Source of the DNA: Candidatus Lindowbacteria bacterium RIFCSPLOWO2_12_FULL_62_27
GTDB lineage: Bacteria; Lindowbacteria; 2-12-FULL-62-27
Reading direction: 5' to 3'
NCBI GenBank assembly: GCA_001784175.1
Contig: MFPR01000030.1
Coordinates: forward strand, 1 to 64,000
DNA length: 64,000 nt
The notes beneath the pieces were generated by a model. That model ran no database searches. It was not told the origin of the DNA and saw only the letters and a list, made by a program, of their open reading frames with translations. Position 1 is the first letter of the stretch. Every line of letters starts with the position of its first letter. Both the position numbers and the translations under genes were made by a program. Below are positions 1 to 64,000 of this stretch, one piece after another.

Positions 1-440
1 CGGCAAGGTCGAGGTCGCCGTCGTTGTCGTAATCGCCCCACTGGATGGAACTGTAAATCACCCCCGCGTTGGCGCCCATCGGCTCGGCCACGTTCGTGAA
101 ACTTCCGCCGCCGTTGTTCCGATAGATGATCAATCGTCTGTTTGAGCTCCAATCAACTCCCGACACGGCAAGGTCGAGGTCGCCGTCGTTGTCGTAATCG
201 CCCCACTGGATGGAACTGTAAATCACCCCAGCGTTGGCACCCATCGGCTCGGCCACGTTCGTAAAACTTCCGCCGCCATCGTTCCGATAGATGATCAATC
301 GGTTGTTTGCGACGTCAGATCCCGACACGGCAAGGTCGAGGTCGCCGTCGTTGTCGTAATCGCCCCACTGGATGGAACTCTGAAACACCCCCACGCTGGC
401 GCCCATCGGCTCGGCAGCGTTGGTCCACGCGGACGGCTTG
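1..440 (-). repeat. Second VCBS/FG-GAP repeat block, three copies in the window
   Basis: The same repeat core occurs at 1, 166 and 328 (spacings 165 and 162 bp), nearly identical at the DNA level to the block near 5.2-6.3 kb. The block continues past the left edge, so the copy number is unknown. Confidence 0.8.
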
Positions 441-3400
441 GCGCCGGCGATGGAGTCGGAGTAGAAACTTTCATTCGGAAACGCCGCGCCGTCCCGGGCG
501 GTCACGCGGTAGTAGTATGTCGGCCCAAACGTCATTCCCGAATCCGTCAGCGCCGCGCCCGTGGGCGTGCCGACCAGCGTCCAGCTTGACGTGTCGGCCG
601 TCGTCGCGCGATACACGCGATACTGCGCCACCGCCGGCGACCCCGCGACGCCTTCCTCGTTCGCCGTCACCGCCGCCCACGTCAATAGCACCGTCCCCGC
701 CCCAGCGGTCGCGCTCGCCGACACCGTGTCAGGCGCCTTCGGGGCGGTCGTGTCGGCGCCGGGTCCGGTATCGACAGCACCCAGGCGATAGGGCTGGAAC
801 TTGACGAGCTTGCCTGTTGCCGTGTCAAAAATCATTTTGTTGATGGCCAAAGAGTCGGTCGTGTTCCAGTAGTTGCGGGTGAAATCGAATGCGTTGTTTG
901 TGCCGTTGTATACTCCGCTATCGGGATTGGTTGTCGATGGTTTGATGTTGTTCTTCTGTACCGTGTCTGAGGAGGACAAGCCGATGATGTAAATCTGATA
1001 CTGGACGTTGGAGTCCAGGGTGTTTTGGACTACCGCATTGTTCGAACTCCATGACAGACCTATCCCGTGGGACGAATTCGATTTAACGGTGTTATTGCTC
1101 ATCACGTTGCTCGAACTCGAATTAAGATAAATGCCGTATGTCAAATTCAAATTTGTGGTGTTATTACCCACCACGTTAGTCGTACTCGCATCCAGATAGA
1201 TGCCGTTGGACGTATTCAAATTGGCCGTGTTGTTGCTTACCGTATTGCTGTTTGAACCCGAAGTTAGACGGATACCATCCCCATTCGAATTGATCGTGTT
1301 GTTGGTCACTGTGTTGTTTGAACACGAAATAGTCAGATATATACCGATCGCATTTGAATTGGCCGTGTTACTGCCTACTGTGTTGTTTGAACTCGAAGTC
1401 AGATAGATGCCGCTGTACGAATTCAAATTGGCGGTGTTGTCACTTATGGTATTAGTGTCGGAATTAGCTCGGAGATAAATCCCAATATCTCCGCAGCCCC
1501 CGGTGCTGTCCTGCGTGATCGTAGAAAGATCGACATTGTAGAGATGTATGCCATCGTACGCTCCAGTCAGCCCGATATTTTTGATCACAATCCCCTTCTG
1601 TGTATCGGCGTAGATGCCGTACAGCCCGCTCGTCGAATTCGCCCCCGGCGGGTCGATTACGGTTGCGTTCGAGTCCTTGCCAATCAAGCTGATGTAGTCT
1701 GTGTCGATGACGACTGTCTCGGAATAGAGGCCCGCATCGATGTAGATGGTGTCGCCGGATTTGGCCGTGCTCAAAGCTTTTGTGATCGTAAAGAAGGGTC
1801 TCGATTTGGACCCATCGCCATACCATGTGTCTGTTCCACCCGTGTAAGTGAAGGAATCCGATGAAGTCCGCGTGTCGTTGACGTACCAGACAGGGCCAGC
1901 ATAGGCAGGGCTGACAAAGCCGAATTTCGTATCTGTAAAAAATGACTCATTAACAAACGTCGCACCATCGATAGAGGTCAGCCGGTAATAGTAAGTATCA
2001 CCGCCTGAAGCACCCGTGTCCGACCAAGATGTGTCAGTAGTACTACTAATTCTTACCAGATTATTACTGTTCGCCCAATGTGTTGTATCTGGCGTATTCT
2101 TTATTCGATAGATCTTCGTACCCACATATCCCACTGACCCGCCGTTTGTCTCCTCATTGATCACAGGGATTACCCAAGAGAGTTTGATCTGCTCGGAAGC
2201 GCTCGCCTCTAGAAATACGTTAATAGGAGGCAAAGGTGCGGTCGTGTCTGCTCCAACGGCCGTATCAACTATTGCTAATCGGTAAGGTCTGAAATTAATC
2301 TTCTTCGGCACGGCACTGTCATAAATCATCCTATTTATAGCTAATTCGTCCGTCGTGCCCCACCAGTTTGTTGGGAAATTATGCGAGTTATTCGTATTAT
2401 TGAGAACACCGCTGTCGGGATATGTGGACGACGATTTAATATTATTCTTAGTGAATGTATCCGAGAAAGAGCCACCGGAGATAAAGACTTGGTATTTGAA
2501 ATTGGATAGAATGTCATTCTGAATGAATTGATTGCTATTAGAGCTAGTTTGTAATGCGACACCATGAATTGAATTCAAAGCCAGGATGTTGTTAGAGAAA
2601 CGATTATAGTTACAATAGGAGGTGAGATATATTCCATATGCATTCGAATTAGACACGTTATTAATAACGACGTTTCCCGTGCAATTAGTCGTAAGTTGGA
2701 GGCCGGCCGAAGCATTAGAATTACAGATATTGTTGGCTATTGTATTGTTCTGGCTAGTAACAATAGTAATTCCGGCGGAATTATTTGAGGATATCGTATT
2801 ATTTCTAACTGTATTGTTATTGGAGTTTGATTGGATTTCTATACCGTCTTGAGTGTTAAACGAGATAATGCTCGAACTGATTTCATTCGTATCACATCCA
2901 TTGTAAAGCCAAATGCCGTAGAAACTATTTGAGCATATGCTGTCGCCCGTAATCGTAGAAAGATCAACGCTATCAAACTGTATCCCGTGATATGCGCCCG
3001 TGATACCAAGATTTTTAATAAGCAATCCTTTACGACCGATGGAATATATACCGATTGAGAATGACCCTGGCGGGTTAATGACAGTCGATAATGAATCCTT
3101 TCCTATGAGACTAATGTAATCCGTATCGATCGTAACTGTCTCGCCGTATAGTCCAACATCAACAATAATAGTGTCGCCAGATTTGGCCGCGCTCAACGCT
3201 TTTGTAATTGTCAAATAAGGCGTGCCCCTGCTTCCATTTCCAGTGGCATCAGAGCCTGTTGAAGTCGTAAAACTATCTGTCGATGATGAATACGTATCAT
3301 TTACAAACCACACGGTTCTTGTAGCTAATATAGAAGCAGTGTCTGTATTGAAGAATGATTGATTGACTCTCGTCGCGGCATCGAACGATGTGATGCGGTA

Positions 3401-6400
3401 ATAATATGCATTACCCAGCGTAACCGTTGTGTCAGTCCATGTCGTCTCTGTTGAATTTGTCGTCCGGACCAAATTGACACTATTTGCCCAGTTGGACGTG
3501 TCAGTCTGATTTTTTATGCGATAGATTTTTGTACCAGTATACCCTATTGAGCCGCCATTTGTTTCCTCTGTTGCGGTCGGTAGAATCCACGTCAAAATTG
3601 GATACCCGTCCTGCAATTTTGTAATTGTCAAATTAGTAGGTGTTGCGGGGGCTGTTGTATCCGAACCGGAAGACGTATCTATTAGACCCAGTCGATACGG
3701 TGAAAATGTACCTGCCGTATCGCTAAATTTTGATTTGATCGCAACTTCATCTGTCGTTCCCCACCAATTTCTGTAAACTGGTTGTCCCATTCCGGCCTGA
3801 TTATAGAAATTGCTAACATTATTGCTGTATATGTTATTTTTGGAAATAGTATTATTCGATGACGATATGCGAAGCCAGATTCCGGTATCATTATTTGATA
3901 TTTCGTTTTCGGATATAAAATTCGTATCACAAAACTGATACAGTGCTATGCCAGCCCGTCTGTTAGACAGAATCTTATTGCGCAATAAAAGATGGTTAAA
4001 GCATGAAGAAAAATAGATTCCGAATAGGGAATTGGAATCTACTATGTTATCACTTATGACATTGTCCGATGATGAACTAATCAAAATGCCCGTATTGTTA
4101 TTTGAATAACAGCGATTGCGGCTAATTTTGCTCCCATTCGATGAAATTACATAAACGCCATAGTTCGAATTTAGATTGGCGGTGTTATCGATTATCGTTG
4201 TATTTGTACAAGAATTAAGGAATATGCCTTCAAGATTTGAATTGGCAGTTACATTATTGATTGTATTATTCGAGCTGTAGAACATCTCGATCCCGCGATA
4301 ATTTGATAATGTATTTAGACGGCTTAGTGTATTTGAATCACTCCGGCCAAAATGAATTGCCGCGCCGTTGCCGTTGAATAAATCAATACTGTCATTAGTA
4401 ATTGTTGAATAAGAGACATTATCAAAGTATATGCCGTGGTTCGCTCCTATAATACCCAAGTTTTTTATTAAAAGACCTATTTGAGTATCGGCATATACGC
4501 CATAGTAACCTGTAACAGTATTCGGACCGGGCGGATCAATTATTGTCGATGAGGAATCTTTTCCTATAATACTCAGATAGTCGGTGTCAATTCGCAACGC
4601 TGACGTCTCCAACCCCGGGCTTATTTCAACATAGGTATCATTAAACAATCCAGCATCGACATAGATTGTATCTCCGGATTTGGCTTTTTGGAGGGCCTTG
4701 GCTGGTGAACGGAATGGTTTCGAGACCGAACCGTCGCCCGCTGTGTCAGAGCCGGCCGAGTAAGTGTAGGAATCTGACGCTGTGTACATGTCATTGACAA
4801 ACCATCCGGGGCCTGAATAGGGAGCGGTAATAGTGAACGTTTCCTCCGGCGCCCACGCCGACCGCATCATGCCACCGTCGACGGCCTGGATGGACCAGTA
4901 GTATGTTCCACCGCCAAGGTTGCGAATCAGATACGCCGACGTGTCGTTCTGGGCGTTGCCAAGGATGGTATGGCCAACCGAGTCGGCACTGTTGGTATCA
5001 GCGGCGATAATGTCGGACTTGCCCGGCGCGGAGCCGACGCGCAGGTTGTACGTCATGCCGGTGTCGGGCGTCGTGTCGGTTGAGACTTTCGTCCAGCGAA
5101 ACGTCACGGTGTCGCCCTGGGCGAACGCCGCGCCTTTGGGCGTGTCAGTCACCGGCGCGGCCGGCCGGACATTGGCCGAGGCAATGGTGTCGCTCCGGTA
5201 GAGGATCAATCGGTAGAGTGAGCCAGTATATCCCGACACGGCAAGGTCGAGGTCGCCGTCGTTGTCATAATCGCCCCACTGGATGGAACTCTGATACACC
5301 CCCGCGTTGGTGCCCATCGGCTCGGCCACGCTGGTGAAACTTCCGCCGCCATCGTTCCGATAGATGATCAATCGGTAGTTCAGACTGCCATCTCGTCCCG
5401 ACACGGCAAGGTCGAGGTCGCCGTCGTTGTCGTAATCGCCCCACTGGATGGAGCTGAACCAGACCCCCGCGTTGGCACCCATCGGCTCGGCCACGTTCGT
5501 GAAACTTCCGCCGCCGTCGTTCCGATAGATGATCAATCGCCTGCTTCCGTCATATCCCGACACGGCAAGGTCGAGGTCGCCGTCGTTGTCGTAATCGCCC
5601 CACTGGATGGAACCTTCCCGCACCCCCGCGTTGGCGCCCATCGGCTCGGCCACGTTCGTGAAACTTCCGCCGCCGTTGTTCCGATAGATGATCAATCGTT
5701 TGGCCGCGCTGTTATCAAGTCCCGACACGGCAAGGTCGAGGTCGCCGTCGTTGTCATAATCGCCCCACTGGATGGAACTCTGATACACCCCCGCGTTGGT
5801 GCCCATCGGCTCGGCCACGCTGGTGAAACTTCCGCCGCCATCGTTCCGATAGATGATCAATCGGTTGTTTGCGCCGTTATCAATTGTTCCCGACACGGCA
5901 AGGTCGAGGTCGCCGTCGTTGTCGTAATCGCCCCACTGGATGGAACTCCAATCCACCCCCGCGTTGGCGCCCATCGGCTCGGCCACGTTCGTGAAACTTC
6001 CGCCGCCGTTGTTCCGATAAATGATCAATCGTTTGTTCCCGCTGCCATCCTGTCCCGACACGGCAAGGTCGAGGTCGCCGTCGTTGTCGTAATCGCCCCA
6101 CTGGATGGAACTCAAATACACACCCGCGTTCGCGCCCATCGGCTCCGCCACGTTCGTGAAACTTCCGCCGCCGTTGTTCCGATAGATGATCAATCGGTTG
6201 GTTGTGCCGTCAAATCCCGACACGGCAAGGTCGAGGTCGCCGTCGTTGTCGTAATCGCCCCACTGGATGGAACTGTAATGCACCCCCGCGTTGGCGCCCA
6301 TGGGTTCTGTGTCTTTGGTGAACCCCGACGGCTTGGCGTTGACGACGGAGTCGGAGTAGAAACTTTCGTTCGGAAACGCCGCCCCGTCCCGCGCGGTCAC

Positions 6401-8131
6401 GCGGTAGTAGTACGTCACGCCGAGCGTGCCGGTGTTGTCTGTGTAGGACGTGCTCGCGCTGTTACCGAGATACGTCCAACTCGACGTCTCGGAAACCGTC
6501 GCGCGATACACGCGATACTGCGCCACCGCCGGCGACCCTGCCACGCCCTCCTCATTCGCCGTCACCGCCGACCATGTCACAAGCACCGTCCCCGCGCCCG
6601 CCGCCGCGCTCGCCGCCACCGTGTCCGGCGCTTTGGGCGCGGTCGTGTCGGCGCCGGCGGCGGTGTCGACATGGCCGAGACGGAACGGTTGCCAGATCAC
6701 GGAATCACCGTTCGATTCCTGGAAGATCATCTTCTTGATTCGCCCCGTGTCGGTCGAGTTCCAATAGTTGCGGGTGAAGGTGAATTTGTTGGTAGTAACT
6801 GTCGACGCATTGTACACCCCGCTGTCGGGATTGGTCGTTGAGGTCTTGATGTTGTTCTTCTGCACCGTGTCAGAGGAGGACGTGCCGTAGATATAAATCT
6901 GGTACTTGACGTTGGAGTCCATGGTGTTTTGAACCATCGTGTTGCTCGAACTCGAATATAGAGAGATGCCGTAGATCAAATTCGAACTGGCCATGTTGTT
7001 GCTCACCGTGTTGCTCGAACTCGCATCCAGATAGATACCGTAGAACGAATTCGAACTGACAGTGTTATTGCCCACCGTGTTGCTCGAACTCGACTGCAGT
7101 AGAATGCCGTGGGCTGAATTCGAACTGGCCGTGTTGTTGCTCACCGTGTTGCTCGAACTCCCATTCAGATAGATGCCCTCGCCCGAATTCGAACTGGCTG
7201 TATTGTTGCTCACCGTGTTACTCGAGCTCGAATTCAGAGAAATGCCGTCGTCCAAATTCGAACTGGCCGTGTTGTTGCTCACCGTGTTGCTCGAACTCGA
7301 AGTTAGATGGATGCCGCGGTTCGAATTCAAACTGGCCGTGTTGTTGCTCACCGTGTTGCTTGAACTCGCATCCAGAAAGATGCCGTACGAATTCGAACTG
7401 GCCGTGTTGTTGATGATCGTGTTGGTGTCCGAATTGACACGAAGATATATACCGACGTTGCCGCAGGAGCTTACGCTGTCGCCTTCGATTCTGGAGTTGT
7501 CCACGTTGTGGAAATGTATCCCGTCGTAGGCGCCGGTCACGACGAGGGTTTTGATCGTGATGCCTGTTTGCGTATCGGCATAAATGCCGTATAGTCCGCT
7601 CGTCGAATTCGCCCCTGGCGGGTCGATCACCGTCGCGTTTGAGTCCTTACCGATCAGAGCGATATAATCCGTGTCGATCACGACGGTCTCGGAGTAGACG
7701 CCGGCGTCGATGAAGATGGTGTCACCGGCCTTGGCTTTTTTCAGGGCCCTCGTGATGGTCAGAAACGGCCGGGATTTTGAGCCGTCGCCGTACCAAGTGT
7801 CGTGGCCGCCGGCGTGGGTGAAGGAGTCCGAGGCGGTGCGCGCATCGTTCACAAACCAGACGGGTCCAGCGTAATCATCGTACAGGAGAGTATGGATATA
7901 GCCGCCCTTCATGATATTTGAATCGCCGGACATGGTGTCCGACGCGGCCTGGCCGACGCTGGCGAACATGACGAAATCGGTAGAAACGCCCGAGTCGATG
8001 CCGGCGTCGATGTTGGAGGTGCGGATGACGAAGTCAGATGAGGACATTGACAGGGCCATGCCAGCCGAGCATGTGACGCTGAAGATGAAAATGCTGACGA
8101 CAAGGATTCTGAGCGGTGTTCCTGTCCTCAT
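1..8131 (-). CDS. Giant secreted modular protein, beta-helix / Fn3 / VCBS repeats (C-terminus off the left edge)
   Basis: Open frame from the ATG at 8131 to the left window edge (about 2710 codons with no stop found). The N-terminal signal peptide is hydrophobic (ILVVSIFIFSVTCSAGMA). Then come four right-handed parallel beta-helix modules of the NosD/pectate-lyase type, encoded at about 7860-6700, 4820-3650, 3350-2250 and 1900-800. Each opens with a motif like VWFVND..TASDSF and GDTI.IDAG.Y.ETV, continues with N-rich rungs such as SSNTVSNNTAS, and closes with W..T(D)..I...IF and PYRLG.VDT. Each is followed by an Fn3-like domain. Seven tandem VCBS/FG-GAP repeats (IQWGDYDNDGDLDLAVSG) lie at about 5215-6290 and three more at 1-440. 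Codon phase is identical in both VCBS blocks and at the ATG, which supports one reading frame. It is probably a surface or extracellular adhesin or carbohydrate-binding protein; its substrate is unknown. It is last in a minus-strand gene row, 64 nt after the preceding stop. Modules 2 and 3 are much AT-richer than the rest. Confidence 0.85.
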   Translation of the reverse strand, partial: MRTGTPLRILVVSIFIFSVTCSAGMALSMSSSDFVIRTSNIDAGIDSGVSTDFVMFASVGQAASDTMSGDSNIMKGGYIHTLLYDDYAGPVWFVNDARTASDSFTHAGGHDTWYGDGSKSRPFLTITRALKKAKAGDTIFIDAGVYSETVVIDTDYIALIGKDSNATVIDPPGANSTSGLYGIYADTQTGITIKTLVVTGAYDGIHFHNVDNSRIEGDSVSSCGNVGIYLRVNSDTNTIINNTASSNSYGIFLDASSSNTVSNNTASLNSNRGIHLTSSSSNTVSNNTASSNLDDGISLNSSSSNTVSNNTASSNSGEGIYLNGSSSNTVSNNTASSNSAHGILLQSSSSNTVGNNTVSSNSFYGIYLDASSSNTVSNNMASSNLIYGISLYSSSSNTMVQNTMDSNVKYQIYIYGTSSSDTVQKNNIKTSTTNPDSGVYNASTVTTNKFTFTRNYWNSTDTGRIKKMIFQESNGDSVIWQPFRLGHVDTAAGADTTAPKAPDTVAASAAAGAGTVLVTWSAVTANEEGVAGSPAVAQYRVYRATVSETSSWTYLGNSASTSYTDNTGTLGVTYYYRVTARDGAAFPNESFYSDSVVNAKPSGFTKDTEPMGANAGVHYSSIQWGDYDNDGDLDLAVSGFDGTTNRLIIYRNNGGGSFTNVAEPMGANAGVYLSSIQWGDYDNDGDLDLAVSGQDGSGNKRLIIYRNNGGGSFTNVAEPMGANAGVDWSSIQWGDYDNDGDLDLAVSGTIDNGANNRLIIYRNDGGGSFTSVAEPMGTNAGVYQSSIQWGDYDNDGDLDLAVSGLDNSAAKRLIIYRNNGGGSFTNVAEPMGANAGVREGSIQWGDYDNDGDLDLAVSGYDGSRRLIIYRNDGGGSFTNVAEPMGANAGVWFSSIQWGDYDNDGDLDLAVSGRDGSLNYRLIIYRNDGGGSFTSVAEPMGTNAGVYQSSIQWGDYDNDGDLDLAVSGYTGSLYRLILYRSDTIASANVRPAAPVTDTPKGAAFAQGDTVTFRWTKVSTDTTPDTGMTYNLRVGSAPGKSDIIAADTNSADSVGHTILGNAQNDTSAYLIRNLGGGTYYWSIQAVDGGMMRSAWAPEETFTITAPYSGPGWFVNDMYTASDSYTYSAGSDTAGDGSVSKPFRSPAKALQKAKSGDTIYVDAGLFNDTYVEISPGLETSALRIDTDYLSIIGKDSSSTIIDPPGPNTVTGYYGVYADTQIGLLIKNLGIIGANHGIYFDNVSYSTITNDSIDLFNGNGAAIHFGRSDSNTLSRLNTLSNYRGIEMFYSSNNTINNVTANSNLEGIFLNSCTNTTIIDNTANLNSNYGVYVISSNGSKISRNRCYSNNNTGILISSSSDNVISDNIVDSNSLFGIYFSSCFNHLLLRNKILSNRRAGIALYQFCDTNFISENEISNNDTGIWLRISSSNNTISKNNIYSNNVSNFYNQAGMGQPVYRNWWGTTDEVAIKSKFSDTAGTFSPYRLGLIDTSSGSDTTAPATPTNLTITKLQDGYPILTWILPTATEETNGGSIGYTGTKIYRIKNQTDTSNWANSVNLVRTTNSTETTWTDTTVTLGNAYYYRITSFDAATRVNQSFFNTDTASILATRTVWFVNDTYSSSTDSFTTSTGSDATGNGSRGTPYLTITKALSAAKSGDTIIVDVGLYGETVTIDTDYISLIGKDSLSTVINPPGSFSIGIYSIGRKGLLIKNLGITGAYHGIQFDSVDLSTITGDSICSNSFYGIWLYNGCDTNEISSSIISFNTQDGIEIQSNSNNNTVRNNTISSNNSAGITIVTSQNNTIANNICNSNASAGLQLTTNCTGNVVINNVSNSNAYGIYLTSYCNYNRFSNNILALNSIHGVALQTSSNSNQFIQNDILSNFKYQVFISGGSFSDTFTKNNIKSSSTYPDSGVLNNTNNSHNFPTNWWGTTDELAINRMIYDSAVPKKINFRPYRLAIVDTAVGADTTAPLPPINVFLEASASEQIKLSWVIPVINEETNGGSVGYVGTKIYRIKNTPDTTHWANSNNLVRISSTTDTSWSDTGASGGDTYYYRLTSIDGATFVNESFFTDTKFGFVSPAYAGPVWYVNDTRTSSDSFTYTGGTDTWYGDGSKSRPFFTITKALSTAKSGDTIYIDAGLYSETVVIDTDYISLIGKDSNATVIDPPGANSTSGLYGIYADTQKGIVIKNIGLTGAYDGIHLYNVDLSTITQDSTGGCGDIGIYLRANSDTNTISDNTANLNSYSGIYLTSSSNNTVGSNTANSNAIGIYLTISCSNNTVTNNTINSNGDGIRLTSGSNSNTVSNNTANLNTSNGIYLDASTTNVVGNNTTNLNLTYGIYLNSSSSNVMSNNTVKSNSSHGIGLSWSSNNAVVQNTLDSNVQYQIYIIGLSSSDTVQKNNIKPSTTNPDSGVYNGTNNAFDFTRNYWNTTDSLAINKMIFDTATGKLVKFQPYRLGAVDTGPGADTTAPKAPDTVSASATAGAGTVLLTWAAVTANEEGVAGSPAVAQYRVYRATTADTSSWTLVGTPTGAALTDSGMTFGPTYYYRVTARDGAAFPNESFYSDSIAGAKPSAWTNAAEPMGASVGVFQSSIQWGDYDNDGDLDLAVSGSDVANNRLIIYRNDGGGSFTNVAEPMGANAGVIYSSIQWGDYDNDGDLDLAVSGVDWSSNRRLIIYRNNGGGSFTNVAEPMGANAGVIYSSIQWGDYDNDGDLDLA
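5215..6295 (-). repeat. VCBS/FG-GAP tandem repeat block, seven copies
   Basis: The DNA core cggcaaggtcgaggtcgcc recurs at 5239, 5404, 5563, 5728, 5896, 6061 and 6223. The spacings are 165, 159, 165, 168, 165 and 162 bp, all multiples of three. Each unit encodes about 54 residues: RLIIYRNNGGGSFTNVAEPM, then GANAGV, then WGDYDNDGDLDLAVSG. The Asp/Asn-rich DYDNDGDLD segment is the calcium-binding loop of a seven-bladed propeller-type repeat, and seven copies would close one propeller. Confidence 0.85.
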
Positions 8132-8195
8132 GAACGCCAACTCTTTTGTGGATGCAGGCGAGCGTACACGTGCGCGTTCCACCGGTCGTCGATCA

Positions 8196-9629
8196 CTATT
8201 TCAGGTATCCATTAATGGTAATACCACTTGCGGTACTTGATTTGACGACTCCTCCGGCAGGGACAAATATTGGTAACGCCAATGTCAGAGTGGACGCCTC
8301 CCTGTCTTCGGCTGTTCCAACACTCGAATAAGCTGTGTTCCAGATTCCCTCCGCAAGTGTGTAGATCGACCCGCCGACCGTGAATTGCAAACTCGACCCG
8401 CTCGGACAATAAGCTTGCGATACAATCAGGAGTTTTCCTGTGGGAACCGTATAATTCACAGAGGACGTCACAGATTCTAAAATGACACTGACACCAGATG
8501 AAACCAAAAAGCCATTTATCGTGAAGGTATCAGTCGTACTTGTTTTAACTACGGCGGCTGCCGGTAGGATTATTGGTTGCGAGAGCGTAAGATTATTCAA
8601 TCCAATGGCGTTTGAAGAGTTGCTTAAAAAATCCCCTTTATTCCAGCCAGCCGAGCCATAAATGTCTAAAATCGTGTAGGTACTTGCACCGATGGTTACT
8701 TGCAATGTTGCAGCCGCCACATTGGAGTAGACCTGCGTGACATAAAGCGTTTTACCGGTGGGGACTGTGTAATTGACCAGCGAGGAAACCTGGGAAAAAA
8801 CGGGTGTCATGCCAATTGTTCCGTCCGGGAAGCGCAGGTCACCGCCCCCTCCGATAATCGTCCCATCAGATTTTTCGAACGTGTCGGCTTTGACCGTGCC
8901 CGATACGTGCAAAGTGGCCGTAGGTGTATCTGTCCCAACGCCCACGTAACCAGATGTGTCGATCAACATCCGCGTCACGCCTGCGTCTTCATCTTCAACT
9001 GAAAACGATCCGGGTTTCTTGGACGAACCCGTCCCCGCCGACCGCATATTCCATTTCCGGCCACCGGCAGATGAGTTGCTAACCTGCACGTACACGTCCG
9101 CCCCGTTGTTTGCGACGGTCAAATTTCTACCGGGACTGGATGTGCCGATGCCGACATACCCGTTGTCCTTGACGACCAGCGCAGTGTCCTTCACTGTTAA
9201 CGTGTCTTTGACCGTAAACGATCCCGATGCCTGTGCCGAGCCGGCCAAAAACGCCGCCGTATCCGCATAGAGGGCATAGGGGGACGCCAACAGTTTTCGC
9301 CGCGGCGTCATCTCCGCGTTGCCGGCGATGGAAACGCCCAACCAATACTGCGTGTCAAACGCCAATGTCAATGGCGTGACACTGCCCAGTTCGACATCAA
9401 ACACGCCGCTTGTGATAGATACCGAAGACTGGGCTTCCGTCCACAGTGAAGACCCGCCTGAGGGAACATTATACATTCTAAATGTCATGGAGTAGTTGCC
9501 CTGCAGGCGGACTCCGTTGGTATCTGTCAGTTGACCTTGAAAAGAAATTAGACGCGGCGCGTTGGCGTAGGCCGGAATTGCAATAAAAAAAAGGACCAGA
9601 ATGCAACAAACCACGTTTCTCAATATCAT
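8196..9629 (-). CDS. Exported fibre-like protein with duplicated C-terminal domain
   Basis: 477 aa. A signal peptide (about residues 1-22) is followed by the conserved opening PRLISFQGQLTDTNG, a domain shared with the next gene upstream. A linker with stalk-like motifs (GYVGIGTSSPG, GYVGVGTDTPTATLHVSG) resembles the shafts of phage tail fibres and S74-type fibres. The last about 200 residues are two tandem copies of a roughly 100-residue domain, each with VNYTVPTGK near its start and ending in ING(F/Y)L. The start is backed by a strong Shine-Dalgarno (GAGGAGGTT, about 5 nt before ATG). It sits 31 nt after the upstream paralogue stop and 64 nt before the giant gene. The function is not known; a surface fibre or adhesin is likely. 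No catalytic motif is visible. Confidence 0.75.
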   Translation of the reverse strand: MILRNVVCCILVLFFIAIPAYANAPRLISFQGQLTDTNGVRLQGNYSMTFRMYNVPSGGSSLWTEAQSSVSITSGVFDVELGSVTPLTLAFDTQYWLGVSIAGNAEMTPRRKLLASPYALYADTAAFLAGSAQASGSFTVKDTLTVKDTALVVKDNGYVGIGTSSPGRNLTVANNGADVYVQVSNSSAGGRKWNMRSAGTGSSKKPGSFSVEDEDAGVTRMLIDTSGYVGVGTDTPTATLHVSGTVKADTFEKSDGTIIGGGGDLRFPDGTIGMTPVFSQVSSLVNYTVPTGKTLYVTQVYSNVAAATLQVTIGASTYTILDIYGSAGWNKGDFLSNSSNAIGLNNLTLSQPIILPAAAVVKTSTTDTFTINGFLVSSGVSVILESVTSSVNYTVPTGKLLIVSQAYCPSGSSLQFTVGGSIYTLAEGIWNTAYSSVGTAEDREASTLTLALPIFVPAGGVVKSSTASGITINGYLK

Positions 9630-9660
9630 CTACAACCTCCTCCTCGGGATGCCGGATTCA

Positions 9661-10392
9661 TCAAAAATCCTTGTAACAAGAGTTCCACGTTTTATTAGAT
9701 GAAGATCCGCAATCGTTGGCGGCCACGATGGTTGCTGTGTAGGTGTAATAAGACGTCCACCCCGAAGGGCAAGATGGAGCGGTCCCACCGCATTTCGAAA
9801 TTGTGATCCACGCCTTCTGTCCCGTGAGATTAGCACCACTTCCGACGAACGCCGTCGCCGTGACCGTGCCGCTGACGTCGAGTTTTGTGGCCGGATTCAG
9901 CGTGCCGATTCCGATGTTACCCATTTTGCTGACAAGAAAATTCGAGCCGCTGACCGTGAAGGTGTCCAGAACATAGAAGGAACCCGAAGCGGAGGCGCCC
10001 GGGGCGAGATAGAAAGCGGTGTCGGACCAAAATGAGTAGGGAGCAGACAGCAGTTTCCGGCGCGGGGTCATTTCCGGATTTGAGCCAACCGTCACGCCGA
10101 TCCAATATTGGGTATCGAAGGGAAGCGTCAGGGGAGTGACATTGCCGAGTTCGACATCAAAAACGCCGTTGGAAACCGAAACAGAAGACTGAGCTTCCGT
10201 CCAAAGCGGTGATCCGCCGGATGAGATGGTGTACATTTTGAATGTCATCGAATAAGTCCCCGTCAATCGGACGCCGACCGAGTCGGTTAATTGACCTTGG
10301 AAGGAGACCAATCTGGGGGCGCCGGCGAACGCGGATGGCATCGAAATCGAAAACAACAGGCCACAAATCGCCAATCTGGAACAAAGGGTCAT
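9661..10392 (-). CDS. Exported fibre-like protein, short paralogue
   Basis: 243 aa. It has a signal peptide (SMPSAFAG cleavage region), then the shared domain PRLVSFQGQLTDSVG and MTPRRKLLSAPYSFWSDTA, the stalk motif GNIGIGTLNPATKLDVSG, and a C-terminus with four cysteines (KCGGTAPSCPSGW, NDCGSSSNKTWNSCYKDF) that could form two disulfides. It is closely related over its first about 150 residues to the gene directly downstream, so the pair is a tandem duplication with different C-terminal domains. The Shine-Dalgarno is GGGAGGTAA. The small Cys-rich end may be a ligand-binding tip; this is inference. Confidence 0.7.
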   Translation of the reverse strand: MTLCSRLAICGLLFSISMPSAFAGAPRLVSFQGQLTDSVGVRLTGTYSMTFKMYTISSGGSPLWTEAQSSVSVSNGVFDVELGNVTPLTLPFDTQYWIGVTVGSNPEMTPRRKLLSAPYSFWSDTAFYLAPGASASGSFYVLDTFTVSGSNFLVSKMGNIGIGTLNPATKLDVSGTVTATAFVGSGANLTGQKAWITISKCGGTAPSCPSGWTSYYTYTATIVAANDCGSSSNKTWNSCYKDF

Positions 10393-10414
10393 TGAATGGG
10401 TTACCTCCCAACTT

Positions 10415-10786
10415 TCATTTGATTTTAATGTTCAGACCAATCCTGTGCGTCTGCCCCAAATCATCGTGTGTGCTGTACGCGTAATCGAGCGCAAGGAACT
10501 TGATGTTGAACCCGATGCCGGCAAGGAATTCCCGGGAGTCGGTGGTGTAGCCGCCGCGCAGAGCGAGGACGCGGGAGAACAGGCGGATTTCGCCGCCGAA
10601 CCGGTACGAGAGGTCGCCTTCCTCGTTTTCAACATCGGCGGCCAGCGTCATCCATGTGAACGGATCAAGACTCGCGCCACCGCGGATCCGCAGTGGGAAC
10701 TTTTCGTCGACGGATTTGAAATGAAATGTCGGGGCGATGAGATTTTCGACCGGGACAATCTGGTTCAGTTGTATCTGATGGTTCAT
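10415..10786 (-). pseudogene. Decapitated PorV-family outer-membrane gene (3' fragment)
   Basis: 123 codons whose residues from VENLIAPTF onward match the last third of the intact PorV-family protein encoded at 59055-60038 almost residue for residue (IRGGASLDPFTWMTLAAD, GGEIRLFSRVLALRGGYTT, YSTHDDLGQTHRIGL). The first about 14 codons (MNHQIQLNQIVP) have no counterpart, and the N-terminal two thirds of the barrel, including the signal peptide, are missing. Its ATG overlaps the stop of the upstream NYN gene (ATGA), so it could still be translated by coupling, but without a signal peptide it cannot be exported. It is best read as a gene end left by a recombination event. Confidence 0.75.
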
Positions 10787-11319
10787 TTTCGTTTGATGCT
10801 CTCCATATCGCCCTTGGTCAAAAGTAGACGTTCGTCTACAGCATCGAGAAGATCGCCGGCCGGCATGGCATCCGCGAAATAGGCGAGTTTGACGACAACA
10901 CCATCCTCTTTGGCGAAATTTACTGCCGGGATAAAATCGGAGTCGGCGGTCAGGAGAGTGGCGTGGGTGATCAGATGTTTTGAGGCCAGACGCACAAGAT
11001 CGACGCCGAATAGCATGTCGACCTGTTTTTGAACGGGGCCGCCCGGCCGCATTTTCAATTTGCCTTCACGGACTTCAAAGCGTTCCAGCCTTGTCAGGAC
11101 CCCGAAAAATTTTCGGGCGTGCTCCAATCGGGCCATATCCGCCGGAGCGGGATTGGATCCCACAAAGGGAAGGCAGTTGTAATAATACGTTCGAAGATGT
11201 TCGTGCGGCACGGCCAGACGGACGGATAGTTTTGCGAAGTCGATTTTCAAGCCGCCGTATTGATAGAGGAGGAGATTGTCGAGATATCCGCCGTCGATGA
11301 GCACAACCACTCTGCTCAC
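10783..11319 (-). CDS. NYN-domain (PIN-like) putative ribonuclease
   Basis: 178 aa. It is an NYN/LabA-type PIN-like fold with the acidic residues expected for metal binding: VVLIDGGYLDN (N-terminal Asp), KQVDMLFGVDLVRLA (central Asp pair) and TLLTADSDFIPAV (C-terminal Asp cluster). The family cleaves RNA; the target here is unknown. The start codon is GTG at 11319, because the acidic beta-strand must begin there and no better upstream ATG exists. A strong promoter lies about 100 nt upstream and a terminator-like hairpin ends 15 nt before the GTG, so expression is probably controlled by attenuation. It is followed by the PorV fragment with a 4-nt overlap. A second NYN gene is 0.9 kb away on the other strand. 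Confidence 0.8.
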   Translation of the reverse strand: MSRVVVLIDGGYLDNLLLYQYGGLKIDFAKLSVRLAVPHEHLRTYYYNCLPFVGSNPAPADMARLEHARKFFGVLTRLERFEVREGKLKMRPGGPVQKQVDMLFGVDLVRLASKHLITHATLLTADSDFIPAVNFAKEDGVVVKLAYFADAMPAGDLLDAVDERLLLTKGDMESIKRK

Positions 11320-11333
11320 TTGGAGGGGCCCAT

Positions 11334-11392
11334 AAAAAAACTGCCCGTCATCCGTATCTCGGCTGTCCTTACGGACCCGAGAGGACGACGGG
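11334..11392 (-). terminator. Terminator-like hairpin in the leader of the NYN gene
   Basis: Read on the minus strand, arms at 11392-11383 and 11353-11344 form a 10-bp stem (one G-T pair). Further pairing of 11381-11377 with 11362-11358 and of 11376-11373 with 11368-11365 closes on a GTAA (GNRA) loop. The hairpin is followed within about three bases by seven T (11340-11334). This is a textbook intrinsic terminator, but it lies between the promoter and the GTG of the NYN gene, so it would act as an attenuator. Confidence 0.7.
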
Positions 11393-11414
11393 AAGGATAT
11401 CTACATCTGAAACT

Positions 11415-11444
11415 ACTATACCCATCGGAACGGAAGTTTGTCAA
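11415..11444 (-). promoter_or_regulatory. Sigma70-type promoter of the NYN gene
   Basis: On the minus strand there is a perfect -35 TTGACA (11444-11439), an 18-nt spacer and a -10 TATAGT (11420-11415). The predicted start is near 11408, giving an about 89-nt leader that contains the hairpin at 11392-11334. Confidence 0.7.
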
Positions 11445-11754
11445 CTTGAAGGAGGCGGCGGTCGCAACCGGCCGACACTCCCGGTATAGGCGCAGTACTA
11501 CACCATCCCCTGAAAGATTCGGGGTGGATGATACACCTGAGATGACATTCCGTCCGTGGTTGTCAGCCCTTGCCGTTTCCCCTCCGCGCCCAGAGTCGTC
11601 AACAGGCATCCTTCGGGCTACCCCCTTTGCAGAATCAAGCGAATAAATGAATCAGGTTTATAAGGTGCCGGATGCCAACTGTATATATATACAAAGTATA
11701 GGTGATTCCAAGCCATAATCAAGCCGTCTTTCCCGAATACCAACACAGTCTACC
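11445..11754. other. Gene-free stretch upstream of two divergent genes
   Basis: I see no credible gene here. The stretch contains the region upstream of the minus-strand NYN promoter, an imperfect hairpin around 11500-11530 (ccatcccc...ggggtgg) and an AT-rich palindrome GTATATATATAC near 11682-11693 that may belong to the control region of the XRE gene. No tRNA 3' half or attachment-site copy was found. Confidence 0.4.
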
Positions 11755-11802
11755 ATGCTCGCCTTTTGCGAGCAAGGCATGCGTGGGCGCATAATGCCCC
11801 GG

Positions 11803-12072
11803 ATGAAAAAATCGACGTTCACACCGCTTTACGCTGTGTTTCGAAAAAAGCTGGTGTCCATGCGGAAGGCCGCCGGCCTGACCCAGCGCGATCTGGCCAA
11901 GAGGCTCAAGCGGGAGCATTCTTTTGTCGCCCGAATTGAACAGGGCGAACGGCGGCTGGACGTGGTTGAGTTCTACTGGGTCTGCCGCGCCTGCGGCGTC
12001 CCGCCGGACAAGACGGCAAGCGAAATAATGAGGGGGATCATGTCACAGGATACTTCGAAACGAGGATCCTAA
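11803..12072 (+). CDS. XRE-family helix-turn-helix regulator
   Basis: 89 aa from the chosen start. It has a classic HTH_XRE: LVSMRKAAGLTQRDLAKRL is helix 1-2, and HSFVARIEQGERRLDVVEF is the recognition helix and following segment. I chose the ATG at 11803 (MKKSTFTPLYAVF) because family members start about 10 residues before the HTH. In-frame ATGs at 11755, 11779 and 11794 exist but add residues with no family likeness, and none has a convincing Shine-Dalgarno. It precedes an NYN-domain gene by 136 nt on the same strand; the two may form a regulator/nuclease pair typical of mobile islands. Confidence 0.75.
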   Translation: MKKSTFTPLYAVFRKKLVSMRKAAGLTQRDLAKRLKREHSFVARIEQGERRLDVVEFYWVCRACGVPPDKTASEIMRGIMSQDTSKRGS

Positions 12073-12167
12073 TTCCAACCTCCAATTTCATGCGATTTCC
12101 CTTGACAGACAACGGAATCTGAATGACTATTCGGCCATACCACCCCAGTTGCTTCGGCGCTGGGCGC

Positions 12168-12189
12168 GAAGCCGCCTTCGGGCGGCTTC
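12168..12189. terminator. Perfect 9-bp hairpin with TTCG loop
   Basis: gaagccgcc (12168-12176), TTCG loop, ggcggcttc (12181-12189). No T-tract follows, so it may be a terminator for the XRE gene or a structural element in the leader of the NYN gene that starts 20 nt later. A TTGACA lies upstream at 12102-12107 but I see no good -10 at the right distance. Confidence 0.45.
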
Positions 12190-12208
12190 TGCATTATAAG
12201 GGGTCCAC

Positions 12209-12832
12209 ATGATTACGGTCGTCTATATTGATGCGTTCAATCTGTATTTCGGTGCGCTCAGAGGCACTCCGTACAAATGGCTGGACCTCTCCCAACTCTG
12301 CCGCCACATGCTCCCGAAAAATGAGATCAAGGCCATCAAATACTACACTGCGCTTGTGACCCCGCGAGCCAAAGATCCGGAGCAACCGATCCGTCAGCAG
12401 ACCTATCTCCGGGCGCTCAAGACCCTGCCGAACCTTTCCATTCATCACGGCCATTTCCTGACACATATCGTCAAAATGCCGCTGGCCTCATCCATTGCCG
12501 GGGAAATGAAGTATGCGGAAGTCGTGAAGACGGAGGAGAAGGGTTCTGACGTGAATCTGGCGACGCATCTTCTGTACGATGCCTTTCGGGGGGAATTTGA
12601 AGTCGCCGTGGTGATCTCGAACGATTCCGACCTGGTGGAGCCCATTCGGATCGTTACAAAGGAACTGAAAAAAACTGTGGGTGTCTTGAATCCACATGAA
12701 CACCCAAGCCGGGTTCTGCACGCGCAGGCGACCTTTTTCAAAAAAATCCGGCGAGGCGTCTTGAAGGCAAGCCAGTTTCCGGAGATCCTGACGGACGTTC
12801 ACGGCGAGTTTCATAAACCAGATGGGTGGTGA
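12209..12832 (+). CDS. NYN-domain (PIN-like) protein
   Basis: 207 aa. It has NYN-domain hallmarks: ITVVYIDAFNLYFGAL with the first Asp, EKGSDVNLATHLLYDA with the central Asp, and VAVVISNDSDLVEPIR with the Asp cluster. This subfamily often carries the KGSDV(N/D)LA motif and occurs in mobile or phage-like regions; the likely activity is metal-dependent RNA cleavage. It follows the XRE gene and is convergent with the winged-helix gene, with a 30-nt gap. It is only distantly like the NYN protein at 10783-11319, so the two are not a recent duplication. Confidence 0.8.
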   Translation: MITVVYIDAFNLYFGALRGTPYKWLDLSQLCRHMLPKNEIKAIKYYTALVTPRAKDPEQPIRQQTYLRALKTLPNLSIHHGHFLTHIVKMPLASSIAGEMKYAEVVKTEEKGSDVNLATHLLYDAFRGEFEVAVVISNDSDLVEPIRIVTKELKKTVGVLNPHEHPSRVLHAQATFFKKIRRGVLKASQFPEILTDVHGEFHKPDGW

Positions 12833-12862
12833 TCGATATCTTCTTCGGCAGAGGCAAGCTGA

Positions 12863-13645
12863 TCAGTTCCATTTCCGGCGCCGGCGGCGGCCCTTCCCTT
12901 TTCCTTTCAGGTGCTTCCTATACCATCTCCGGTACTCGACCCTCTCTCGCTTGTACGATGCCACCTGATGCCAGCTACAACCTGCGGTTCCGGCGCGTTT
13001 GGCCGCCCGGTCGAGCATGGACAGATCCAAGATCCAGTTGCCCTCGACGCGCCGGAGCACCCTGTACTTCGCCATGAGGTTTAGTCGCCTGCGCACGACG
13101 GTCACGTCCAAATGCGTATCCTTTGCCAGCTCGGTGGGATTGATGCGCACACCAGCCCGAATGGCTATGATGATTCTCATACCAGATGCGCCGAGACACC
13201 GGTCTCGGAAGGCGGCGTGCCCCAAATTGAAATCAGGAATGTTAGAAAATTGCAAATTTGCAGGGTTTACATTGGACTGCTTACGCATTTCCGGCATTGG
13301 ACTGTTTTGACTCGTCCGGCCAATGAACTGTTCGAGCATTCTTTTATTGAGAAACCACAGACTCCCTTCTTTGTAACTACCTGGTTTAACGCACCGAATC
13401 CACCCGTTTTTTATTGCTCGCCGGACAGACGGATCACAACCGCTTCGGCTCAATCCACACTCTTTGGCCAACTGACGGCGTGAGAACAAAAAATGGGCCG
13501 CGCGCGCCAGTTTAACTCGTCTCAGGATTCCGAGGGTCACCTTGCAATCTGTATTTCCCTGCCGACCTGTCCACGGATACCGGGCGACCATAAACGCAAG
13601 ACGATCGATATCGTCGGAGCTGAAGTCGATATCATTCTCATCCAT
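12863..13645 (-). CDS. Double winged-helix DNA-binding protein of unknown role
   Basis: 260 aa. Two regions look like winged-helix domains: residues about 50-110 (FSRRQLAKECGLSRSGCDP, then RRAIKNGWIRCVKPGSY) and about 155-215 (RINPTELAKDTHLDVTVVRR, then KYRVLRRVEGNWILDL). The C-terminus is strongly basic (GKGKGRRRRRKW). The layout is reminiscent of replication or partition proteins of plasmids and phages, but I cannot name a family. A good Shine-Dalgarno (GGGAGG) precedes the ATG. It lies inside the mobile island and probably serves it. Confidence 0.6.
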   Translation of the reverse strand: MDENDIDFSSDDIDRLAFMVARYPWTGRQGNTDCKVTLGILRRVKLARAAHFLFSRRQLAKECGLSRSGCDPSVRRAIKNGWIRCVKPGSYKEGSLWFLNKRMLEQFIGRTSQNSPMPEMRKQSNVNPANLQFSNIPDFNLGHAAFRDRCLGASGMRIIIAIRAGVRINPTELAKDTHLDVTVVRRRLNLMAKYRVLRRVEGNWILDLSMLDRAAKRAGTAGCSWHQVASYKRERVEYRRWYRKHLKGKGKGRRRRRKWN

Positions 13646-14171
13646 CGCAAATCCTCCCTACGCCGGAACCGGTTCTGCCAGCGAGGCAGGTCTGAACGGT
13701 TGCCGGCATTGATTCACTTCATGGTCGTACGTGATACATGATTATTTGAAGGGAGACGATATAGTGACGTATTAATAATGTCTCATCGGCTAACACAACA
13801 AAATAGCCGGGTGTGAAATGGCTCCTAAGGACCACTGCTTTGGGTGATTTTTTGCCCGGATGTCTCCATAATTTTCCCGTTTGGTTCAGTATCTTACCCA
13901 TGGATGTTCTGGATTTTATATCGTCTTGAGGAGTAATATGGGCAAAATCTTAGCCCGTAACAGAGGCGTGTCAGATTGTTTGTCAGCACACCACTCGTCC
14001 CGGTCGGCGGTCTTGTTTGTAGCTTCTTAGCCATTCCATTTTTGGCGGGTAGACGACATTTACGCCGTCCGACTCTTTGAAGATACCGCTGTGTTGGAAA
14101 GAACCCTCACGAATTGATAATATTGCTTCTAGCGGGATGGTGGAATAGGGGGCACTGGAATTAAGGGGGGA
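13646..14171. other. Gene-free stretch with left end of the 1.15-kb inverted-repeat element
   Basis: I see no convincing coding sequence here. The left terminal inverted repeat of the element at 13766-14913 lies in it. A strong Shine-Dalgarno (AAGGGGGGA) immediately precedes the ATG at 14172. Confidence 0.4.
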
Positions 14172-14765
14172 ATGATTTTGCGATCGAAGGAAGACCGTGC
14201 ATTTTTGGAGAAAAGGAGAAAAACCGCTGTTGACTTACATCAGCAGGGGGAAAAAATATCACGGATTGCCAAGAGATCCCGTGTTACTGTGCGCAGTGTT
14301 TCGAGGTGGTTATCGGCATATAGGGCTGGTGGATTATCGGCCTTAAATTCCAGGATTTCTCCCGGCCGCCCAAAAAAATTGACGAAGGACCAAGAAATGG
14401 TGCTTGTAAAGAAACTCTCGAATTTTAGGAAAACTTGGACGTACGAAGAGGCTAAACAGTTCATAAAACGGCAAATTGGGATTGATTACCGTCCACATTC
14501 TTTTACAAGATTGTTCACAAGGCTTGGCCTTCACATCGACTACGATGCTGTCGAGCATAGACTCAGATTTTATTCAGACTTGGATGAAGCCGCCGCCGAT
14601 TTTCTCATCGATCGAATTATTGGGACTATTTCTGCCGATGAGAAACTTCCGACAGCAAGAAAGGCCCGCATCCGTAAAGTTCTCGAACAGTTGGATCCGG
14701 ATCTCGCCGATAGATTTATGAATAAAAATTATGGTGCTCGAAAATTCGGCAGATATTTTTCTTAA
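14172..14765 (+). CDS. Stand-alone IS630-like helix-turn-helix protein, no DDE domain
   Basis: 197 aa. It has an N-terminal HTH like those of IS630 transposases (AVDLHQQGEKISRIAKRSR, then RVTVRSVSRWLSAYRAGGLS, then RISPGRPKKL) and a second winged helix (TWTYEEAKQFIKRQIGIDY, then SFTRLFTRLGLHI). In IS630 a DDE nuclease of about 180 residues follows. Here the chain ends in an unrelated about 70-residue tail (DLDEAAADFLIDRIIG ... GARKFGRYFS). About 150 nt remain before the right inverted repeat, too little for a DDE domain in another frame. It could be an element-encoded repressor or a domesticated regulator. Confidence 0.65.
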   Translation: MILRSKEDRAFLEKRRKTAVDLHQQGEKISRIAKRSRVTVRSVSRWLSAYRAGGLSALNSRISPGRPKKLTKDQEMVLVKKLSNFRKTWTYEEAKQFIKRQIGIDYRPHSFTRLFTRLGLHIDYDAVEHRLRFYSDLDEAAADFLIDRIIGTISADEKLPTARKARIRKVLEQLDPDLADRFMNKNYGARKFGRYFS

Positions 14766-14818
14766 CTGTATTCGTTAAGATTTGATTTTTTCATCGGATT
14801 ATTAACTGTAAACGCTAA
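14762..14818. promoter_or_regulatory. Two related palindromic boxes (TTAAC-N7-GTTAA type)
   Basis: TTAAC-tgtattc-GTTAA at 14762-14778 is a perfect palindrome overlapping the stop of the HTH gene. TTAAC-tgtaaac-GCTAA at 14802-14818 is a near copy 40 bp (about four helical turns) away. The spacing suggests a pair of operator sites. A GCAGGT/ACCTGC hairpin follows at about 14827-14846. Confidence 0.4.
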
Positions 14819-15653
14819 TATTCGGCAGGTGCCATTTACCTGCGCCCCTTATGTCCGCAGTCAGCAACCCTCATTACCCCCTTCCGCCGTCGATAGGACA
14901 TTATTAATACGACAGCCTATGGGCTTCCCGAAATATTCAAATATAAAATCGGCACTATGAAAATTAGTGTGGCACTCGACATTTTCACAATTGCGCCGGC
15001 GCTGGCGTTATGGCTCCTCCGGATTGACAATGCGTGGATATACCGCCAGATGGCAGAACGACTGGGTCTCAAGGGAGAGGGGAGTGTCAGCGGTGCGGTC
15101 ATGGTATGCCGCTGGGAGAGCGGCAAAGTGGAGATATCCCGACGTTATCGGGAGAAGATTGCAGCAGTCGCCCGCGAAGTCAATTGGCCTCTGAATCAAT
15201 ATACAGGACTATTTCTACAGTTTAACCAGATCGCGGACAAAATAGACGACAGAGAGGTCACCTATACACACTCGCTGAAGGTTGCACAATATGCTGAAGC
15301 AATCGGGCGACGGATGATACGGCATCTGGTCCGCGAAACACTCAAACAGTTTCCTCTCGATTTTGGCGGGATGGAGCCGAAAGTTCTAAGGAAAAAAATA
15401 CTCGCGATGCTCGTTAAATCCGCCATGTTTCACGACATCGGAAAAGTTTGGATTTCAAATAGAATCATCCGCAAGGCCGGGCCTCTGACTGAATCTCAGA
15501 AACAGAAGATGCGAAGCCACGCGATATTGACCGATTTCATCATCTCGTCGTTACTGCCCATGGAAACAGGAATCGCAAAGGTTGCATCAATGCACCATGA
15601 GCTTCTGAATGGCATGGGCTATCCAAAAGGATTAACAGCGGGACAGATTCCTC

Positions 15654-17040
15654 GAGTCAATCCCTTTTTTAGTTGAAAATGCTGCATGACTCACGCCGCT
15701 TTAGCCTCGCAGACAACATGTTGTTTCATGGCCAGCCGAAGTTTCTTGAGTAAGCGGTGGCCTTTTACTCTTCGGAGCCAGGGCTCGACTTCCAGCAGCG
15801 CGGAGGCTACCCAGCGTTGCCGCTGATCGCTGTTCTTCCAGCTCGTGACGCGCCCGGTATATTGTCCGACCATGCTGTTGAGCGACTCGATGCAATTCGT
15901 CGTTTTGAAACTCGTACCCAACTCGGAAAACACCCCCAGCCGATGAAGCGTCAGCGTTTCCTCCAAGCCTTCATCCAAACTGGCAACCGCCGACACATTC
16001 AGCCGTTTGAGTTCCTGCCGAACGTTCATCAGCTTCTGCCTGGCCACGTCGTATGTCAGTTCGTCGTAGGCGTCCTGAAGTTTTCCGCGAAACTCGCCCT
16101 GATGCTTTTTGTCCAGATAGCTCACCACATTCTCGCGCTTATGCCACTGACAGCGCTGCACACACGCGCCTGCGCCGATCACATCCGTGATCGCCTTCCG
16201 AATACCTTTTGCTCCGTCGATGATGAACAGAATTTCTTCCTCCATCTTCAAGCCTCGCTGCACCAAGCCGCTGAGAAACTCCTTGCACACCCGCGCGTTC
16301 TCCGTGCTCGTCTCGATGAACCCCAAAACCAGCTTTTTTCCCTCGATGGTGATCCCGAGGGCGATCACCACCTCCAACTCGCCAAGACTTTTGCCGTCAA
16401 TAAAAATCGCCACGATGTCCTCCTGGCTGAGGTCGCGCTCCATCAATTTCTTCAGTTGCCGGGCCGTCGCGCGGATAAATCGCCTCGACACGCTGTTGCG
16501 CCGGATCCCAAACGTCTCCGGGACCGTCAGCGCCGCCCGTTCGTACTTGCGGCTGCTGAGACCGTTGATCATTCGAGCCAATACCGCATGGTCAATCACT
16601 CGTGGATTCTGCAGCGCCTGATAACTCTGCAATGGAACTTCGCATCCATCATTCGTATTTCGAACGCGAGGCACTTCGATCAGAATTTTCTGGTCGCCCA
16701 AATACACGGACCCCGGATTCTTTCCCCAACGCCCGATGCCGGGGCTTTGCCGGCTGTGCCTCTCTCCAACCAGCCGCCGAACCTCATCCTGCAATTCGTC
16801 GTGGACATCTTTCAGCCCCAGCGGAATCAACATCTGGATCAACTCCACCCTCCCGTTCAAATCGTTACTCGCAGCTTCCATCGCCCGGATCGTCTCCGTT
16901 CGATTTTTTGATTTGCTTCCCGTTCCAAAACGTATTACCTTTTTCATCAGCATGACCTCCTGTTTTTTGGTGTTGTCCTTCGTCAGTCAACACCTTAGCG
17001 AGGTCATGCATCATTTTTCAACTAATTTTAGGACATTCTC
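15654..17040. mobile_element. IS256-family insertion sequence, complete, 1387 bp
   Basis: It is flanked by an exact 8-bp direct repeat, gattcctc, at 15646-15653 and 17041-17048. The imperfect terminal inverted repeats (about 37 bp) share TTAGTTGAAAA, ATG and TGCATGAC. One transposase gene is carried on the minus strand with the three acidic residues present. Length and 8-bp duplication fit IS256. Both ends and the target duplication are clean, so the insertion looks recent. Confidence 0.92.
15691..16953 (-). CDS. IS256-family (MULE-type) transposase
   Basis: 420 aa, full length for IS256 transposases (about 390-420). DDE residues are visible: DIVAIFIDGKSLGE (first Asp), ILFIIDGAKGIRKAI (second Asp) and TTNCIESLNSMVG (Glu). 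The CQWHK motif typical of mutator-like transposases is present (QRCQWHKRENVV). The first in-frame starts are MLM; the third codon (MKKVIRF) is equally possible. The protein has no frameshift or stop, so the element may be active. Confidence 0.93.
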   Translation of the reverse strand: MLMKKVIRFGTGSKSKNRTETIRAMEAASNDLNGRVELIQMLIPLGLKDVHDELQDEVRRLVGERHSRQSPGIGRWGKNPGSVYLGDQKILIEVPRVRNTNDGCEVPLQSYQALQNPRVIDHAVLARMINGLSSRKYERAALTVPETFGIRRNSVSRRFIRATARQLKKLMERDLSQEDIVAIFIDGKSLGELEVVIALGITIEGKKLVLGFIETSTENARVCKEFLSGLVQRGLKMEEEILFIIDGAKGIRKAITDVIGAGACVQRCQWHKRENVVSYLDKKHQGEFRGKLQDAYDELTYDVARQKLMNVRQELKRLNVSAVASLDEGLEETLTLHRLGVFSELGTSFKTTNCIESLNSMVGQYTGRVTSWKNSDQRQRWVASALLEVEPWLRRVKGHRLLKKLRLAMKQHVVCEAKAA

Positions 17041-17425
17041 GATTCCTCTGCTCTCACAGATCATTACGGTCTGTGACATATTTGACGCGCTGATTTCTGT
17101 AAGATCCTATAAGCCCGGACTACCGACTGACCGGGCTTTTGAAATATTGTACCAGGGAGCTGAAAAAGGCGAAGTAAACATCCAGGTCGTCAATGTTCTC
17201 AAAAGCATCCATGAGCAAGTCGACAGGCGGAATGTCATTCCCCCATCCACCGAAAAACCCCAACCCAGGACGCGGCCGGTGTCCTTTCGATTGGCTACCG
17301 ACGTTTATGAAAAAATGGCCAAACTGGCCGAGGCGAGCAATCTTTCGCCGGGTTCTATGGCCCGGCAGATCGTTGTGAACCACGTAATTGGGGACTCGGC
17401 CCATGCGTAACGTTGTCACAAATAC

Positions 17426-17872
17426 GTGGCGGGGCCCGTATTATTTTACAGGGACCAGTATCTCCCGGATGTCGGCCTGAAGCGGATGGCACAAATGCGC
17501 GAGTTGGCCGATTTGATAGAGCATCCGGAGGAGGTAAGCGCAATATCTCAGCGGGAGGCGCAAGAGATGTTGATTAAGATCAGCCGGCTGCAGACAGCCC
17601 TTCTCATTCGCGCAGTGGTGCCGGCGGTTGAAAATTGCAGCGATGAGAAACTGCCGGATCGGGACAGGCTTCTCACCCCGGAGGAGACGGGGAAGCGGCT
17701 GGGCAGGAGCGTCCGCTGGATATATCGGAATGCAAAAAATCTGCCGTTCGCCGTCAAGCTTTCCCGAAAATGCCTCCGATTTAGTGAGGCAAGACTGACG
17801 AAGTGGATCGACCAGAAATTGGCCATGAACAGATGTTCTCCATCGGATAAAGACAGGAGGCGGACTCCGTGA
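17426..17872 (+). CDS. Excisionase-like helix-turn-helix protein
   Basis: 148 aa. The C-terminal half holds a MerR/HTH_17-type excisionase domain (LLTPEETGKRLGRSVRWIYR, then FAVKLSRKCLRFSEARLTKW), preceded by an about 75-residue helical region. GTG start at 17426. The stop overlaps the GTG of the integrase gene by 4 nt (GTGA), so the two are translationally coupled, the usual layout for recombination directionality factors. Confidence 0.7.
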   Translation: MAGPVLFYRDQYLPDVGLKRMAQMRELADLIEHPEEVSAISQREAQEMLIKISRLQTALLIRAVVPAVENCSDEKLPDRDRLLTPEETGKRLGRSVRWIYRNAKNLPFAVKLSRKCLRFSEARLTKWIDQKLAMNRCSPSDKDRRRTP

Positions 17873-18999
17873 AAGAACGCGGATTGGGGAGTATATACAG
17901 ACCAAAATACAAAAACCCGGGCGGGGCATTGATCGAATCCGGCGTCTGGTGGATCAGGTACTCCTACAGGGGGACTGTGCACAGAGAATCGTCAAAGTCC
18001 CGCAGCAAGGCTGACGCAGTCCGGCTGTTGAAGAAACGGCAGGGGGATATGGCAGCGGGCCGAGCGGGTGGCCCAGACATAGAAAAGACAACCTTTGATG
18101 ATCTGGCCAAATTGATCCTGACGGATTACGAGGTGAATGGCCGCCCGTCGATCAAACGACTTAGCTTCTCCATCAGCCAACTGCGGAATATTTTTGGCGA
18201 TTATAACGCGATGGATATAACGCATGACAGGATTCTTTCCTATATTAAATTGCGGAAAGATGCAGGGGCGGAAAACGCCACCATCAATCGGGAATTGGCC
18301 GCGCTCAAGCGAATGTTCAATCTGGGCAAACGCGCGCTCAAAGTTGGGCAACCTCCGTACATCCCGATGCTTAAAGAGGACAATGTCCGGAAAGGATTCT
18401 TTGAGTATCCTGAATATCAGGCTTTTCTCGATCATCTGCCAACATATCTTCAGCCCGTCATGGAGACGGCATACATCACGGGTTGGAGGATAAAATCAGA
18501 AATTTTGACGCGTCTGAAAATACACCTTGATATGTCGGAGGGCTGGCTCAGACTAGACACGGGTGAAACCAAGAACGGCGAGGGCCGTCAGTTTCCTCTT
18601 ATTCCCGAGTTGAGGAGGGTCATGGAGGACCAGTTGGCACGGACAAGGGAATTGGAAAGAAATACCGGGCGCATCATACCGTGGTTATTTCATCGTGATG
18701 GGCAGCCCATCAAGGATTTTCGATATGTCTGGGACAAGGCCAAGGAACTGGCCGCCGTTCCGGATCGGATTCCCCATGACTTCCGCAGAACGGCCGTCAG
18801 GAACCTCGAGCGCGCTGGAGTCCCAAGATCCGTTGCCATGAAACTTGTCGGACACAAAACAGAGTCCATGTACCGAAGATACGCCATCGTCGAAGAAAGC
18901 GACATGAAAGAGGCGGCGGAGAAACTTGCCGCATTGCAGAAGGCCCGTCGATTCATGACCATGAAAGTAGTTCCTCTCCGCCCCGCAGCCAACGAATAA
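17869..18999 (+). CDS. int: Tyrosine recombinase (phage-type integrase)
   Basis: 376 aa. It has an N-terminal Arm-type region (ERGLGSIYRPKYK), a core-binding SAM-like domain (about residues 70-165) and a catalytic domain with Arg in TGWRIKSEIL, HDFRRTAVRNL (His and second Arg), VGHKTESMY (His) and the Tyr nucleophile in MYRRYAIVEE. All catalytic residues are present, so it should be active. GTG start coupled to the upstream excisionase gene. The tRNA-Leu half-gene 90 nt downstream on the opposite strand marks the integration end. Confidence 0.92.
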   Translation: MKERGLGSIYRPKYKNPGGALIESGVWWIRYSYRGTVHRESSKSRSKADAVRLLKKRQGDMAAGRAGGPDIEKTTFDDLAKLILTDYEVNGRPSIKRLSFSISQLRNIFGDYNAMDITHDRILSYIKLRKDAGAENATINRELAALKRMFNLGKRALKVGQPPYIPMLKEDNVRKGFFEYPEYQAFLDHLPTYLQPVMETAYITGWRIKSEILTRLKIHLDMSEGWLRLDTGETKNGEGRQFPLIPELRRVMEDQLARTRELERNTGRIIPWLFHRDGQPIKDFRYVWDKAKELAAVPDRIPHDFRRTAVRNLERAGVPRSVAMKLVGHKTESMYRRYAIVEESDMKEAAEKLAALQKARRFMTMKVVPLRPAANE

Positions 19000-19087
19000 A
19001 GATGAACTGGCAAAGTTTTGGCAAAGTCAGGGGTATCTCGTGTGTGCAACTCGTTGAATATCAAATGAAGGGTTGTCAATCCGCCGA

Positions 19088-19128
19088 GGATTTTGAGTCC
19101 CGCGCGTCTGCCGTTCCGCCACTCCGGC
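19088..19128 (-). tRNA. 5' half of tRNA-Leu(CAA), partial; attachment-site scar
   Basis: On the minus strand from 19128 the sequence runs GCCGGAGTGGCGGAACGGCA, then GACGCGCGGGACTCAAAATCC. This is the acceptor strand, D arm and anticodon stem-loop (loop CTCAAAA, anticodon CAA) of a bacterial tRNA-Leu. After the 3' side of the anticodon stem the match stops: no variable arm, T arm (GGTTCGAATCC) or acceptor CTCCGGC follows. It ends toward the integrase gene, so recombination probably took place in the anticodon stem-loop. The partner 3' half is not in this window. Confidence 0.75.
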
Positions 19129-19143
19129 CTGAATCTGATAGAC

Positions 19144-19172
19144 AGGATACGCATGTCGGCCAGACATGTCAA
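19144..19172 (-). promoter_or_regulatory. Promoter of the tRNA-Leu half-gene
   Basis: Minus strand: TTGACA (19172-19167), 17-nt spacer, TATCCT (19149-19144), then 15 nt to the first tRNA base at 19128. Consensus elements and correct spacing show that the chromosomal promoter side is intact. Confidence 0.65.
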
Positions 19173-19204
19173 TCAAACCCAATTCCGGGCCGGCGGCAAG
19201 TGCA

Positions 19205-19259
19205 TTTGATTAAGTTAAAATACTCTAACTTGATTTACAGGCAAGAACTGAGTTAGGAT
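19205..19259 (+). promoter_or_regulatory. Palindromic operator and promoter of the FMN-binding/ApbE gene
   Basis: An inverted repeat AAGTTA-N8-TAACTT lies at 19212-19231. It touches a -35-like TTGATT (19230-19235), with an 18-nt spacer to TAGGAT (19254-19259). Only 6 nt separate the -10 from the ATG at 19266, predicting a leaderless mRNA. The right half-site (TCTAAC) also occurs in front of the DtxR-type regulator gene at 21510, so that regulator may bind both. Confidence 0.45.
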
Positions 19260-19265
19260 ACGGGC

Positions 19266-20765
19266 ATGATCGCACGATTTGAGCTTGTCCTCTGTCTTTG
19301 CCTGATGGGGACCATCGCCGGTGTATCCCATCCGGAGGCGTCGCAGGCGCAACCGCCGGGGCCACTTCTTGCGCGGATATATCCGGAAGCGTCCGCCATG
19401 CGGGAGAAGATCCTCTGGCTGGATGAGGGCGCTCAGGCGCAGGTCCGAGCGAAGGCGCGGGCGCCGTTTGACGAGCCTCACGTGTCCTACACCGAAATCG
19501 CCGGCGCGGGTGGCGTGGCCGGGTACGCCTTTGTCGACGACGTCAAGGGACTGCACGAGATGATCACGTATCTGGCGGCTCTGAACTCCGACGGGACCGT
19601 ACGGGCGGTTGAGATTCTGGCGTACCGGGAGGCCTATGGGTTCGAAATCAAGCACGAGCGGTTCCGGCGTCAGTTTGTGGGCAAGCGGCTCGAGGATCCG
19701 ATCCGTGTCGGAGCCGACATCCGCAACATTGCCGGCGCGACGATTTCGACGAACGCGATTTCCACGGGTGTGCGGAAGATTCTTGCGTTGTATGAGGTGG
19801 GGATCAAAGGGATGGTGACGCAGGGCGACAACCGAAATCTGCCACCCTCACCCCGACCCTCTCCCGCCAGAGGCGGGAGAGGGGGGTTACAGGACGGATA
19901 TCTTGAACACGATTCCGGCGCGTCCATCCGTCGATCGAGACCCGTGTGGGGGACGACCCTGACGGTCGAAGCAGCCGACACCGACAGGGGTCGGGACGTT
20001 CTCGAAGCGGCCTTCCGGGATGTCGAATCGCTGACGCCCGTCTTCAGCCGGTATGACACCGCGAGCGAAATTACCCGGCTGAACGCCCGGCCGGGCGAAT
20101 GGCACGATCCCTCTGTGGATTTTGCTGCGCTGTTCGATCTGTCTATGAGCGCGGCGCGCGAAACGAAAGGCTGGTTCGATCCGACCAAGCGCCGGGAGGG
20201 CCTGTCGCATGTGCATTTGGACGGAGGCGCGTCCGGGCGGCCCGCGCGAATGAGACTCGATACAGGAACCGCGCTTGATTTCGACGGCATAGCCAAGGGA
20301 TACGCGGTGGACCGAGTCATCCGGATTCTTCGATCGGCGGGGATTTCAAGCGGTCTCGTGAATTTCGGCGAGAGCAGCATCGCGGCGATCGGGTCGCCCG
20401 CGGGCGCCGGGCGCTGGCAGATTTCCGTGCGCGATCCGCGCCGCCCGAAGTCCGTGGCGACGCAGCCGCTCCTGCGGCTCGCGATCCGCGACGCGGTCGT
20501 GTCCGTGTCGGGCGCTTACGAACGCGGACCTCACATCATCGATCCCTTTACAGGAAAACCGCCTCCGGACAGCCTGCTGGCCGTCGTCGTGGGGCCGTTG
20601 GCGGCGTGGGATGGCGCCCGATCGGACGCGTGGTCGACGGCGCTTTTTGCCTGCGGCCCAAAACTTCTCGCCGACGCCGGCGCGGCCGGGTTTGAGGCCC
20701 TGTGGCTGGGTCCGGCCGGGCCGGTCCGAACGAAGGGATTTTCGGCGTACGAGGAAGGGCCATGA
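19266..20765 (+). CDS. Exported FMN-binding domain fused to ApbE FMN transferase
   Basis: 499 aa. Signal peptide (residues about 1-28). The FMN-binding (RnfG/NqrC-type) domain at about 70-180 carries the flavinylation motif NIAGATISTNAIS; Thr159 is the expected acceptor. An insert follows (PPSPRPSPARGGRG, about 193-206) encoded by a palindromic DNA repeat. The ApbE domain at about 225-495 shows WGTTLTVEA, SRYDTASEITRLN, IAKGYAVDRVIRIL, SGAYERGPHIIDPFTGKPP and DAWSTALFACG. ApbE moves FMN from FAD to the Thr of the target domain in the periplasm, so this chain carries both enzyme and substrate. It is first in a row with a His-rich membrane protein, a DtxR-type regulator and FeoAB, which points to a periplasmic or extracytosolic ferric-reductase role; that link is inference. 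Confidence 0.88.
   Translation: MIARFELVLCLCLMGTIAGVSHPEASQAQPPGPLLARIYPEASAMREKILWLDEGAQAQVRAKARAPFDEPHVSYTEIAGAGGVAGYAFVDDVKGLHEMITYLAALNSDGTVRAVEILAYREAYGFEIKHERFRRQFVGKRLEDPIRVGADIRNIAGATISTNAISTGVRKILALYEVGIKGMVTQGDNRNLPPSPRPSPARGGRGGLQDGYLEHDSGASIRRSRPVWGTTLTVEAADTDRGRDVLEAAFRDVESLTPVFSRYDTASEITRLNARPGEWHDPSVDFAALFDLSMSAARETKGWFDPTKRREGLSHVHLDGGASGRPARMRLDTGTALDFDGIAKGYAVDRVIRILRSAGISSGLVNFGESSIAAIGSPAGAGRWQISVRDPRRPKSVATQPLLRLAIRDAVVSVSGAYERGPHIIDPFTGKPPPDSLLAVVVGPLAAWDGARSDAWSTALFACGPKLLADAGAAGFEALWLGPAGPVRTKGFSAYEEGP
19857..19883. repeat. REP-like palindrome inside the FMN-ApbE coding sequence
   Basis: ccctctcccgcc-aga-ggcgggagaggg: a perfect 12-bp stem. With its left context (ccctcaccccgaccctctcc) it matches a palindromic repeat common between genes in many bacteria. 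Here it is in frame and forms the linker between the two domains. Confidence 0.8.
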
Positions 20766-20775
20766 TTTCCGAAAT

Positions 20776-20890
20776 TTGCTTTTGTGGCTATAGGTGCGAT
20801 AAAATATACATGGAAAAGCCCTCTTTGCCGGTAAGGTCGAAAGCCTTACCAACGGCTCCGGTCCTGCTTCAGACCGGAGCCGTCTTTGTC
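20776..20890 (+). promoter_or_regulatory. Promoter and two-hairpin structured leader
   Basis: In the 133-nt gap after the ApbE fusion there is a promoter (TTGCTT 20776-20781, 18-nt spacer, TAAAAT 20800-20805; TTGTGG-17-TATACA is an alternative). A first hairpin GGTAAGG-tcgaaag-CCTTACC (20830-20850) follows. The second is a 10-bp-stem hairpin CGGCTCCGGT / ACCGGAGCCG (20853-20882) followed by the T-rich TCTTTGTCT, like a terminator. The ATG of the next gene is at 20899. The layout fits an attenuating leader or riboswitch expression platform; I do not recognise a known riboswitch consensus. Confidence 0.5.
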
Positions 20891-20898
20891 TACGGCTC

Positions 20899-21456
20899 AT
20901 GACCCAGTATTACGCGCTTCCGAAGTTTTCTCTGAACCGCTCGCGTCCGTCGATCAAGGTTCTCATCACGCTGTTTTTGATCGGGACGCTTCTGGCGACG
21001 TGGCTATCGGTGTACACGCTGCACCACCGGACGGGCCTGACTGTGCGAGGCGTGGTGCAGTATTATCTCGGAAACGAAGGCGTGGTCGGCGCAGCGGAGA
21101 TTTTATTTCCAAAATCAAGCGGCGAGATGCTCGAATTTTTTCACATCCATGCCTTCACGCTGCTTCTTCTCATGTTCATCCTCTGCCATTTCGTCGCGCT
21201 GACGACGGTGAGCGAGGCGCGCAAGATCATGAATTTCACGCTGACGTTTCTGTCGTGGCTCGGCATGATGGTCTTCCCCTGGGGCGTGCGGTTCGGCGCG
21301 TCGCCGTCGCGGTGGGCGGGCGCCGCTCTCTGCAGCGGATTTGTGTTTCTGGCGGTCACCGCCGTCGGGTCCGCGGCCGTTCTTTGGGAAGTATGGATAT
21401 CGCCGCTTGGGGACGCGAAGGCGCTCGGCGATCCGGAAGACGGCCCGGACCTGTGA
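20899..21456 (+). CDS. Four-helix, His-rich membrane protein (possible b-type cytochrome)
   Basis: 185 aa with four predicted membrane helices at about 19-41, 82-101, 111-129 and 138-163. The histidines are grouped at membrane edges: His42/His43 at the end of helix 1, His82/His84 at the start of helix 2 and His97 near its other end. His84 and His97 are 13 residues apart in one helix, the spacing used for two-heme ligation in cytochromes b. I recognise no named family. Between an exported flavoprotein and a ferrous-iron importer, a transmembrane electron conduit is the simplest guess. Its own promoter and structured leader suggest separate regulation. Confidence 0.65.
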   Translation: MTQYYALPKFSLNRSRPSIKVLITLFLIGTLLATWLSVYTLHHRTGLTVRGVVQYYLGNEGVVGAAEILFPKSSGEMLEFFHIHAFTLLLLMFILCHFVALTTVSEARKIMNFTLTFLSWLGMMVFPWGVRFGASPSRWAGAALCSGFVFLAVTAVGSAAVLWEVWISPLGDAKALGDPEDGPDL

Positions 21457-21470
21457 AACAACCGGGCGAC

Positions 21471-21509
21471 TTTACTTTGGACACCCAAACTTAGTAAACT
21501 ATGTCTAAC
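21471..21509 (+). promoter_or_regulatory. Promoter/operator of the DtxR-type regulator gene
   Basis: TTTACT (21471-21476), 18-nt spacer, TAAACT (21495-21500), placing the start of transcription near the ATG at 21510. TTAG-N10-CTAA (21491-21508) overlaps the -10 and shares the TCTAAC half-site found before the gene at 19266; it could be an autoregulatory site. A second reading is TTGGAC-17-TATGTC. Confidence 0.4.
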
Positions 21510-21974
21510 ATGAGGAACACAGGCCCGAGGAGCAAGTTAACCGAGAGCATGGAGATGTATCTGAAGACAATCCTGCAGATTCAGCGGCACCGGCAGGTGG
21601 CGCGGGTGCGGGACATTGCCGAGGCGCTGGACGTTTCGATGTCGAGCGTCACGGCCGGCCTGAAGGGGTTGGCCTCCAAGTCGCTCATTCATCATGACCG
21701 ATACGAATATGTGCAGTTGACGGAGGAAGGGAAGAAGCGAGCGGAGGATTTGCTGTACAAGTGCGAAGTGATGGGCAAGTTTTTCTCCCAGTGTCTGGGC
21801 GTGGAGGAGGGGATTGCCAAGTCCGACGCGTGTTTGATGGAGCATGTGGTGAGTGGCGAGACCATCGACCGGATGATCCGATTTATGGAGTACGTCGAAT
21901 CGGACGCGCAAAAGGGCAAGAGGCTGATCGACGGATTCCAGACGTTCGCACGCCGGAACCGCCGTAGCCGGTAG
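21510..21974 (+). CDS. DtxR/MntR-family metal-dependent repressor
   Basis: 154 aa. N-terminal winged helix (SMEMYLKTILQIQ, VARVRDIAEALDVSMSSVTA, SLIHHDRYEYVQLTEEGKKR) followed by the metal-binding/dimerisation domain (FFSQCLGVEEGIAKSDACLM, EHVVSGETIDRM). The Glu, Cys and His ligands of the DtxR/MntR type are present (DACLMEHVVS). There is no C-terminal SH3 domain, as in MntR. The ATG at 21510 is preferred to the one at 21501 because the -10 box would otherwise abut the start. It lies 18 nt before feoA and should repress the locus when iron or manganese is ample. Confidence 0.82.
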   Translation: MRNTGPRSKLTESMEMYLKTILQIQRHRQVARVRDIAEALDVSMSSVTAGLKGLASKSLIHHDRYEYVQLTEEGKKRAEDLLYKCEVMGKFFSQCLGVEEGIAKSDACLMEHVVSGETIDRMIRFMEYVESDAQKGKRLIDGFQTFARRNRRSR

Positions 21975-21992
21975 CGGGCGAAGGACGGGGAT

Positions 21993-22220
21993 ATGACCGT
22001 GTTGGATCTGCCCAGGAACCGCTGGGCCCGGGTCGAGGCAGTGGAGGGTGACGACGCGATCCGGACGCGGCTTTTGGAGATGGGCTTCACGCCCGGCGAA
22101 TGCATCCGGCTGGTCGCCGCGTCGCCCTTTCACAATCCCATCGCCGTCAACCTCCGCGGCACCGTGTTCGCGCTGCGGGACTACGAAGCTTCCTGTCTAA
22201 AAGTATGTCTGATGGATTGA
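21993..22220 (+). CDS. feoA: Ferrous iron transport protein A
   Basis: 75 aa, the normal size. SH3-like FeoA fold: ARVEAVEGDDAIRTRLLEMG, FTPGECIRLV and NLRGTVFALRDYEASCL with the closing Leu-Lys-Val strand. It supports the FeoB permease in ferrous-iron uptake. The end overlaps the FeoB start by 16 nt, indicating coupled translation. Confidence 0.88.
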   Translation: MTVLDLPRNRWARVEAVEGDDAIRTRLLEMGFTPGECIRLVAASPFHNPIAVNLRGTVFALRDYEASCLKVCLMD

Positions 22221-24163
22221 GTCTCCCGACGGAGAGCCCCGCCACCGCATCCGCCGCCCCGCTCGTGGCGCTCGCCGGGCTGCCGAACTCCGGCAAGACC
22301 ACCCTGTACAATGCGCTGACCGGATCCCACTACCGGACGGTCAACTATCCGGGGTCGACGGTCGAGTACGCGATCGGCCGCGGCCGGATCGGAAGCCGGC
22401 CGGCGCGGGTGATGGACTCGCCGGGCATCACGAGCCTGACGAGCCAGTCTCTGGACGAAGTCACGACGGTCCGTGCGCTTTTCGGGCACTCCCGGCACGG
22501 GATGCCGGACGTGGTCGTGGTGGTGGCGGACGCGACGCAGTTGCCGAGGCATCTCTATCCGGCGATGCAGCTCATCGGGGCCGGCCACCGCGTCGTGATC
22601 GCGCTGACGATGGTGGACATCCTCGAACAGCGGAAACACATGCGGATCGATACGGCGGCGGTCGAGGCCGACCTCAAGTGTCCGGTGGTCCGGGTGGACG
22701 GACGAACGGACGCGGGGGTGGAGGACCTGCGGCGGAAGATCAGCGAGAGCCTGCAGACGCCGCGTGCAGTCCAGCCGGCGCGGCCGGAGGCGCCGACCGA
22801 TACCGAGATTTCATCGATTTACCGGGCGCTGGAGCGGACTCAATCAAAGGCATTGCAGGCCGATGAGGCGAGGACTGATCTGGCCAAGCGCCTGTCGATC
22901 TGCATGTCGGACCCGCTGACGGAGCGTCTGGACCGGATTTTCCTTCATCCGGTGTTCGGCGTGGTCGTTTTCAGCACGATCATGACGGCGATTTTCACAT
23001 CGATTTTCTGGGTCGCGCGGCCGATGATGGATTCGGTCGACAGCGCCATCACGCTTCTGGCCGGCGCCGTCGGCGCCGTTCTGCCGGACGCCTGGCTTGC
23101 GCATCTGGTGACGGACGGCATGATCATGGGGGCCGGGGCGGTGGCGGTGTTCATTCCGCAGATTGTCATTTTGTTTCTGGCGCTCGGGTTTCTGGAGGAT
23201 TCCGGGTATCTGTCGCGCGGCGCAATGATCGTCGACCGGCCGCTGGCGGCGGTCGGGCTGTCGGGCCGAGGATTTGTGCCGATCCTGTCGGGGTTCGCGT
23301 GCGCGATCCCGGCGATGCTGTCGACGCGGACGATCCCGAGCGCGCGGGAGCGGATGCTGACGATTTTCATTCTGCCGCTCATGGTCTGCAGCGCGCGCCT
23401 GCCGGTGTATGGACTGCTTCTGTCGTTCCTCACGCCGGCGGACCGGCCGTGGATCGGCGGATTGGGACTGACGGCGCTGTATCTGTTCAGCGTGGTGTCG
23501 GGCCTCGTGGGCGCGGCGATTCTGGGCCGGTTTTTAAAACTGGACAAGAGCAAGAAGCCCACGCTGCTTTTGGAGCTTCCGGCGATCCGGCGGCCCAAGT
23601 TCCGCGTGGTCCTGACGTCGACCTATCACCGGACGAAGTCCTACATCCAGCGGGCCGGAGGGACGATCCTGGCGATTGCGATCGCGCTCTGGATTCTCAC
23701 TCACTTTCCCCCGAGGCCCGGGCTGACCGAATCGGAGCAGCTCTCGCAGTCGATCGCGGCCACGATGGGCCGGTGGATCGAGCCGGTGATGGCGCCGATG
23801 GGATTGGACTGGCGCGTGGGCGTGGCGCTCATCTGCGCGTTCGCCGCGCGCGAAGTTTTCGTCGGCGCGCTGGCGCTGGTGCTGCTCGTGTCGAGCGGGG
23901 GGGACGCGGTGGAAGCGCCGCTGTTTTTGGCGATGCGCCAGGCGACGCTTCCGGACGGAACGCCGCTTTTCACGTTTGCGTCCTGCCTCGGCCTCATCGT
24001 CTTTTTTGTGTTCGCGCTCCAGTGCATGTCGACGGTCGCAGTCAGCCGCAAGGAAACCGCGGGCTGGCGGATCCCCGCGCTGCAGCTCGTGGCCTTCACG
24101 GGCGTCGCCTACGTTTCAGCGGTCGCCGTGGTCCAAGTCCTGAGGTGGCTCGGAATTTCCTAG
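22205..24163 (+). CDS. feoB: Ferrous iron permease B
   Basis: 652 aa from the ATG at 22205 (MSDGLSLP). The N-terminal G domain has G1 GLPNSGKTT and G3 DSPGITS. G4 is TMVD (LTMVDILE) where FeoB normally has NxxD, and the G5 position reads VDGRTDAGVE rather than an SAxxG-like loop. The membrane part has the conserved Cys of SGFACAIPAMLSTRTIPSAR, the LMVCSARLPVYGLL segment and AFAAREVFVGAL. Function: Fe(II) import across the inner membrane. It follows feoA and is convergent with nadK, their stops overlapping by 4 nt. The G4 change should weaken guanine selectivity; whether uptake is affected cannot be told from sequence. Confidence 0.92.
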   Translation: MSDGLSLPTESPATASAAPLVALAGLPNSGKTTLYNALTGSHYRTVNYPGSTVEYAIGRGRIGSRPARVMDSPGITSLTSQSLDEVTTVRALFGHSRHGMPDVVVVVADATQLPRHLYPAMQLIGAGHRVVIALTMVDILEQRKHMRIDTAAVEADLKCPVVRVDGRTDAGVEDLRRKISESLQTPRAVQPARPEAPTDTEISSIYRALERTQSKALQADEARTDLAKRLSICMSDPLTERLDRIFLHPVFGVVVFSTIMTAIFTSIFWVARPMMDSVDSAITLLAGAVGAVLPDAWLAHLVTDGMIMGAGAVAVFIPQIVILFLALGFLEDSGYLSRGAMIVDRPLAAVGLSGRGFVPILSGFACAIPAMLSTRTIPSARERMLTIFILPLMVCSARLPVYGLLLSFLTPADRPWIGGLGLTALYLFSVVSGLVGAAILGRFLKLDKSKKPTLLLELPAIRRPKFRVVLTSTYHRTKSYIQRAGGTILAIAIALWILTHFPPRPGLTESEQLSQSIAATMGRWIEPVMAPMGLDWRVGVALICAFAAREVFVGALALVLLVSSGGDAVEAPLFLAMRQATLPDGTPLFTFASCLGLIVFFVFALQCMSTVAVSRKETAGWRIPALQLVAFTGVAYVSAVAVVQVLRWLGIS

Positions 24164-24957
24164 ATCAGTTTCTGCCGGACGATATTGTAAAAGGACGGAG
24201 CGTGACGGCGCTCCGGACGGACGAAGTTTGCGGTATAGGCCGAGGGCAGGACCCGGATGCGGGTGGGGCCGGGCTTGAGCCGGTGGACGCGCTGGCCGTC
24301 GAGGCTGACGCGCAGATCCGTGAACCGGTCGGTCCACTCGATCTTGATTTCCTCCTCGTCCACCACCATTGGCCGCACCCTCGGCGGATGGGGGCAGATG
24401 GGGACGATGAGGAAGGCGCGCAGCTTTGGTGAAAGGACGGGCCCGCCGGCCGCGAGGGCGTGCCCGGTCGAGCCGGTCGGTGTGGCGACGATGACGCCGT
24501 CGAGGCTGAAGATGCCAGCGGACTCGCCGCCGATGGTGATGGAAAGCTCCGGGATTCGCGCGAGACCCTCGCGGACGAGGAGCATTTCGTTGAGCGCGAC
24601 GCCGAGCTTTTTGTCGCGGCCGGCCTTGCGGGTTTGCCACACGTCCAGCATGCGGCGCTCTTCCACCGAGAATTTTCCGTGCAGAATCCCGTTCAGTCCC
24701 GAAAAAACATTCTTCTCGTCGAATTCGGCCAGAAACCCCAGCCGGCCGACGTTGATCCCCACGATCGGCACGCCCCGCCGGGCCGCCTCCGGAGCGATGG
24801 ACAGGATCGTCCCGTCGCCTCCGATGACCAACAGGACTTGGGCGCGGTCGAGCGGCACAATCGAAACGCGCCGCCCCAGATGCCGCCGTAGCTTGTCCGC
24901 GAGCTGCACGGCCCGCGGCTTGCCGTCATGCCGCCAGATGGCGATTCGGGTGATCAT
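24160..24957 (-). CDS. nadK: NAD kinase
   Basis: 265 aa from the ATG at 24957 (MITRIAIWRHDGKP), the usual start position for the family; a GTG at 25014 would add 19 atypical residues. Motifs: LVIGGDGTILSIAPEAA (GGDGT), GINVGRLGFLAEF, LNEMLLVREG and TPTGSTGHALAAGGPVLSP. It phosphorylates NAD to NADP in the cytosol. Last gene of the long minus-strand operon, 34 nt after tlyA. Confidence 0.92.
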   Translation of the reverse strand: MITRIAIWRHDGKPRAVQLADKLRRHLGRRVSIVPLDRAQVLLVIGGDGTILSIAPEAARRGVPIVGINVGRLGFLAEFDEKNVFSGLNGILHGKFSVEERRMLDVWQTRKAGRDKKLGVALNEMLLVREGLARIPELSITIGGESAGIFSLDGVIVATPTGSTGHALAAGGPVLSPKLRAFLIVPICPHPPRVRPMVVDEEEIKIEWTDRFTDLRVSLDGQRVHRLKPGPTRIRVLPSAYTANFVRPERRHAPSFYNIVRQKLI

Positions 24958-24991
24958 GGGATTAAAATAACATTGAATCGGGCAAAAACAA

Positions 24992-25786
24992 TCAAAAAGC
25001 TTCGGCCACGACACAAGCCACGGACTCCGGTGGGACGGGCGCGGGGTTTGCGCGTGACACTTTCAACAGATACTCGATGTTTCCATCGCCGCCGCGGAGT
25101 GGGCTGGGGATGAGATCGGCGAGGAAGAGATGGAGGTCGGCGAGTTTGTGGGCGGCGGCGGTCAGGAGTCTTGTGTGAATTGCAGGGTCGAGGAGGAGGC
25201 CGCCTTTGCGGACCTCGCCACGGGCGGCTTCGAAGTTGGGTTTGAACAGAATCACGCCTTCCGCGGCCGGAGAAAGGAGCGGAATGATCGCCGGGAGGAT
25301 TTTGAACACCGAAATGAACGACACGTCCATCGCGAGGAAATCGACAGGCGGCGGGACATCGGCCGTCGTGAGGGTCCGGGCGTTTTTTCGTTCGAGCAGA
25401 ACGAGTCGCGGGTCCGGGCGGAGTCGGGCGTCGAACTGGCCGTAGCCGACATCAACCGCGTAGACCCGGGCGGCGCCGCGGTCGAGGAGGACCTGCGTAA
25501 AGCCGCCGCTTCCGGCGCCGATGTCCAGACAGATGCGGCCGCGGCATGAGAGGCCAAACCGGTCCAGCGCGGCCGAAAGTTTTTCGGCGCCCCGGCCGAC
25601 CCAGCGAGATTTCGACCGGACCTCGATCCCCGCGTCCGGCGGGACCGGCCGGCCGGCCTTGTCGGATTTTTCGCCGGCGACAAAAACGGTCCCGGCCAAA
25701 ATGGCCGCCTGGGCCTTGGCGCGGCTTTCAAAAAGTCCGCGGTCCACCAAAAGGAGGTCCAATCGGATTTTTTTCGGCGCCGTCAA
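24992..25786 (-). CDS. tlyA: TlyA-family rRNA 2'-O-methyltransferase
   Basis: 264 aa from a TTG start at 25786. No ATG lies near the S4 domain, and the frame upstream overlaps ispA. An N-terminal S4 RNA-binding domain (RLDLLLVDRGLFESRAKAQA) is followed by an FtsJ-like methyltransferase with the SAM loop DIGAGSGGFTQVLLDRGA, VYAVDVGYGQ, DFLAMDVSFISV and LFKPNFEAAR. Members methylate 16S and/or 23S rRNA; some are annotated as hemolysins. The start codon is uncertain but the product is clear. Confidence 0.85.
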   Translation of the reverse strand: MTAPKKIRLDLLLVDRGLFESRAKAQAAILAGTVFVAGEKSDKAGRPVPPDAGIEVRSKSRWVGRGAEKLSAALDRFGLSCRGRICLDIGAGSGGFTQVLLDRGAARVYAVDVGYGQFDARLRPDPRLVLLERKNARTLTTADVPPPVDFLAMDVSFISVFKILPAIIPLLSPAAEGVILFKPNFEAARGEVRKGGLLLDPAIHTRLLTAAAHKLADLHLFLADLIPSPLRGGDGNIEYLLKVSRANPAPVPPESVACVVAEAF

Positions 25787-25799
25787 TTTAGACGTTTGT

Positions 25800-26693
25800 C
25801 TACTTGACGCGTTCGACGACGAACTCCGCGAGGAGTTCGAGCGGGCGGCGGCGGTCGGGCGGGAAGGATCCCAGGGCCGCCCTGGCCTTTGCGGACAGCT
25901 CCCGCGCTTTGGCAGCGGCGCCGTCGAGTCCGAGAACTTTCGGATACGTCCACTTGCCCATTTTTTCGTCGGTGCCGACGGCCTTGCCCATGTATTCCTG
26001 ATTGCCGACGACGTTGAGGATATCGTCGCAGACCTGGAAGGCGAGGCCGATCGCATCGCCGTATTCGGCGAGTTTCTGCAGGATGGCCTCATGGACGCCC
26101 GCGAGGACGGCGGGGGCCGTGACGGAGACGGAGAGGAGCCGGGCCGTTTTCAGGTCATGCATGTTCTGCAGGCGGTCCTCCGTGGAGGGCGCGACAACGC
26201 CGCAGGTGTCGATGAACTGCCCGCCGACCATGCCGCCCGGCCCGGCCGCCGAGGCGACCTGATGGACGCACCTCGTCACATTTTCCGGCTGGAAATTCCG
26301 CGCGAAGGATTCCTCGGACAGAAGCTCAAACGCGAACGTCAGGAGGCCGTCTCCCGCCAGGATGGCGGCCGCCTCTCCGAATTTTTTGTGGCTGGTGGGC
26401 AGTCCCCGCCGAAGGTCGTCGTTGTCCATCGCCGGCAGGTCGTCGTGAATGAGGGAATAGGTGTGAATGCACTCAAGGGCGACGAAGAGGTTGTCGAACC
26501 GCGTGAAGTCTCGACCCAGAAGTTCGACGACAGTCAGCGCGAGGACCGGCCGGAGTCGTTTGCCGCCGGCGAAGAGGGAATACCGGATGGCCTCGGCGAG
26601 CGGCGGGGGCCAGGCATTTCGTTTTTCGAATTTTTTGGCGAGGATCGAATCGATCCTGGCCTTCTGGGCCTCGATTAACTCTGCGGCGATCAT
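25800..26693 (-). CDS. ispA: Farnesyl/geranylgeranyl diphosphate synthase
   Basis: 297 aa. Trans-isoprenyl diphosphate synthase with the first Asp-rich motif HDDLPAMDNDDLRRG, LFAGGKRLRP, HKKFGEAAAILAGDGLL and the second motif QVCDDILNVVGN, where the last Asp of DDxxD is Asn. The short side chains before the first motif (CIHTYSLIHDD) and the length fit an IspA-type enzyme making C15, perhaps C20, prenyl diphosphates for quinones and undecaprenol. It sits with xseB and tlyA, a common bacterial gene order. Confidence 0.9.
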   Translation of the reverse strand: MIAAELIEAQKARIDSILAKKFEKRNAWPPPLAEAIRYSLFAGGKRLRPVLALTVVELLGRDFTRFDNLFVALECIHTYSLIHDDLPAMDNDDLRRGLPTSHKKFGEAAAILAGDGLLTFAFELLSEESFARNFQPENVTRCVHQVASAAGPGGMVGGQFIDTCGVVAPSTEDRLQNMHDLKTARLLSVSVTAPAVLAGVHEAILQKLAEYGDAIGLAFQVCDDILNVVGNQEYMGKAVGTDEKMGKWTYPKVLGLDGAAAKARELSAKARAALGSFPPDRRRPLELLAEFVVERVK

Positions 26694-26712
26694 GGCGAAG
26701 GTTCCGCCCGGT

Positions 26713-26952
26713 TTAAGACTCGTTCACTTTGAGCGGCCCGACGGCGGGGCGGTCCTCGGCGCTCTGGGGGAGGACCTTTTCGAGTTTGGCTTCGGCCGCC
26801 GCGAGTTTTTTTTCGCAGACTTTGACGAGTTTCATTCCCTCTTCGTAGAGTTCGATCGATTTTTCGAGGCTCGTGCTTTCGGATTCGAGACCCTCGACGA
26901 TCTCGTCCAGCCGTTCGACCGCTTCCTCAAATTTCAGTTCACGTTCGGACAT
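26713..26952 (-). CDS. xseB: Exodeoxyribonuclease VII small subunit
   Basis: 79 aa from the ATG at 26952 (MSERELKFEEAVERLDEIVE). Typical two-helix XseB with SLEKSIELYEEGMKLVKVCE. It overlaps the end of xseA by 14 nt, as expected for the two subunits of one single-strand-specific exonuclease. Confidence 0.9.
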   Translation of the reverse strand: MSERELKFEEAVERLDEIVEGLESESTSLEKSIELYEEGMKLVKVCEKKLAAAEAKLEKVLPQSAEDRPAVGPLKVNES

Positions 26953-28198
26953 GTCGTTCCCTCCGCACCGGGCGATCCGGCCCCGCCAGGGGGCCGGCCG
27001 AGTCGACAAGCACTTTGAGCGTCCCGTCCGATACCCGGACCGAGAGCCGGTCGCCGGCGGAAACCTGGGACACCCTGCGGACCACCGATCCCGACGCGTC
27101 GGTCAGCAGGGCGTATCCCCGCTCAAGGACCGCCGTGGGCGACAGGGCCGCGACGCGGACGCGGACGGTTTCGAGCGCCTGCCGCGCCTGAATCACGCGG
27201 CGTTCGAAATTTCGCGCGAGGTCCACTTTCAGATCATCAAGCCTCTGCCAGCGGGTCTCGAGGAGGCTTTTGGGTTCCTTCCACCAGCGGGATTTTCTTA
27301 TCAAATCGAGGCGCCCGGCGGCAAGCGCGAATTTTTGTTTGAGTTCGCGCGCGAGGCTGCGCCGCCGTGAGGCGAGATCCGCCGCGACCGTGTCGATTTC
27401 CGGGAACACGATCTCGGCCGCGTTGGAGGGCGTCGCGGCGCGGACATCGGCGACGAGATCGAGCAGGGTCACATCCTTTTCGTGGCCGACGGCCGACACG
27501 ACCGGGACCGGGCAGGCCGCGGCGGCTTTGCAGACCACCTCCTCGTTGAAGGCCCACAAATCCTCGATCGATCCGCCGCCCCGGCCGACGATCAGGACAT
27601 CGCACAGTCCCCAGCGGCCCATGCGTCGAATGGCCTCGGCGATTTCGGGCGCAGCCTTCGCGCCCTCGACCGGGACCGGATGGACTAAGACACACGCGCC
27701 GGGCCAGCGGCGGAGACCCACTTTGAATATGTCGCGGATGGCCGCGCCTTCCGTGGAGGTGATGACGCCGATGCGCCGGGGAAAAAACGGGAGCGGGCGT
27801 TTTCTCGCGGGGTCGAACAATCCGAGGGCCGCGAGCTTCTTCTTGAGCTGTTCGAGCGCCACCGCAAGCGCGCCGGCGCCCTGGGGCAGGAGCCGGGAGA
27901 CCTTGAGCTGATACTCGCCCTTGGCCTGATAGACATCCAATTTGCCGACCGACACCACCTGCATGCCGTTTTCGGGCACAAAGGTGAGCGATTCATTGTC
28001 GCTGCGGAAAAAGACGCACCGGATCGCGGCGCCGGCGTCCTTGAGGGAAAAATACATGTGTCCGGAGGCCGGATAGTGGGAAAAATTCGAGATTTCGCCC
28101 GACACCGCGACTTCGTCGAATCCGCCGAGGATCAGCCGCCGGATCTCGACGGTCAGCTCAGAGACGGTGTAGATGCGCGAGCCGGAAGGATCGGGCAT
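26939..28198 (-). CDS. xseA: Exodeoxyribonuclease VII large subunit
   Basis: 419 aa from the ATG at 28198 (MPDPSGSRIYTVSELTVEIR). OB-fold (VAVSGEISNFSHYPASGHMY, FSLKDAGAAIRCVFF), nuclease core (RIGVITSTEGAAIRDIF, DVLIVGRGGGSIEDLWAFN, PVVSAVGHEKDVTLLDLVAD, RAATPSNAAE), a coiled coil and a short C-terminal RGYALL segment. It degrades single-stranded DNA together with XseB. The start overlaps folD by 41 nt. Confidence 0.93.
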   Translation of the reverse strand: MPDPSGSRIYTVSELTVEIRRLILGGFDEVAVSGEISNFSHYPASGHMYFSLKDAGAAIRCVFFRSDNESLTFVPENGMQVVSVGKLDVYQAKGEYQLKVSRLLPQGAGALAVALEQLKKKLAALGLFDPARKRPLPFFPRRIGVITSTEGAAIRDIFKVGLRRWPGACVLVHPVPVEGAKAAPEIAEAIRRMGRWGLCDVLIVGRGGGSIEDLWAFNEEVVCKAAAACPVPVVSAVGHEKDVTLLDLVADVRAATPSNAAEIVFPEIDTVAADLASRRRSLARELKQKFALAAGRLDLIRKSRWWKEPKSLLETRWQRLDDLKVDLARNFERRVIQARQALETVRVRVAALSPTAVLERGYALLTDASGSVVRRVSQVSAGDRLSVRVSDGTLKVLVDSAGPLAGPDRPVRRERHVRT

Positions 28199-29057
28199 GG
28201 CGAGGTGTGAGATGAATTGACGCCGACACAACCGTGTTGGCGAGAAGCTGTGCGACCGTTTCGGGGCCGACGCCGCCGGGCACCGGCGACAGGGCCGACG
28301 CGACCTTGCGGACGGACGGCGCGACGTCACCGGAAAAAACTTTCCGGCCGTCCTTTGACTGATCCACATGGATGCCGACGTCGACCACGACGGCGCCCGG
28401 GCGGACGTACCGGGCCGAAAGGAGGTGTTTGCGGCCCGCGGCGGCGACGAGGATGTCCGCGCGCCGGGTGACTTCGGCCAAGCGACGCGTCCGGGAATGG
28501 CACACGGTCACCGTCGCGTGGCGGTTGATCAGAAGGAACGCGAGGGGCCGGCCGACGAGCCGGCTGCGGCCGACCACGACCACTTCGCGGCCCTCGATCG
28601 GAACCTTGTAGAAGTCCAAAAGGTGGATGACGCCTTTCGGCGTGCATGGCACGAATCGGGGCCGGCTGGCGGCAAGCCGCCCGAGATTTTCGGGATGGAG
28701 GCCATCGACGTCCTTGAGCGGCGATATCCGCTCCAGCGCTTTTTCCTCGTCGAGATGGTCCGGAAGCGGAAGCTGGAGGAGGATGCCGTGGACGCTGCGC
28801 TGCCGGTTCAGTTTATCAATGAGCGTTTCCAGCGCGCCCTGCGTGGTCCGGCCGGGCAGTCGATACATCTTGGAGACAATGCCGCAGGCTTCGGCGGACC
28901 GGCGCTTGTTGGCGACATAGGATTCGGACGCCGGGTTGTGCCCGACGAGAATGGCCGCAAGGCAAGGCCGCACGCCGCGGCGCCGGAGGGCGCGCGCGGC
29001 CTCAGCCGTGTTTTTACGCATGTCGTCCGACGACCGGCGGCCGTCGAGAATTTTCAA
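28158..29057 (-). CDS. folD: Methylenetetrahydrofolate dehydrogenase/cyclohydrolase
   Basis: 299 aa. Bifunctional FolD: YVANKRRSAEACGI with the catalytic Lys, GILLQLPLPDHLDEEKALER, PLKDVDGLHPENLG, PCTPKGVIHLLD, VVVVGRSRLVGRPLAFLLIN (NADP site) and SPVPGGVGPETVAQLLANTV. The last motif reads PET where most have PMT. It supplies 10-formyl-THF, used by PurH of the same operon. Confidence 0.93.
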   Translation of the reverse strand: MKILDGRRSSDDMRKNTAEAARALRRRGVRPCLAAILVGHNPASESYVANKRRSAEACGIVSKMYRLPGRTTQGALETLIDKLNRQRSVHGILLQLPLPDHLDEEKALERISPLKDVDGLHPENLGRLAASRPRFVPCTPKGVIHLLDFYKVPIEGREVVVVGRSRLVGRPLAFLLINRHATVTVCHSRTRRLAEVTRRADILVAAAGRKHLLSARYVRPGAVVVDVGIHVDQSKDGRKVFSGDVAPSVRKVASALSPVPGGVGPETVAQLLANTVVSASIHLTPRHARSFRLAHLHRL

Positions 29058-29058
29058 G

Positions 29059-29322
29059 TTACTTCTCCGCGCGGACGATCAGCTTGATCGCCGTTTTTTC
29101 TTTTCCGTCAATGTTCAGGTCCACAAAGGCCGGGATGGTCACCAGATCAATTCCGTTGGCCGCGACGTATCCGCGGGCGATCGCGATGGCCTTGACCGCC
29201 TGGTTGACCGCGGCGGCGCCGATCGCCTGGAGTTCCACGCGGCCGTCCTCCTTCAAAAATCCCGCAATCGCTCCGGCCACACTGGGTGCGTTCGATTTCG
29301 AGGATACTTTCAACAGAGACAT
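29059..29322 (-). CDS. spoVS: SpoVS-family protein
   Basis: 87 aa, full length for the Alba-like SpoVS family: LKVSSKSNAPSVAGAIAGFL, AIGAAAVNQAVKAIAIARGY, DLVTIPAFVDLNIDGKEKTA. In Bacillus it affects sporulation, but it is widespread in non-sporulating bacteria, often beside rny and ymdB as here. It probably binds nucleic acid. No other sporulation gene is seen. Confidence 0.92.
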   Translation of the reverse strand: MSLLKVSSKSNAPSVAGAIAGFLKEDGRVELQAIGAAAVNQAVKAIAIARGYVAANGIDLVTIPAFVDLNIDGKEKTAIKLIVRAEK

Positions 29323-29384
29323 GCGACTTCACCTCCCGGAACGGCCGCGCTCACCCGCGACCGCTCGTTCTTCTGTTACCGCAT

Positions 29385-30194
29385 CTAAGACCGTACGTCG
29401 CCGCCGTACGGGTGGCGTTCCTGTATTCTCCGTATGCTTGTCGCGCGGCCGGCCGGATCGACTTCGATCACGGCGCCGCACAGGATCACTTCGCCGGATT
29501 TCGGTACTTCAAATTTGACCGGGACCTGCGTCAGAAACCTTTCCAAGATCGGCGCGATCTCGACGCCGATCACTGACTGCGCCACGCCCACCATGCCCGC
29601 GTCGGTCAGGTAGGCGGTTCCGCCCGGCAAAATCTCCTCGTCGGCCGTCTGAATATGCGTGTGCGTGCCGACCACGACGGAGACATGCCCGTCGAGGAAA
29701 TGTCCCATGGCCCGTTTTTCGCTCGTGGCCTCCGCGTGCATGTCGACGAAAATGACGGTGGCGCCCTTCGATTTCAGCTCATGCACGGCCCGCCGGCCAG
29801 CCTGGAACGGGCAATCAATCGGGTCCATGAAAATCCGGCCCTGCAGATTCACCACGCCGAGTTTGACGGCGCCGACCTGATAGACCCTGTATCCGCATCC
29901 CGGCGCGGCGTCCGGATAATTGGCCGGCCGAAGAATCCTCGGCTCGTCGGTCCGCGCCAGGTAGTCGACGAATTCCTTTTTCTTCCAGACGTGGTTCCCG
30001 CTCGTCAATGCGTCCACGCCGGCCCGGAACATCTCTTCGGCCTTTTCCATCGTGATGCCAACGCCCGAGGCGAGGTTTTCGCCGTTGGCGATGACGAAAT
30101 CGAGTTTCAATTCCTGCCGGAGCATCGGCACCCGGCGGGCCACGACGGCGCGGCCGGGCCGGCCAACGACATCGCCCAAGAATAATATTTTCAC
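29385..30194 (-). CDS. ymdB: YmdB-type metallophosphoesterase
   Basis: 269 aa. Calcineurin-like phosphodiesterase with the family signature KILFLGDVVGRPGR, VIANGENLASGVGIT, ALTSGNHVWKKKEF, VIFVDMHAEATSEKRAMGHF and VVVGTHTHIQTADEEILPGG. YmdB hydrolyses cyclic nucleotide 2',3' or 3',5' phosphodiesters and modulates RNase Y-dependent pathways in Bacillus; here it is 10 nt downstream of rny. All metal ligands are present. Confidence 0.93.
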   Translation of the reverse strand: MKILFLGDVVGRPGRAVVARRVPMLRQELKLDFVIANGENLASGVGITMEKAEEMFRAGVDALTSGNHVWKKKEFVDYLARTDEPRILRPANYPDAAPGCGYRVYQVGAVKLGVVNLQGRIFMDPIDCPFQAGRRAVHELKSKGATVIFVDMHAEATSEKRAMGHFLDGHVSVVVGTHTHIQTADEEILPGGTAYLTDAGMVGVAQSVIGVEIAPILERFLTQVPVKFEVPKSGEVILCGAVIEVDPAGRATSIRRIQERHPYGGDVRS

Positions 30195-30204
30195 CGTTCG
30201 TCCC

Positions 30205-31758
30205 TCAGCGCGCGTACTCGATGATCCGGGACTCCCGGATGCAGATGACCTTGATCTGGCCCGGGTAATCGATCGTTTTCTCGATCCGCTGCGCCATGCT
30301 GCGCGCGATTTCCTCCATTTGCGCGTCCGTCACGTGCTCGCTGCGGAGAATGGCGCGGATTTCGCGGCCGGCCTGGATCGCATAGGCTTTTTCGACGCTG
30401 GGAAACTCCCGCGCGATTTGTTCCAGGGATTCCAAACGCTTGATGTAGGACTCGACATTTTCCTGCCGGGCGCCGGGCCGGGCGGCGCTGATGGCGTCGG
30501 CGGCGGCGATGAGGACGCTTTCGATGGTGGTGGCGTCGCATTCCCCGTGGTGGGCCGCGATGCCGTTGGTGACGGGGCCGGTTTCTCCGTGCTTGGCCGC
30601 GAATTCCGCTCCGACGACGGCGTGCGGCCCCTCGGCTTCCTGGGTGAGGACCTTGCCGAGATCGTGCAAGAGGCCGATGCGCCGGACCATCTTGACGTTG
30701 GCGCCGACCTCGGCGGCCATGACCGACGCGAGATACGCGACCTCCTTGGAGTGCTCGAGGACGTTCTGGCCGTAACTGGTCCTGAAATGGAGCCGGCCGA
30801 TCATGCGGACTTCCTCCTCGGGAACGTCGGTGACGCCGAGTTCATAGAGGGCGCGCTCGCCGATTTCAAGCAACCGGGCATGCATCTCCTCCTCGACCTT
30901 TTTGAGAATCTCCTCGATCCGCGCCGGATGGATCCGGCCGTCGGCGATCAGCCGCTCCAGCGCCAGCTTGGCGACCTCGCGGCGGTAGGGATCGAAGGAC
31001 GAGAGGACGACGGTTTCGGGCGTGTCGTCGATGATGATGTCGACGCCGGTCAGCTTCTCGAACTCCCGGATGTTCCGCCCCTCCCGGCCGATGATCCGGC
31101 CTTTCATTTCGTCGCTGGGCAGCGTGACCACCGAGATGGTGTATTCCTGCGTGACATTGGACGCGAGCCGCTGGATCGCGGTGGTCACCACGGTCTGGGC
31201 CTTGCGCTCCGCCAGCCGCTTGGCCTCGGATTCGATCTTCTTCACGTACCGGGCGGCGTCGAGCCTGGCCTCGGCCGTCATTCTTTCAACCAGCAGGTCC
31301 CGCGCTTCCTGCGCGGTGATGTGAGAAATGCGCTCAAGCTCGCGGACGGCGCGGTCGTGGTCGTCCTTCAGTTTCTGCTCGTCCGACCGCTGGCGTTCGA
31401 CGCGGCGGGCAAAGTCCTCGTCCCTGGCGCGAAGCTCCGCCTCGCGCTTGTCGAGAAACTCCTCCCGGCGAAGGACCTGGTGTTCGATTTCCTGAATCCG
31501 CATCCGCTCGCCCGCGCCGGCCTGTTCCAGTTCCTCGCGTTCGGACTGGAGAACCTCGCGCCCTTCGAGCAGCTTTTCCTTTTTCAATTCCTCGGCCTGC
31601 GCGCCGGCTTTGATCAGAATCTGTTGCGCGCGGTCTTCCGCGGATTTTAAATGCTTGTTTTCAATCCATCGCCGGACAAAATAACCAAACCAGATTCCCA
31701 ATCCCCATCCCACCAACAAAATGAGAAGGGGGGGAAGATTGAATGCGTTTGTCACCAT
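30205..31758 (-). CDS. rny: Ribonuclease Y
   Basis: 517 aa from the ATG at 31758 (MVTNAFNLPPLLILLVGWGL), which has GGGTGG about 5 nt before it. N-terminal membrane helix, long coiled coil (about 30-200), KH domain (MKGRIIGREGRNIREFEKLT) and HD domain (RIGLLHDLGKVLTQEAEGPH, AAHHGECD). A membrane-anchored endoribonuclease that starts mRNA decay. First of a tight rny-ymdB-spoVS group. Confidence 0.95.
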   Translation of the reverse strand: MVTNAFNLPPLLILLVGWGLGIWFGYFVRRWIENKHLKSAEDRAQQILIKAGAQAEELKKEKLLEGREVLQSEREELEQAGAGERMRIQEIEHQVLRREEFLDKREAELRARDEDFARRVERQRSDEQKLKDDHDRAVRELERISHITAQEARDLLVERMTAEARLDAARYVKKIESEAKRLAERKAQTVVTTAIQRLASNVTQEYTISVVTLPSDEMKGRIIGREGRNIREFEKLTGVDIIIDDTPETVVLSSFDPYRREVAKLALERLIADGRIHPARIEEILKKVEEEMHARLLEIGERALYELGVTDVPEEEVRMIGRLHFRTSYGQNVLEHSKEVAYLASVMAAEVGANVKMVRRIGLLHDLGKVLTQEAEGPHAVVGAEFAAKHGETGPVTNGIAAHHGECDATTIESVLIAAADAISAARPGARQENVESYIKRLESLEQIAREFPSVEKAYAIQAGREIRAILRSEHVTDAQMEEIARSMAQRIEKTIDYPGQIKVICIRESRIIEYAR

Positions 31759-31810
31759 ACCACCCAAGGGCCTGTCTACATGAGAAGGGAGGGAGTGTCA
31801 ACGAAAAAGG

Positions 31811-31981
31811 TCAGGCTTTGCCCTTTGAGGCGAGGACGCCGAGGTAGAAGAGCGCGGCGCCGGCGGCGAGCATGGCGAGTTCTGTTTTGGCGGTGATTTT
31901 GCCCATGAGGGCCCAGAGGAGGACGGAGGGGAGGAGGATGAGGCCGGTGATTTGAAGGAAAAGGCCGAGCGCGCGCCTCAC
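31811..31981 (-). CDS. Small two-helix membrane protein
   Basis: 56 aa, GTG start at 31981 overlapping the pcrA stop (GTGA). Two hydrophobic helices (LGLFLQITGLILLPSVLLWA and LAMLAAGAALFYLGVLASKG) are separated by GKITAKTE. Similar short membrane proteins of unknown role occur beside DNA-repair or RNase Y genes in candidate phyla. It is credible because of the start/stop overlap and the clear hydropathy. Confidence 0.6.
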   Translation of the reverse strand: MRRALGLFLQITGLILLPSVLLWALMGKITAKTELAMLAAGAALFYLGVLASKGKA

Positions 31982-34200
31982 GAAAGACGCGTGAGTTTGG
32001 CGTGGGCCAGTTTGAGGCGTTTTCGGCCGGCGCGGTCGAACTTGACGGTGGCCGTGGCGTCCTCCGCATGGCCCGAGATCCGCAGGAGCATGCCCTCGCC
32101 GAAATGCGGATGGGCGATGCGGTCGCCCGGGGCGACGCCGAACGCCGCCTGGTCGTCGTCCAAGGGGACGCGAACGATGGTGTCGTCGTTCAGGCTCACG
32201 CGCTCCGGCGCCTCCCGGCGGCGGAAGCTGCGGTATGCGGCGGTATCGACCACCTGAAACCGGGCCTCCTCGAGGACGCCGGCCTCTTCGAGGAACCGGG
32301 ACGGCCGGATGTCGTCCCGGGTTTCGCCGTAGATGCGGCGGCTGTAGGCGTGGGACAGGAACAGTTTTCGTTTTGCGCGTGTGATGCCGACGTAGCAGAG
32401 CCGCCGCTCCTCCTCCAGCTCGGCGTCCGACTCGAAGGCCGACGCGTGCGGGAGACTGCCCTCCTCGAGACCGATCAGAAACACGGCGGAGAACTCCTGG
32501 CCCTTCGCCGCGTGCAGCGTCATGAGCGAGACGCGGTCCGCCGAAGAATCGGCACGGTCCGCGTCCGTCAGGAGAGACAGCTCCTCGATGAAGGCAACGA
32601 GCGGCGGCTGACCCTCCGCCATTCCGACGCGGTTTGCGAACTCCTGGGCAACGGTGTAGAGTTCCTGGACGTTGGCGGCGCGCTCCTCGAATCCGGGCGG
32701 GTCGGTTTTTTCCAAGTAATCGAAATAATTTGTCACCGCAACGGTCCGCCGGAGCGTCTCCTCGATCGTTCGGTCGGCGGCGTCCCGGCGAAGCTCCTGC
32801 AGGAGATGGGCCAGATCGGCCAGACGCTTTTTGACCATGGCCGACGCCCCCACCTGATCGAGACGGTTCAGCATGTCGGCCTGCGAAACGCCCGCGGCCC
32901 GCGCGCATTCGGCGAGCGCCGCCGCCGAGGTGTCTCCAATGCCGCGTTTGGGAACGTTCAGGATGCGCTCAAGGGCAGCGTCGTCCGCGGGGTTGGCGAT
33001 CACGCGGAGGTACGCGAGAAGGTCCTTGACCTCGCGACGCTCATAGAACCCGACGCCGCTCACTACCACATATGGAATGCCGCGCGCCAGGAATTCCTCC
33101 TCGATGAGCCGCGACTGCGCCGACATGCGGAAAAAGACGGCCATCTGGTTGTACGGGAGATCAGATTCCAAGTCGCGGACCCGGCCTGACACGAAGGAGG
33201 CCTCGTCGTATCCGTCCGCGGCCGCATAGACGGTGGGGGCATCGCCCGGCCCGAGGTGGGTGACGAGGCGCTTGTCGGCGCGGTCCCGGTTGTTGCGGAT
33301 GACGCGGTAGGCGAGGTCGAGAATGCCCTGGGTGGACCGGTAATTCTGTTCCAGTTTCACGACGCGCGCGGCGGGGAAATCCTTTTCGAACGACAGGATG
33401 TTTCGGACGTCTGCGCCCCGCCATGAATAGATGGCCTGGTCGTCGTCGCCGACGACGCAGAGGTTGCCGTGGGCCGCGAGGCTCCGGAGGAGCCTGTACT
33501 GCGCGAGGTTCGTGTCCTGATACTCGTCGACGAGGACGTAGGAGAATTTTTCCTGCAAGTGCTTGCGAACCGGTTCGGCCGATTCGAGGAGCCGTACCGC
33601 GAAGACGAGGAGGTCGGTAAAATCAAGCGCGCCGGCCGCGCGGAGGCGGCGTTCGTACTCGACAAAAATCCCCGCTGTTTTTTCCTCGACCGGCCCCTCG
33701 GCGGCGGCCTCGATGTCCTGCGGCCCGCGCAGATCATTCTTGGCGCGGTCGATGATCGCGGCAATGGCGGCGGGGCGGTAGATGGACGACTCAAGGTTCA
33801 TCGATTTCAGGATCTGTCGGATCACGTGCAGCGAGTCGGCGTCGTCGTAAATGGTGAACCGCTTCGGGATGCCGACCGCCTCGCCATGCCGGCGCAAGAG
33901 CCAGGCGCAGAACCGGTGAAAGGTCGCGAAGAAAACCCGCCCGGCCGCCGCCGCGTGGCTGGACCCTTCGGCGAGGCCAACCAATCGCTCCCGCATCACG
34001 CCGGCGGCCTTGTTGGTGAATGTGACGGCCAGGATATTCTCCGGCGGGATGCCGATGTCGTAGATGAGGTGCGCGATCCGGTGGGTGATGACGCGGGTCT
34101 TGCCGGTGCCGGCGCCGGCGAAAATGAGGAGCGGCCCGTCGATGCAGGCCGCCGCCTCGCGCTGGGCCGGGTTGAGATCGTCGAGGATGCGGGATTCCAT
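31978..34200 (-). CDS. pcrA: UvrD/PcrA-family superfamily 1 DNA helicase
   Basis: 740 aa from the ATG at 34200 (MESRILDDLNPAQREAA). Q-motif LNPAQREA, Walker A FAGAGTGKTR, Ia VTFTNKAAGVMRER, II VDEYQDTN, III VGDDDQAIYSWRGAD, IV LEQNYRSTQ, V MTLHAAKGQEF, VI CYVGITRAKRKLFLSHAYSR. The C-terminal about 60 residues hold the PcrA/UvrD RNAP-binding tudor-like segment (DRIAHPHFGEGMLLRISG). An ATP-driven 3'-5' helicase for excision repair and replication restart. Confidence 0.95.
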   Translation of the reverse strand: MESRILDDLNPAQREAAACIDGPLLIFAGAGTGKTRVITHRIAHLIYDIGIPPENILAVTFTNKAAGVMRERLVGLAEGSSHAAAAGRVFFATFHRFCAWLLRRHGEAVGIPKRFTIYDDADSLHVIRQILKSMNLESSIYRPAAIAAIIDRAKNDLRGPQDIEAAAEGPVEEKTAGIFVEYERRLRAAGALDFTDLLVFAVRLLESAEPVRKHLQEKFSYVLVDEYQDTNLAQYRLLRSLAAHGNLCVVGDDDQAIYSWRGADVRNILSFEKDFPAARVVKLEQNYRSTQGILDLAYRVIRNNRDRADKRLVTHLGPGDAPTVYAAADGYDEASFVSGRVRDLESDLPYNQMAVFFRMSAQSRLIEEEFLARGIPYVVVSGVGFYERREVKDLLAYLRVIANPADDAALERILNVPKRGIGDTSAAALAECARAAGVSQADMLNRLDQVGASAMVKKRLADLAHLLQELRRDAADRTIEETLRRTVAVTNYFDYLEKTDPPGFEERAANVQELYTVAQEFANRVGMAEGQPPLVAFIEELSLLTDADRADSSADRVSLMTLHAAKGQEFSAVFLIGLEEGSLPHASAFESDAELEEERRLCYVGITRAKRKLFLSHAYSRRIYGETRDDIRPSRFLEEAGVLEEARFQVVDTAAYRSFRRREAPERVSLNDDTIVRVPLDDDQAAFGVAPGDRIAHPHFGEGMLLRISGHAEDATATVKFDRAGRKRLKLAHAKLTRLS

Positions 34201-34210
34201 CAGGATTCCG

Positions 34211-35536
34211 TCACAAAAGCTGCGCCGCGAGTTCCGCAAGTTCCGACCGCTCGCCCTTGGTGAAGAGGACGTGGCCGTAGACGCCCTGGCCCTTCATGCG
34301 CTCCACCATGAGCGCGAGGCCGTTGGAGGTCGCGTCGAGATAGGGGTTGTCGATCTGGGCGAGGTCTCCCGTAAATATGATTTTGGTGCCCTGGCCGGCA
34401 CGCGTGATGATGGTCTTGACCTCGTGCATCGTGAGGTTCTGCGCCTCGTCGACGATGATGAAGACGTTGGGGATGCTGCGGCCGCGGATGTAGGTGAGGG
34501 CCTGGATGTCGACGATGCCGCTGTCCATGAGTTCCTCGAGGTCCGACGCGCCGATGTCGTTGTGGGCGACGTTCGAAAAGAGAAAATCGAGGTTGTCCTG
34601 GATCGACTGCATCCTCGGCAGGAGCTTCTCCTCCAACTCGCCCGGCAGATACCCGATGTCGCGGCCGAGCGGGACCAGCGGTTTCATGACAAACAATTTC
34701 TGATATTTTTCCTCGCGAACGACCTTTTCCAGCCCGGCCGCCAGCGCGAGAAGCGTCTTGCCGGTGCCGGCCATGCCGACGAGACTGATCAGCGGAACGT
34801 CGTCGTCGAGGAGAACGTCGAGCCCGAATCGCTGCTCCCGGTTTTTCGGTTTGATGCCCCACAGCGAGGGGTTGTCAAGCCGGAGTTTCTGAACGCAGTT
34901 CTTCCGTGCGTTCACCCGGCCGAGGGCCGTGTGCGATGGGTTCGTGGCGTCGATCAACATGACGCACTCGTTGGCGCAAAGCGCCGGATCGACCGGAAAT
35001 TCGGCCAGGGGCAGCGACTGCTCCTTGTAGAAGCGGTCGACGTACCCGAACTTGACCGTCAGTTCCCTGTGTCCGCGGTAGAGGGCGTTGGGGTCGACCT
35101 TGTTTTTTTCGTAATCCTCCGCCGGTATCCCGAGGGCGTCGGCCTTCACGCGGAGATTCAAATCCTTGGACACGAGGACCACCGGCTCCGAGTATTTTTG
35201 CTTGTAATGGAGCGTCAGCGCGAGGATCCGGTTGTCGGCCTTGTCGTGCGCGAATCCTTCCGGCAGGGGCGCGAGGTCCATGTGATGAAGCTCGATGAGG
35301 ATTTTTCCGCCGCCCGGGAGGGGCACGCCCTCGGCGAGGCTGCCCTGCAGGCGGAGTTCGTCGAGGTAATTGGAGACGAGTCTGGAATTCCGGCCGACCT
35401 GGTCCTCTCGTTTTTTGAACGTGTCCAGCTCCTCGATCACAACAATCGGGAGGACCACGGTGTTGTCTTCGAAATCGAAGAGGGAGGTAGGCTCGTGGAG
35501 GAGAACGTTGGTGTCGAAGATAAAAAATTTTTTCAC
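34211..35536 (-). CDS. PIN-PhoH fusion ATPase (PhoH2-like)
   Basis: 441 aa. N-terminal PIN ribonuclease domain (FFIFDTNVLLHEPTSLFDF, PIVVIEELDTFKKR, LVSKDLNLRVKADALGI) fused to a PhoH helicase-like ATPase (SLVGMAGTGKTLLALAAGLE, RGRSIPNVFIIVDEAQNLT, IIFTGDLAQIDNPYLD). Such proteins act as ATP-dependent RNA-unwinding nucleases in mycobacteria. GTG start at 35536. 21 nt downstream of purH, 10 nt upstream of pcrA. Confidence 0.9.
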   Translation of the reverse strand: MKKFFIFDTNVLLHEPTSLFDFEDNTVVLPIVVIEELDTFKKREDQVGRNSRLVSNYLDELRLQGSLAEGVPLPGGGKILIELHHMDLAPLPEGFAHDKADNRILALTLHYKQKYSEPVVLVSKDLNLRVKADALGIPAEDYEKNKVDPNALYRGHRELTVKFGYVDRFYKEQSLPLAEFPVDPALCANECVMLIDATNPSHTALGRVNARKNCVQKLRLDNPSLWGIKPKNREQRFGLDVLLDDDVPLISLVGMAGTGKTLLALAAGLEKVVREEKYQKLFVMKPLVPLGRDIGYLPGELEEKLLPRMQSIQDNLDFLFSNVAHNDIGASDLEELMDSGIVDIQALTYIRGRSIPNVFIIVDEAQNLTMHEVKTIITRAGQGTKIIFTGDLAQIDNPYLDATSNGLALMVERMKGQGVYGHVLFTKGERSELAELAAQLL

Positions 35537-35557
35537 GCGAGGATTACGGGGGAGGGA

Positions 35558-37093
35558 TCAGTGCCGGAAATGGCGGCGGCCGGAGAAGAAAAGGGTGACG
35601 TTCCGTTTCCGCGCGGCCGCGATCACGTCCGGGTCCCGCACCGACCCGCCAGGCTCGATGACGGCGGAGACGCCGGTTTTCGACAGAAGCTCGATCGAAT
35701 CGGAAAACGGGAAAAATCCGTCCGAGGCGCAGGCGGCGCCCTGGATCGAATGGCCGTACCGCCGGGCCTTGTCGACCGCGATGCGCACCGAGTCGACGCG
35801 GCTCTGCTGGCCGGCGCCGATGCCGACGGCCTGGCCGCGCCGCACGAGGACGATGGCGTTCGATTTGGTGTGCTTGGCCAGCCGCTGCGCGAGATCGAGG
35901 TCGAGGAGCGTCGCGCGCGCGGGTTTGCCGCCCGCCATGCGTTTCCACGCCGAAGGCCGCTTGAGGACCCGATCGATGTCCTGGACCAGAATGCCGCCCA
36001 GCGCGGACCGGATGTCGGCCACGCGGTCGCGCGAAAGGCCCGCGAGCCGCGTGGGCGTGAACCGGATCAGGCGGAGGCTCTTCTTGCACTCGAGGATTTT
36101 CCGCGCATGGGCGTCGTACCCGGGCGCCACGATGACTTCGAGGAACCGTTCCGCCAGTTCCCGCGCGGCCGCGCCGTTGACGCGGCGGTTGAAGAGGACC
36201 ACGCCGCCAAAGGCGCTCTGCGGGTCGCTGTTGAACGCGCGTCGAAACGCATCGGCGCTGTCCCGGCCGACGGCGGCGCCGCAGGGGTTGGTGTGCTTGA
36301 GGATCGCGCAGAACGTGCGGCGGGGCGCGTCGAGCCACAGCATGGCGGCGGCGTGAACATCGAGGAGGTTGCAATACGAGAGGGCCTTGCCCTGCAGGAC
36401 TTCGAAAGGAAGCTCTTCGGGAATCTGCAGGAAGAAGGAAGCCGACTGGTGCGGGTTTTCCCCGTATCGAAGCGGGAGGGCCTCCTCGGTGACCTGGAAA
36501 TTCCATTTCGGCATCCCGCCGTTGCCGAGCCGGCGGAGGCTGGCGTTCAGGATTCTGAGATCATACTGCGCGACGACGCCCCAGGCGTTGGCCGCGAGCC
36601 GGCGGCGGTATTCCGGCTCGTCCAGCTTGCCCGACAGGAGCCGCTGGACGAACTCGCCGTATTGGGCCGGGGCAACAATCGGGAGGACCGAGCCGTAGTT
36701 TTTCGCCGCCGCGCGGACCAGCGCGACGCCGCCGATGTCGATGCGCTCGGCCATTTCGGAATCCTGCATCGATTTCCTGTCGGGAAACTCGTAAAAGTTG
36801 GTGACGAGAATGTCCATCCGGGGGAATTTCAATTTTTCAAGCGCGCGATCGTCCTCCGGTCGCGCGAGGAGCCCGGCGAAGACCGCAGGGTGAAGCGTCT
36901 TGACGCGCCCGCCGAGGATTTCCGGGAACTTCGTCAGCGCGCTGATTTCACGCGCGCGGATGCCGCGCCCCCGCAGGAACCGGGAGGTTCCGCCCGTGGC
37001 GTAAATGGTCACGCCGTGTTGGGCCAAGATTTTGGCCAGCGGCACAAGTCCTTCCCGGTCGGTTACGGAAATGAGAGCGTTGCGAATGGCCAT
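35558..37093 (-). CDS. purH: Bifunctional AICAR formyltransferase/IMP cyclohydrolase
   Basis: 511 aa. The N-terminal MGS-like IMP cyclohydrolase domain (ALISVTDREGLVPLAKILA, IYATGGTSRFLR, KTLHPAVFAGLLAR, DILVTNFYEFP, IDIGGVALVRAAAKN) is followed by the AICAR transformylase domain (RYGENPHQSASFF, KHTNPCGAAVG, AFGGVVLFNRRVN, GAGQQSRVDSVRIAVDKAR, ACASDGFFPFSDSIELL). Catalyses the last two steps of IMP synthesis. Complete, no anomalies. Confidence 0.95.
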   Translation of the reverse strand: MAIRNALISVTDREGLVPLAKILAQHGVTIYATGGTSRFLRGRGIRAREISALTKFPEILGGRVKTLHPAVFAGLLARPEDDRALEKLKFPRMDILVTNFYEFPDRKSMQDSEMAERIDIGGVALVRAAAKNYGSVLPIVAPAQYGEFVQRLLSGKLDEPEYRRRLAANAWGVVAQYDLRILNASLRRLGNGGMPKWNFQVTEEALPLRYGENPHQSASFFLQIPEELPFEVLQGKALSYCNLLDVHAAAMLWLDAPRRTFCAILKHTNPCGAAVGRDSADAFRRAFNSDPQSAFGGVVLFNRRVNGAAARELAERFLEVIVAPGYDAHARKILECKKSLRLIRFTPTRLAGLSRDRVADIRSALGGILVQDIDRVLKRPSAWKRMAGGKPARATLLDLDLAQRLAKHTKSNAIVLVRRGQAVGIGAGQQSRVDSVRIAVDKARRYGHSIQGAACASDGFFPFSDSIELLSKTGVSAVIEPGGSVRDPDVIAAARKRNVTLFFSGRRHFRH

Positions 37094-37104
37094 ACCGGAT
37101 TTTT

Positions 37105-38436
37105 TTACCTGAAAAAAATCGTGGACTCAAGCCGCCAGCGATCGTTTTCTTCGTACGTCGCCTGTACCCCGCGCGAGCCTTTGCCGGACAGCGCATCGAA
37201 TCCGGCGCGAAGCTCGAGGAGGTCCGTGACGCGCCATGCGTACTCGGCCGTCGCCACCCAGGCGTCGGCGCCCCGGAACGTGTAGGCGCCGCGGACAGTC
37301 CATGATGAGAACTCGGTCAGGTCCCACCGCGACTCGACGAGGACCGACCCCGGGAAGGGTCGCTGGGTCAGATTCTGAATGAGCGGGCCGGGGTCCCTTC
37401 GATACGAGTAGACATGCTCGCCCGCCCATTCGATCGTCAGGTCGAGATCCACGCCGCGATAAATGTCCGTCACCGCGCGCCGGCCGCCCGCGACCACCTG
37501 AAGCACATCGTCATCCGTTCCCGCCGGCGTCGACGTGTACGCCGCTTCCACGTGCGCCTCCCAGCGGCCTTCACCGAGGGTGCGGACAGCGTCGAGTCCT
37601 GCCATGCGTTTTTTCAGAAACAGGGGCCGCACCCACAGCCCGCCCAGCCGTTCGCCGCCCGCAAGATCATCCGTGACGCGCGCGTAGCTGACGGAGACGT
37701 CCCACTCGCTCCATGGCCGCGAAAGTTTTGCGCCGTAATCGGCGTTCGAGAACGCCGTCGCCGGATACACCACGTCGACGCCCACCGCCGGCAGGCCGGC
37801 GTCGGAGACGCCGGCACTTGGAGCGCCAGAGGCGCCGATCCGGCCGCCGTCCAGGAGCGGCCGCCAGCGCGTGTTGGACCGGCCCGCGCGGCTCGGAGAA
37901 TAGAGCGGGCGAAAGATGAGTTCCAAACAGTGATCGGGCTGAGCACGATCGGGATAGACGAACGCCCGCAGCGCAACGATGCCGAGGCGGGCGGGGTCGA
38001 GAAGGTCCGCGTAGTCGAACGCGCCGAACACGTCCGTCGGGTTCATTCCCTCGGCCCTGCCCCATGAGATTTTTTGTTTTCCGATCCGAAGGTCCCATCG
38101 GTCGGCGCGGAAATCCAGATATGCCTCCACCGCGTTCACCGCGGGCCGCCGGACGGCGCGGTCGTGGACCTGGTTGAGATGCGCCGCCGACAGGCTGCGG
38201 TTGTCTCCCCAAATTTCCGCGGACACGAACGCCTCCAAGCCGGGCGAGAGCGGTTTTCGGCCCTCCATATTTAGATGGCCCTCCGCAAGGCCCGATCCAT
38301 CCGACAGAGGGTCGCTGTGAACGTAGGACACAAACCGCCCGACGAGCGAGGTGGGCCGGATCCAGCCCGTGTCGGCGCGCGCCACTGAAAGCCAGCCTGA
38401 GAAGAGGCACAGAGACACAAGGATTCGAACGGTCAT
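37105..38436 (-). CDS. Outer-membrane beta-barrel protein (DUF1302/alginate-export-like)
   Basis: 443 aa. Signal peptide (ILVSLCLFSGWLSVARA). The rest alternates amphipathic strands with aromatic girdle residues and ends in RWRLESTIFFR, a C-terminal aromatic typical of barrel proteins. Motifs such as LRIGKQKISWGRAEGMNPTD resemble DUF1302/porin families. Residues about 198-213 (GASGAPSAGVSDAGLPA) are encoded by a 50-bp palindromic element also present at 39915 and 56924, so they are a foreign loop. First gene of the long minus-strand operon, with its promoter 6 nt upstream of the ATG. Confidence 0.75.
   Translation of the reverse strand: MTVRILVSLCLFSGWLSVARADTGWIRPTSLVGRFVSYVHSDPLSDGSGLAEGHLNMEGRKPLSPGLEAFVSAEIWGDNRSLSAAHLNQVHDRAVRRPAVNAVEAYLDFRADRWDLRIGKQKISWGRAEGMNPTDVFGAFDYADLLDPARLGIVALRAFVYPDRAQPDHCLELIFRPLYSPSRAGRSNTRWRPLLDGGRIGASGAPSAGVSDAGLPAVGVDVVYPATAFSNADYGAKLSRPWSEWDVSVSYARVTDDLAGGERLGGLWVRPLFLKKRMAGLDAVRTLGEGRWEAHVEAAYTSTPAGTDDDVLQVVAGGRRAVTDIYRGVDLDLTIEWAGEHVYSYRRDPGPLIQNLTQRPFPGSVLVESRWDLTEFSSWTVRGAYTFRGADAWVATAEYAWRVTDLLELRAGFDALSGKGSRGVQATYEENDRWRLESTIFFR
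37795..37844. repeat. 50-bp double-hairpin repeat, copy 1 (in frame, in the barrel gene)
   Basis: First hairpin gccggcgtc-gga-gacgccggc (9-bp stem), spacer acttgg, second hairpin with a GCGCC/GGCGC stem around aga, then a closing gatccggc. It is nearly identical to the copies at 39915-39964 and 56924-56973, and lies in the same reading phase as copy 2. Confidence 0.85.
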
Positions 38437-38442
38437 CCCGCG

Positions 38443-38472
38443 ATTTTATGCTACGATCGGCGGCATGGGCAA
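38443..38472 (-). promoter_or_regulatory. Promoter of the 38.4-24.2 kb operon (leaderless type)
   Basis: Minus strand: TTGCCC (38472-38467), 18-nt spacer, TAAAAT (38448-38443), then CGCGGG and the ATG at 38436. Only 6 nt between the -10 and the start codon predicts a leaderless mRNA. The divergent NamZ gene starts inside this promoter. Confidence 0.5.
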
Positions 38473-39625
38473 GGTGAGGACGGGCCTCGACCGGGTCGCA
38501 GCCAAAGAGACCGCGGCGGTCCGCGCGATGCGGGGGTTGAAGATCGGGCTTCTTGCGCATCCGGCGTCGGTGGACCGGCGGCTCGCGCATGCGGCGGAGA
38601 TTTTTTCGTCGAGCCGGGCATGGAAGCTGGCCGCGTTGTTTTCGCCCCAGCACGGCTGGCAGGGCGAAGCCCAGGACAACATGATCGTGGCGAAGGACCC
38701 GCCGCGCGTCCACAGCCTGTACGGCGCCGTGCGGGAACCGACGGCGAAGATGCTGGCGGGGATCGACGCGGTGGTGGTGGACCTCCAGGACGTGGGGACG
38801 CGGGTCTACACGTTTGTGCAGACGCTGTATCTGGTGATGCGCGCGTGCGCGCGGCGCGGAAAAAAAGTGATCGTGCTGGACCGGCCCAATCCCATCGGCG
38901 GCGCGGTGGAGGGCCCGACGCTGGATCCGGCGTACGCGTCGTTTGTCGGGCTGACGCCGCTGCCGCTCCGGCACGGGATGACGATCGGCGAGGTGGCGAG
39001 GTGGTATCGGACCATCGACCCCGGGATCATGGAACCGACGGTGATCGGCATGAGGGGCGGGCGACGGGCGATATATTTTGATGACACAGGTCTGCCCTGG
39101 GTCATGCCGTCACCCAACATGCCTGCCGTCGATACCGCCGTTGTCTATCCGGGGACCGTGCTGTTCGAAGGCACCAGCCTCTCGGAGGGTCGCGGGACGA
39201 CGCGGCCGTTTGAAATCATCGGCGCGCCGGGCGTGCCGCCGGACCGGCTGGCTCGGGAACTTGAAAGTTACAGACTTCCGGGCGCGAGATTTCGCGCGCT
39301 GAGGTTTCAGCCCACCTTCAACAAACACGCCGGCAGGATCTGCGGCGGGGTCCAGATTCACGTCACGGACAGGCGCGCGTTCCGGGCCACGCTGACCGGC
39401 GCGGCCATCCTCAAGGCGTTTCGCCGGCTGGACCGGGGATTCCGATGGAAAAAACCGCCGTACGAATACGAGTACCGAAACTATCCGATCGACATTCTGG
39501 CCGGGACCGACCGGCTGCGCCGGATGATCGACGGGGACGCGCCGGTCAGCGCGTTTCGGGAGTGGTTCGAGTCGGACGCGAGAGCATTTCAGGCACGGAG
39601 GCGCGCTGAAGGCTTCGCGGGGTGA
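38465..39625 (+). CDS. namZ: DUF1343 exo-beta-N-acetylmuramidase (NamZ-like)
   Basis: 386 aa from the ATG at 38465 (MGKVRTGLDRVAAKE). DUF1343 motifs: LLAHPASVDRRLAHA, ALFSPQHGWQGEAQDNM, HSLYGAVREPT, VVDLQDVGTRVYTFVQTLY, VLDRPNPIGGAVEGP, LPLRHGMTIGE, PSPNMPAVDTAVVYPGTVLF, EGTSLSEGRGTTRPFE and NKHAGRICGGVQIHV. The family removes MurNAc from the non-reducing end of peptidoglycan fragments (cell-wall recycling). No signal peptide, so cytosolic. The 3' end overlaps the convergent LolA-like gene by 80 bp. Confidence 0.88.
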   Translation: MGKVRTGLDRVAAKETAAVRAMRGLKIGLLAHPASVDRRLAHAAEIFSSSRAWKLAALFSPQHGWQGEAQDNMIVAKDPPRVHSLYGAVREPTAKMLAGIDAVVVDLQDVGTRVYTFVQTLYLVMRACARRGKKVIVLDRPNPIGGAVEGPTLDPAYASFVGLTPLPLRHGMTIGEVARWYRTIDPGIMEPTVIGMRGGRRAIYFDDTGLPWVMPSPNMPAVDTAVVYPGTVLFEGTSLSEGRGTTRPFEIIGAPGVPPDRLARELESYRLPGARFRALRFQPTFNKHAGRICGGVQIHVTDRRAFRATLTGAAILKAFRRLDRGFRWKKPPYEYEYRNYPIDILAGTDRLRRMIDGDAPVSAFREWFESDARAFQARRRAEGFAG

Positions 39626-40424
39626 AGAGGTCCGGCGGGAAGGAGACGTCGAGGCGGCGCGCACGGACCAAGAGGCGGGTCTTGTGGTTGCGCGCGTAAT
39701 TGTCCACGGAAACCTCGTCAGCACGCCAGAGGCTGCCATACCCTTTGACCTGCGAGGCTGACAGGACTTTGATCAGCTTCCCGCCGCCATCGAAATATTC
39801 GGTCTTGAGGATGACGGATCGGTCTGAGTCGACATAGACACGCCGCAGGCCGTATCCGGACCGCCGCCCGGCGGCGGTGTCGGCCGGGACGGCGTCGATG
39901 ACATGCGCCGGGCGGCCGGCGTCGGAGACGCCGGCACTTGAGGCGCCGGAGGCGCTGACCCGGCCGTCTACCACCGTATCGGGCGCCGCGAACCGGTACG
40001 AGAAATGGTCGATGTCCTCCACGGACAAGTCTTCAAAGGTGAGATCGGCGCCGAGGAAGTAGTCCGTCCGGCCGGAGTCGGCGATTCGGCGGATTTTGCC
40101 CACCGCCGGGAGGAACATCCACTGGTCGTCCCAGCCGTCAGCGCGTTCCCTTGAGAGGAGGGCCGACCCGCGGATGTCGGGCGGGTCGTCGAAGAAGATC
40201 AGTGAATCGTCCAGTCCGCCCGCGTTTCGCAGGCGAAATTCCCGCACGAGCCGGCGGCGCTGGAATCCCGATTTGTCGGTCAATACCATCTCGAACGCGA
40301 GCGCCTCGGACGACGCATTCTGATTCGCCTCCAGACGTTCCATCACCTCGCGCGCGGTCAGGGCGTGCGACAGGCCGGGCGGCAGTGCAGAAAAAATCAG
40401 GAGGCATGCGAACCACTTGCTCAT
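39546..40424 (-). CDS. Outer-membrane lipoprotein-sorting (LolA-like) protein
   Basis: 292 aa. Signal peptide (LIFSALPPGLSHA) and the COG2834-type LolA-like half-barrel: ALTAREVMERLEANQNA, KSGFQRRRLVREFRLR, DIRGSALLSRERADGWDDQW, MFLPAVGKIRRIADSGR and LGADLTFEDLSVED. These proteins often serve RND/MMPL-type exporters in lipid transport; none is nearby. Residues SASGASSAGVSDAGRPA are encoded by the 50-bp repeat. The ATG overlaps the purC stop (ATGA). The end runs 80 bp into namZ on the other strand. Confidence 0.8.
   Translation of the reverse strand: MSKWFACLLIFSALPPGLSHALTAREVMERLEANQNASSEALAFEMVLTDKSGFQRRRLVREFRLRNAGGLDDSLIFFDDPPDIRGSALLSRERADGWDDQWMFLPAVGKIRRIADSGRTDYFLGADLTFEDLSVEDIDHFSYRFAAPDTVVDGRVSASGASSAGVSDAGRPAHVIDAVPADTAAGRRSGYGLRRVYVDSDRSVILKTEYFDGGGKLIKVLSASQVKGYGSLWRADEVSVDNYARNHKTRLLVRARRLDVSFPPDLFTPRSLQRASVPEMLSRPTRTTPETR
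39915..39964. repeat. 50-bp double-hairpin repeat, copy 2 (in frame, in the LolA-like gene)
   Basis: First hairpin gccggcgtc-gga-gacgccggc, spacer, second hairpin aggcgccggaggcgct, closing gacccggc. Same codon phase as copy 1, encoding the similar peptide GASSAGVSDAGRPA. Confidence 0.85.
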
Positions 40425-41092
40425 CCAACAACCAACCGATGCAACTCTTCAATCTCGAGGAGATGGTCTCCACGAAACACACGGATGTTGTCGTAGCCGA
40501 GGTCGTCGATGACGATGAGATCGGGACGATGTCCCACTTCGAGTTTGAAATCGGCCAGCCTCAGGTTTATTGATTGGAAAAAGTCCGTGAGCGCCTGCGT
40601 CACGCGGTCCAGGATGGCGCGGACCGCCGCCAGCTCGCAGGCCGAGATGAGGCCGCGGCCGACCGCATCCGCCTCGGAAATCAGCGGATCGTCCCGCGCG
40701 TCGTCCTTCAACGTCAGTTCCCGTGTGCCGGGGATGGGCGAAAGCCGCGGGACCTCCGGATGGCGGCGGAGATACGATCCGCACGCGAGTTCCCGGGAGA
40801 TGAACTCGATCCGGATGGGTTCGGCCTTGAGCACCATGATGGAATCGTCGGAGAGACGATCCACAAAGTGCGTGTCGATTCGGGCCGCCCGCAGGCGCTC
40901 GAACACGCGGCACGCGATGGCGCAGGCCATCCGGCCCTTGCCCGCCTTCCGGCCGACAATCTCGTTGCCGCCGCTGTCCGGCACGCCGGCGCGGCCGAGA
41001 ATGTTGTCCTTGAATCGAAACCCGAGATGGCCCGAATGGGGCAGACTCAGAACGTCCTTTGTTTTCCCCACATAGAGAACCGGCGGCGACAC
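40421..41092 (-). CDS. purC: SAICAR synthase
   Basis: 223 aa, GTG start at 41092 (SPPVLYVGKTKDVLSL). PurC motifs: YVGKTKDVLS, FRFKDNILGRAG, GKGRMACAIACRVFERLRAA, RIEFISRELACGSYLRRHP, ELTLKDDARDDPLI, FKLEVGHRPDLIVIDDLGYD and NIRVFRGD. The usual SLDKDxxR is replaced by LGYDNIR, as in divergent or archaeal-type PurC. Catalyses step 8 of purine synthesis. It lies 62 nt after the CpoB-like gene and is coupled to the LolA-like gene. Confidence 0.85.
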   Translation of the reverse strand: MSPPVLYVGKTKDVLSLPHSGHLGFRFKDNILGRAGVPDSGGNEIVGRKAGKGRMACAIACRVFERLRAARIDTHFVDRLSDDSIMVLKAEPIRIEFISRELACGSYLRRHPEVPRLSPIPGTRELTLKDDARDDPLISEADAVGRGLISACELAAVRAILDRVTQALTDFFQSINLRLADFKLEVGHRPDLIVIDDLGYDNIRVFRGDHLLEIEELHRLVVG

Positions 41093-41154
41093 GGACGTCA
41101 GCCGTCCCCGCTCACCGTCCGACAGGGATGTCGGACGCTCAGGCGGGGGCGCCG

Positions 41155-42048
41155 TCAGGGCGTCCGGGGTTTCTTGTTTTCGAGTTTCTTTAGTAATCGT
41201 TCCGTCTCTGCCCGGTAACGTCCGTTGGGATATCGGATCGAGTATTGTCCGATGGCCGCGAGGACCTCGCTGTCGCCGTTTCCGGCCGCCATGGCCACGA
41301 GGCGGTCGAAGTAGGCGAGTTCCGCGACGGCGGCATTCGGATAGTCCTGATACACTTTTTCATATTCCCGGAGCGCGGTCGGGGTGTCGGAGAGGGCGAG
41401 GGCGGATTTGGCGAGGCTGTAGTGCGCGGCCGGCCGGAGCGTCCCGGCCGGGAAGAGGTCGATCAATTTTTCGTAGGCGGCTCGGGCCTCCTTGTGATTC
41501 TTTCCCTCCTGATGCAGGGCGCCAAGATCGTACCATGCCTTTTCGACGACGGGATCGCGTCCGAAGGAGGAAACGATTTTTTGATATTGCGCCAGGGCCT
41601 CCGTCTTCTTCCCGAGTTCGGCAAGGCTGGCGGCGATTTCGTAGGCGGCGGTCCGGTGGAATTCGCTGCGCGGGTAGCGCTTGATCAGCTCCTCGTATAC
41701 CTCAACGGCCTTGGATGGATTTTTCAGATGGTACCGGTAAATCTTGGCAATCTCGTAGAGGCTGTCGGCCGCATAGACGGAGTTGGGACTGAGATTGACG
41801 ACCTCCCGGAATCCCTTGATGGCCTCCTGATACTTGCCGAGGGAGACCTGGTTGGCCGCGACGTTGAACCGCATCTCGTATTCAATATTTTCCAGCCGCG
41901 CGGTCAGGACCTCCACCTGTTTTTCCAGTTGCTTCATCCGCTCGGCGCTGCTCGCGTCCGCGGGGGCGCGCCAGCGGCGCATGGTTTGACAGCCGGACAA
42001 CACCAGGCCACAGGCGGCCAAGAGCGCGATTTTGCCGGGACGGTTCAC
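41155..42048 (-). CDS. CpoB/YbgF-like TPR lipoprotein
   Basis: 297 aa, GTG start at 42048 overlapping the upstream stop (GTGA). Lipoprotein signal peptide with lipobox LSGC (LLAACGLVLSGCQTM). Short coiled coil (AERMKQLEKQVEVLTARLE) followed by several TPR repeats (YAADSLYEIAKIYRYHLKNP, AYEIAASLAELGKKTEALAQ, AHYSLAKSALALSDTPTALR). Coiled coil plus TPR is the layout of CpoB, which couples Tol-Pal to cell-wall synthesis during division; the lipid anchor is a difference. Confidence 0.75.
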   Translation of the reverse strand: MNRPGKIALLAACGLVLSGCQTMRRWRAPADASSAERMKQLEKQVEVLTARLENIEYEMRFNVAANQVSLGKYQEAIKGFREVVNLSPNSVYAADSLYEIAKIYRYHLKNPSKAVEVYEELIKRYPRSEFHRTAAYEIAASLAELGKKTEALAQYQKIVSSFGRDPVVEKAWYDLGALHQEGKNHKEARAAYEKLIDLFPAGTLRPAAHYSLAKSALALSDTPTALREYEKVYQDYPNAAVAELAYFDRLVAMAAGNGDSEVLAAIGQYSIRYPNGRYRAETERLLKKLENKKPRTP

Positions 42049-43742
42049 GGCGCAGGCTCCGAGCCGACCGAGACGTGATCGACCATCATCGTGTAGTGCG
42101 CCTCGTCCATCCCGGGAACTTTTTTGAGGTCCGCCACCGATTTGAATGGGCCGATGTTCTGCCGGTACCACAGGACGTTCTGCGCCAGACGCTCGTCCAT
42201 GCCCGGCACGAGGATCAGCACGCCGAGGTCCGCGAGGTTGATGTTCGTGCGGCCGTCCGCGACGCCCGGCAGGGCGGCCTGGGGACGCAGCGAGCTGATT
42301 TCGGCCCGGAGCAGGTCCCGCTCGATCATGAGCTGGCGGATCTGCCGCTGAAGCTGCTGGACGGCGCGGTCCGCCGCGTCGAGCCGGTCCTCCGCGGGAC
42401 CGGCCTCCGCCGGCATACCCCGACCCTCCTGCCGCCGAACGTCCTCCAGCTCCGACCGCGCCATGGCCAGCGTGCGCTGGAGCTCATTGAGCCGGTCATC
42501 GATCGCGAGTCTGGCGGAGCCGGACGGCTGGATCGCGTCCAGCCGGAGTTCATCCGTGGGTGCAGGCGGCGCGCTCGCAGGCTCTTTGCCCTTTTTCTCC
42601 AATTTGTCCTGCGCCTTTTTCAGTGCCGCGTCGACGCGGGGCGTCTCGCGTTTCGCCATCTCATCCATTTTCGCTTCAAGCCCGGCCAGCCGGTCCTTGA
42701 GTTCCTTGTTTTCTTTCCGGAGACGATCCATGTCCGGGGACGGCGCCTCTTCGGGCTTGGCGGCCGGCCGATCGGGCTTTTTCTCAGGCTCGGCCGGAAC
42801 GGCCGCAGGTTTCCTGGGCGGCTCAGCCGGCGCCGGAGGCTGCGCGGACATTTTTGCGATGTAAGACCGCGCGGTCGCGTCGTCGGGGGACAGGGCGAGG
42901 ACGCGGTCGAACGTTTTCCGCGCCTCGGCGGTGTTTCCGCCGAGGAAAAAGGTGATCCCCAGATTGTTCATCGCCAGCGTGTTGTTCCGGTCGATCGCCA
43001 GCGCGCGCTCGAACGCCGACTGCGCGCTCGGAAACCGGTTCAGCTCGCGCAGGACCACGCCGTAATTCACCAGGTAGTCCGGGTCCTCGCGGAGCCTCAC
43101 CGCTTCCTCGAGCTGCGGGAGGGCCTTCACGAAGTCGCGCGTGCGGATGTAAAGGAGGGCCAGATTGTAGCGTGCGTCGGTGAATTTGGGGTCGAGTTCG
43201 ACGGCGCGGAGATACGCGTTTTCGGCCATTTCATATTTGCCCATCCGGTATTCGACCAGCCCGAGGTTGTACCGATGGAACGATTCCGCCGGCTGGCGGA
43301 GCGACAGGTCCATGAACACCTGCTCGGCTTCCTTGAGCTGGCTCGTCGCCACGTACAGCTCTCCGAGCGCGTGGGTCACGCGAAGGTCCGTGCCGGTGTA
43401 GCCGAGCAGGACCGCCATCGCGCCCTCCTCTTTGCCCTGCTCCATCAGCGCGCGAGCGAGCGCCACGACCACGTCCGCGTTCTGCGGGTCCAGCCGGACG
43501 GCCGTTCGGAGCTGCTCCTCGGCCTTGGACCAGTCGCCCTTCGACATGAACTCTTCCGCGCGGGAAAGGTACGATCGAACCGGCGACGGAGCCTCGGATG
43601 ATTTGTCTGAAACCACCGGCAACTCCGCCTGCGGTTTTTTCGCGCCGGTCGACGACTTCAGGCCGGGATGCGCCGGCGGGGAGACGGCGGAGGCCGGAAG
43701 GGACAGGACAAACATAAGAAGGCAAGCCGCCCATCGGATCAT
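42045..43742 (-). CDS. Exported TPR / coiled-coil / helix-hairpin-helix fusion protein
   Basis: 565 aa. Signal peptide (CLLMFVLSLPASAVS), at least six TPR units (about residues 55-300; for example AEEQLRTAVRLDPQNADVVV, AENAYLRAVELDPKFTDARY, NTLAMNNLGITFFLGGNTAE), a Pro/Lys-rich linker, a coiled coil (about 335-490) and a C-terminal HhH domain like ComEA or type II secretion GspK (NINLADLGVLILVPGMDERL, KSVADLKKVPGMDEAHYTMM). Both HhH loops keep the VPGM pattern. The domain normally binds DNA or another protein; coupling to periplasmic TPRs is unusual. Confidence 0.7.
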   Translation of the reverse strand: MIRWAACLLMFVLSLPASAVSPPAHPGLKSSTGAKKPQAELPVVSDKSSEAPSPVRSYLSRAEEFMSKGDWSKAEEQLRTAVRLDPQNADVVVALARALMEQGKEEGAMAVLLGYTGTDLRVTHALGELYVATSQLKEAEQVFMDLSLRQPAESFHRYNLGLVEYRMGKYEMAENAYLRAVELDPKFTDARYNLALLYIRTRDFVKALPQLEEAVRLREDPDYLVNYGVVLRELNRFPSAQSAFERALAIDRNNTLAMNNLGITFFLGGNTAEARKTFDRVLALSPDDATARSYIAKMSAQPPAPAEPPRKPAAVPAEPEKKPDRPAAKPEEAPSPDMDRLRKENKELKDRLAGLEAKMDEMAKRETPRVDAALKKAQDKLEKKGKEPASAPPAPTDELRLDAIQPSGSARLAIDDRLNELQRTLAMARSELEDVRRQEGRGMPAEAGPAEDRLDAADRAVQQLQRQIRQLMIERDLLRAEISSLRPQAALPGVADGRTNINLADLGVLILVPGMDERLAQNVLWYRQNIGPFKSVADLKKVPGMDEAHYTMMVDHVSVGSEPAP

Positions 43743-44692
43743 CTCAGCCGGCCCGCCAGTTCCCCGGTGACGTCGAGGGCGCCGGCCCGCTCGCGGAATT
43801 GTACCGCGGCGTCCGGCTGGCCGATTCTATCGAGCGCCATGGCCATGTGGAGGTTTCGCTCGGCGGTTTCGCGCATCGCGAGAGCGCGCCGGAAATGTTC
43901 GATCGATTCGGCCGGCTGGTCCCGGCGAAGAAGGACATATCCGAGGGTGTCGTAAAGATATTCCACGTAATTTTCAGCGCCGGCGACGCCAAAGGCCCGA
44001 CGCACCAGTTGCTCGGCTTCGCGGGGATCGACGCCGTCCGCAAGGAGCAAGGCCATGTTGTTCAGGATGACGGGATGGTCCGGATATTTGGCGGCGAGGC
44101 CGCGATACTCCCGAATCGCCGAGGTCAGCCGGCCTTTGCGCCGCAGCACTTCGATCTCGTTGATTTCGTCCCACAACCCGCGCGCCGCAGGTCGGACAAC
44201 GCCGGCGGAAAAAAACCTCGAGGCGCCTTTGAGCGGCGCCGTCAAAAGCTGCGGCTTTTCGTAATTTTGCAGGACCCGCTGCGCAAACGCCCGGATCTCG
44301 CCGCCTTCCGGGTCGGGCACCGGCGTCTGCGCGGCGTGGGTCAGCGCGCCCTGGGCGGCAGGCCGGTCCAGCATGGAGGCGGCGAACCCGAATTTGAGCA
44401 TGGCCCGGCTCCGCAGCGGCTCCTCCGCGAGCTTCGCCACGACCCCGAACTGCTCCAGCGCCTCAACGACCCGGCCGGCCGAGAGCCATTCGTCCGCGCG
44501 GTTGAATGTTTCGACAAGCTGCCGGTCAGGCCCGCCGGACAGACGCATCGGCTTTTCCGGCGCCAAGGCCGGCATCTCCGGCAGACCCGCGACAGAGACG
44601 GTGTCGGACGGAAACGCGTTGGTGATGAATAAAAGTAACCCGAAGACGGACGCAGCTCCCACTATATAAATATATCGAATAGTATCGCGCAT
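43739..44692 (-). CDS. Membrane-anchored TPR protein
   Basis: 317 aa. One N-terminal membrane helix (YIYIVGAASVFGLLLFITNA), then periplasmic TPR-like helices (RADEWLSAGRVVEALEQFGV, GRLTSAIREYRGLAAKYPDH, PVILNNMALLLADGVDPREA, ESIEHFRRALAMRETAERNL). First gene of the TPR operon; its stop overlaps the next start (ATGA). Function unknown; probably an envelope scaffold with the two downstream proteins. Confidence 0.65.
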   Translation of the reverse strand: MRDTIRYIYIVGAASVFGLLLFITNAFPSDTVSVAGLPEMPALAPEKPMRLSGGPDRQLVETFNRADEWLSAGRVVEALEQFGVVAKLAEEPLRSRAMLKFGFAASMLDRPAAQGALTHAAQTPVPDPEGGEIRAFAQRVLQNYEKPQLLTAPLKGASRFFSAGVVRPAARGLWDEINEIEVLRRKGRLTSAIREYRGLAAKYPDHPVILNNMALLLADGVDPREAEQLVRRAFGVAGAENYVEYLYDTLGYVLLRRDQPAESIEHFRRALAMRETAERNLHMAMALDRIGQPDAAVQFRERAGALDVTGELAGRLR

Positions 44693-44699
44693 ACTTTAA

Positions 44700-44728
44700 A
44701 CGATAATTACCGCTCAAGGGAATGTCAA
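44700..44728 (-). promoter_or_regulatory. Promoter of the TPR operon (leaderless type)
   Basis: Minus strand: perfect TTGACA (44728-44723), 17-nt spacer, TATCGT (44705-44700), 7 nt, then the ATG at 44692. The -35 overlaps the last codon of the glutamate dehydrogenase gene. No Shine-Dalgarno is present. Confidence 0.6.
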
Positions 44729-47700
44729 CGCGCCAGAAGGCGCCGGTAGCGGCCTTCCGCGACCATGAGGTCGAGGATCTGGACGGCCGATTGGATTCGC
44801 GCGAGGCGCAAAGCCAGGTCCGCGCTCACGCCTTTGGACCGGACCGATTCGGCCGCGTCGAAGAAACGCTTCTTGTCGGCTTCCGAAAGAATCCGGTCGA
44901 GGACCGGCAGGGTATCCGGAAGGGACCGAAAGCGTTTCAGTGCTTCGGAAACGTCCGACGTGCCGTACTCCCGGAGGAGCCAGCGTGTGAGATCCGCGAG
45001 TCCCAGCTCGAGAGAATGCCACGCCTGGACGGCGGCCGCGTCGCGGTTGACGCGGGCTCGCACATCGGCGGCCCGAACCAGGGATTCGGCGGCCAGGTAT
45101 GCGCGGACCACTTCCACCGGCGGTTTTCCGGTTTCGTCCGAGAGGCGGAATGCGAAGGTGAGGCCGGCGCGGTTGACGAAGGCGTTGGCGGCGGTCGTGG
45201 CCGTGATGTGGTTCGCGAGGCGCATCCGCTGAAGGCCGACGATCAGGCCGGGGAAATACGCATGGAAGAACGGGCCGAACACCGGATCGGCCGACAGCGC
45301 CTGCTTCCCCGTCCCGGCCTGCTCGAGAATCGCGCGATTGATTGTGATCTTGACGTAGGCCAGAAGGACCGCAAGTTCCGGCCGAACCAGCCCCAGGGAC
45401 TGCCGGGCGCGTTCCGCGAGTTCCTTGTCGGAGGGGATCCATTCGAGGTCGCGGGACAAACCGTCCGCGGAGAGGAGTTCGATTAGGCGCGGATAATATT
45501 GAATTTCCTGCCGGCTGCGCCATTCCTCCAGCGTCAGAATCCGGCTTTGCAGCGCGTTGTCCTCCAAGACCGCCCGGCTGACCGGGCCGGAGAGCCGGCG
45601 CAGGAGGCGGTCGCGCCGCGCGCCGGACACGCCAAGCGTCCGCAATCCGATTTTGAGATTCACCTCGTGATCGGAGAGATCCACGCCGGCGGAATTGTCG
45701 ACCGCATCGGTATTGAGCCGGCGCCCGGTCCGCGCGAACTCGATCCGCGCGGCCTGCGTCAGGCCCCCGTTGCCGCCCTCCCCGATGATCCGGCACCGCA
45801 GGTCCGCGGCGTCGATCCGCACGCGGTCGTTGGCTGGATCGCCGACATCGGCATGTCGTTCGGCCGAGGATTTGACGTAGGCGCCGATGCCGCCATTGTA
45901 GAGAAGATCGACCTTCATTTTGAGAATCGCCCGGATCACCTCTTCTCCGCTCGCCCCACGCGACGGCAACTCCAGCATGCGGGCGGCCTCCGCCGAAAGC
46001 GATATTTTTTTCGCCGACCTCAAATACACGCCGCCGCCCCGGGAAATCGCGGCCGGATCATAATCGGCCCACGTCGATCGCGGCAGGCGAAAGAGCCGCT
46101 CGCGTTCGGCGGCGGCCCGGCGCGCATCGGGCGCGGGATCGAGAAAGATGTACTGGTGATTGAACGCCGCAAGGAGCATGATTTCAATTCCATATCCCCA
46201 GTCCCGCATGCCGTTGCCGAACACGTCGCCGGACATGTCGCCGATGCCCGCGCAGGTGACGCGCGACGGAGCGCCGATCGTTCCCAGGTGGTGCCGAATG
46301 CACTCCCAGACACCGCGCGCGGTGATTCCGAGTTTTTTGTGGTCGTACCCGGATTTTCCGCCGGAGGCGAACGCGTCGCCCAGCCAGTATCCCCGGTCGA
46401 TCGCAATGGCATTTGCGATGTCCGAAAAATCCGCGGTGCCTTTGTCCGCGGCCACCACGAGATAGGGGTCCGGCTCGTCGTAGATGACGCAGCCGGCCGG
46501 AGGCGCCAGCCTGCCGATTTCGTTGTCCGTCAGGTCCAGGAGCGTCTGAATGAAGGACCGGTAGCACCGGACGTGGGTCTCGCGCGCCCGGTCTTTCGGG
46601 ACCGGCGATTTGACCACGAATCCGCCCTTGGCGCCGACCGGCACGATGATGGCGTTTTTGACCATCTGCGTTTTCATGAGGCCAAGGATCTCCGTCCGGA
46701 AATCGTCCCGGCGGTCGGAATGCCGGATTCCGCCGCGCGCGATTCGCCCGCCCCTGAGATGTACGCCTTCAAAGTCGGGATCGCTCACGAAAATCTCGAA
46801 GAGCGGCACCGGCTTGGGCGCCGACAGAAGGCTGCTGCTCCGGATCTTGACGCCCAACGCGCGCCGGGCGGGCGTTTGATAATAATTGGTCCGCACCGTC
46901 GAATGGATGGCGTTGGCCATCAGCCGCAGAATGCGGTCTTCCAGGAGGTCCTCGACGCCTTCCAGGAATTCTTCCATCTGTTTTTCCGCGTCCGACACCC
47001 GCCGGCGCCGTGCTGCGGCGCCGGCCGCTCCGAGCGACGGATCAAACCGCGCTCGAAAGAAGTCCAGCAGGCCGCCGGCCGTTTCCGGATGGCGGACCAG
47101 CGCGCTTTCGATGGAACGCAGGGTGTGTACGGGCACGATCTGGTGGAGGAAATTCCGATAAAGCCTGAGCAGCGCCACGTCTCGTGGACGGAGGCCGGCC
47201 AGGAGAATCAGGGAACACATCGGGTCGCACTCCGCGTCCCGGCGGATCGCGCCGAGGACGCTTTCGCACAGCGGCGCGCCCAGCGTCTGGACCTCCACCG
47301 GCTTGTCGTCTCTCTGCACCCGGAACGTGTGGATGAATGCGAGCGGGCGACCCGCGACGCGGACGGAATTGGAAACCTCGTCGACCACGCGGAATCCGTG
47401 GTCGGTCAAAACCGGCATGATGTCGGACAGCGGGAGTTTCTCGCGAAGATGATAGAGCTTGATCCGCGAGCAGCCCGGGTCGGCCCGGGTGTTGAAGAGA
47501 TCGATCTGCACCGGGTCCTGCGACTCGGTCCGGCCGTGCAACGCCTCGAGCTTCTCGACGTCGTGGACGGCGCCTGCGGGCGTTGTGTGGGAGTGGAACT
47601 CGACGCTGAAGGCGCCGGCATACAGTTGCGCGAGCCGCGTGCCCTCCCTCGATCCCTTGCGCGCCGCCAGCTCCTCCTGCAGCCGGTCGGGCCAGGTCTT

Positions 47701-49188
47701 GGCCAGATCCGCCATCTCCCGCTCGAGATCCGCGAACGTGCCTCTCACAGGCGTCTTGCGCGGCGTGACGCAGGAAAAATAAAGCCGGGCGAATTCCCCG
47801 CCTTCCACGCCCATCGACAGCGACGTCTCGATCTCCACAGCGGCCAGCCGGGCGCGCAGGCAGTCTTCGAAACGCAGCCGCACCTCCCGGTTGAACTTGT
47901 CCCTCGACATCACCACCACCACCGAAATCTCGTCGTCCACGCTCGACGGCCGGAAGGTCGCCTTGAAGTCCCGCACGTGCTGGGCGGCCATGGCGGCGCG
48001 GATTTCGCTGCGGAGGTCGTCGACCGACGCGCCGAACAGAAAATCTTTCGGATAACTGCAGAAAATACCGTACATTTCCCGGTAATCGTGCGACTGCGGC
48101 ACGACACCGTCCGCCGAGATCACCGCGCCGAATTTCTCCTGCAGAATCGGAATCTCCGTCGGCGGGAGGCCCTCCACCCGGTTCGTGAACAACCCCACCC
48201 ACCGGTGCTCGCCCTCGACCCGGCCACGCGCGTCCAGGGATTTCACGCCGAGGTACACCATCCGCTCGCGCCGGTATATCGGGGAATGATCGTCGCTGTG
48301 GGCGATCACATACGGCGCAGGACCGGCCAGCCATCGGCGGAGCGCGGCGGGCGCGGAGGAGAGTGGCGCCGGGCGGTAGAATCGCGATTGCCGTTCGCGC
48401 CGGAGAATCCCAAGACCGCTTCCGCGCCGGAGACCAATGTATTTTCGGCCGCGCCTTGTGAGGAGGTCGTATTCGCGGTAGCCGAGAAAGACGAAATTGC
48501 CGGAATCGAGCCAGAACAGGAACTTTGCAAGCTCCCGGCGCTCCGCCGCGAATTTTTCGGCGCCGGCCGCCTCAAGTTCGCGGCGGGTCCGCTCGAGTTT
48601 CAGGCGCATCCTTTCGAAGTCCCGCACGACAAGGCCGATATCGGCGAAAACCTCCGCCACCGCCGATTCGATCCGCCGAAGTTCCGCCGGATCGTCGACG
48701 CGCTCGATCTCGACGTGGATCAGCGATTGCCGCGATTTCAGCTTCGGGTCGCCCAGCGCCGTGAGCTGACCCCGACGGTTCCACGCGACCGGAAGAATGG
48801 GATGAACCAGGTGGATGACCGGATGGCGCATGACCCGCAGCCGTTCCCTCACGCTGGTGACATAAAAAGGCCCGTCCGGCGCGGAGATCTGGAGGATCGT
48901 GCGGTCGGAGGCAAAGCCGTCCCGGGCCGGATCCGGATTCCATGCCGACACGGCCATGCGAGCGCCCCGGGTTCGCACGAGCGCCTGAAAGGCGCCGGCC
49001 AGGATCACCTGAAGGTCCTCCGGCCGGTAGCCCAGCACAAACGCCTCCGGGGCGTTCTTGAAGAATTGTCCGGCCAGCGCGGTCAGAAAAATCCGCGCGC
49101 GGCCTCCGGCGCCGGCCAGTCGCCGGCGCAGGTCTGACAACCTCCGGCGGACCTCATCCGCCGCAGGCCGGGCGTCAGCGTGTGCCAT
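44725..49188 (-). CDS. gdh: NAD-specific glutamate dehydrogenase, large (180-kDa class)
   Basis: 1487 aa. Layout of the large bacterial NAD-GDH: an N-terminal ACT-like regulatory region, a catalytic core with GIRHSDRRDDFRTEILGLMK, TQMVKNAIIVPVGAKGGFVV (catalytic Lys region), IGDMSGDVFGNGM and NSAGVDLSDHEVNLKI, and a long helical C-terminus. Oxidatively deaminates glutamate to 2-oxoglutarate, giving NADH and ammonia, in amino-acid catabolism. The start overlaps the M6 protease gene by 14 nt, so protein hydrolysis outside and glutamate use inside may be co-expressed; this is inference. Confidence 0.92.
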   Translation of the reverse strand: MAHADARPAADEVRRRLSDLRRRLAGAGGRARIFLTALAGQFFKNAPEAFVLGYRPEDLQVILAGAFQALVRTRGARMAVSAWNPDPARDGFASDRTILQISAPDGPFYVTSVRERLRVMRHPVIHLVHPILPVAWNRRGQLTALGDPKLKSRQSLIHVEIERVDDPAELRRIESAVAEVFADIGLVVRDFERMRLKLERTRRELEAAGAEKFAAERRELAKFLFWLDSGNFVFLGYREYDLLTRRGRKYIGLRRGSGLGILRRERQSRFYRPAPLSSAPAALRRWLAGPAPYVIAHSDDHSPIYRRERMVYLGVKSLDARGRVEGEHRWVGLFTNRVEGLPPTEIPILQEKFGAVISADGVVPQSHDYREMYGIFCSYPKDFLFGASVDDLRSEIRAAMAAQHVRDFKATFRPSSVDDEISVVVVMSRDKFNREVRLRFEDCLRARLAAVEIETSLSMGVEGGEFARLYFSCVTPRKTPVRGTFADLEREMADLAKTWPDRLQEELAARKGSREGTRLAQLYAGAFSVEFHSHTTPAGAVHDVEKLEALHGRTESQDPVQIDLFNTRADPGCSRIKLYHLREKLPLSDIMPVLTDHGFRVVDEVSNSVRVAGRPLAFIHTFRVQRDDKPVEVQTLGAPLCESVLGAIRRDAECDPMCSLILLAGLRPRDVALLRLYRNFLHQIVPVHTLRSIESALVRHPETAGGLLDFFRARFDPSLGAAGAAARRRRVSDAEKQMEEFLEGVEDLLEDRILRLMANAIHSTVRTNYYQTPARRALGVKIRSSSLLSAPKPVPLFEIFVSDPDFEGVHLRGGRIARGGIRHSDRRDDFRTEILGLMKTQMVKNAIIVPVGAKGGFVVKSPVPKDRARETHVRCYRSFIQTLLDLTDNEIGRLAPPAGCVIYDEPDPYLVVAADKGTADFSDIANAIAIDRGYWLGDAFASGGKSGYDHKKLGITARGVWECIRHHLGTIGAPSRVTCAGIGDMSGDVFGNGMRDWGYGIEIMLLAAFNHQYIFLDPAPDARRAAAERERLFRLPRSTWADYDPAAISRGGGVYLRSAKKISLSAEAARMLELPSRGASGEEVIRAILKMKVDLLYNGGIGAYVKSSAERHADVGDPANDRVRIDAADLRCRIIGEGGNGGLTQAARIEFARTGRRLNTDAVDNSAGVDLSDHEVNLKIGLRTLGVSGARRDRLLRRLSGPVSRAVLEDNALQSRILTLEEWRSRQEIQYYPRLIELLSADGLSRDLEWIPSDKELAERARQSLGLVRPELAVLLAYVKITINRAILEQAGTGKQALSADPVFGPFFHAYFPGLIVGLQRMRLANHITATTAANAFVNRAGLTFAFRLSDETGKPPVEVVRAYLAAESLVRAADVRARVNRDAAAVQAWHSLELGLADLTRWLLREYGTSDVSEALKRFRSLPDTLPVLDRILSEADKKRFFDAAESVRSKGVSADLALRLARIQSAVQILDLMVAEGRYRRLLAR

Positions 49189-51331
49189 CGTAGACGTACC
49201 GGACCGCTTTGCGGCCGGCCGGGATCGACAGCAGCCAGTCCCGGACCGATCGCGCCGTCGAAGATGCGCGCGGCCACGGAGACAGCAGGCGCCCGATCCG
49301 GCAGGCCTGCGGGAAAGTCACAAACGCGCCGCCGGCGAATCCGACCGCCTTGGCCGACGCAGTCGTCAGTTCGCCGGACCGGAAGACATGGATGGAGCTG
49401 GAATCGGACGACACGCGGGTGAGGGCGTCGATCTGGGTGTAGGTGGAATTGATGCCGGACGCAGACCAGAGTTTAAACCCGTTTGTATCGGCGCCGATCG
49501 CAACCAACTGGTTCAAGAGCGTGGCGTCGAACCGATATTCGACCACATATTTGTACTTCTGCGATCCGCTCGAAAGATCCGTGAGCGTGGTGCCGGACTG
49601 GTCGACGAAGCGGACGTCGAGGACGAGCTTTTTGAAAAGAGCCAAGCCTGATTCCGTCGCGGGGAATCCCGCAGGCACGTTGGAGGATGTCCAGGTCAGC
49701 GTCCCGGCCTGCGGCACCAGGACTTCGATGACGGCGGTCTCGGTGTTGGTCTTGACGTAAATCGCCACGCTGTCCTTGCGGTTCTCGATCTGCACCACCG
49801 CCGTGCAGCTCGCCTGACCGGCGCCGACGGTCGAGGAGAAATCGGTGTCGGCGGCTTTGAAGGAGATCCGCTTGTAATCGGAGGAGGACGAAACGGTCGG
49901 CAAAAGCACGGTCGTGTCGGGGTTGACGCTGACCACGGCATTCGTGTTGAATTCGCTCAGGGTGTCGGTGAAACTTGCCGTGAATGACACGCTGTCCGCG
50001 CCCATCGCGATTTTTTTAATGCTGAACCGCGCGCCCGATTGCGAGTAGGCCCGGGCGTTGGGCGTCGTGTTGTCCGCGAAGGTCGTCTTGCCCTCGAATC
50101 CCGGCCAGGGGTCGCCGGCGTCGCCGAGGTCCGCAATCGTGGTGTTCCGGCCGCCGTCGGCGGCCTCCAGATGCACGCGGCCGTGGCTGGAGGAGGTGTT
50201 GTTGTCCGTCGTGTTGACGGTGTTGGACGTGACGGATCCGACCGAATTGTCGACGTGCCAGATGAGGAGCCCTTCGCCCGGCGCGCTGTCATTGCCGGAC
50301 GGCAAGGGGTCGCGGTATTCGAGGAGGAAATACTCGGTGGCGCTCGACGTCAGCGGATAAATTTTGTAAATCTTCGAGTCGGCCTCGGCTTTCAGGAGCG
50401 TCGGCGCCGTGTCCGTCGTGATGACCTTCGTGTCGGCCCAGCTCAGATACTCGCGCTCCCAGGCCGACATCCAGGACGGGCTGTCGCCCTGCGGGTCGCC
50501 CTGGTAGTTTCCGGTGCCCATCAAGGCCCAGTTTCCCGCGCCCCGCGTGCCGACCGACGTGTTGTAAAGGTCCGGCAGGCCCAGCACGTGGCCGAACTCG
50601 TGGCAAAACGTGCCGAACATGGTGACGGCGACGCCGGAGACGGTCGTGCCGTAGGCGGCCAGGATGACGCCCTGGGTCACGGTGTCGCCGGTTTGCAGGT
50701 CGGTGTAGGTGGTCACGTCGGTGACATACTGCGCGGCGAGGTCGTTCGTGTTTCCGGTAAGCTGCTCGGCCGTGCCGGCGTGGAGGACGGTGACGGCGTG
50801 GTAATAGCCGAAGTTGACCCAGGTATCGACGCGCATGAGCGCCTCACGAATGAGGGTCTTCTCCGAATTGTTCGCGCCATAGGTCGCGATCCCGTTGCCC
50901 GCCGTCAGCGCGAGCGTGTCGAAAACCGTGGCCGCGAGGTTCAGTCTCCCGTAGGACATGGCGCGGTACAGCGTGTCGGCGCGCGTCATCATGTCGCGGA
51001 TATATCCTCCCGCCTCCGTGGTGGATCCGGAAAACGCCGCGTCCGGAAACTGCACCAGCAGGACCGCCACCCGCACCGTGTCCGTGATGTTGTCCGTGTC
51101 GCCGCCGAAGGACTGGCTGGGCCCGCGAAACGCGGGCGCCGCGGGCGCCGACGCGGCGGCGCCATGGCCTGCCGCAACCCGCGCCCACAGATCCCCCACG
51201 CCGCTCGGACAGCCCGCCACGCAAGGCTCGCCGCGCGCGCGGCGCGCCGACTCAATCGCCGGATGCATCGGCGCGGCCCATACGCTTGAGGAAACCGAAA
51301 GCAAAGAAAGAACCAGCATCAATGCAACCAT
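49175..51331 (-). CDS. Secreted M6-family zinc metalloprotease
   Basis: 718 aa. Signal peptide (VLSLLSVSSSVWAAP). Immune-inhibitor-A/M6 catalytic domain: VRVAVLLVQFPDAAFSG, ADTLYRAMSYGRLNL, TMFGTFCHEFGHVLGLPDLY (HExxH zinc site and catalytic Glu), NWALMGTGNYQGDPQGDSPS (Met-turn) and GEGLLIWHVDNSVGSV. Two further beta-rich domains follow. The Cys near the C-terminus (QACRIGRLLSPWP) is followed by Arg-rich LLSIPAGRKAVRYV, which resembles known C-terminal sorting tails; that is uncertain. Confidence 0.85.
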   Translation of the reverse strand: MVALMLVLSLLSVSSSVWAAPMHPAIESARRARGEPCVAGCPSGVGDLWARVAAGHGAAASAPAAPAFRGPSQSFGGDTDNITDTVRVAVLLVQFPDAAFSGSTTEAGGYIRDMMTRADTLYRAMSYGRLNLAATVFDTLALTAGNGIATYGANNSEKTLIREALMRVDTWVNFGYYHAVTVLHAGTAEQLTGNTNDLAAQYVTDVTTYTDLQTGDTVTQGVILAAYGTTVSGVAVTMFGTFCHEFGHVLGLPDLYNTSVGTRGAGNWALMGTGNYQGDPQGDSPSWMSAWEREYLSWADTKVITTDTAPTLLKAEADSKIYKIYPLTSSATEYFLLEYRDPLPSGNDSAPGEGLLIWHVDNSVGSVTSNTVNTTDNNTSSSHGRVHLEAADGGRNTTIADLGDAGDPWPGFEGKTTFADNTTPNARAYSQSGARFSIKKIAMGADSVSFTASFTDTLSEFNTNAVVSVNPDTTVLLPTVSSSSDYKRISFKAADTDFSSTVGAGQASCTAVVQIENRKDSVAIYVKTNTETAVIEVLVPQAGTLTWTSSNVPAGFPATESGLALFKKLVLDVRFVDQSGTTLTDLSSGSQKYKYVVEYRFDATLLNQLVAIGADTNGFKLWSASGINSTYTQIDALTRVSSDSSSIHVFRSGELTTASAKAVGFAGGAFVTFPQACRIGRLLSPWPRASSTARSVRDWLLSIPAGRKAVRYVYDGTR

Positions 51332-51340
51332 TACCCGATA

Positions 51341-51712
51341 TTACCTCACTTTTTCCGCATGTTCGACAAAAAGCGTCGAGCCGTCGATCCGGCCGTACAG
51401 GCGGATCGGGGCGTTCAGCCACTCCGCCATCGTTTCCGGCGGCCACTTGTCTCCACGCTTCTGCATCTCCTCGTAGACGTCCGGATGATAGGGCGCGACC
51501 TCGAGCGGCAGCCACGGCTTGACTTCGACTTCGCCCGACGCATCCTTCAGGACGAACTTCGGATTGTTGAAATATCCCGGACCCCGGTTTTCAAGGACGC
51601 CTTCCACCACCACCCGCGGACAGCCGCACGTCAGCGCCTTGGCGATGGGCTTGACGGCCGGCTCGCACGCCGCGAGCAGAAACGGCAACACGCCCAAGAG
51701 GAGAGTCTTCAC
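51341..51712 (-). CDS. Small lipoprotein, OB-fold-like
   Basis: 123 aa, GTG start at 51712 overlapping the upstream stop (GTGA). Lipoprotein signal KTLLLGVLPFLLAAC (lipobox LAAC), then CGCPRVVVEGVLENRGPGYF and RLYGRIDGSTLFVEHAEKVR, suggesting a small beta-barrel of OB type. Coupled to the barrel-TPR gene upstream and 9 nt before the protease gene. Function unknown. Confidence 0.6.
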   Translation of the reverse strand: MKTLLLGVLPFLLAACEPAVKPIAKALTCGCPRVVVEGVLENRGPGYFNNPKFVLKDASGEVEVKPWLPLEVAPYHPDVYEEMQKRGDKWPPETMAEWLNAPIRLYGRIDGSTLFVEHAEKVR

Positions 51713-53052
51713 GGCCGCTCCGCGCCCAGCGACTCGAGATTGTTGCGCGCGATTTCGTTGGTTGGGTCGATCTCCAGGACCTTTTCCCATGCGCGGCGCG
51801 CGGCCGGAATGTTCTTCAGGTAATAGAGCGTGTACCCGAGATACAGGTGGCTGTCGACGTCCGACGGGTTCAGCTCTGTCGCCTTGAAGTAATGCCCGTA
51901 GGCGTCGGAATAGCGGCGCAGGACGAAATAGGTCGTGGCGAGGTTGTACCGCAGCATCGCGTCGTCCGGTTTCATCGCGACCGCCGCCTCGTAGTGCGCG
52001 GCCGCGGCCACGTAATCCCGCCGGTCGAACGCGCGCATCGCTTCGGCTGTGCGGTCCGCCAGCGCGGCGCCCGGCCCGGCGGGCGCTGCGGCCTTCTCGG
52101 CGCGGCGCAACACCTGCGCGAGGTCCTCCTCCGTCGGCTGCCAGAAGTCCGACTCCTCCTGCCTCGCCTGCGCGTGGGTCCGGATATTTCCGAACATGGT
52201 GCTCAGGCCGATCCGGAAGGAAAAATTGGGGCTGCCGGCCAGAACGCCGAAACCGCCGCCGGCCGTGAGCGAAAATCGGTTCGTCGGGCTGAATCGCACG
52301 CCCAAAAAGGCGGCGAGCTGCGCGTTGGACTCGACGCCAAAACCCCCCTTGAACGGCGACGTGCTCCCCGCCAGCTCGTACAGGCCCTCCCATCGGTCGG
52401 ACCACTCGTGGGCATAGCCGATTCCGAAACTGATGACATTGTCATAAATATCTGCAGCGTTCTTGACGCCGTTGTCGTTGATGTCCGGATTTCCGCCTTT
52501 GGAAACGACGCCAAGATTCACATTCATCACGCCGGGTCCGAGTTTCGGGCCATACATGAATTTGACCCCGAAGTCGACGTTGTCCCGGCCGTAGAGAAGC
52601 GCGTTGTTTCCGAACATTGCCATCTCCCACATCCAGGAGACGCGCGGCCACAGTTTCCATTTGACAAACAGCCGCATCCCGCCGAGGCCGCCCTGGTTCA
52701 ACAGATTTCCCGTGAAGTTCACAGGATTGGTGTCCACCCCTTTGTCGAACTCCCCGTCCACCGACCAGCCCAGCTCCATCCGGTCGGTCAGGCCGTACCG
52801 GACCTCCAGGGGCACACGCACGAAATCGACCTCGACGTCGTCCTTGGACGTCGTGGTCCGGACCGGCCCTTTCAGCGGCGCCGCGCCGGCGCCGAATTCC
52901 AGATCGAACTTCAGGTCCCACGACCCGCGCTTCATCATCCGCTGGTTTTCAAGCGTCAATCCGTCGAGCGGTTTGGCGGCCGATATGCCCGGCACGGACA
53001 GGCCACAGGCAAGAATCAAGAGGCAAAAGCACAAGAGAAAACGTGCGTTCAT
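51709..53052 (-). CDS. Outer-membrane beta-barrel with C-terminal TPR domain
   Basis: 447 aa from the ATG at 53052 (MNARFLLCFCLLILACGLSV), where the signal peptide begins. Residues about 25-300 look like a barrel (MELGWSVDGEFDKG, LGPGVMNVNLGVVSKGGN, SFGIGYAHEWSDRWEGLYEL, FSFRIGLSTMFGNIRTHA). Residues about 335-440 are TPRs (FDRRDYVAAAAHYEAAVAMK, DDAMLRYNLATTYFVLRRYS, VDSHLYLGYTLYYLKNIPAA). The TPR would lie in the periplasm. This order of domains in one chain is uncommon. It is coupled to the small lipoprotein gene. Confidence 0.7.
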   Translation of the reverse strand: MNARFLLCFCLLILACGLSVPGISAAKPLDGLTLENQRMMKRGSWDLKFDLEFGAGAAPLKGPVRTTTSKDDVEVDFVRVPLEVRYGLTDRMELGWSVDGEFDKGVDTNPVNFTGNLLNQGGLGGMRLFVKWKLWPRVSWMWEMAMFGNNALLYGRDNVDFGVKFMYGPKLGPGVMNVNLGVVSKGGNPDINDNGVKNAADIYDNVISFGIGYAHEWSDRWEGLYELAGSTSPFKGGFGVESNAQLAAFLGVRFSPTNRFSLTAGGGFGVLAGSPNFSFRIGLSTMFGNIRTHAQARQEESDFWQPTEEDLAQVLRRAEKAAAPAGPGAALADRTAEAMRAFDRRDYVAAAAHYEAAVAMKPDDAMLRYNLATTYFVLRRYSDAYGHYFKATELNPSDVDSHLYLGYTLYYLKNIPAARRAWEKVLEIDPTNEIARNNLESLGAERP

Positions 53053-53097
53053 CGTCCAGCCTTTATAGCATTTTGCCGGCATGAGTTGAATGCCGGC

Positions 53098-54396
53098 TCA
53101 TTCGGGGAATCGGCAGACCGCGTAAAGCGGGTAATTTCGAATCTTCCCGTCCGCCTTCAGGTTCAACAGATTTGTCCGACACAACGTTTTCGGGTTGTAC
53201 TTCCTGTCATAGAATTTGAGGCTTTTGCTGCGGGGATTGAATCCCGATTTCACCTCGAGAGGATGGACGGCGCCTTTGAATTCGCAGATGAAATCCAGTT
53301 CGGCCGCGCCTGGACTGCTCCAGTAATAGAGATCGCCGGCGCCCCTGGCCGACCATTGCTGCGCCACATAATTTTCTGTCATGGCGCCTTTGTATTCATG
53401 GAACATCTCATCCGTCCTTACAACAACCTCCGCCGGGAGATTCGCCAGAGCTCCCAGTAAGCCGGTATCCAACGCGTATACCTTGTAAATGCCGCTCTGC
53501 CGGTACGCGCCCAGCGGGAGCTTGCCGGCGGAAACCGCGTGGCTTCGGTGGATCAATCCCGCATCCTCCAGCCACACGATGGCCGCCTCGTATTCCCGCG
53601 CCCGCGCGCTTTTCTTCAGGGCGGAGAACATGAACTTCTTGTTTTCTTTGCCCAAATGCGCCGGAATCGAACTCCAAATCAGCGTCAATTTGGGGATGTC
53701 CACCGCCGGGGCATGTTTTGCAAAATCGAGAACATAGGAATTGTTGATCTCCGTATGGACCTTCCGGACCTCGTTTAAATCACCGCTGTCCGCATAGACC
53801 GCCACGGCTTCGGGCATCCCGCCCACAAATAAATAGGCCCTTAACAGGTCGATGAGTTTGTGGTGCAAGGGTTCCGGATAAGGCGTGAAGTCCGAAGTCT
53901 CTTCGATGAGTGTCCGTAACCCGGGTTCTCCCACCGCGCCGAGAAATTCCATGAAGGTCAACGGATGCATGTGGAGGAAATTCACCTGACCCACCGGAAA
54001 CCCTCCGGGCTGTGACGTTTTCACGCCCAGCAAGGACCCTGCGGCCACGATATGATACTGGTTGGATTTCTCATGGAAGTATTTCAGTCCGGTCAGGGCG
54101 CTGTTGCATTCCTGGATCTCGTCGAACAGGATAAGCGTCGTCTCGGGGTTGATTTCCTGTTTCTTGTAAATGGAGAGATTCTTCAATATCCTGCCCGGAT
54201 CTTTGGAATCCCTGAAAAACCCCTTCAACTGCGAATCTTCCTCAAAATTCAGATAAACCAGATTCCTGTATTCCTTGCCCCCGAATTCCTTCAGAATCCA
54301 TGTCTTGCCGACCTGCCGCGCCCCCTTCATAATCAGGGGCTTACGGCGCCGGGATTTCCTCCATTCGACCAACTCTCGATATATATCTCTCTGCAT
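53098..54396 (-). CDS. AAA ATPase with DUF4143 (ATP-binding protein)
   Basis: 432 aa. AAA_14 ATPase: KPLIMKGARQVGKTWILKEF (Walker A), TTLILFDEIQECNSALTGLK (Walker B), YHIVAAGSLLGV (sensor). C-terminal DUF4143 domain (GALANLPAEVVVR, TENYVAQQWSARGAGDLYYW, AAELDFICEFKGAVHPLEVK, which has the PD-(D/E)xK-like D/E...ExK pattern). These solitary ATPases are common in candidate phyla and spread horizontally; their role is unknown. It has its own consensus promoter, predicted leaderless. Confidence 0.88.
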   Translation of the reverse strand: MQRDIYRELVEWRKSRRRKPLIMKGARQVGKTWILKEFGGKEYRNLVYLNFEEDSQLKGFFRDSKDPGRILKNLSIYKKQEINPETTLILFDEIQECNSALTGLKYFHEKSNQYHIVAAGSLLGVKTSQPGGFPVGQVNFLHMHPLTFMEFLGAVGEPGLRTLIEETSDFTPYPEPLHHKLIDLLRAYLFVGGMPEAVAVYADSGDLNEVRKVHTEINNSYVLDFAKHAPAVDIPKLTLIWSSIPAHLGKENKKFMFSALKKSARAREYEAAIVWLEDAGLIHRSHAVSAGKLPLGAYRQSGIYKVYALDTGLLGALANLPAEVVVRTDEMFHEYKGAMTENYVAQQWSARGAGDLYYWSSPGAAELDFICEFKGAVHPLEVKSGFNPRSKSLKFYDRKYNPKTLCRTNLLNLKADGKIRNYPLYAVCRFPE

Positions 54397-54402
54397 AGGC
54401 TA

Positions 54403-54431
54403 AATCTATATATTTTGTGATTAAATGTCAA
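54403..54431 (-). promoter_or_regulatory. Promoter of the AAA/DUF4143 gene (leaderless type)
   Basis: Minus strand: TTGACA (54431-54426), 17-nt spacer, TAGATT (54408-54403), 6 nt, ATG at 54396. No Shine-Dalgarno. Confidence 0.6.
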
Positions 54432-54701
54432 TAATACGTAGTATAAAAGTGGGGGCTACCACATAAAATTATGGAACCCTTGGCCTTCCTCCGCGTGTTT
54501 AAGCTCCACGGCTGGCGAAAGTAGAAGAATGACACCTAGGCCCTAGGCGGGCATCCAGACCCGCAGGGCAGACTGGATTCCCGCTTTCGCGGGAATGACG
54601 CAGATGGCTGAATAGTAACCGTAAATATCAGATTACGAAATTGGTTTTCAGTGAAATACCGTAACCCCTCCTCCATCCCCCCTCAGGGGGGATGAAAAGA
54701 A
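54432..54701. other. Intergenic stretch with two palindromic repeats
   Basis: No gene seen. It holds a REP-like hairpin attcccgc-tttc-gcgggaat (54577-54596), a motif common in intergenic DNA of many bacteria. It also holds a perfect palindrome catcccccc-tca-ggggggatg (54674-54694) just after the FecR-protein stop, possibly a terminator, although no T-tract follows on the minus strand. Confidence 0.5.
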
Positions 54702-56852
54702 TCAGAACGGAGGCGCCGGCGGAACGTCCGCGGCCGGGGGCGGCGGAGCTGATTCAACCACCGTGGTCGGAGGAGGTGGTGGCGGCGCTTCTTGGACCAC
54801 GATCGTCGACGTGAGCGGCACGTCCACCACCGTTGTGCTTGTCAGGACCTGCTGCTGCTCCGACGATGTGGTAGCCGACGTGGTCACATCGACAATGGCG
54901 GTTTGAACCTGAATCTGCTCGGCCGTTGCATATTCCGTCGAAGCCCCGCCCGCACTGACCGCTTCCACAAAGCCGAACTGCGAGGGGTCGATCAGAGTAA
55001 AGACCGGCAAAGGCTCGGCGCCCAGCACCGGTTCTCCCGGCGCGCCTGGCAACGGCTCGCCTGGCGCGCCCGGCAATGGAAGCGGCGCGCCCGGAATCGG
55101 CTCGCCCGGCGCCGGCGCGCCCGGAATCGGGGCGCCCGGTAGCGGCGCGCCCGGCACTGGCGCGCCCGGAGCCGGAGCTTCGCCCGGAGCGGGCGCGGCC
55201 ACCGGCGGAGCGTCGAACGCCGCCAGGAATTTTACATCAAAGGATTGAGTCAAGAATGCATTGAACTCCTGCAAGGCCGCCGCGACACTCACCGGCTCGA
55301 CCGCCGCCGGCGCCTCCGCGAGGGGCGGAGCAATGGACACGGCGACATCGGCCGCCGAAATCGCGCCCTGCGCCGCCGCCGCAACGATTTGTTCGGCACC
55401 GGCCGCGTTGCCGACCGCCGCATTGGCCCCCGCCTGAGCCATGGCAGAGGCCTCTGACGCTGAAGCGCCCCTCGCGATGGCCTGCTCAACAACCGCGCCG
55501 GATACTCCGGCCGCCGCCATCGACGCCGCCAGGCCCACATCCCCGCCCGACGACGCCGTAGCAGCAGTTCTCGCCGCTTCGCCCGCCGCTTTAGCATCGC
55601 CGCCGGCCGACAACACGGCTTCCGCTGCTGCCGACGCCGACGCTCTGGACGCCACCGCACCCGCAGCATCGGCGCCTACAATGGACGACGCCGCGGACCT
55701 CGCTGCTTCGCCCGCCGCCTTGGCGTCGCCGCCGGCCGCAAGCGTTGCCGACGCGACTACTTCCGCCGACGCGCGGGCCGCCACTCGATTGGCCGCTTCC
55801 GCACCGACCATCGTCACCGCAGCAGCTTTCGCTCCGTCCGCCGCCGATCGAGCGTCGCCACCGGCCGAAACCGCCGCGCCAGCCGCGGACGATGCCACAG
55901 CCCTGGCCGCGGCTTCACCCGTCACGCCCACCGACTTGGCAACCTCGCCGCTCGCCGCCGAAGCAACCGCCGCGGCGACCTTGGCGACATCGCCGCCGCC
56001 GGCCGCCGCCGTCGCCACTGCTTTTTTGACGGCGTCCTCAAGTTTTTTGGCCTCCGCCCCGGTCAAACCCGCCTCTTTCGACGCCGCCTTGGCCATGTCA
56101 TCGCCCATCTTTGTGGCGACGGCGGCCGTCATGGGACCACCCTTGGCGGCGTCGCCCGCGAGTTTGGCCACGGCCTTGCCGACTTCTTCAACCTTCTTCA
56201 CTTTTTCCGCTTCGACCTTCTTGAGCTCCGCCGTCTTGGCCGCAGCCTCGGCCGCCTTGGGCGCCTCCACTGCTTTGGGAGGCGCAAGTCCGAGGACGGC
56301 CTGTACGGCCGGCGGCAGTTGCGAAGCGATGACCGGCGCGCGGTCGACCTGACCTTCAAATGTTTTGATTTCGCACCCGATGCCCGGGAAATATCCGCAC
56401 TCAAACTGCGTGCCGCGCACGCCCGCGACCGCCGTAGGCGTGGTGATCGAGAACTTGTTGGTCTTGCCGCTTTCCTTGTCGACCTTGGCCGTCACCTTGC
56501 CGACCTGGAGGAACAGCTCCGTGTAGAATTCCTTGTCGCCCTCGACCGTGCGGCCGACGACGAACTGCGTGAGAGGCTCGATGACAGTCTGGCTGTTTTC
56601 GAACTTGATGGTGGCCTTGCCGTCAATGCCCGTCGAGATCTGATCGCCCGGCGTGACGATCATGCCGTCGGAAGCCTTGATAAAGTCCGTGCTGCCGCGC
56701 TTGTTGACCTCCACGTCCCCGCTGACGTCAATCAGGGCGCCTTTCATGATGTCGGCGCCTTCGGCCGATGGGAGAGGCAACAGGAGGCAGGCAACCACCA
56801 AGAGACACCACGCGCGAGGAAGAGACATCCTTGATTTATTCATTATCATCAT
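54702..56852 (-). CDS. FecR-domain protein with Ala-rich repeats and Pro/Gly-rich tail
   Basis: 716 aa from the ATG at 56852, which has GAGGTG at good distance; in-frame ATGs lie at 56858, 56849 and 56843. Signal peptide (CLLVVACLLLPLPSAEG). FecR domain (about 40-160): VNKRGSTDFIKASDGMIVTP, GDQISTGIDGKATIKF, NKFSITTPTAVAGVRGTQFE. A very Ala-rich helical region (about 200-520) holds about three 43-residue repeats centred on AGGDAKAAGEAARSAA. A PGAP-rich segment (GAPVPGAPLPGAPIPGAP) follows and a Pro-rich end. FecR domains bind peptidoglycan or regulate sigma factors; with no sigma factor here, a cell-wall-linked structural role is likelier. Confidence 0.75.
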   Translation of the reverse strand: MMIMNKSRMSLPRAWCLLVVACLLLPLPSAEGADIMKGALIDVSGDVEVNKRGSTDFIKASDGMIVTPGDQISTGIDGKATIKFENSQTVIEPLTQFVVGRTVEGDKEFYTELFLQVGKVTAKVDKESGKTNKFSITTPTAVAGVRGTQFECGYFPGIGCEIKTFEGQVDRAPVIASQLPPAVQAVLGLAPPKAVEAPKAAEAAAKTAELKKVEAEKVKKVEEVGKAVAKLAGDAAKGGPMTAAVATKMGDDMAKAASKEAGLTGAEAKKLEDAVKKAVATAAAGGGDVAKVAAAVASAASGEVAKSVGVTGEAAARAVASSAAGAAVSAGGDARSAADGAKAAAVTMVGAEAANRVAARASAEVVASATLAAGGDAKAAGEAARSAASSIVGADAAGAVASRASASAAAEAVLSAGGDAKAAGEAARTAATASSGGDVGLAASMAAAGVSGAVVEQAIARGASASEASAMAQAGANAAVGNAAGAEQIVAAAAQGAISAADVAVSIAPPLAEAPAAVEPVSVAAALQEFNAFLTQSFDVKFLAAFDAPPVAAPAPGEAPAPGAPVPGAPLPGAPIPGAPAPGEPIPGAPLPLPGAPGEPLPGAPGEPVLGAEPLPVFTLIDPSQFGFVEAVSAGGASTEYATAEQIQVQTAIVDVTTSATTSSEQQQVLTSTTVVDVPLTSTIVVQEAPPPPPPTTVVESAPPPPAADVPPAPPF

Positions 56853-56923
56853 GACCATTCCACCTCATTTTATTTCTGGTTTCCCAGAATCCTGTTTGCC
56901 CCCACAGCCCGGCCGGCCGCCCG

Positions 56924-56973
56924 GCCGGCGTCGGAGACGCCGGCACTTGGAGCGCCAGAGGCGCTGACCCGGC
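56924..56973. repeat. 50-bp double-hairpin repeat, copy 3 (intergenic)
   Basis: Identical in design to the in-gene copies: gccggcgtc-gga-gacgccggc, acttgg, agcgcc-aga-ggcgct, gacccggc. It lies between the SLH-like gene and the FecR gene, 10 bp after the former's stop, so here it is free of coding constraint. Confidence 0.85.
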
Positions 56974-56983
56974 AGCCTGCCCT

Positions 56984-57505
56984 TTATTTGGAACCCTCGG
57001 CGCCCTTCTTCTGCTTGTCCGTCTCCTCCACGACCTTGGCCAGGAGCGTTAAAAGATCGCCGCCGCTCATGACCTCGTCTACCGTGCTTTCGGACGGGAC
57101 CATATTCATGTAGATCGCCTCCCTGAGCGCAAATCGCTGGCTGTTGGGAAACAATCGGTACATGAACCCTCCTTTGTACCCCATCGCCGTCAAAAGAATA
57201 TGGACGGCGTTGCCCTTCGTGAGCGGCACATCCTTCATCTTTTCAATGTCCGGCCGGAACTTGATTCCCATATTAAACAGGAACGTCAGCTCCTCCTTCA
57301 TATCGGACGTGGCCTCATATCCCTTGTACCGGGCGCACGCCCTGACCACATCCTCCACCGTGGCCGGCTTTTTCCTCAGCAGCACGCGGTAATATTCGTT
57401 TTTGCTCTCCGCCAGGGCCGACGCGCCGGTGGCGCCGAGCATGATGGCCGCAAACAGCCCCATGCCGACCCACAGCCGTATTTGCCCTCTCCAACCTCTA
57501 AGCAT
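56984..57505 (-). CDS. Exported protein with SLH-like helical region
   Basis: 173 aa. Signal peptide (VGMGLFAAIMLGATGASALA), then a helical domain with repeats reminiscent of S-layer-homology modules (TVEDVVRACARYKGYEATSD, PLTKGNAVHILLTAMGYKGG, RFALREAIYMNMVPSEST). Shine-Dalgarno GGGAG, 8 nt. It sits between the porin and FecR genes. Possibly a peptidoglycan-contact protein of the same envelope module; function unknown. Confidence 0.6.
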   Translation of the reverse strand: MLRGWRGQIRLWVGMGLFAAIMLGATGASALAESKNEYYRVLLRKKPATVEDVVRACARYKGYEATSDMKEELTFLFNMGIKFRPDIEKMKDVPLTKGNAVHILLTAMGYKGGFMYRLFPNSQRFALREAIYMNMVPSESTVDEVMSGGDLLTLLAKVVEETDKQKKGAEGSK

Positions 57506-57528
57506 GTTCGTCTCCCGTCAAGAAAAAA

Positions 57529-59043
57529 TTACAACTCAACCGAAACCTTGAACCGCCAGTACGTCTCCGCGTTCTTGGTCGTCAGATACGCGCTGCCCGG
57601 ATGGAAGTATCCATACTTCAACTGATACGTCACGTCGCTGAACTGGCGCCAATTGAAGTTCACGTCGACCTCGTCGCCGATCCGGTTGCTCGACTGATAG
57701 TCGATCTTGCTGTCATTGCCGGCCGCGCCCTTGCTGCCGGTCCAGCGGCGGAACACATAGTATTCCGGCGCAATGGAGAACTCCTGCACCGACTTGTTCG
57801 GCGACCGCGCGAAGGGCTTGATGCTCGCGCCGAATTTGTAGACCGTCATGTTGGTCATGGTCGGCGACATGGCCAGCCCGAGGGAGGCGCCGCCGAAGGG
57901 ATTGAATCGCGAGTCGTTTCCCGAGGACGAACCGCCCTGCGGGGAGTTGGTCGAGGTCGCGTCCTCGTCGCCCGTGGCGGTGACAAGCTCGAAAAACATA
58001 TTGGGCTTGAGGTCCCCGCTAAAATAGTACTTCATGCCGGTTATCAGCGCCCTGGCGTTGATGCCGACAATCTTGCTGCCAACGCCGCCCACCGAGCTGT
58101 CATAGGTATGGCCGCGCTCGACGATGTATTCGGCCCAGTACTGCAGGTCCTTGGTGACGCGGCCCTCGGAGACCCAGCCGAAATACTTGGGTTCCAATCC
58201 GTGTTTCTGCTCGGGCGTGCTCGCGCTGAGGTTCTTGTTCCGCTCGCTCACCTGCACGTAATAGAAGCTCATCTTGGCCTTGGGATGCACGTCGTATTTC
58301 CCGTGAATGCCGTAAAATTGCCGCTTGGTCCGGCCCGACCCCGAAGCCGTAGCGTCGATGTTGTCGTCGCCCGGGTTCTGCCTCAGAGCAAACATCTTGT
58401 ACTCGCCCTTGCCCGCCTTGCCGACCTTGGTCGACTCCCAGAGGACGCCGTCGGCCGTGAGGGCAAACGCAATACCGCGTCCGACCTGGGTGAACTGCCG
58501 GCCGACCGTCAGCTTGCGTTTCCCGCCGGCCTTGGTCCCCGTGAACTCCTTTTCGTAGTACGCCATGTCGATGGTGGGCTGGATGTAGTTGTTGCCGCGT
58601 GTGGCGGCGGCGTTTTTCTTGGTTTCGGTGTACTTGGTCGTGAGCCGCGTGTAGAACTTGGCCTTCTTCTCCATCTTGACGTTGAGGAAGGGCTTGACTT
58701 CGTAATCCCAACTGTGGTCCTGCGCGTCGGCCTCGCTGGAGTTTCTGTCCGAGCCGTTGTCGCCCCAGGTGTTCTGGACCGACATGGGAGAGCCATAGGT
58801 GAATATCCAGCCGGTCTTGCGGCCGAGGTCGCCAAACATCCGGGACGATCCGCCGGAGATATCCTCGGTGCGCTTCAAGGCCTCAATGGTCTCGATCTGC
58901 TCGCGCCGCAATTCCTCGGCGGACATTTGCGCATTGGCGCCCTTCTGGAATCCAGGAGCGAGGAGCCATGCCACGGAAGCCAGTACGACGAATCCCAAAT
59001 CCAAAATCCAAAATCTAAAATCCAAAATCTCCGTTTTTTTCAT
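57529..59043 (-). CDS. Outer-membrane porin-like protein
   Basis: 504 aa from the ATG at 59043, with GAGGGGG in front. Signal peptide, then a short coiled coil (SAEELRREQIETIEALKRTE) and a beta-barrel of alginate-export/porin type with a terminal aromatic strand (TYWRFKVSVEL). The signal peptide region DFRFWILDLGF is encoded by an AATCCAAAATC-type DNA repeat, a sequence that occurs on the other strand inside the giant gene at 60.4 kb. It lies 11 nt after the PorV gene. Confidence 0.75.
   Translation of the reverse strand: MKKTEILDFRFWILDLGFVVLASVAWLLAPGFQKGANAQMSAEELRREQIETIEALKRTEDISGGSSRMFGDLGRKTGWIFTYGSPMSVQNTWGDNGSDRNSSEADAQDHSWDYEVKPFLNVKMEKKAKFYTRLTTKYTETKKNAAATRGNNYIQPTIDMAYYEKEFTGTKAGGKRKLTVGRQFTQVGRGIAFALTADGVLWESTKVGKAGKGEYKMFALRQNPGDDNIDATASGSGRTKRQFYGIHGKYDVHPKAKMSFYYVQVSERNKNLSASTPEQKHGLEPKYFGWVSEGRVTKDLQYWAEYIVERGHTYDSSVGGVGSKIVGINARALITGMKYYFSGDLKPNMFFELVTATGDEDATSTNSPQGGSSSGNDSRFNPFGGASLGLAMSPTMTNMTVYKFGASIKPFARSPNKSVQEFSIAPEYYVFRRWTGSKGAAGNDSKIDYQSSNRIGDEVDVNFNWRQFSDVTYQLKYGYFHPGSAYLTTKNAETYWRFKVSVEL
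58991..59030. repeat. AATCCAAAATC-type repeat inside the porin signal-peptide region
   Basis: aatcccaaatccaaaatcca then aaatctaaaatccaaaatct: four near-copies of a 10-11 bp unit. It supplies most of the hydrophobic signal peptide. A related tract, in the opposite orientation, is at 60411-60446. Confidence 0.7.
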
Positions 59044-59054
59044 GTCCGGCCCCC

Positions 59055-60038
59055 TCACTTGATCTTGATCGTCAGGCCGATCCGATGGGTCTGCCCGAGA
59101 TCGTCATGAGTGCTGTATGCATAGTCGAGCGCCAGGAACTTGATGTTGAACCCGAGGCCCGCCAGAAATTCGCTGCTGTCGGTGGTGTATCCTCCGCGAA
59201 GGCCGAGGACCCTGGAGAAGAGCCGGATTTCGCCGCCGAACCGCCAGCTCATCTCGCCCTCCTCGTTTTCGATGTCCGCCGCAAGAGTCATCCAGGTGAA
59301 CGGATCGACGCTGGCGCCGCCGCGGATTCGCAACGGGAACTTTTCGTCCGTCGCCTTGAACCGGAACGTCGGCGCGACCAGATTTTCGACCATCACCCCC
59401 ATCCGGGCCCATTCGGCCGGAAGGAACATGAACCCGACGTCGGCGCCGAATCCGTTGGTGGAAAACTCGGCGATCTCGCCGCGGACGCCCTTGAAGTTCG
59501 CCCCGACGGCGGCGCGCTTGCGGCCGTCTTCGCCGCCAAAGCCGGCGCCCACCGTGAAGTACAGGGCGCCGTCCCTCGCGTTGAAGGACGTGTTGGTCAG
59601 GTTGCCGGCGGCGTCGGCGCCGCGGAGCTTGCCGGCGTCAAAAAAGACGCCCGACACGCCATATCCGACGTGCCGGCTGGGATTGCGGTGCGCAAAACCG
59701 ACGGTGTGGTACTGCAGATCGTCAACTTCGGTGTAGGGCTGACTGAACAGGGATGTGAGTTCAGTGCCTTCGATAAGACCGAGTCCGGCGGGGTTCCAGT
59801 AGAAGCTTCCAGCGCCCATCGGCACGCTTGTGGCGGCCTTCCCCATGCTCACGGCTCGAACGCCGGCGCCATGACGCGTGAACGCGTCAATGCCGGGCGC
59901 GCCCGCGGATGCGGGCAGAGAAGTCCAGTGAACCATGGCGGCTGATATTAGAAACAAGGCCGCGCAAACAACACTCAATCCAACCCACGCACGTCGCCGA
60001 TTTTGCAGTCTCATCATTGTCTTTGACATTGTATCCAC
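59055..60038 (-). CDS. porV: PorV/UPF0164-family outer-membrane protein
   Basis: 327 aa. N-terminal hydrophobic signal (VCAALFLISAAMVHWTSLPA) and family motifs: GVRAVSMGKAATSVPMGAGS, FYWNPAGLGLIEGTELTSLF, FPLRIRGGASVDPFTWMTLA, GGEIRLFSRVLGLRGGYTT, LDYAYSTHDDLGQTHRIGL. PorV shuttles type IX secretion cargo at the outer membrane in Bacteroidetes; related proteins are spread over other phyla. It follows a giant protein with a type IX-like C-terminus by 46 nt. A 3' fragment of a near copy lies at 10415-10786. Confidence 0.78.
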   Translation of the reverse strand: MDTMSKTMMRLQNRRRAWVGLSVVCAALFLISAAMVHWTSLPASAGAPGIDAFTRHGAGVRAVSMGKAATSVPMGAGSFYWNPAGLGLIEGTELTSLFSQPYTEVDDLQYHTVGFAHRNPSRHVGYGVSGVFFDAGKLRGADAAGNLTNTSFNARDGALYFTVGAGFGGEDGRKRAAVGANFKGVRGEIAEFSTNGFGADVGFMFLPAEWARMGVMVENLVAPTFRFKATDEKFPLRIRGGASVDPFTWMTLAADIENEEGEMSWRFGGEIRLFSRVLGLRGGYTTDSSEFLAGLGFNIKFLALDYAYSTHDDLGQTHRIGLTIKIK

Positions 60039-60084
60039 ATCCCTTCGGTTAATGCAACACTTTTTTTCGATATTTTTCGAACCC

Positions 60085-63000
60085 CTAACGCACCACCGCC
60101 AGCTTGTCCACCATTCTGGCGCCGCTGGCTTCTACAATATATATGTAAACGCCCGATGCGACCTTCTGGCCGAACCGGTTCGTCGTGTCCCAGAGAATGG
60201 GCGAGGCCGTTCCGGAAAGCTCCCGGACCATGCGGCCGCCCACGTCGAAAATCGTGATCTTGACTTCACCGCTCGTGATGTTGTGCTTGAAATTCATGAT
60301 GCCGGCTCCGTCCGGACCCGGGTTTGGATAAACGAACGTATGATCTTTGGCCAGCGGCGCCGCGAGAAACGCCGCGAGGTATTCGGGCAGGCCCACGGCC
60401 AAGGTCATGGAGATTTTAGATTTTAGATTTTCGATTTTTGATTGTAAAACCACAGAGGAAGATTTGCGCATGTCGACGGTGCCCGTCGGAGTGACCAGAT
60501 AGACATCGTAATTTTCCGGGATGTTGTCGATGTTGTCCCACGTCAGCGTCACCGGGTCGGTCAGGTCCGTGTAGACCTCGACGTCCCACGATTTGGCCGT
60601 TGTCACCGGCGGCGCGTAGGACGCGGCCGCCAGCGGCGCGTCCGGCTGGTCCTTGTCCCGGATGCCCAGCGTGAGGTACCCGCTCGCGACGGCCGGGGGT
60701 TCGAACAGGCTGGATTTCGACGCGGCGTCGGCGGTCGGCATCACGCCCACGTAGTTCTGCACGTCCGAGATGCCCGACCCTTGGGCGGCCAACTGGATCG
60801 CCCAGTTCGCCTCGTTGCCCGTCAGACCTTTCTGGCGGTAGACACCGGCCAGGTACCGCGGGGACTGGTTCAGGACCTGCGACGCGACGGAGTCCGGATA
60901 GGCGGGTTTGGGGTCGATCCTCATCACGACCGCGTCGGTGTCGACCCAGAGCCAGAATCCGGCCATCGGTTTCATGAGGACCGGCGAGAGGTTGTTCGGG
61001 CCGGCCGAGTCGGGGCCCCACCAGTAGTTGCCGATGGCGTCGTCGCGCCAGTAGATCGCGTTTTTGATCATGCCGTAGAAGGCGGCAGATGTTGGTTGAT
61101 AGAACACGTCCTCGCCGCTGTCCGTGGTCGAAAACTTCACGGCGTTGTCCCAGTCGACGAAGTAGAACTGCCCGGAACCGATCTGGTGCCAGCCTTTGCC
61201 GACCAGCGTGTCGTAGACGGTGACGTTGGTGTCGGGAACGCCCGGGGTCTGCATCAGGCCGCCCTCGTGGTCCTTGACCCAGTAGGCCCGGCCGCGGACG
61301 ATCTTCGACGGCGTCCGGTATTTGTTGAAGGCGTTTGCGCTGTCGACCGACGTCACCCATTCGTAGACGTAGGCGGGCACGCCCGACCCCAGCGTGCTCG
61401 GCGCGCCCGGCTCGCCCTGCACGACGCGCGCGACGGTCGGGGTGTCCGGCGTCTTGTTCGGCGCCCACATCCGCCAGCCCTTGCCGGGCTGCGAATCGGC
61501 CTGCGCCGGGACCGAGAGCTTGTCGCTGTAAGCGTAGAAAAACCGCGACGCGCCCGTCGAGCCGACCTGCGCTTCGATCTTGTGGAAACTGCTGGTCAGG
61601 TCGGGCGCGAAGAAGAGTTCCGCCTGGCCCGACCCGTTGGTCGGCACGGCCGCGAGGATCAGGGATGAGGGATGGCGCTGCGTGAAGGTCACGGTCTCGC
61701 CCGGCGTGGGATTGCCGTTGACGTCGCGGATCGTCACCCGGATCGTGACCATGCCGGTGTCGTCCGCGAGCAGATGCGTGTCGGGGAAGGTGACGCCGGT
61801 GGCGGCCCCGGCGAGGACTGTGACGTCGACCGTGTCAGCGCCGGAATTGAGACCGTCGGACACGGTCAGGGTGAATGAGTAGAGACCGGATACGGTCGGG
61901 ACAAAGAACGGGTTCGGGGCGGTCGCGGAGGACAGCGTCACCGACGCCGGGCCGCCGGCCTGCGTCCACGCGAAGGTGATGCGGTCGCCGTTGGAGTCGG
62001 TCGAGGCGGCGCCGCTCAGCGTCACGGTGTCGCCGGCGATGCGGACGGTGTCGGATCCCGCGACGGAGGCGAGGGGCGGCGTGTTGAGGCCGGTGCAGAT
62101 GATGTCGTCCGGCGCCGAGGTGTCCTTGCCGTCGAAGACGCGGAGACGAAATACATACACGCCGTAGGAATCGATCAGGACGCTCGGCGTCGCCGTGTTG
62201 GCGCCCAGAATCGCCGGGGTTGTCGGCCCGGACACCTGCGACCACGTGTAGGCGAGCGTGTCGCCGTTCAGGTCCGTTGAGGCGAGGCCGCTCAGGGTGA
62301 TCGTGTCCGGATGAAGGATCATCGCGTCGGGGCCGGCGTTGGCGGCCGGCGGAACGTTGCCGGCGGTGACGCGGACGGTGTCCGGGGCCGAGGTGTCGAA
62401 TCCGTCGTTGACTTCGAGCTGGAAGATGTAAGTGTCCATAAACGCGGTGTCGAGGACGAAGGTCGGACTCGCGACCGTGAAAGACGGCGTCAGGGCCACC
62501 GTCGGGGCGCCGTTGGCAGTCTGGGTCCACCGGTAGGTCAGCGGGTCGCCGTTGGTGTCCATCGACGCGCTGCCGTTCAGCGTGTCGACCGATCCGGCCG
62601 GGACGACGACGTCGAGGCCGGCGTTGGCGACGGGCGGGGTGTTGGTCGCGGTGATGAGGATCGTGTCGGTCGCCGTGTCCGTGCCGTCGTCGACCACCAC
62701 CTGGAACAGGTACTGGGTCACGCTGTCGGCGGACGCGAAGGCCGGGTTGGCGGCCGACGGGCCGGGCACGAGTGACACAAGCGGGCCGGTGATCCGCGTC
62801 CAATTGTACGTCAGCGTGTCTTCGGTGTCGGCGTCGGTCGAGGCGGCGGCGTTCAGAAAGACCGTGTCCTTCTTCGTCACGGTCGCCGTTGCCGGGCCGG
62901 CGTCGGCGATGGGTTTCGTGTTGACCACCGTGTCCTGGACCGTGTCGGCGTTCGTGTCCGTGCCGTCGTTTACGACCAGTTGAAATACATACGTGCCTTT

Positions 63001-64000
63001 CAGCGTCATGTAGACGCTCGCGGTTGCGGCCGTGGGGTTATTGATCGTGACGGCCAGGCCGGAAAGTTGCGTCCACGAGTAGGTCAGGGCGTCGCCGGCA
63101 TCGCTGTCGGTCGAGGCCACGCCGACCAGGAGAATCGTGTCGTTGTTGGGGCGGGTCGTGTCGAGACCGGCGTTGGATACCGGGAGCGTGTTCAGGACCG
63201 TGACCAGCACGGTGTCGTACGAGGTGTCGACCGCGTCGTTCACGCGGAGCTGGAAGACGTAGACGCCCTTGTTGGTCATGAAGACGCTTGCGACCGCAGC
63301 CGACGCGTTGTTGATCGACGCGGCCGGGCCGGAAAGCTTTGACCACAAATAGGCGAGCGTGTCGCCGTTGGCGTCGGACGAGCCGGCGCCGTTCAGGGTC
63401 ACCGTGTCGTTGTTCGGGACGCTCATCGTGTCCGGGCCGGCGTTGGCGACGGGCGCGACGTTGCCGGCCGTGACGCGGACGGTGTCCGGGGCCGAGGTGT
63501 CGAATCCGTCGTTGACTTCGAGCTGGAAGACATAATCTCCGATGAAGGATGTGTCCAGGACGAAGGTCGGAGTCGAAACCGTGAAGGACGGCGTCAGCGT
63601 GACCGTCGGGGCGCCGCTCGAAAGCTGGGTCCACCGGTAGGTCAGCGGGTCGCTGTCGGCGTCGGTCGAGCCGCTGCCGGTCAGGGTGTCGGTCGATCCG
63701 GCCGCCGTGCCGTGATCGATACCGGCGTTGGCGACCGGGACCGCGTTGACGGCCGTGATCTCGACCGTGTCGGCGGCCGTGTCCGTGCCGTCGCTCACGA
63801 CCATCTGGAAGACATACTTGGTGACGCTGTCGGCCGACACGAAGGCCGGGTTGACCACCAGGCTGTTGGGCATCAGGGACACGAACGGGCCGGAAAGCTG
63901 TGTCCACGTGTACGTCAGGCTGTCGCCCGTGTCGGCGTCGGTGGAGGCGGCGCCGGAGAGGTAGACGGTGTCCTTCTTGCTGACCGTCGTGTCCGGGTTG
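60085..64000 (-). CDS. Giant PKD/Ig-repeat surface protein with type IX-like C-terminus (N-terminus off the right edge)
   Basis: At least 1304 aa in the window; the frame is open past 64000 (the Met at 63882 is internal to a repeat). Eight or so tandem PKD/cadherin-like units of about 92 residues, seven of which begin with patterns such as NTPPVANAGLD and contain GDPLTYRWTQ. Next is a bacterial Ig (Big_1) domain (VTIRDVNGNPTPGETVTFTQ), an about 350-residue unassigned region (GKGWRMWAPNKTPDTPTVAR) and a C-terminal FlgD-Ig/type IX sorting domain (YPNPGPDGAGIMNFKHNI, VKITIFDVGGRMVREL, GQKVASGVYIYIVEA, DKLAVVR). The stretch SKIENLKSKIS just before it is encoded by an AATCTAAAATC-type repeat. Likely secreted and surface-attached. 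Confidence 0.88.
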   Translation of the reverse strand, partial: NPDTTVSKKDTVYLSGAASTDADTGDSLTYTWTQLSGPFVSLMPNSLVVNPAFVSADSVTKYVFQMVVSDGTDTAADTVEITAVNAVPVANAGIDHGTAAGSTDTLTGSGSTDADSDPLTYRWTQLSSGAPTVTLTPSFTVSTPTFVLDTSFIGDYVFQLEVNDGFDTSAPDTVRVTAGNVAPVANAGPDTMSVPNNDTVTLNGAGSSDANGDTLAYLWSKLSGPAASINNASAAVASVFMTNKGVYVFQLRVNDAVDTSYDTVLVTVLNTLPVSNAGLDTTRPNNDTILLVGVASTDSDAGDALTYSWTQLSGLAVTINNPTAATASVYMTLKGTYVFQLVVNDGTDTNADTVQDTVVNTKPIADAGPATATVTKKDTVFLNAAASTDADTEDTLTYNWTRITGPLVSLVPGPSAANPAFASADSVTQYLFQVVVDDGTDTATDTILITATNTPPVANAGLDVVVPAGSVDTLNGSASMDTNGDPLTYRWTQTANGAPTVALTPSFTVASPTFVLDTAFMDTYIFQLEVNDGFDTSAPDTVRVTAGNVPPAANAGPDAMILHPDTITLSGLASTDLNGDTLAYTWSQVSGPTTPAILGANTATPSVLIDSYGVYVFRLRVFDGKDTSAPDDIICTGLNTPPLASVAGSDTVRIAGDTVTLSGAASTDSNGDRITFAWTQAGGPASVTLSSATAPNPFFVPTVSGLYSFTLTVSDGLNSGADTVDVTVLAGAATGVTFPDTHLLADDTGMVTIRVTIRDVNGNPTPGETVTFTQRHPSSLILAAVPTNGSGQAELFFAPDLTSSFHKIEAQVGSTGASRFFYAYSDKLSVPAQADSQPGKGWRMWAPNKTPDTPTVARVVQGEPGAPSTLGSGVPAYVYEWVTSVDSANAFNKYRTPSKIVRGRAYWVKDHEGGLMQTPGVPDTNVTVYDTLVGKGWHQIGSGQFYFVDWDNAVKFSTTDSGEDVFYQPTSAAFYGMIKNAIYWRDDAIGNYWWGPDSAGPNNLSPVLMKPMAGFWLWVDTDAVVMRIDPKPAYPDSVASQVLNQSPRYLAGVYRQKGLTGNEANWAIQLAAQGSGISDVQNYVGVMPTADAASKSSLFEPPAVASGYLTLGIRDKDQPDAPLAAASYAPPVTTAKSWDVEVYTDLTDPVTLTWDNIDNIPENYDVYLVTPTGTVDMRKSSSVVLQSKIENLKSKISMTLAVGLPEYLAAFLAAPLAKDHTFVYPNPGPDGAGIMNFKHNITSGEVKITIFDVGGRMVRELSGTASPILWDTTNRFGQKVASGVYIYIVEASGARMVDKLAVVR
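60411..60446. repeat. AATCTAAAATC-type repeat inside the giant PKD gene
   Basis: agattttagattttagattt then tcgatttttgattg, three to four units, reverse complement of the tract in the porin gene at 58991-59030. It is in frame and encodes SKIENLKSKIS between the PKD/unassigned region and the type IX-like domain. Confidence 0.7.

Follow-up and report, generated by a model that had tools for sequence, protein, structure and literature searches.

The window analysed here is a stretch of 64,000 nucleotides from the 4.4-Mb genome of a groundwater bacterium, Candidatus Lindowbacteria bacterium RIFCSPLOWO2_12_FULL_62_27. Five genes lie on its plus strand in the order FMN_bind/ApbE fusion, 185-aa protein, DtxR-type regulator, FeoA, and FeoB. 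This arrangement had been predicted from the letters alone, and the ORF coordinates and Pfam domains (FMN_bind, 7e-8; ApbE, 8e-41; Fe_dep_repress and Fe_dep_repr_C; FeoA; FeoB_N, Gate, and FeoB_C) agreed with it. The whole cluster is kept in all three genomes of the phylum that were compared (the source genome, G001, and G002), and an outer-membrane porin gene is located immediately upstream of it in G001 and G002. The porin and a palindromic operator are components additional to the five genes of the original prediction. The last two genes encode FeoA (75 aa; 21993–22220, plus strand; Pfam FeoA, 1.5e-16) and the ferrous iron importer FeoB (652 aa; 22205–24163, plus strand), which scored above the cut-off of TIGR00437 (1e-120) and is the sole FeoB_C match in the genome. 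A FeoA together with a FeoB that has GTPase, Gate, and FeoB_C domains constitutes a Feo uptake system.

The first gene (19266–20765, plus strand) encodes a putatively exported protein of 499 aa, of which the N-terminus is signal-like as read by eye. Its FMN_bind domain (19548–19784, plus strand) is the sole match to that family in the genome and, since there is only one FMN_bind gene, the ApbE half has no other FMN_bind partner in this genome. The AGAT motif that had been noticed in the acceptor domain is present as A156-G157-A158-T159 within NIAGAT, and comparison of the motif across the clusters predicts Thr159 (codon 19740–19742, plus strand) as the FMN acceptor. An acceptor Ser/Thr motif in the FMN_bind domain is characteristic of flavinylation-based extracytosolic electron transfer. 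The corresponding motif is [STA]GAT or GST in the sister clusters and TGAT or SGAT in other members. The published motif is D-x-x-[S/T]-G-A-[S/T]; neither its D nor the S/T before G-A is present at the AGAT of the fusion, which counts against flavinylation of the fusion. The ApbE half retains the transferase core, DFDGIAKGYAVDR and HIIDPFTG being conserved relative to solved ApbEs, and its segment between the FDPT and IAKG motifs is shorter than in most ApbEs of the other clusters. The orthologs in G001 (L003) and G002 (L113) are also single fused ORFs, which indicates that the fusion is no assembly accident. These motifs suggest that the fusion may be flavinylated.

A structured RNA-like element of two hairpins (20810–20884, plus strand; fold z-score −5.4) follows the fusion gene. 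The terminator scan assigned the second hairpin as a terminator, and it ends 15 nt before the 185-aa gene. Thus, in the source genome the fusion may be transcribed as a unit of its own. Further copies of the element were found, and an Rfam search with it returned no family; a Corona_FSE match on the hairpin region (26.6 bits versus a gathering threshold of 46) was attributed to chance.

The second gene (20899–21456, plus strand) encodes the 185-aa membrane protein. Searches of Pfam and NCBIfam with 27 members from about 20 GTDB families gave no credible match, and by these searches the family, which is widespread, has no model in either database. Weak matches to DUF1294, polyprenyltransferase, and the like were rejected as chance. 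All 27 aligned members have H82, H84, and G58; 23 have H97 and four lack it, and many members retain three His residues plus Arg, Trp, and Tyr. H42 and H43 are not conserved and were dropped as functional residues for this reason. The original prediction named H84 and H97 only; the protein also has H42, H43, and H82, and the invariant feature is the HxH pair H82/H84. Both named residues exist, and the expected conservation of histidines in distant homologues was borne out. Their assignment as a cytochrome b ligand pair is not supported in that form: the H84-x12-H97 spacing only approximates the canonical H-x13-H, an ideal helix would set the two residues about 140 degrees apart, and H97 is lost in four members. 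The conserved His residues of a monomer are too few for two bis-His hemes.

Structure prediction with three close orthologs was poor (pLDDT 54), and only with the 27 homologs was a confident model obtained (pLDDT 89.8, pTM 0.82). In the model, one short helix accompanies four long ones, in line with the four-helix membrane protein anticipated from the sequence, and by the positive-inside rule H82/H84 lie in the periplasmic half of helix 2. Foldseek returned nothing for the model at E under 0.5, and the family profile found no credible match in a sequence search against solved structures. VIA matches with Z up to 8.5 were soluble and designed four-helix bundles and were taken to reflect a common arrangement only. 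Sequence and profile comparisons revealed no similarity of the family to known cytochrome families. None of the described classes of membrane partner (NapH, MsrQ, PepSY, DsbD, NQR/RNF, DUF4405) was found among the 27 members, this survey covering the 185-aa family only.

The regulator (21501–21974, plus strand) is a DtxR/MntR-family repressor, as predicted, with the N-terminal HTH and the metal-binding dimerisation domain of DtxR/IdeR. Its best profile scores were against MntR models and MntR structures, and its best PDB match was 1on2, in whose aligned sequence position 8 is Met, not Asp. Alignment to MntR revealed that M19, C111, E114, and H115 are the equivalents of M10, C102, E105, and H106, that is, all four iron-site residues of DtxR.

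A palindromic candidate operator, AAGTTAAA-ATAC-TCTAACTT (19212–19231), lies 35 bp before the fusion gene, and the fusion promoter and the porin promoters each overlap the palindrome AAGTT-N10-AACTT. When the whole 4.4-Mb genome was searched for the pattern with up to three mismatches, it was found at only three places, the fusion promoter and the promoters of both porin paralogues; G001 has a candidate site with no mismatch. In the source genome these two paralogues adjoin multiheme cytochromes c, not iron importers. The conserved promoter region of the regulator (21473–21495, plus strand) contains an operator-like half site, ACTTTG-N6-CAAACTT, and in L003 and L006 the orthologs are preceded by the same arrangement. 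It is an imperfect palindrome only, with no 8+4+8 palindrome of at least seven pairs. A standard DtxR box was not found as read by eye, and the spacing of the palindrome differs from it.

Recurrence outside this contig, on which the original prediction depended, was evident not only for the whole cluster within the phylum but also for the flavin/membrane-protein core in about 20 families. FMN_bind and/or ApbE genes adjoin the 185-aa family gene in 24 of the 27 loci, and a porin does so in 17. Iron-uptake or iron-regulated genes are found near it in eight of the about 20 families: FeoB with Fur (L053), FTR1-FtrD (L047, L068), FTR1-cytochrome c (L063 and its near-identical relatives L064 and L067), P19 plus ABC (L052), Fbp-like ABC with a multicopper oxidase (L054, L065), Fbp-like ABC (L061), and imelysin (L060), the Fbp-type assignments resting on general ABC domains. 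What is labelled "FeoB" in L050 is a different GTPase, interpreted as YchF-type, and was left out of the count. Under a strict count, 6 of 20 families have FeoB, FTR1, or P19 at a distance of no more than about 8 kb, for which a simple random-placement model gives a chance of about 2e-9. These neighbours and the DtxR-type iron ligands of the regulator uphold the proposed link to iron uptake. No iron gene was present near the core within the searched stretch in 12 of the about 20 families, and the core may thus have additional redox partners.

Gene order, conservation, domains, motifs, operators, and the association with iron transporters across lineages, all read from sequence, make it probable that the cluster is an iron-controlled reductive iron uptake system, in which a flavin-based ferric reductase formed by the porin, the FMN-ApbE fusion, and the four-helix protein feeds FeoAB. 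Upon iron shortage, the DtxR-type repressor would leave the palindromic operators at the fusion and outer-membrane porin promoters. The fusion would be exported, and its ApbE half would attach FMN at Thr159 in the FMN_bind half of the same chain. The 185-aa protein, probably a dimer, would accept electrons from a membrane donor, quinol or another, and hand them to this FMN via conserved His/Tyr/Arg sites of its own, with heme b as a plausible cofactor; heme, electron source, and direction of flow are all inferred here. Fe(III) would reach the periplasm, perhaps via the porin, and would be reduced there by the flavin, and FeoAB would import the resulting Fe(II).

It is alternatively conceivable, though unlikely, that porin, FMN_bind protein, four-helix protein, and ApbE form a general periplasmic electron relay, a multipurpose exit of respiratory or stress-related function, which shares operon and regulator with FeoAB in this phylum merely because it contains or needs iron. 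The many families without a nearby iron gene, the cytochrome neighbours of the operator-bearing porin paralogues, and the terminator ahead of the 185-aa gene are consistent with such a relay. However, at least three unrelated kinds of iron importer recur beside the core far above chance, and the operator of the fusion is common only to porins, with a regulator of iron-type ligands next door. We regard it as rather improbable that the four-helix protein is instead a metal-binding or assembly factor, one that binds Fe(II) or Cu at the periplasmic-side HxH and passes the metal on to the importer, the flavoprotein receiving its electrons from elsewhere. The distance of two residues between H82 and H84 is no less suited to a metal site than to a heme pair, both residues are invariant whereas H97 is not, and resemblance to known cytochromes is lacking; yet the family is tied to FMN_bind/ApbE more tightly than to any metal transporter, and the three His residues plus Arg, Trp, and Tyr are what a redox membrane protein might have. 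A manganese system with an MntR-like regulator and incidental FeoAB, to which the profile and structure scores would point, is very improbable, since the metal site is M, C, E, H, the DtxR iron set, and not the D, E, E, H of MntR (PMC4805248), since 1on2 itself carries Met at position 8, and since the neighbours in other lineages are iron transporters.

Compared with known systems, the cluster is a flavinylation-linked iron assimilation system with a previously undescribed membrane component. FMN_bind proteins outside the cytosol beside iron transporters were reported by Meheust et al. (2021, PMC8238504), who proposed assimilatory iron reduction and described P19/FTR1-associated flavinylated iron assimilation as well as VIT1-linked MsrQ/PepSY flavin systems. 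The present cluster likewise has an extracytosolic FMN_bind protein beside an iron transporter, and its relative L052 adjoins a P19 gene, although P19 (PF10634) has no match in the source genome. It differs in its FeoAB importer with a DtxR-type regulator, in the transferase fused to its substrate, in the porin, and in a membrane partner that falls in none of the classes named there; the text of that study mentions neither FeoB nor porins. DUF4405 and FezC cytochromes are small His-bearing membrane proteins near apbE that are thought to feed electrons to flavinylated proteins, FezC being modelled as a homodimer (PMC11334425). The 185-aa protein resembles them in size, His residues, and position near apbE but differs from both in its HxH and x12 pattern, and from DUF4405 in having four membrane helices, not the six given for DUF4405; none of the 27 members matched DUF4405, and the hhalign probability was under 1%.

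The periplasmic ferric-siderophore reductases FsrB/FoxB (COG3182), as presented in part of one report (PMC10760861), feed FeoAB, which parallels the proposed reduction of Fe(III) in the periplasm before import. FsrB is a single membrane reductase of a family other than that of the 185-aa protein, and that part of the report describes no ApbE/FMN_bind partner. Trypanosomatid fumarate reductases have an ApbE domain fused to the protein that is flavinylated (reviewed in PMC12052999), as in the fusion here; those enzymes are intracellular, eukaryotic, and carry ApbE at the N-terminus, whereas the present fusion is predicted to be exported, carries ApbE at the C-terminus, and is linked to iron uptake. 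FeoA and FeoB have the same standard domains as other bacterial Feo systems, to which this one conserved cluster adds a candidate flavin-based reductase and a DtxR-type repressor.

The enzyme that reduces periplasmic ferric iron ahead of FeoB is often unknown, and for inorganic iron in Bradyrhizobium, PMC10760861 states explicitly that the reductase is unknown. A conserved module found repeatedly next to iron importers of several kinds is a concrete and testable candidate in many uncultured lineages. The 185-aa family adds a membrane-protein family without a database model to flavin-based electron transfer, and the fusion is a simple candidate self-flavinylating protein for laboratory study. 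More tentatively, the 185-aa family may represent a new class of membrane electron-transfer protein, from quinol to covalent flavin as a heme b dimer or heme-free, and with the porin and the flavinylated protein may form a widespread, so far undescribed module for ferric reduction that couples to different iron importers: FeoB, FTR1, Fbp-type ABC, and P19.

An ORF check confirmed that the five genes of the original prediction are real and lie on one strand of the window (+ strand): the exported FMN_bind-ApbE fusion (19266-20765), the 185-aa four-helix protein (20899-21456), a DtxR-type regulator (21501-21974), FeoA (21993-22220), and FeoB (22205-24163), which starts 16 nt within feoA. Pfam and NCBIfam searches confirmed both FMN_bind and ApbE domains in a single protein as well as the identities of the Fe-dependent repressor, FeoA, and FeoB, and returned no family match for the 185-aa protein. 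Genome-wide searches of the 4.39-Mb genome detected only one FMN_bind domain, that of the fusion, and only one FeoB_C match, that of the cluster FeoB. The acceptor motif of the fusion deviates at two positions from the published flavinylation motif D-x-x-[S/T]-G-A-[S/T] (PMC12052999), and its ApbE half lacks one segment that most ApbEs of the sister clusters have. The linker between the two domains is encoded by a dispersed-repeat-like stretch (19846-19888; CCCTCACCCCGACCCTCTCCC...). Since a similar stretch occupies the equivalent position in the fusion of G001, FMN_bind and ApbE may have been joined by read-through of an intergenic repeat.

The neighbourhood recurs in both other genomes of the phylum compared, G001 and G002, where the 185-aa protein (67-75% identity) is followed by genes for a DtxR-type regulator, FeoB, and an NAD-kinase-like protein; FeoA was taken from the ORF lists. 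The entire G001 cluster lies on a single contig (L003), with a 425-aa outer-membrane porin encoded directly 5' of the fusion. The G002 cluster is split: the porin and fusion lie at one contig end (L113), and the ApbE end, 185-aa protein, DtxR-type regulator, and FeoB on a second contig (L006). In the window, no porin is present upstream of the fusion and an integrase gene (17869-18999) takes its place; the two porin paralogues of this genome are on other contigs. Region 17869-19140 comprises this tyrosine-recombinase-like gene and then minus-strand sequence resembling, by eye, the 5' half of tRNA-Leu, although ARAGORN found no tRNA there, and the GC content climbs from ~0.55 to 0.63 around it. 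The region resembles the boundary of an integrated element, which may have separated the fusion from a porin. A Mutator/IS256-like transposase was recognized by eye in the low-GC part (15691-16953, minus strand).

A profile built from the three orthologs detected homologs of the 185-aa protein in 26 further genomes of a 386-genome sample. In the 27-member alignment, G58, H82, and H84 are invariant and Y56 is kept in 26 members, K109 and W128 in 24 each, and E79, H97, and R131 in 23 each; H42/H43 are not conserved. AlphaFold2 gave a confident model on this alignment (pLDDT 89.8, pTM 0.82), in which four helices are long (17-45, 74-100, 106-132, 136-166) and a fifth, at 49-57, is short. The charge distribution over the 27 rows places both ends inside; within helix 2, H82/H84 would then occupy the periplasmic half, with H97 nearer the cytoplasmic side. 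H84 (27/27) and H97 (23/27), predicted to be spaced like cytochrome b ligands, are conserved, but they lie 13 residues apart (x12), which on an ideal helix sets them at ~140 degrees to each other, against 60 degrees for H82 and H97, so that the analogy is loose. To hold two bis-His hemes, the protein would have to dimerize, as has been proposed for FezC (PMC11334425). Comparison with DUF4405 revealed no relation. A 69-aa piece resembling the start of the protein adjoins the intact gene at L047 (8528-8737) and is likely a decayed duplicate.

FMN_bind and/or ApbE genes lie near the homolog in 24 of the 27 loci and a porin-like gene, matching weak beta-barrel models only, in 17. Neighbours of the homolog include FeoB and Fur (L053), FTR1-FtrD (L047, L068), FTR1 and cytochrome c (L063), P19 (L052), an Fbp-type solute-binding protein, permease, and ATPase (L054, L061, L065), and imelysin, a di-heme oxidoreductase, and DUF1513 (L060). 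A multicopper-oxidase-like protein, assigned by Pfam in L054 (10080-11237) and by BLAST grouping in L065 (8447-9643), lies within the flavin/porin cluster with the Fbp-like ABC importer, so that one iron locus may encode both an oxidase and a reductase. In a stricter test, every FeoB_C, FTR1, and P19 gene was mapped across 28 genomes; in 6 of 20 families, the four-helix gene had at least one of them within ~8 kb (P ~2e-9 under random placement, for these three only). The Fbp-type and imelysin cases, spotted later and left out of P, raise this to 8 of ~20.

The regulator is MntR-like overall, and its aligned metal-site residues (M19, C111, E114, H115) match the iron set of DtxR (Met10, Cys102, Glu105, His106), not the Mn set of MntR (Asp8, Glu99, Glu102, His103; PMC4805248). 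Ahead of the porin-fusion operon in G001, inspection of the sequence revealed a palindrome, AAGTTAGA-N4-TCTAACTT. Searching the whole window genome with up to three mismatches located it in three places only, one upstream of the fusion, with 1 mismatch, and one upstream of each porin paralogue. The reversed pattern, used as a control, matched 12 random places; three is thus not a high number, and the positions, rather than the number, are telling. By eye, TTGACA and then the palindrome spanning the -10 box occur in the three porin promoters of G001 and the window genome and in that of the G002 porin, whose copy is diverged; the promoter of the regulator itself carries no more than a conserved half-site. 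Both paralogues with the candidate operator (L017 790-2133; L018 2420-3780) adjoin multiheme cytochrome c genes, and the former is also near a molybdopterin oxidoreductase, which suggests a regulon wider than the window cluster.

A small structured element precedes the 185-aa gene (20810-20884). It consists of CTTTGCCGGTAAGG, a hairpin, and then a strong terminator, and has a fold z-score of -5.4 and no Rfam match. Copies were found at L105-L109 and L111, three with a TAAAAT box ~20-30 nt upstream. Its 13-mer is present eight times across three genomes, where controls matched once at most; most of these eight adjoin porin, FMN-ApbE, or multiheme cytochrome genes. The element could be a small RNA or attenuator.

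From the genes, motifs, conservation, candidate operators, and association observed, we infer every chemical step of the most likely sequence: iron shortage would derepress the porin and fusion, the fusion would attach flavin to itself at T159, membrane electrons would pass through the four-helix protein to the flavin, and Fe(III) would be reduced and imported as Fe(II) by FeoAB. The literature searched described neither the 185-aa family nor a porin partner for it, nor its link to FeoAB under the control of a DtxR-type regulator; as few subscription journals were covered, this does not prove absence. Periplasmic reduction by FsrB followed by FeoAB import (PMC10760861) and fusion of ApbE to its target in trypanosomatids (PMC12052999) are already known. 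Flavinylation has likewise been linked to iron assimilation in P19, VIT1, MsrQ, and PepSY systems (PMC8238504). To this known kind of system the window cluster adds an undescribed membrane component, the 185-aa protein.
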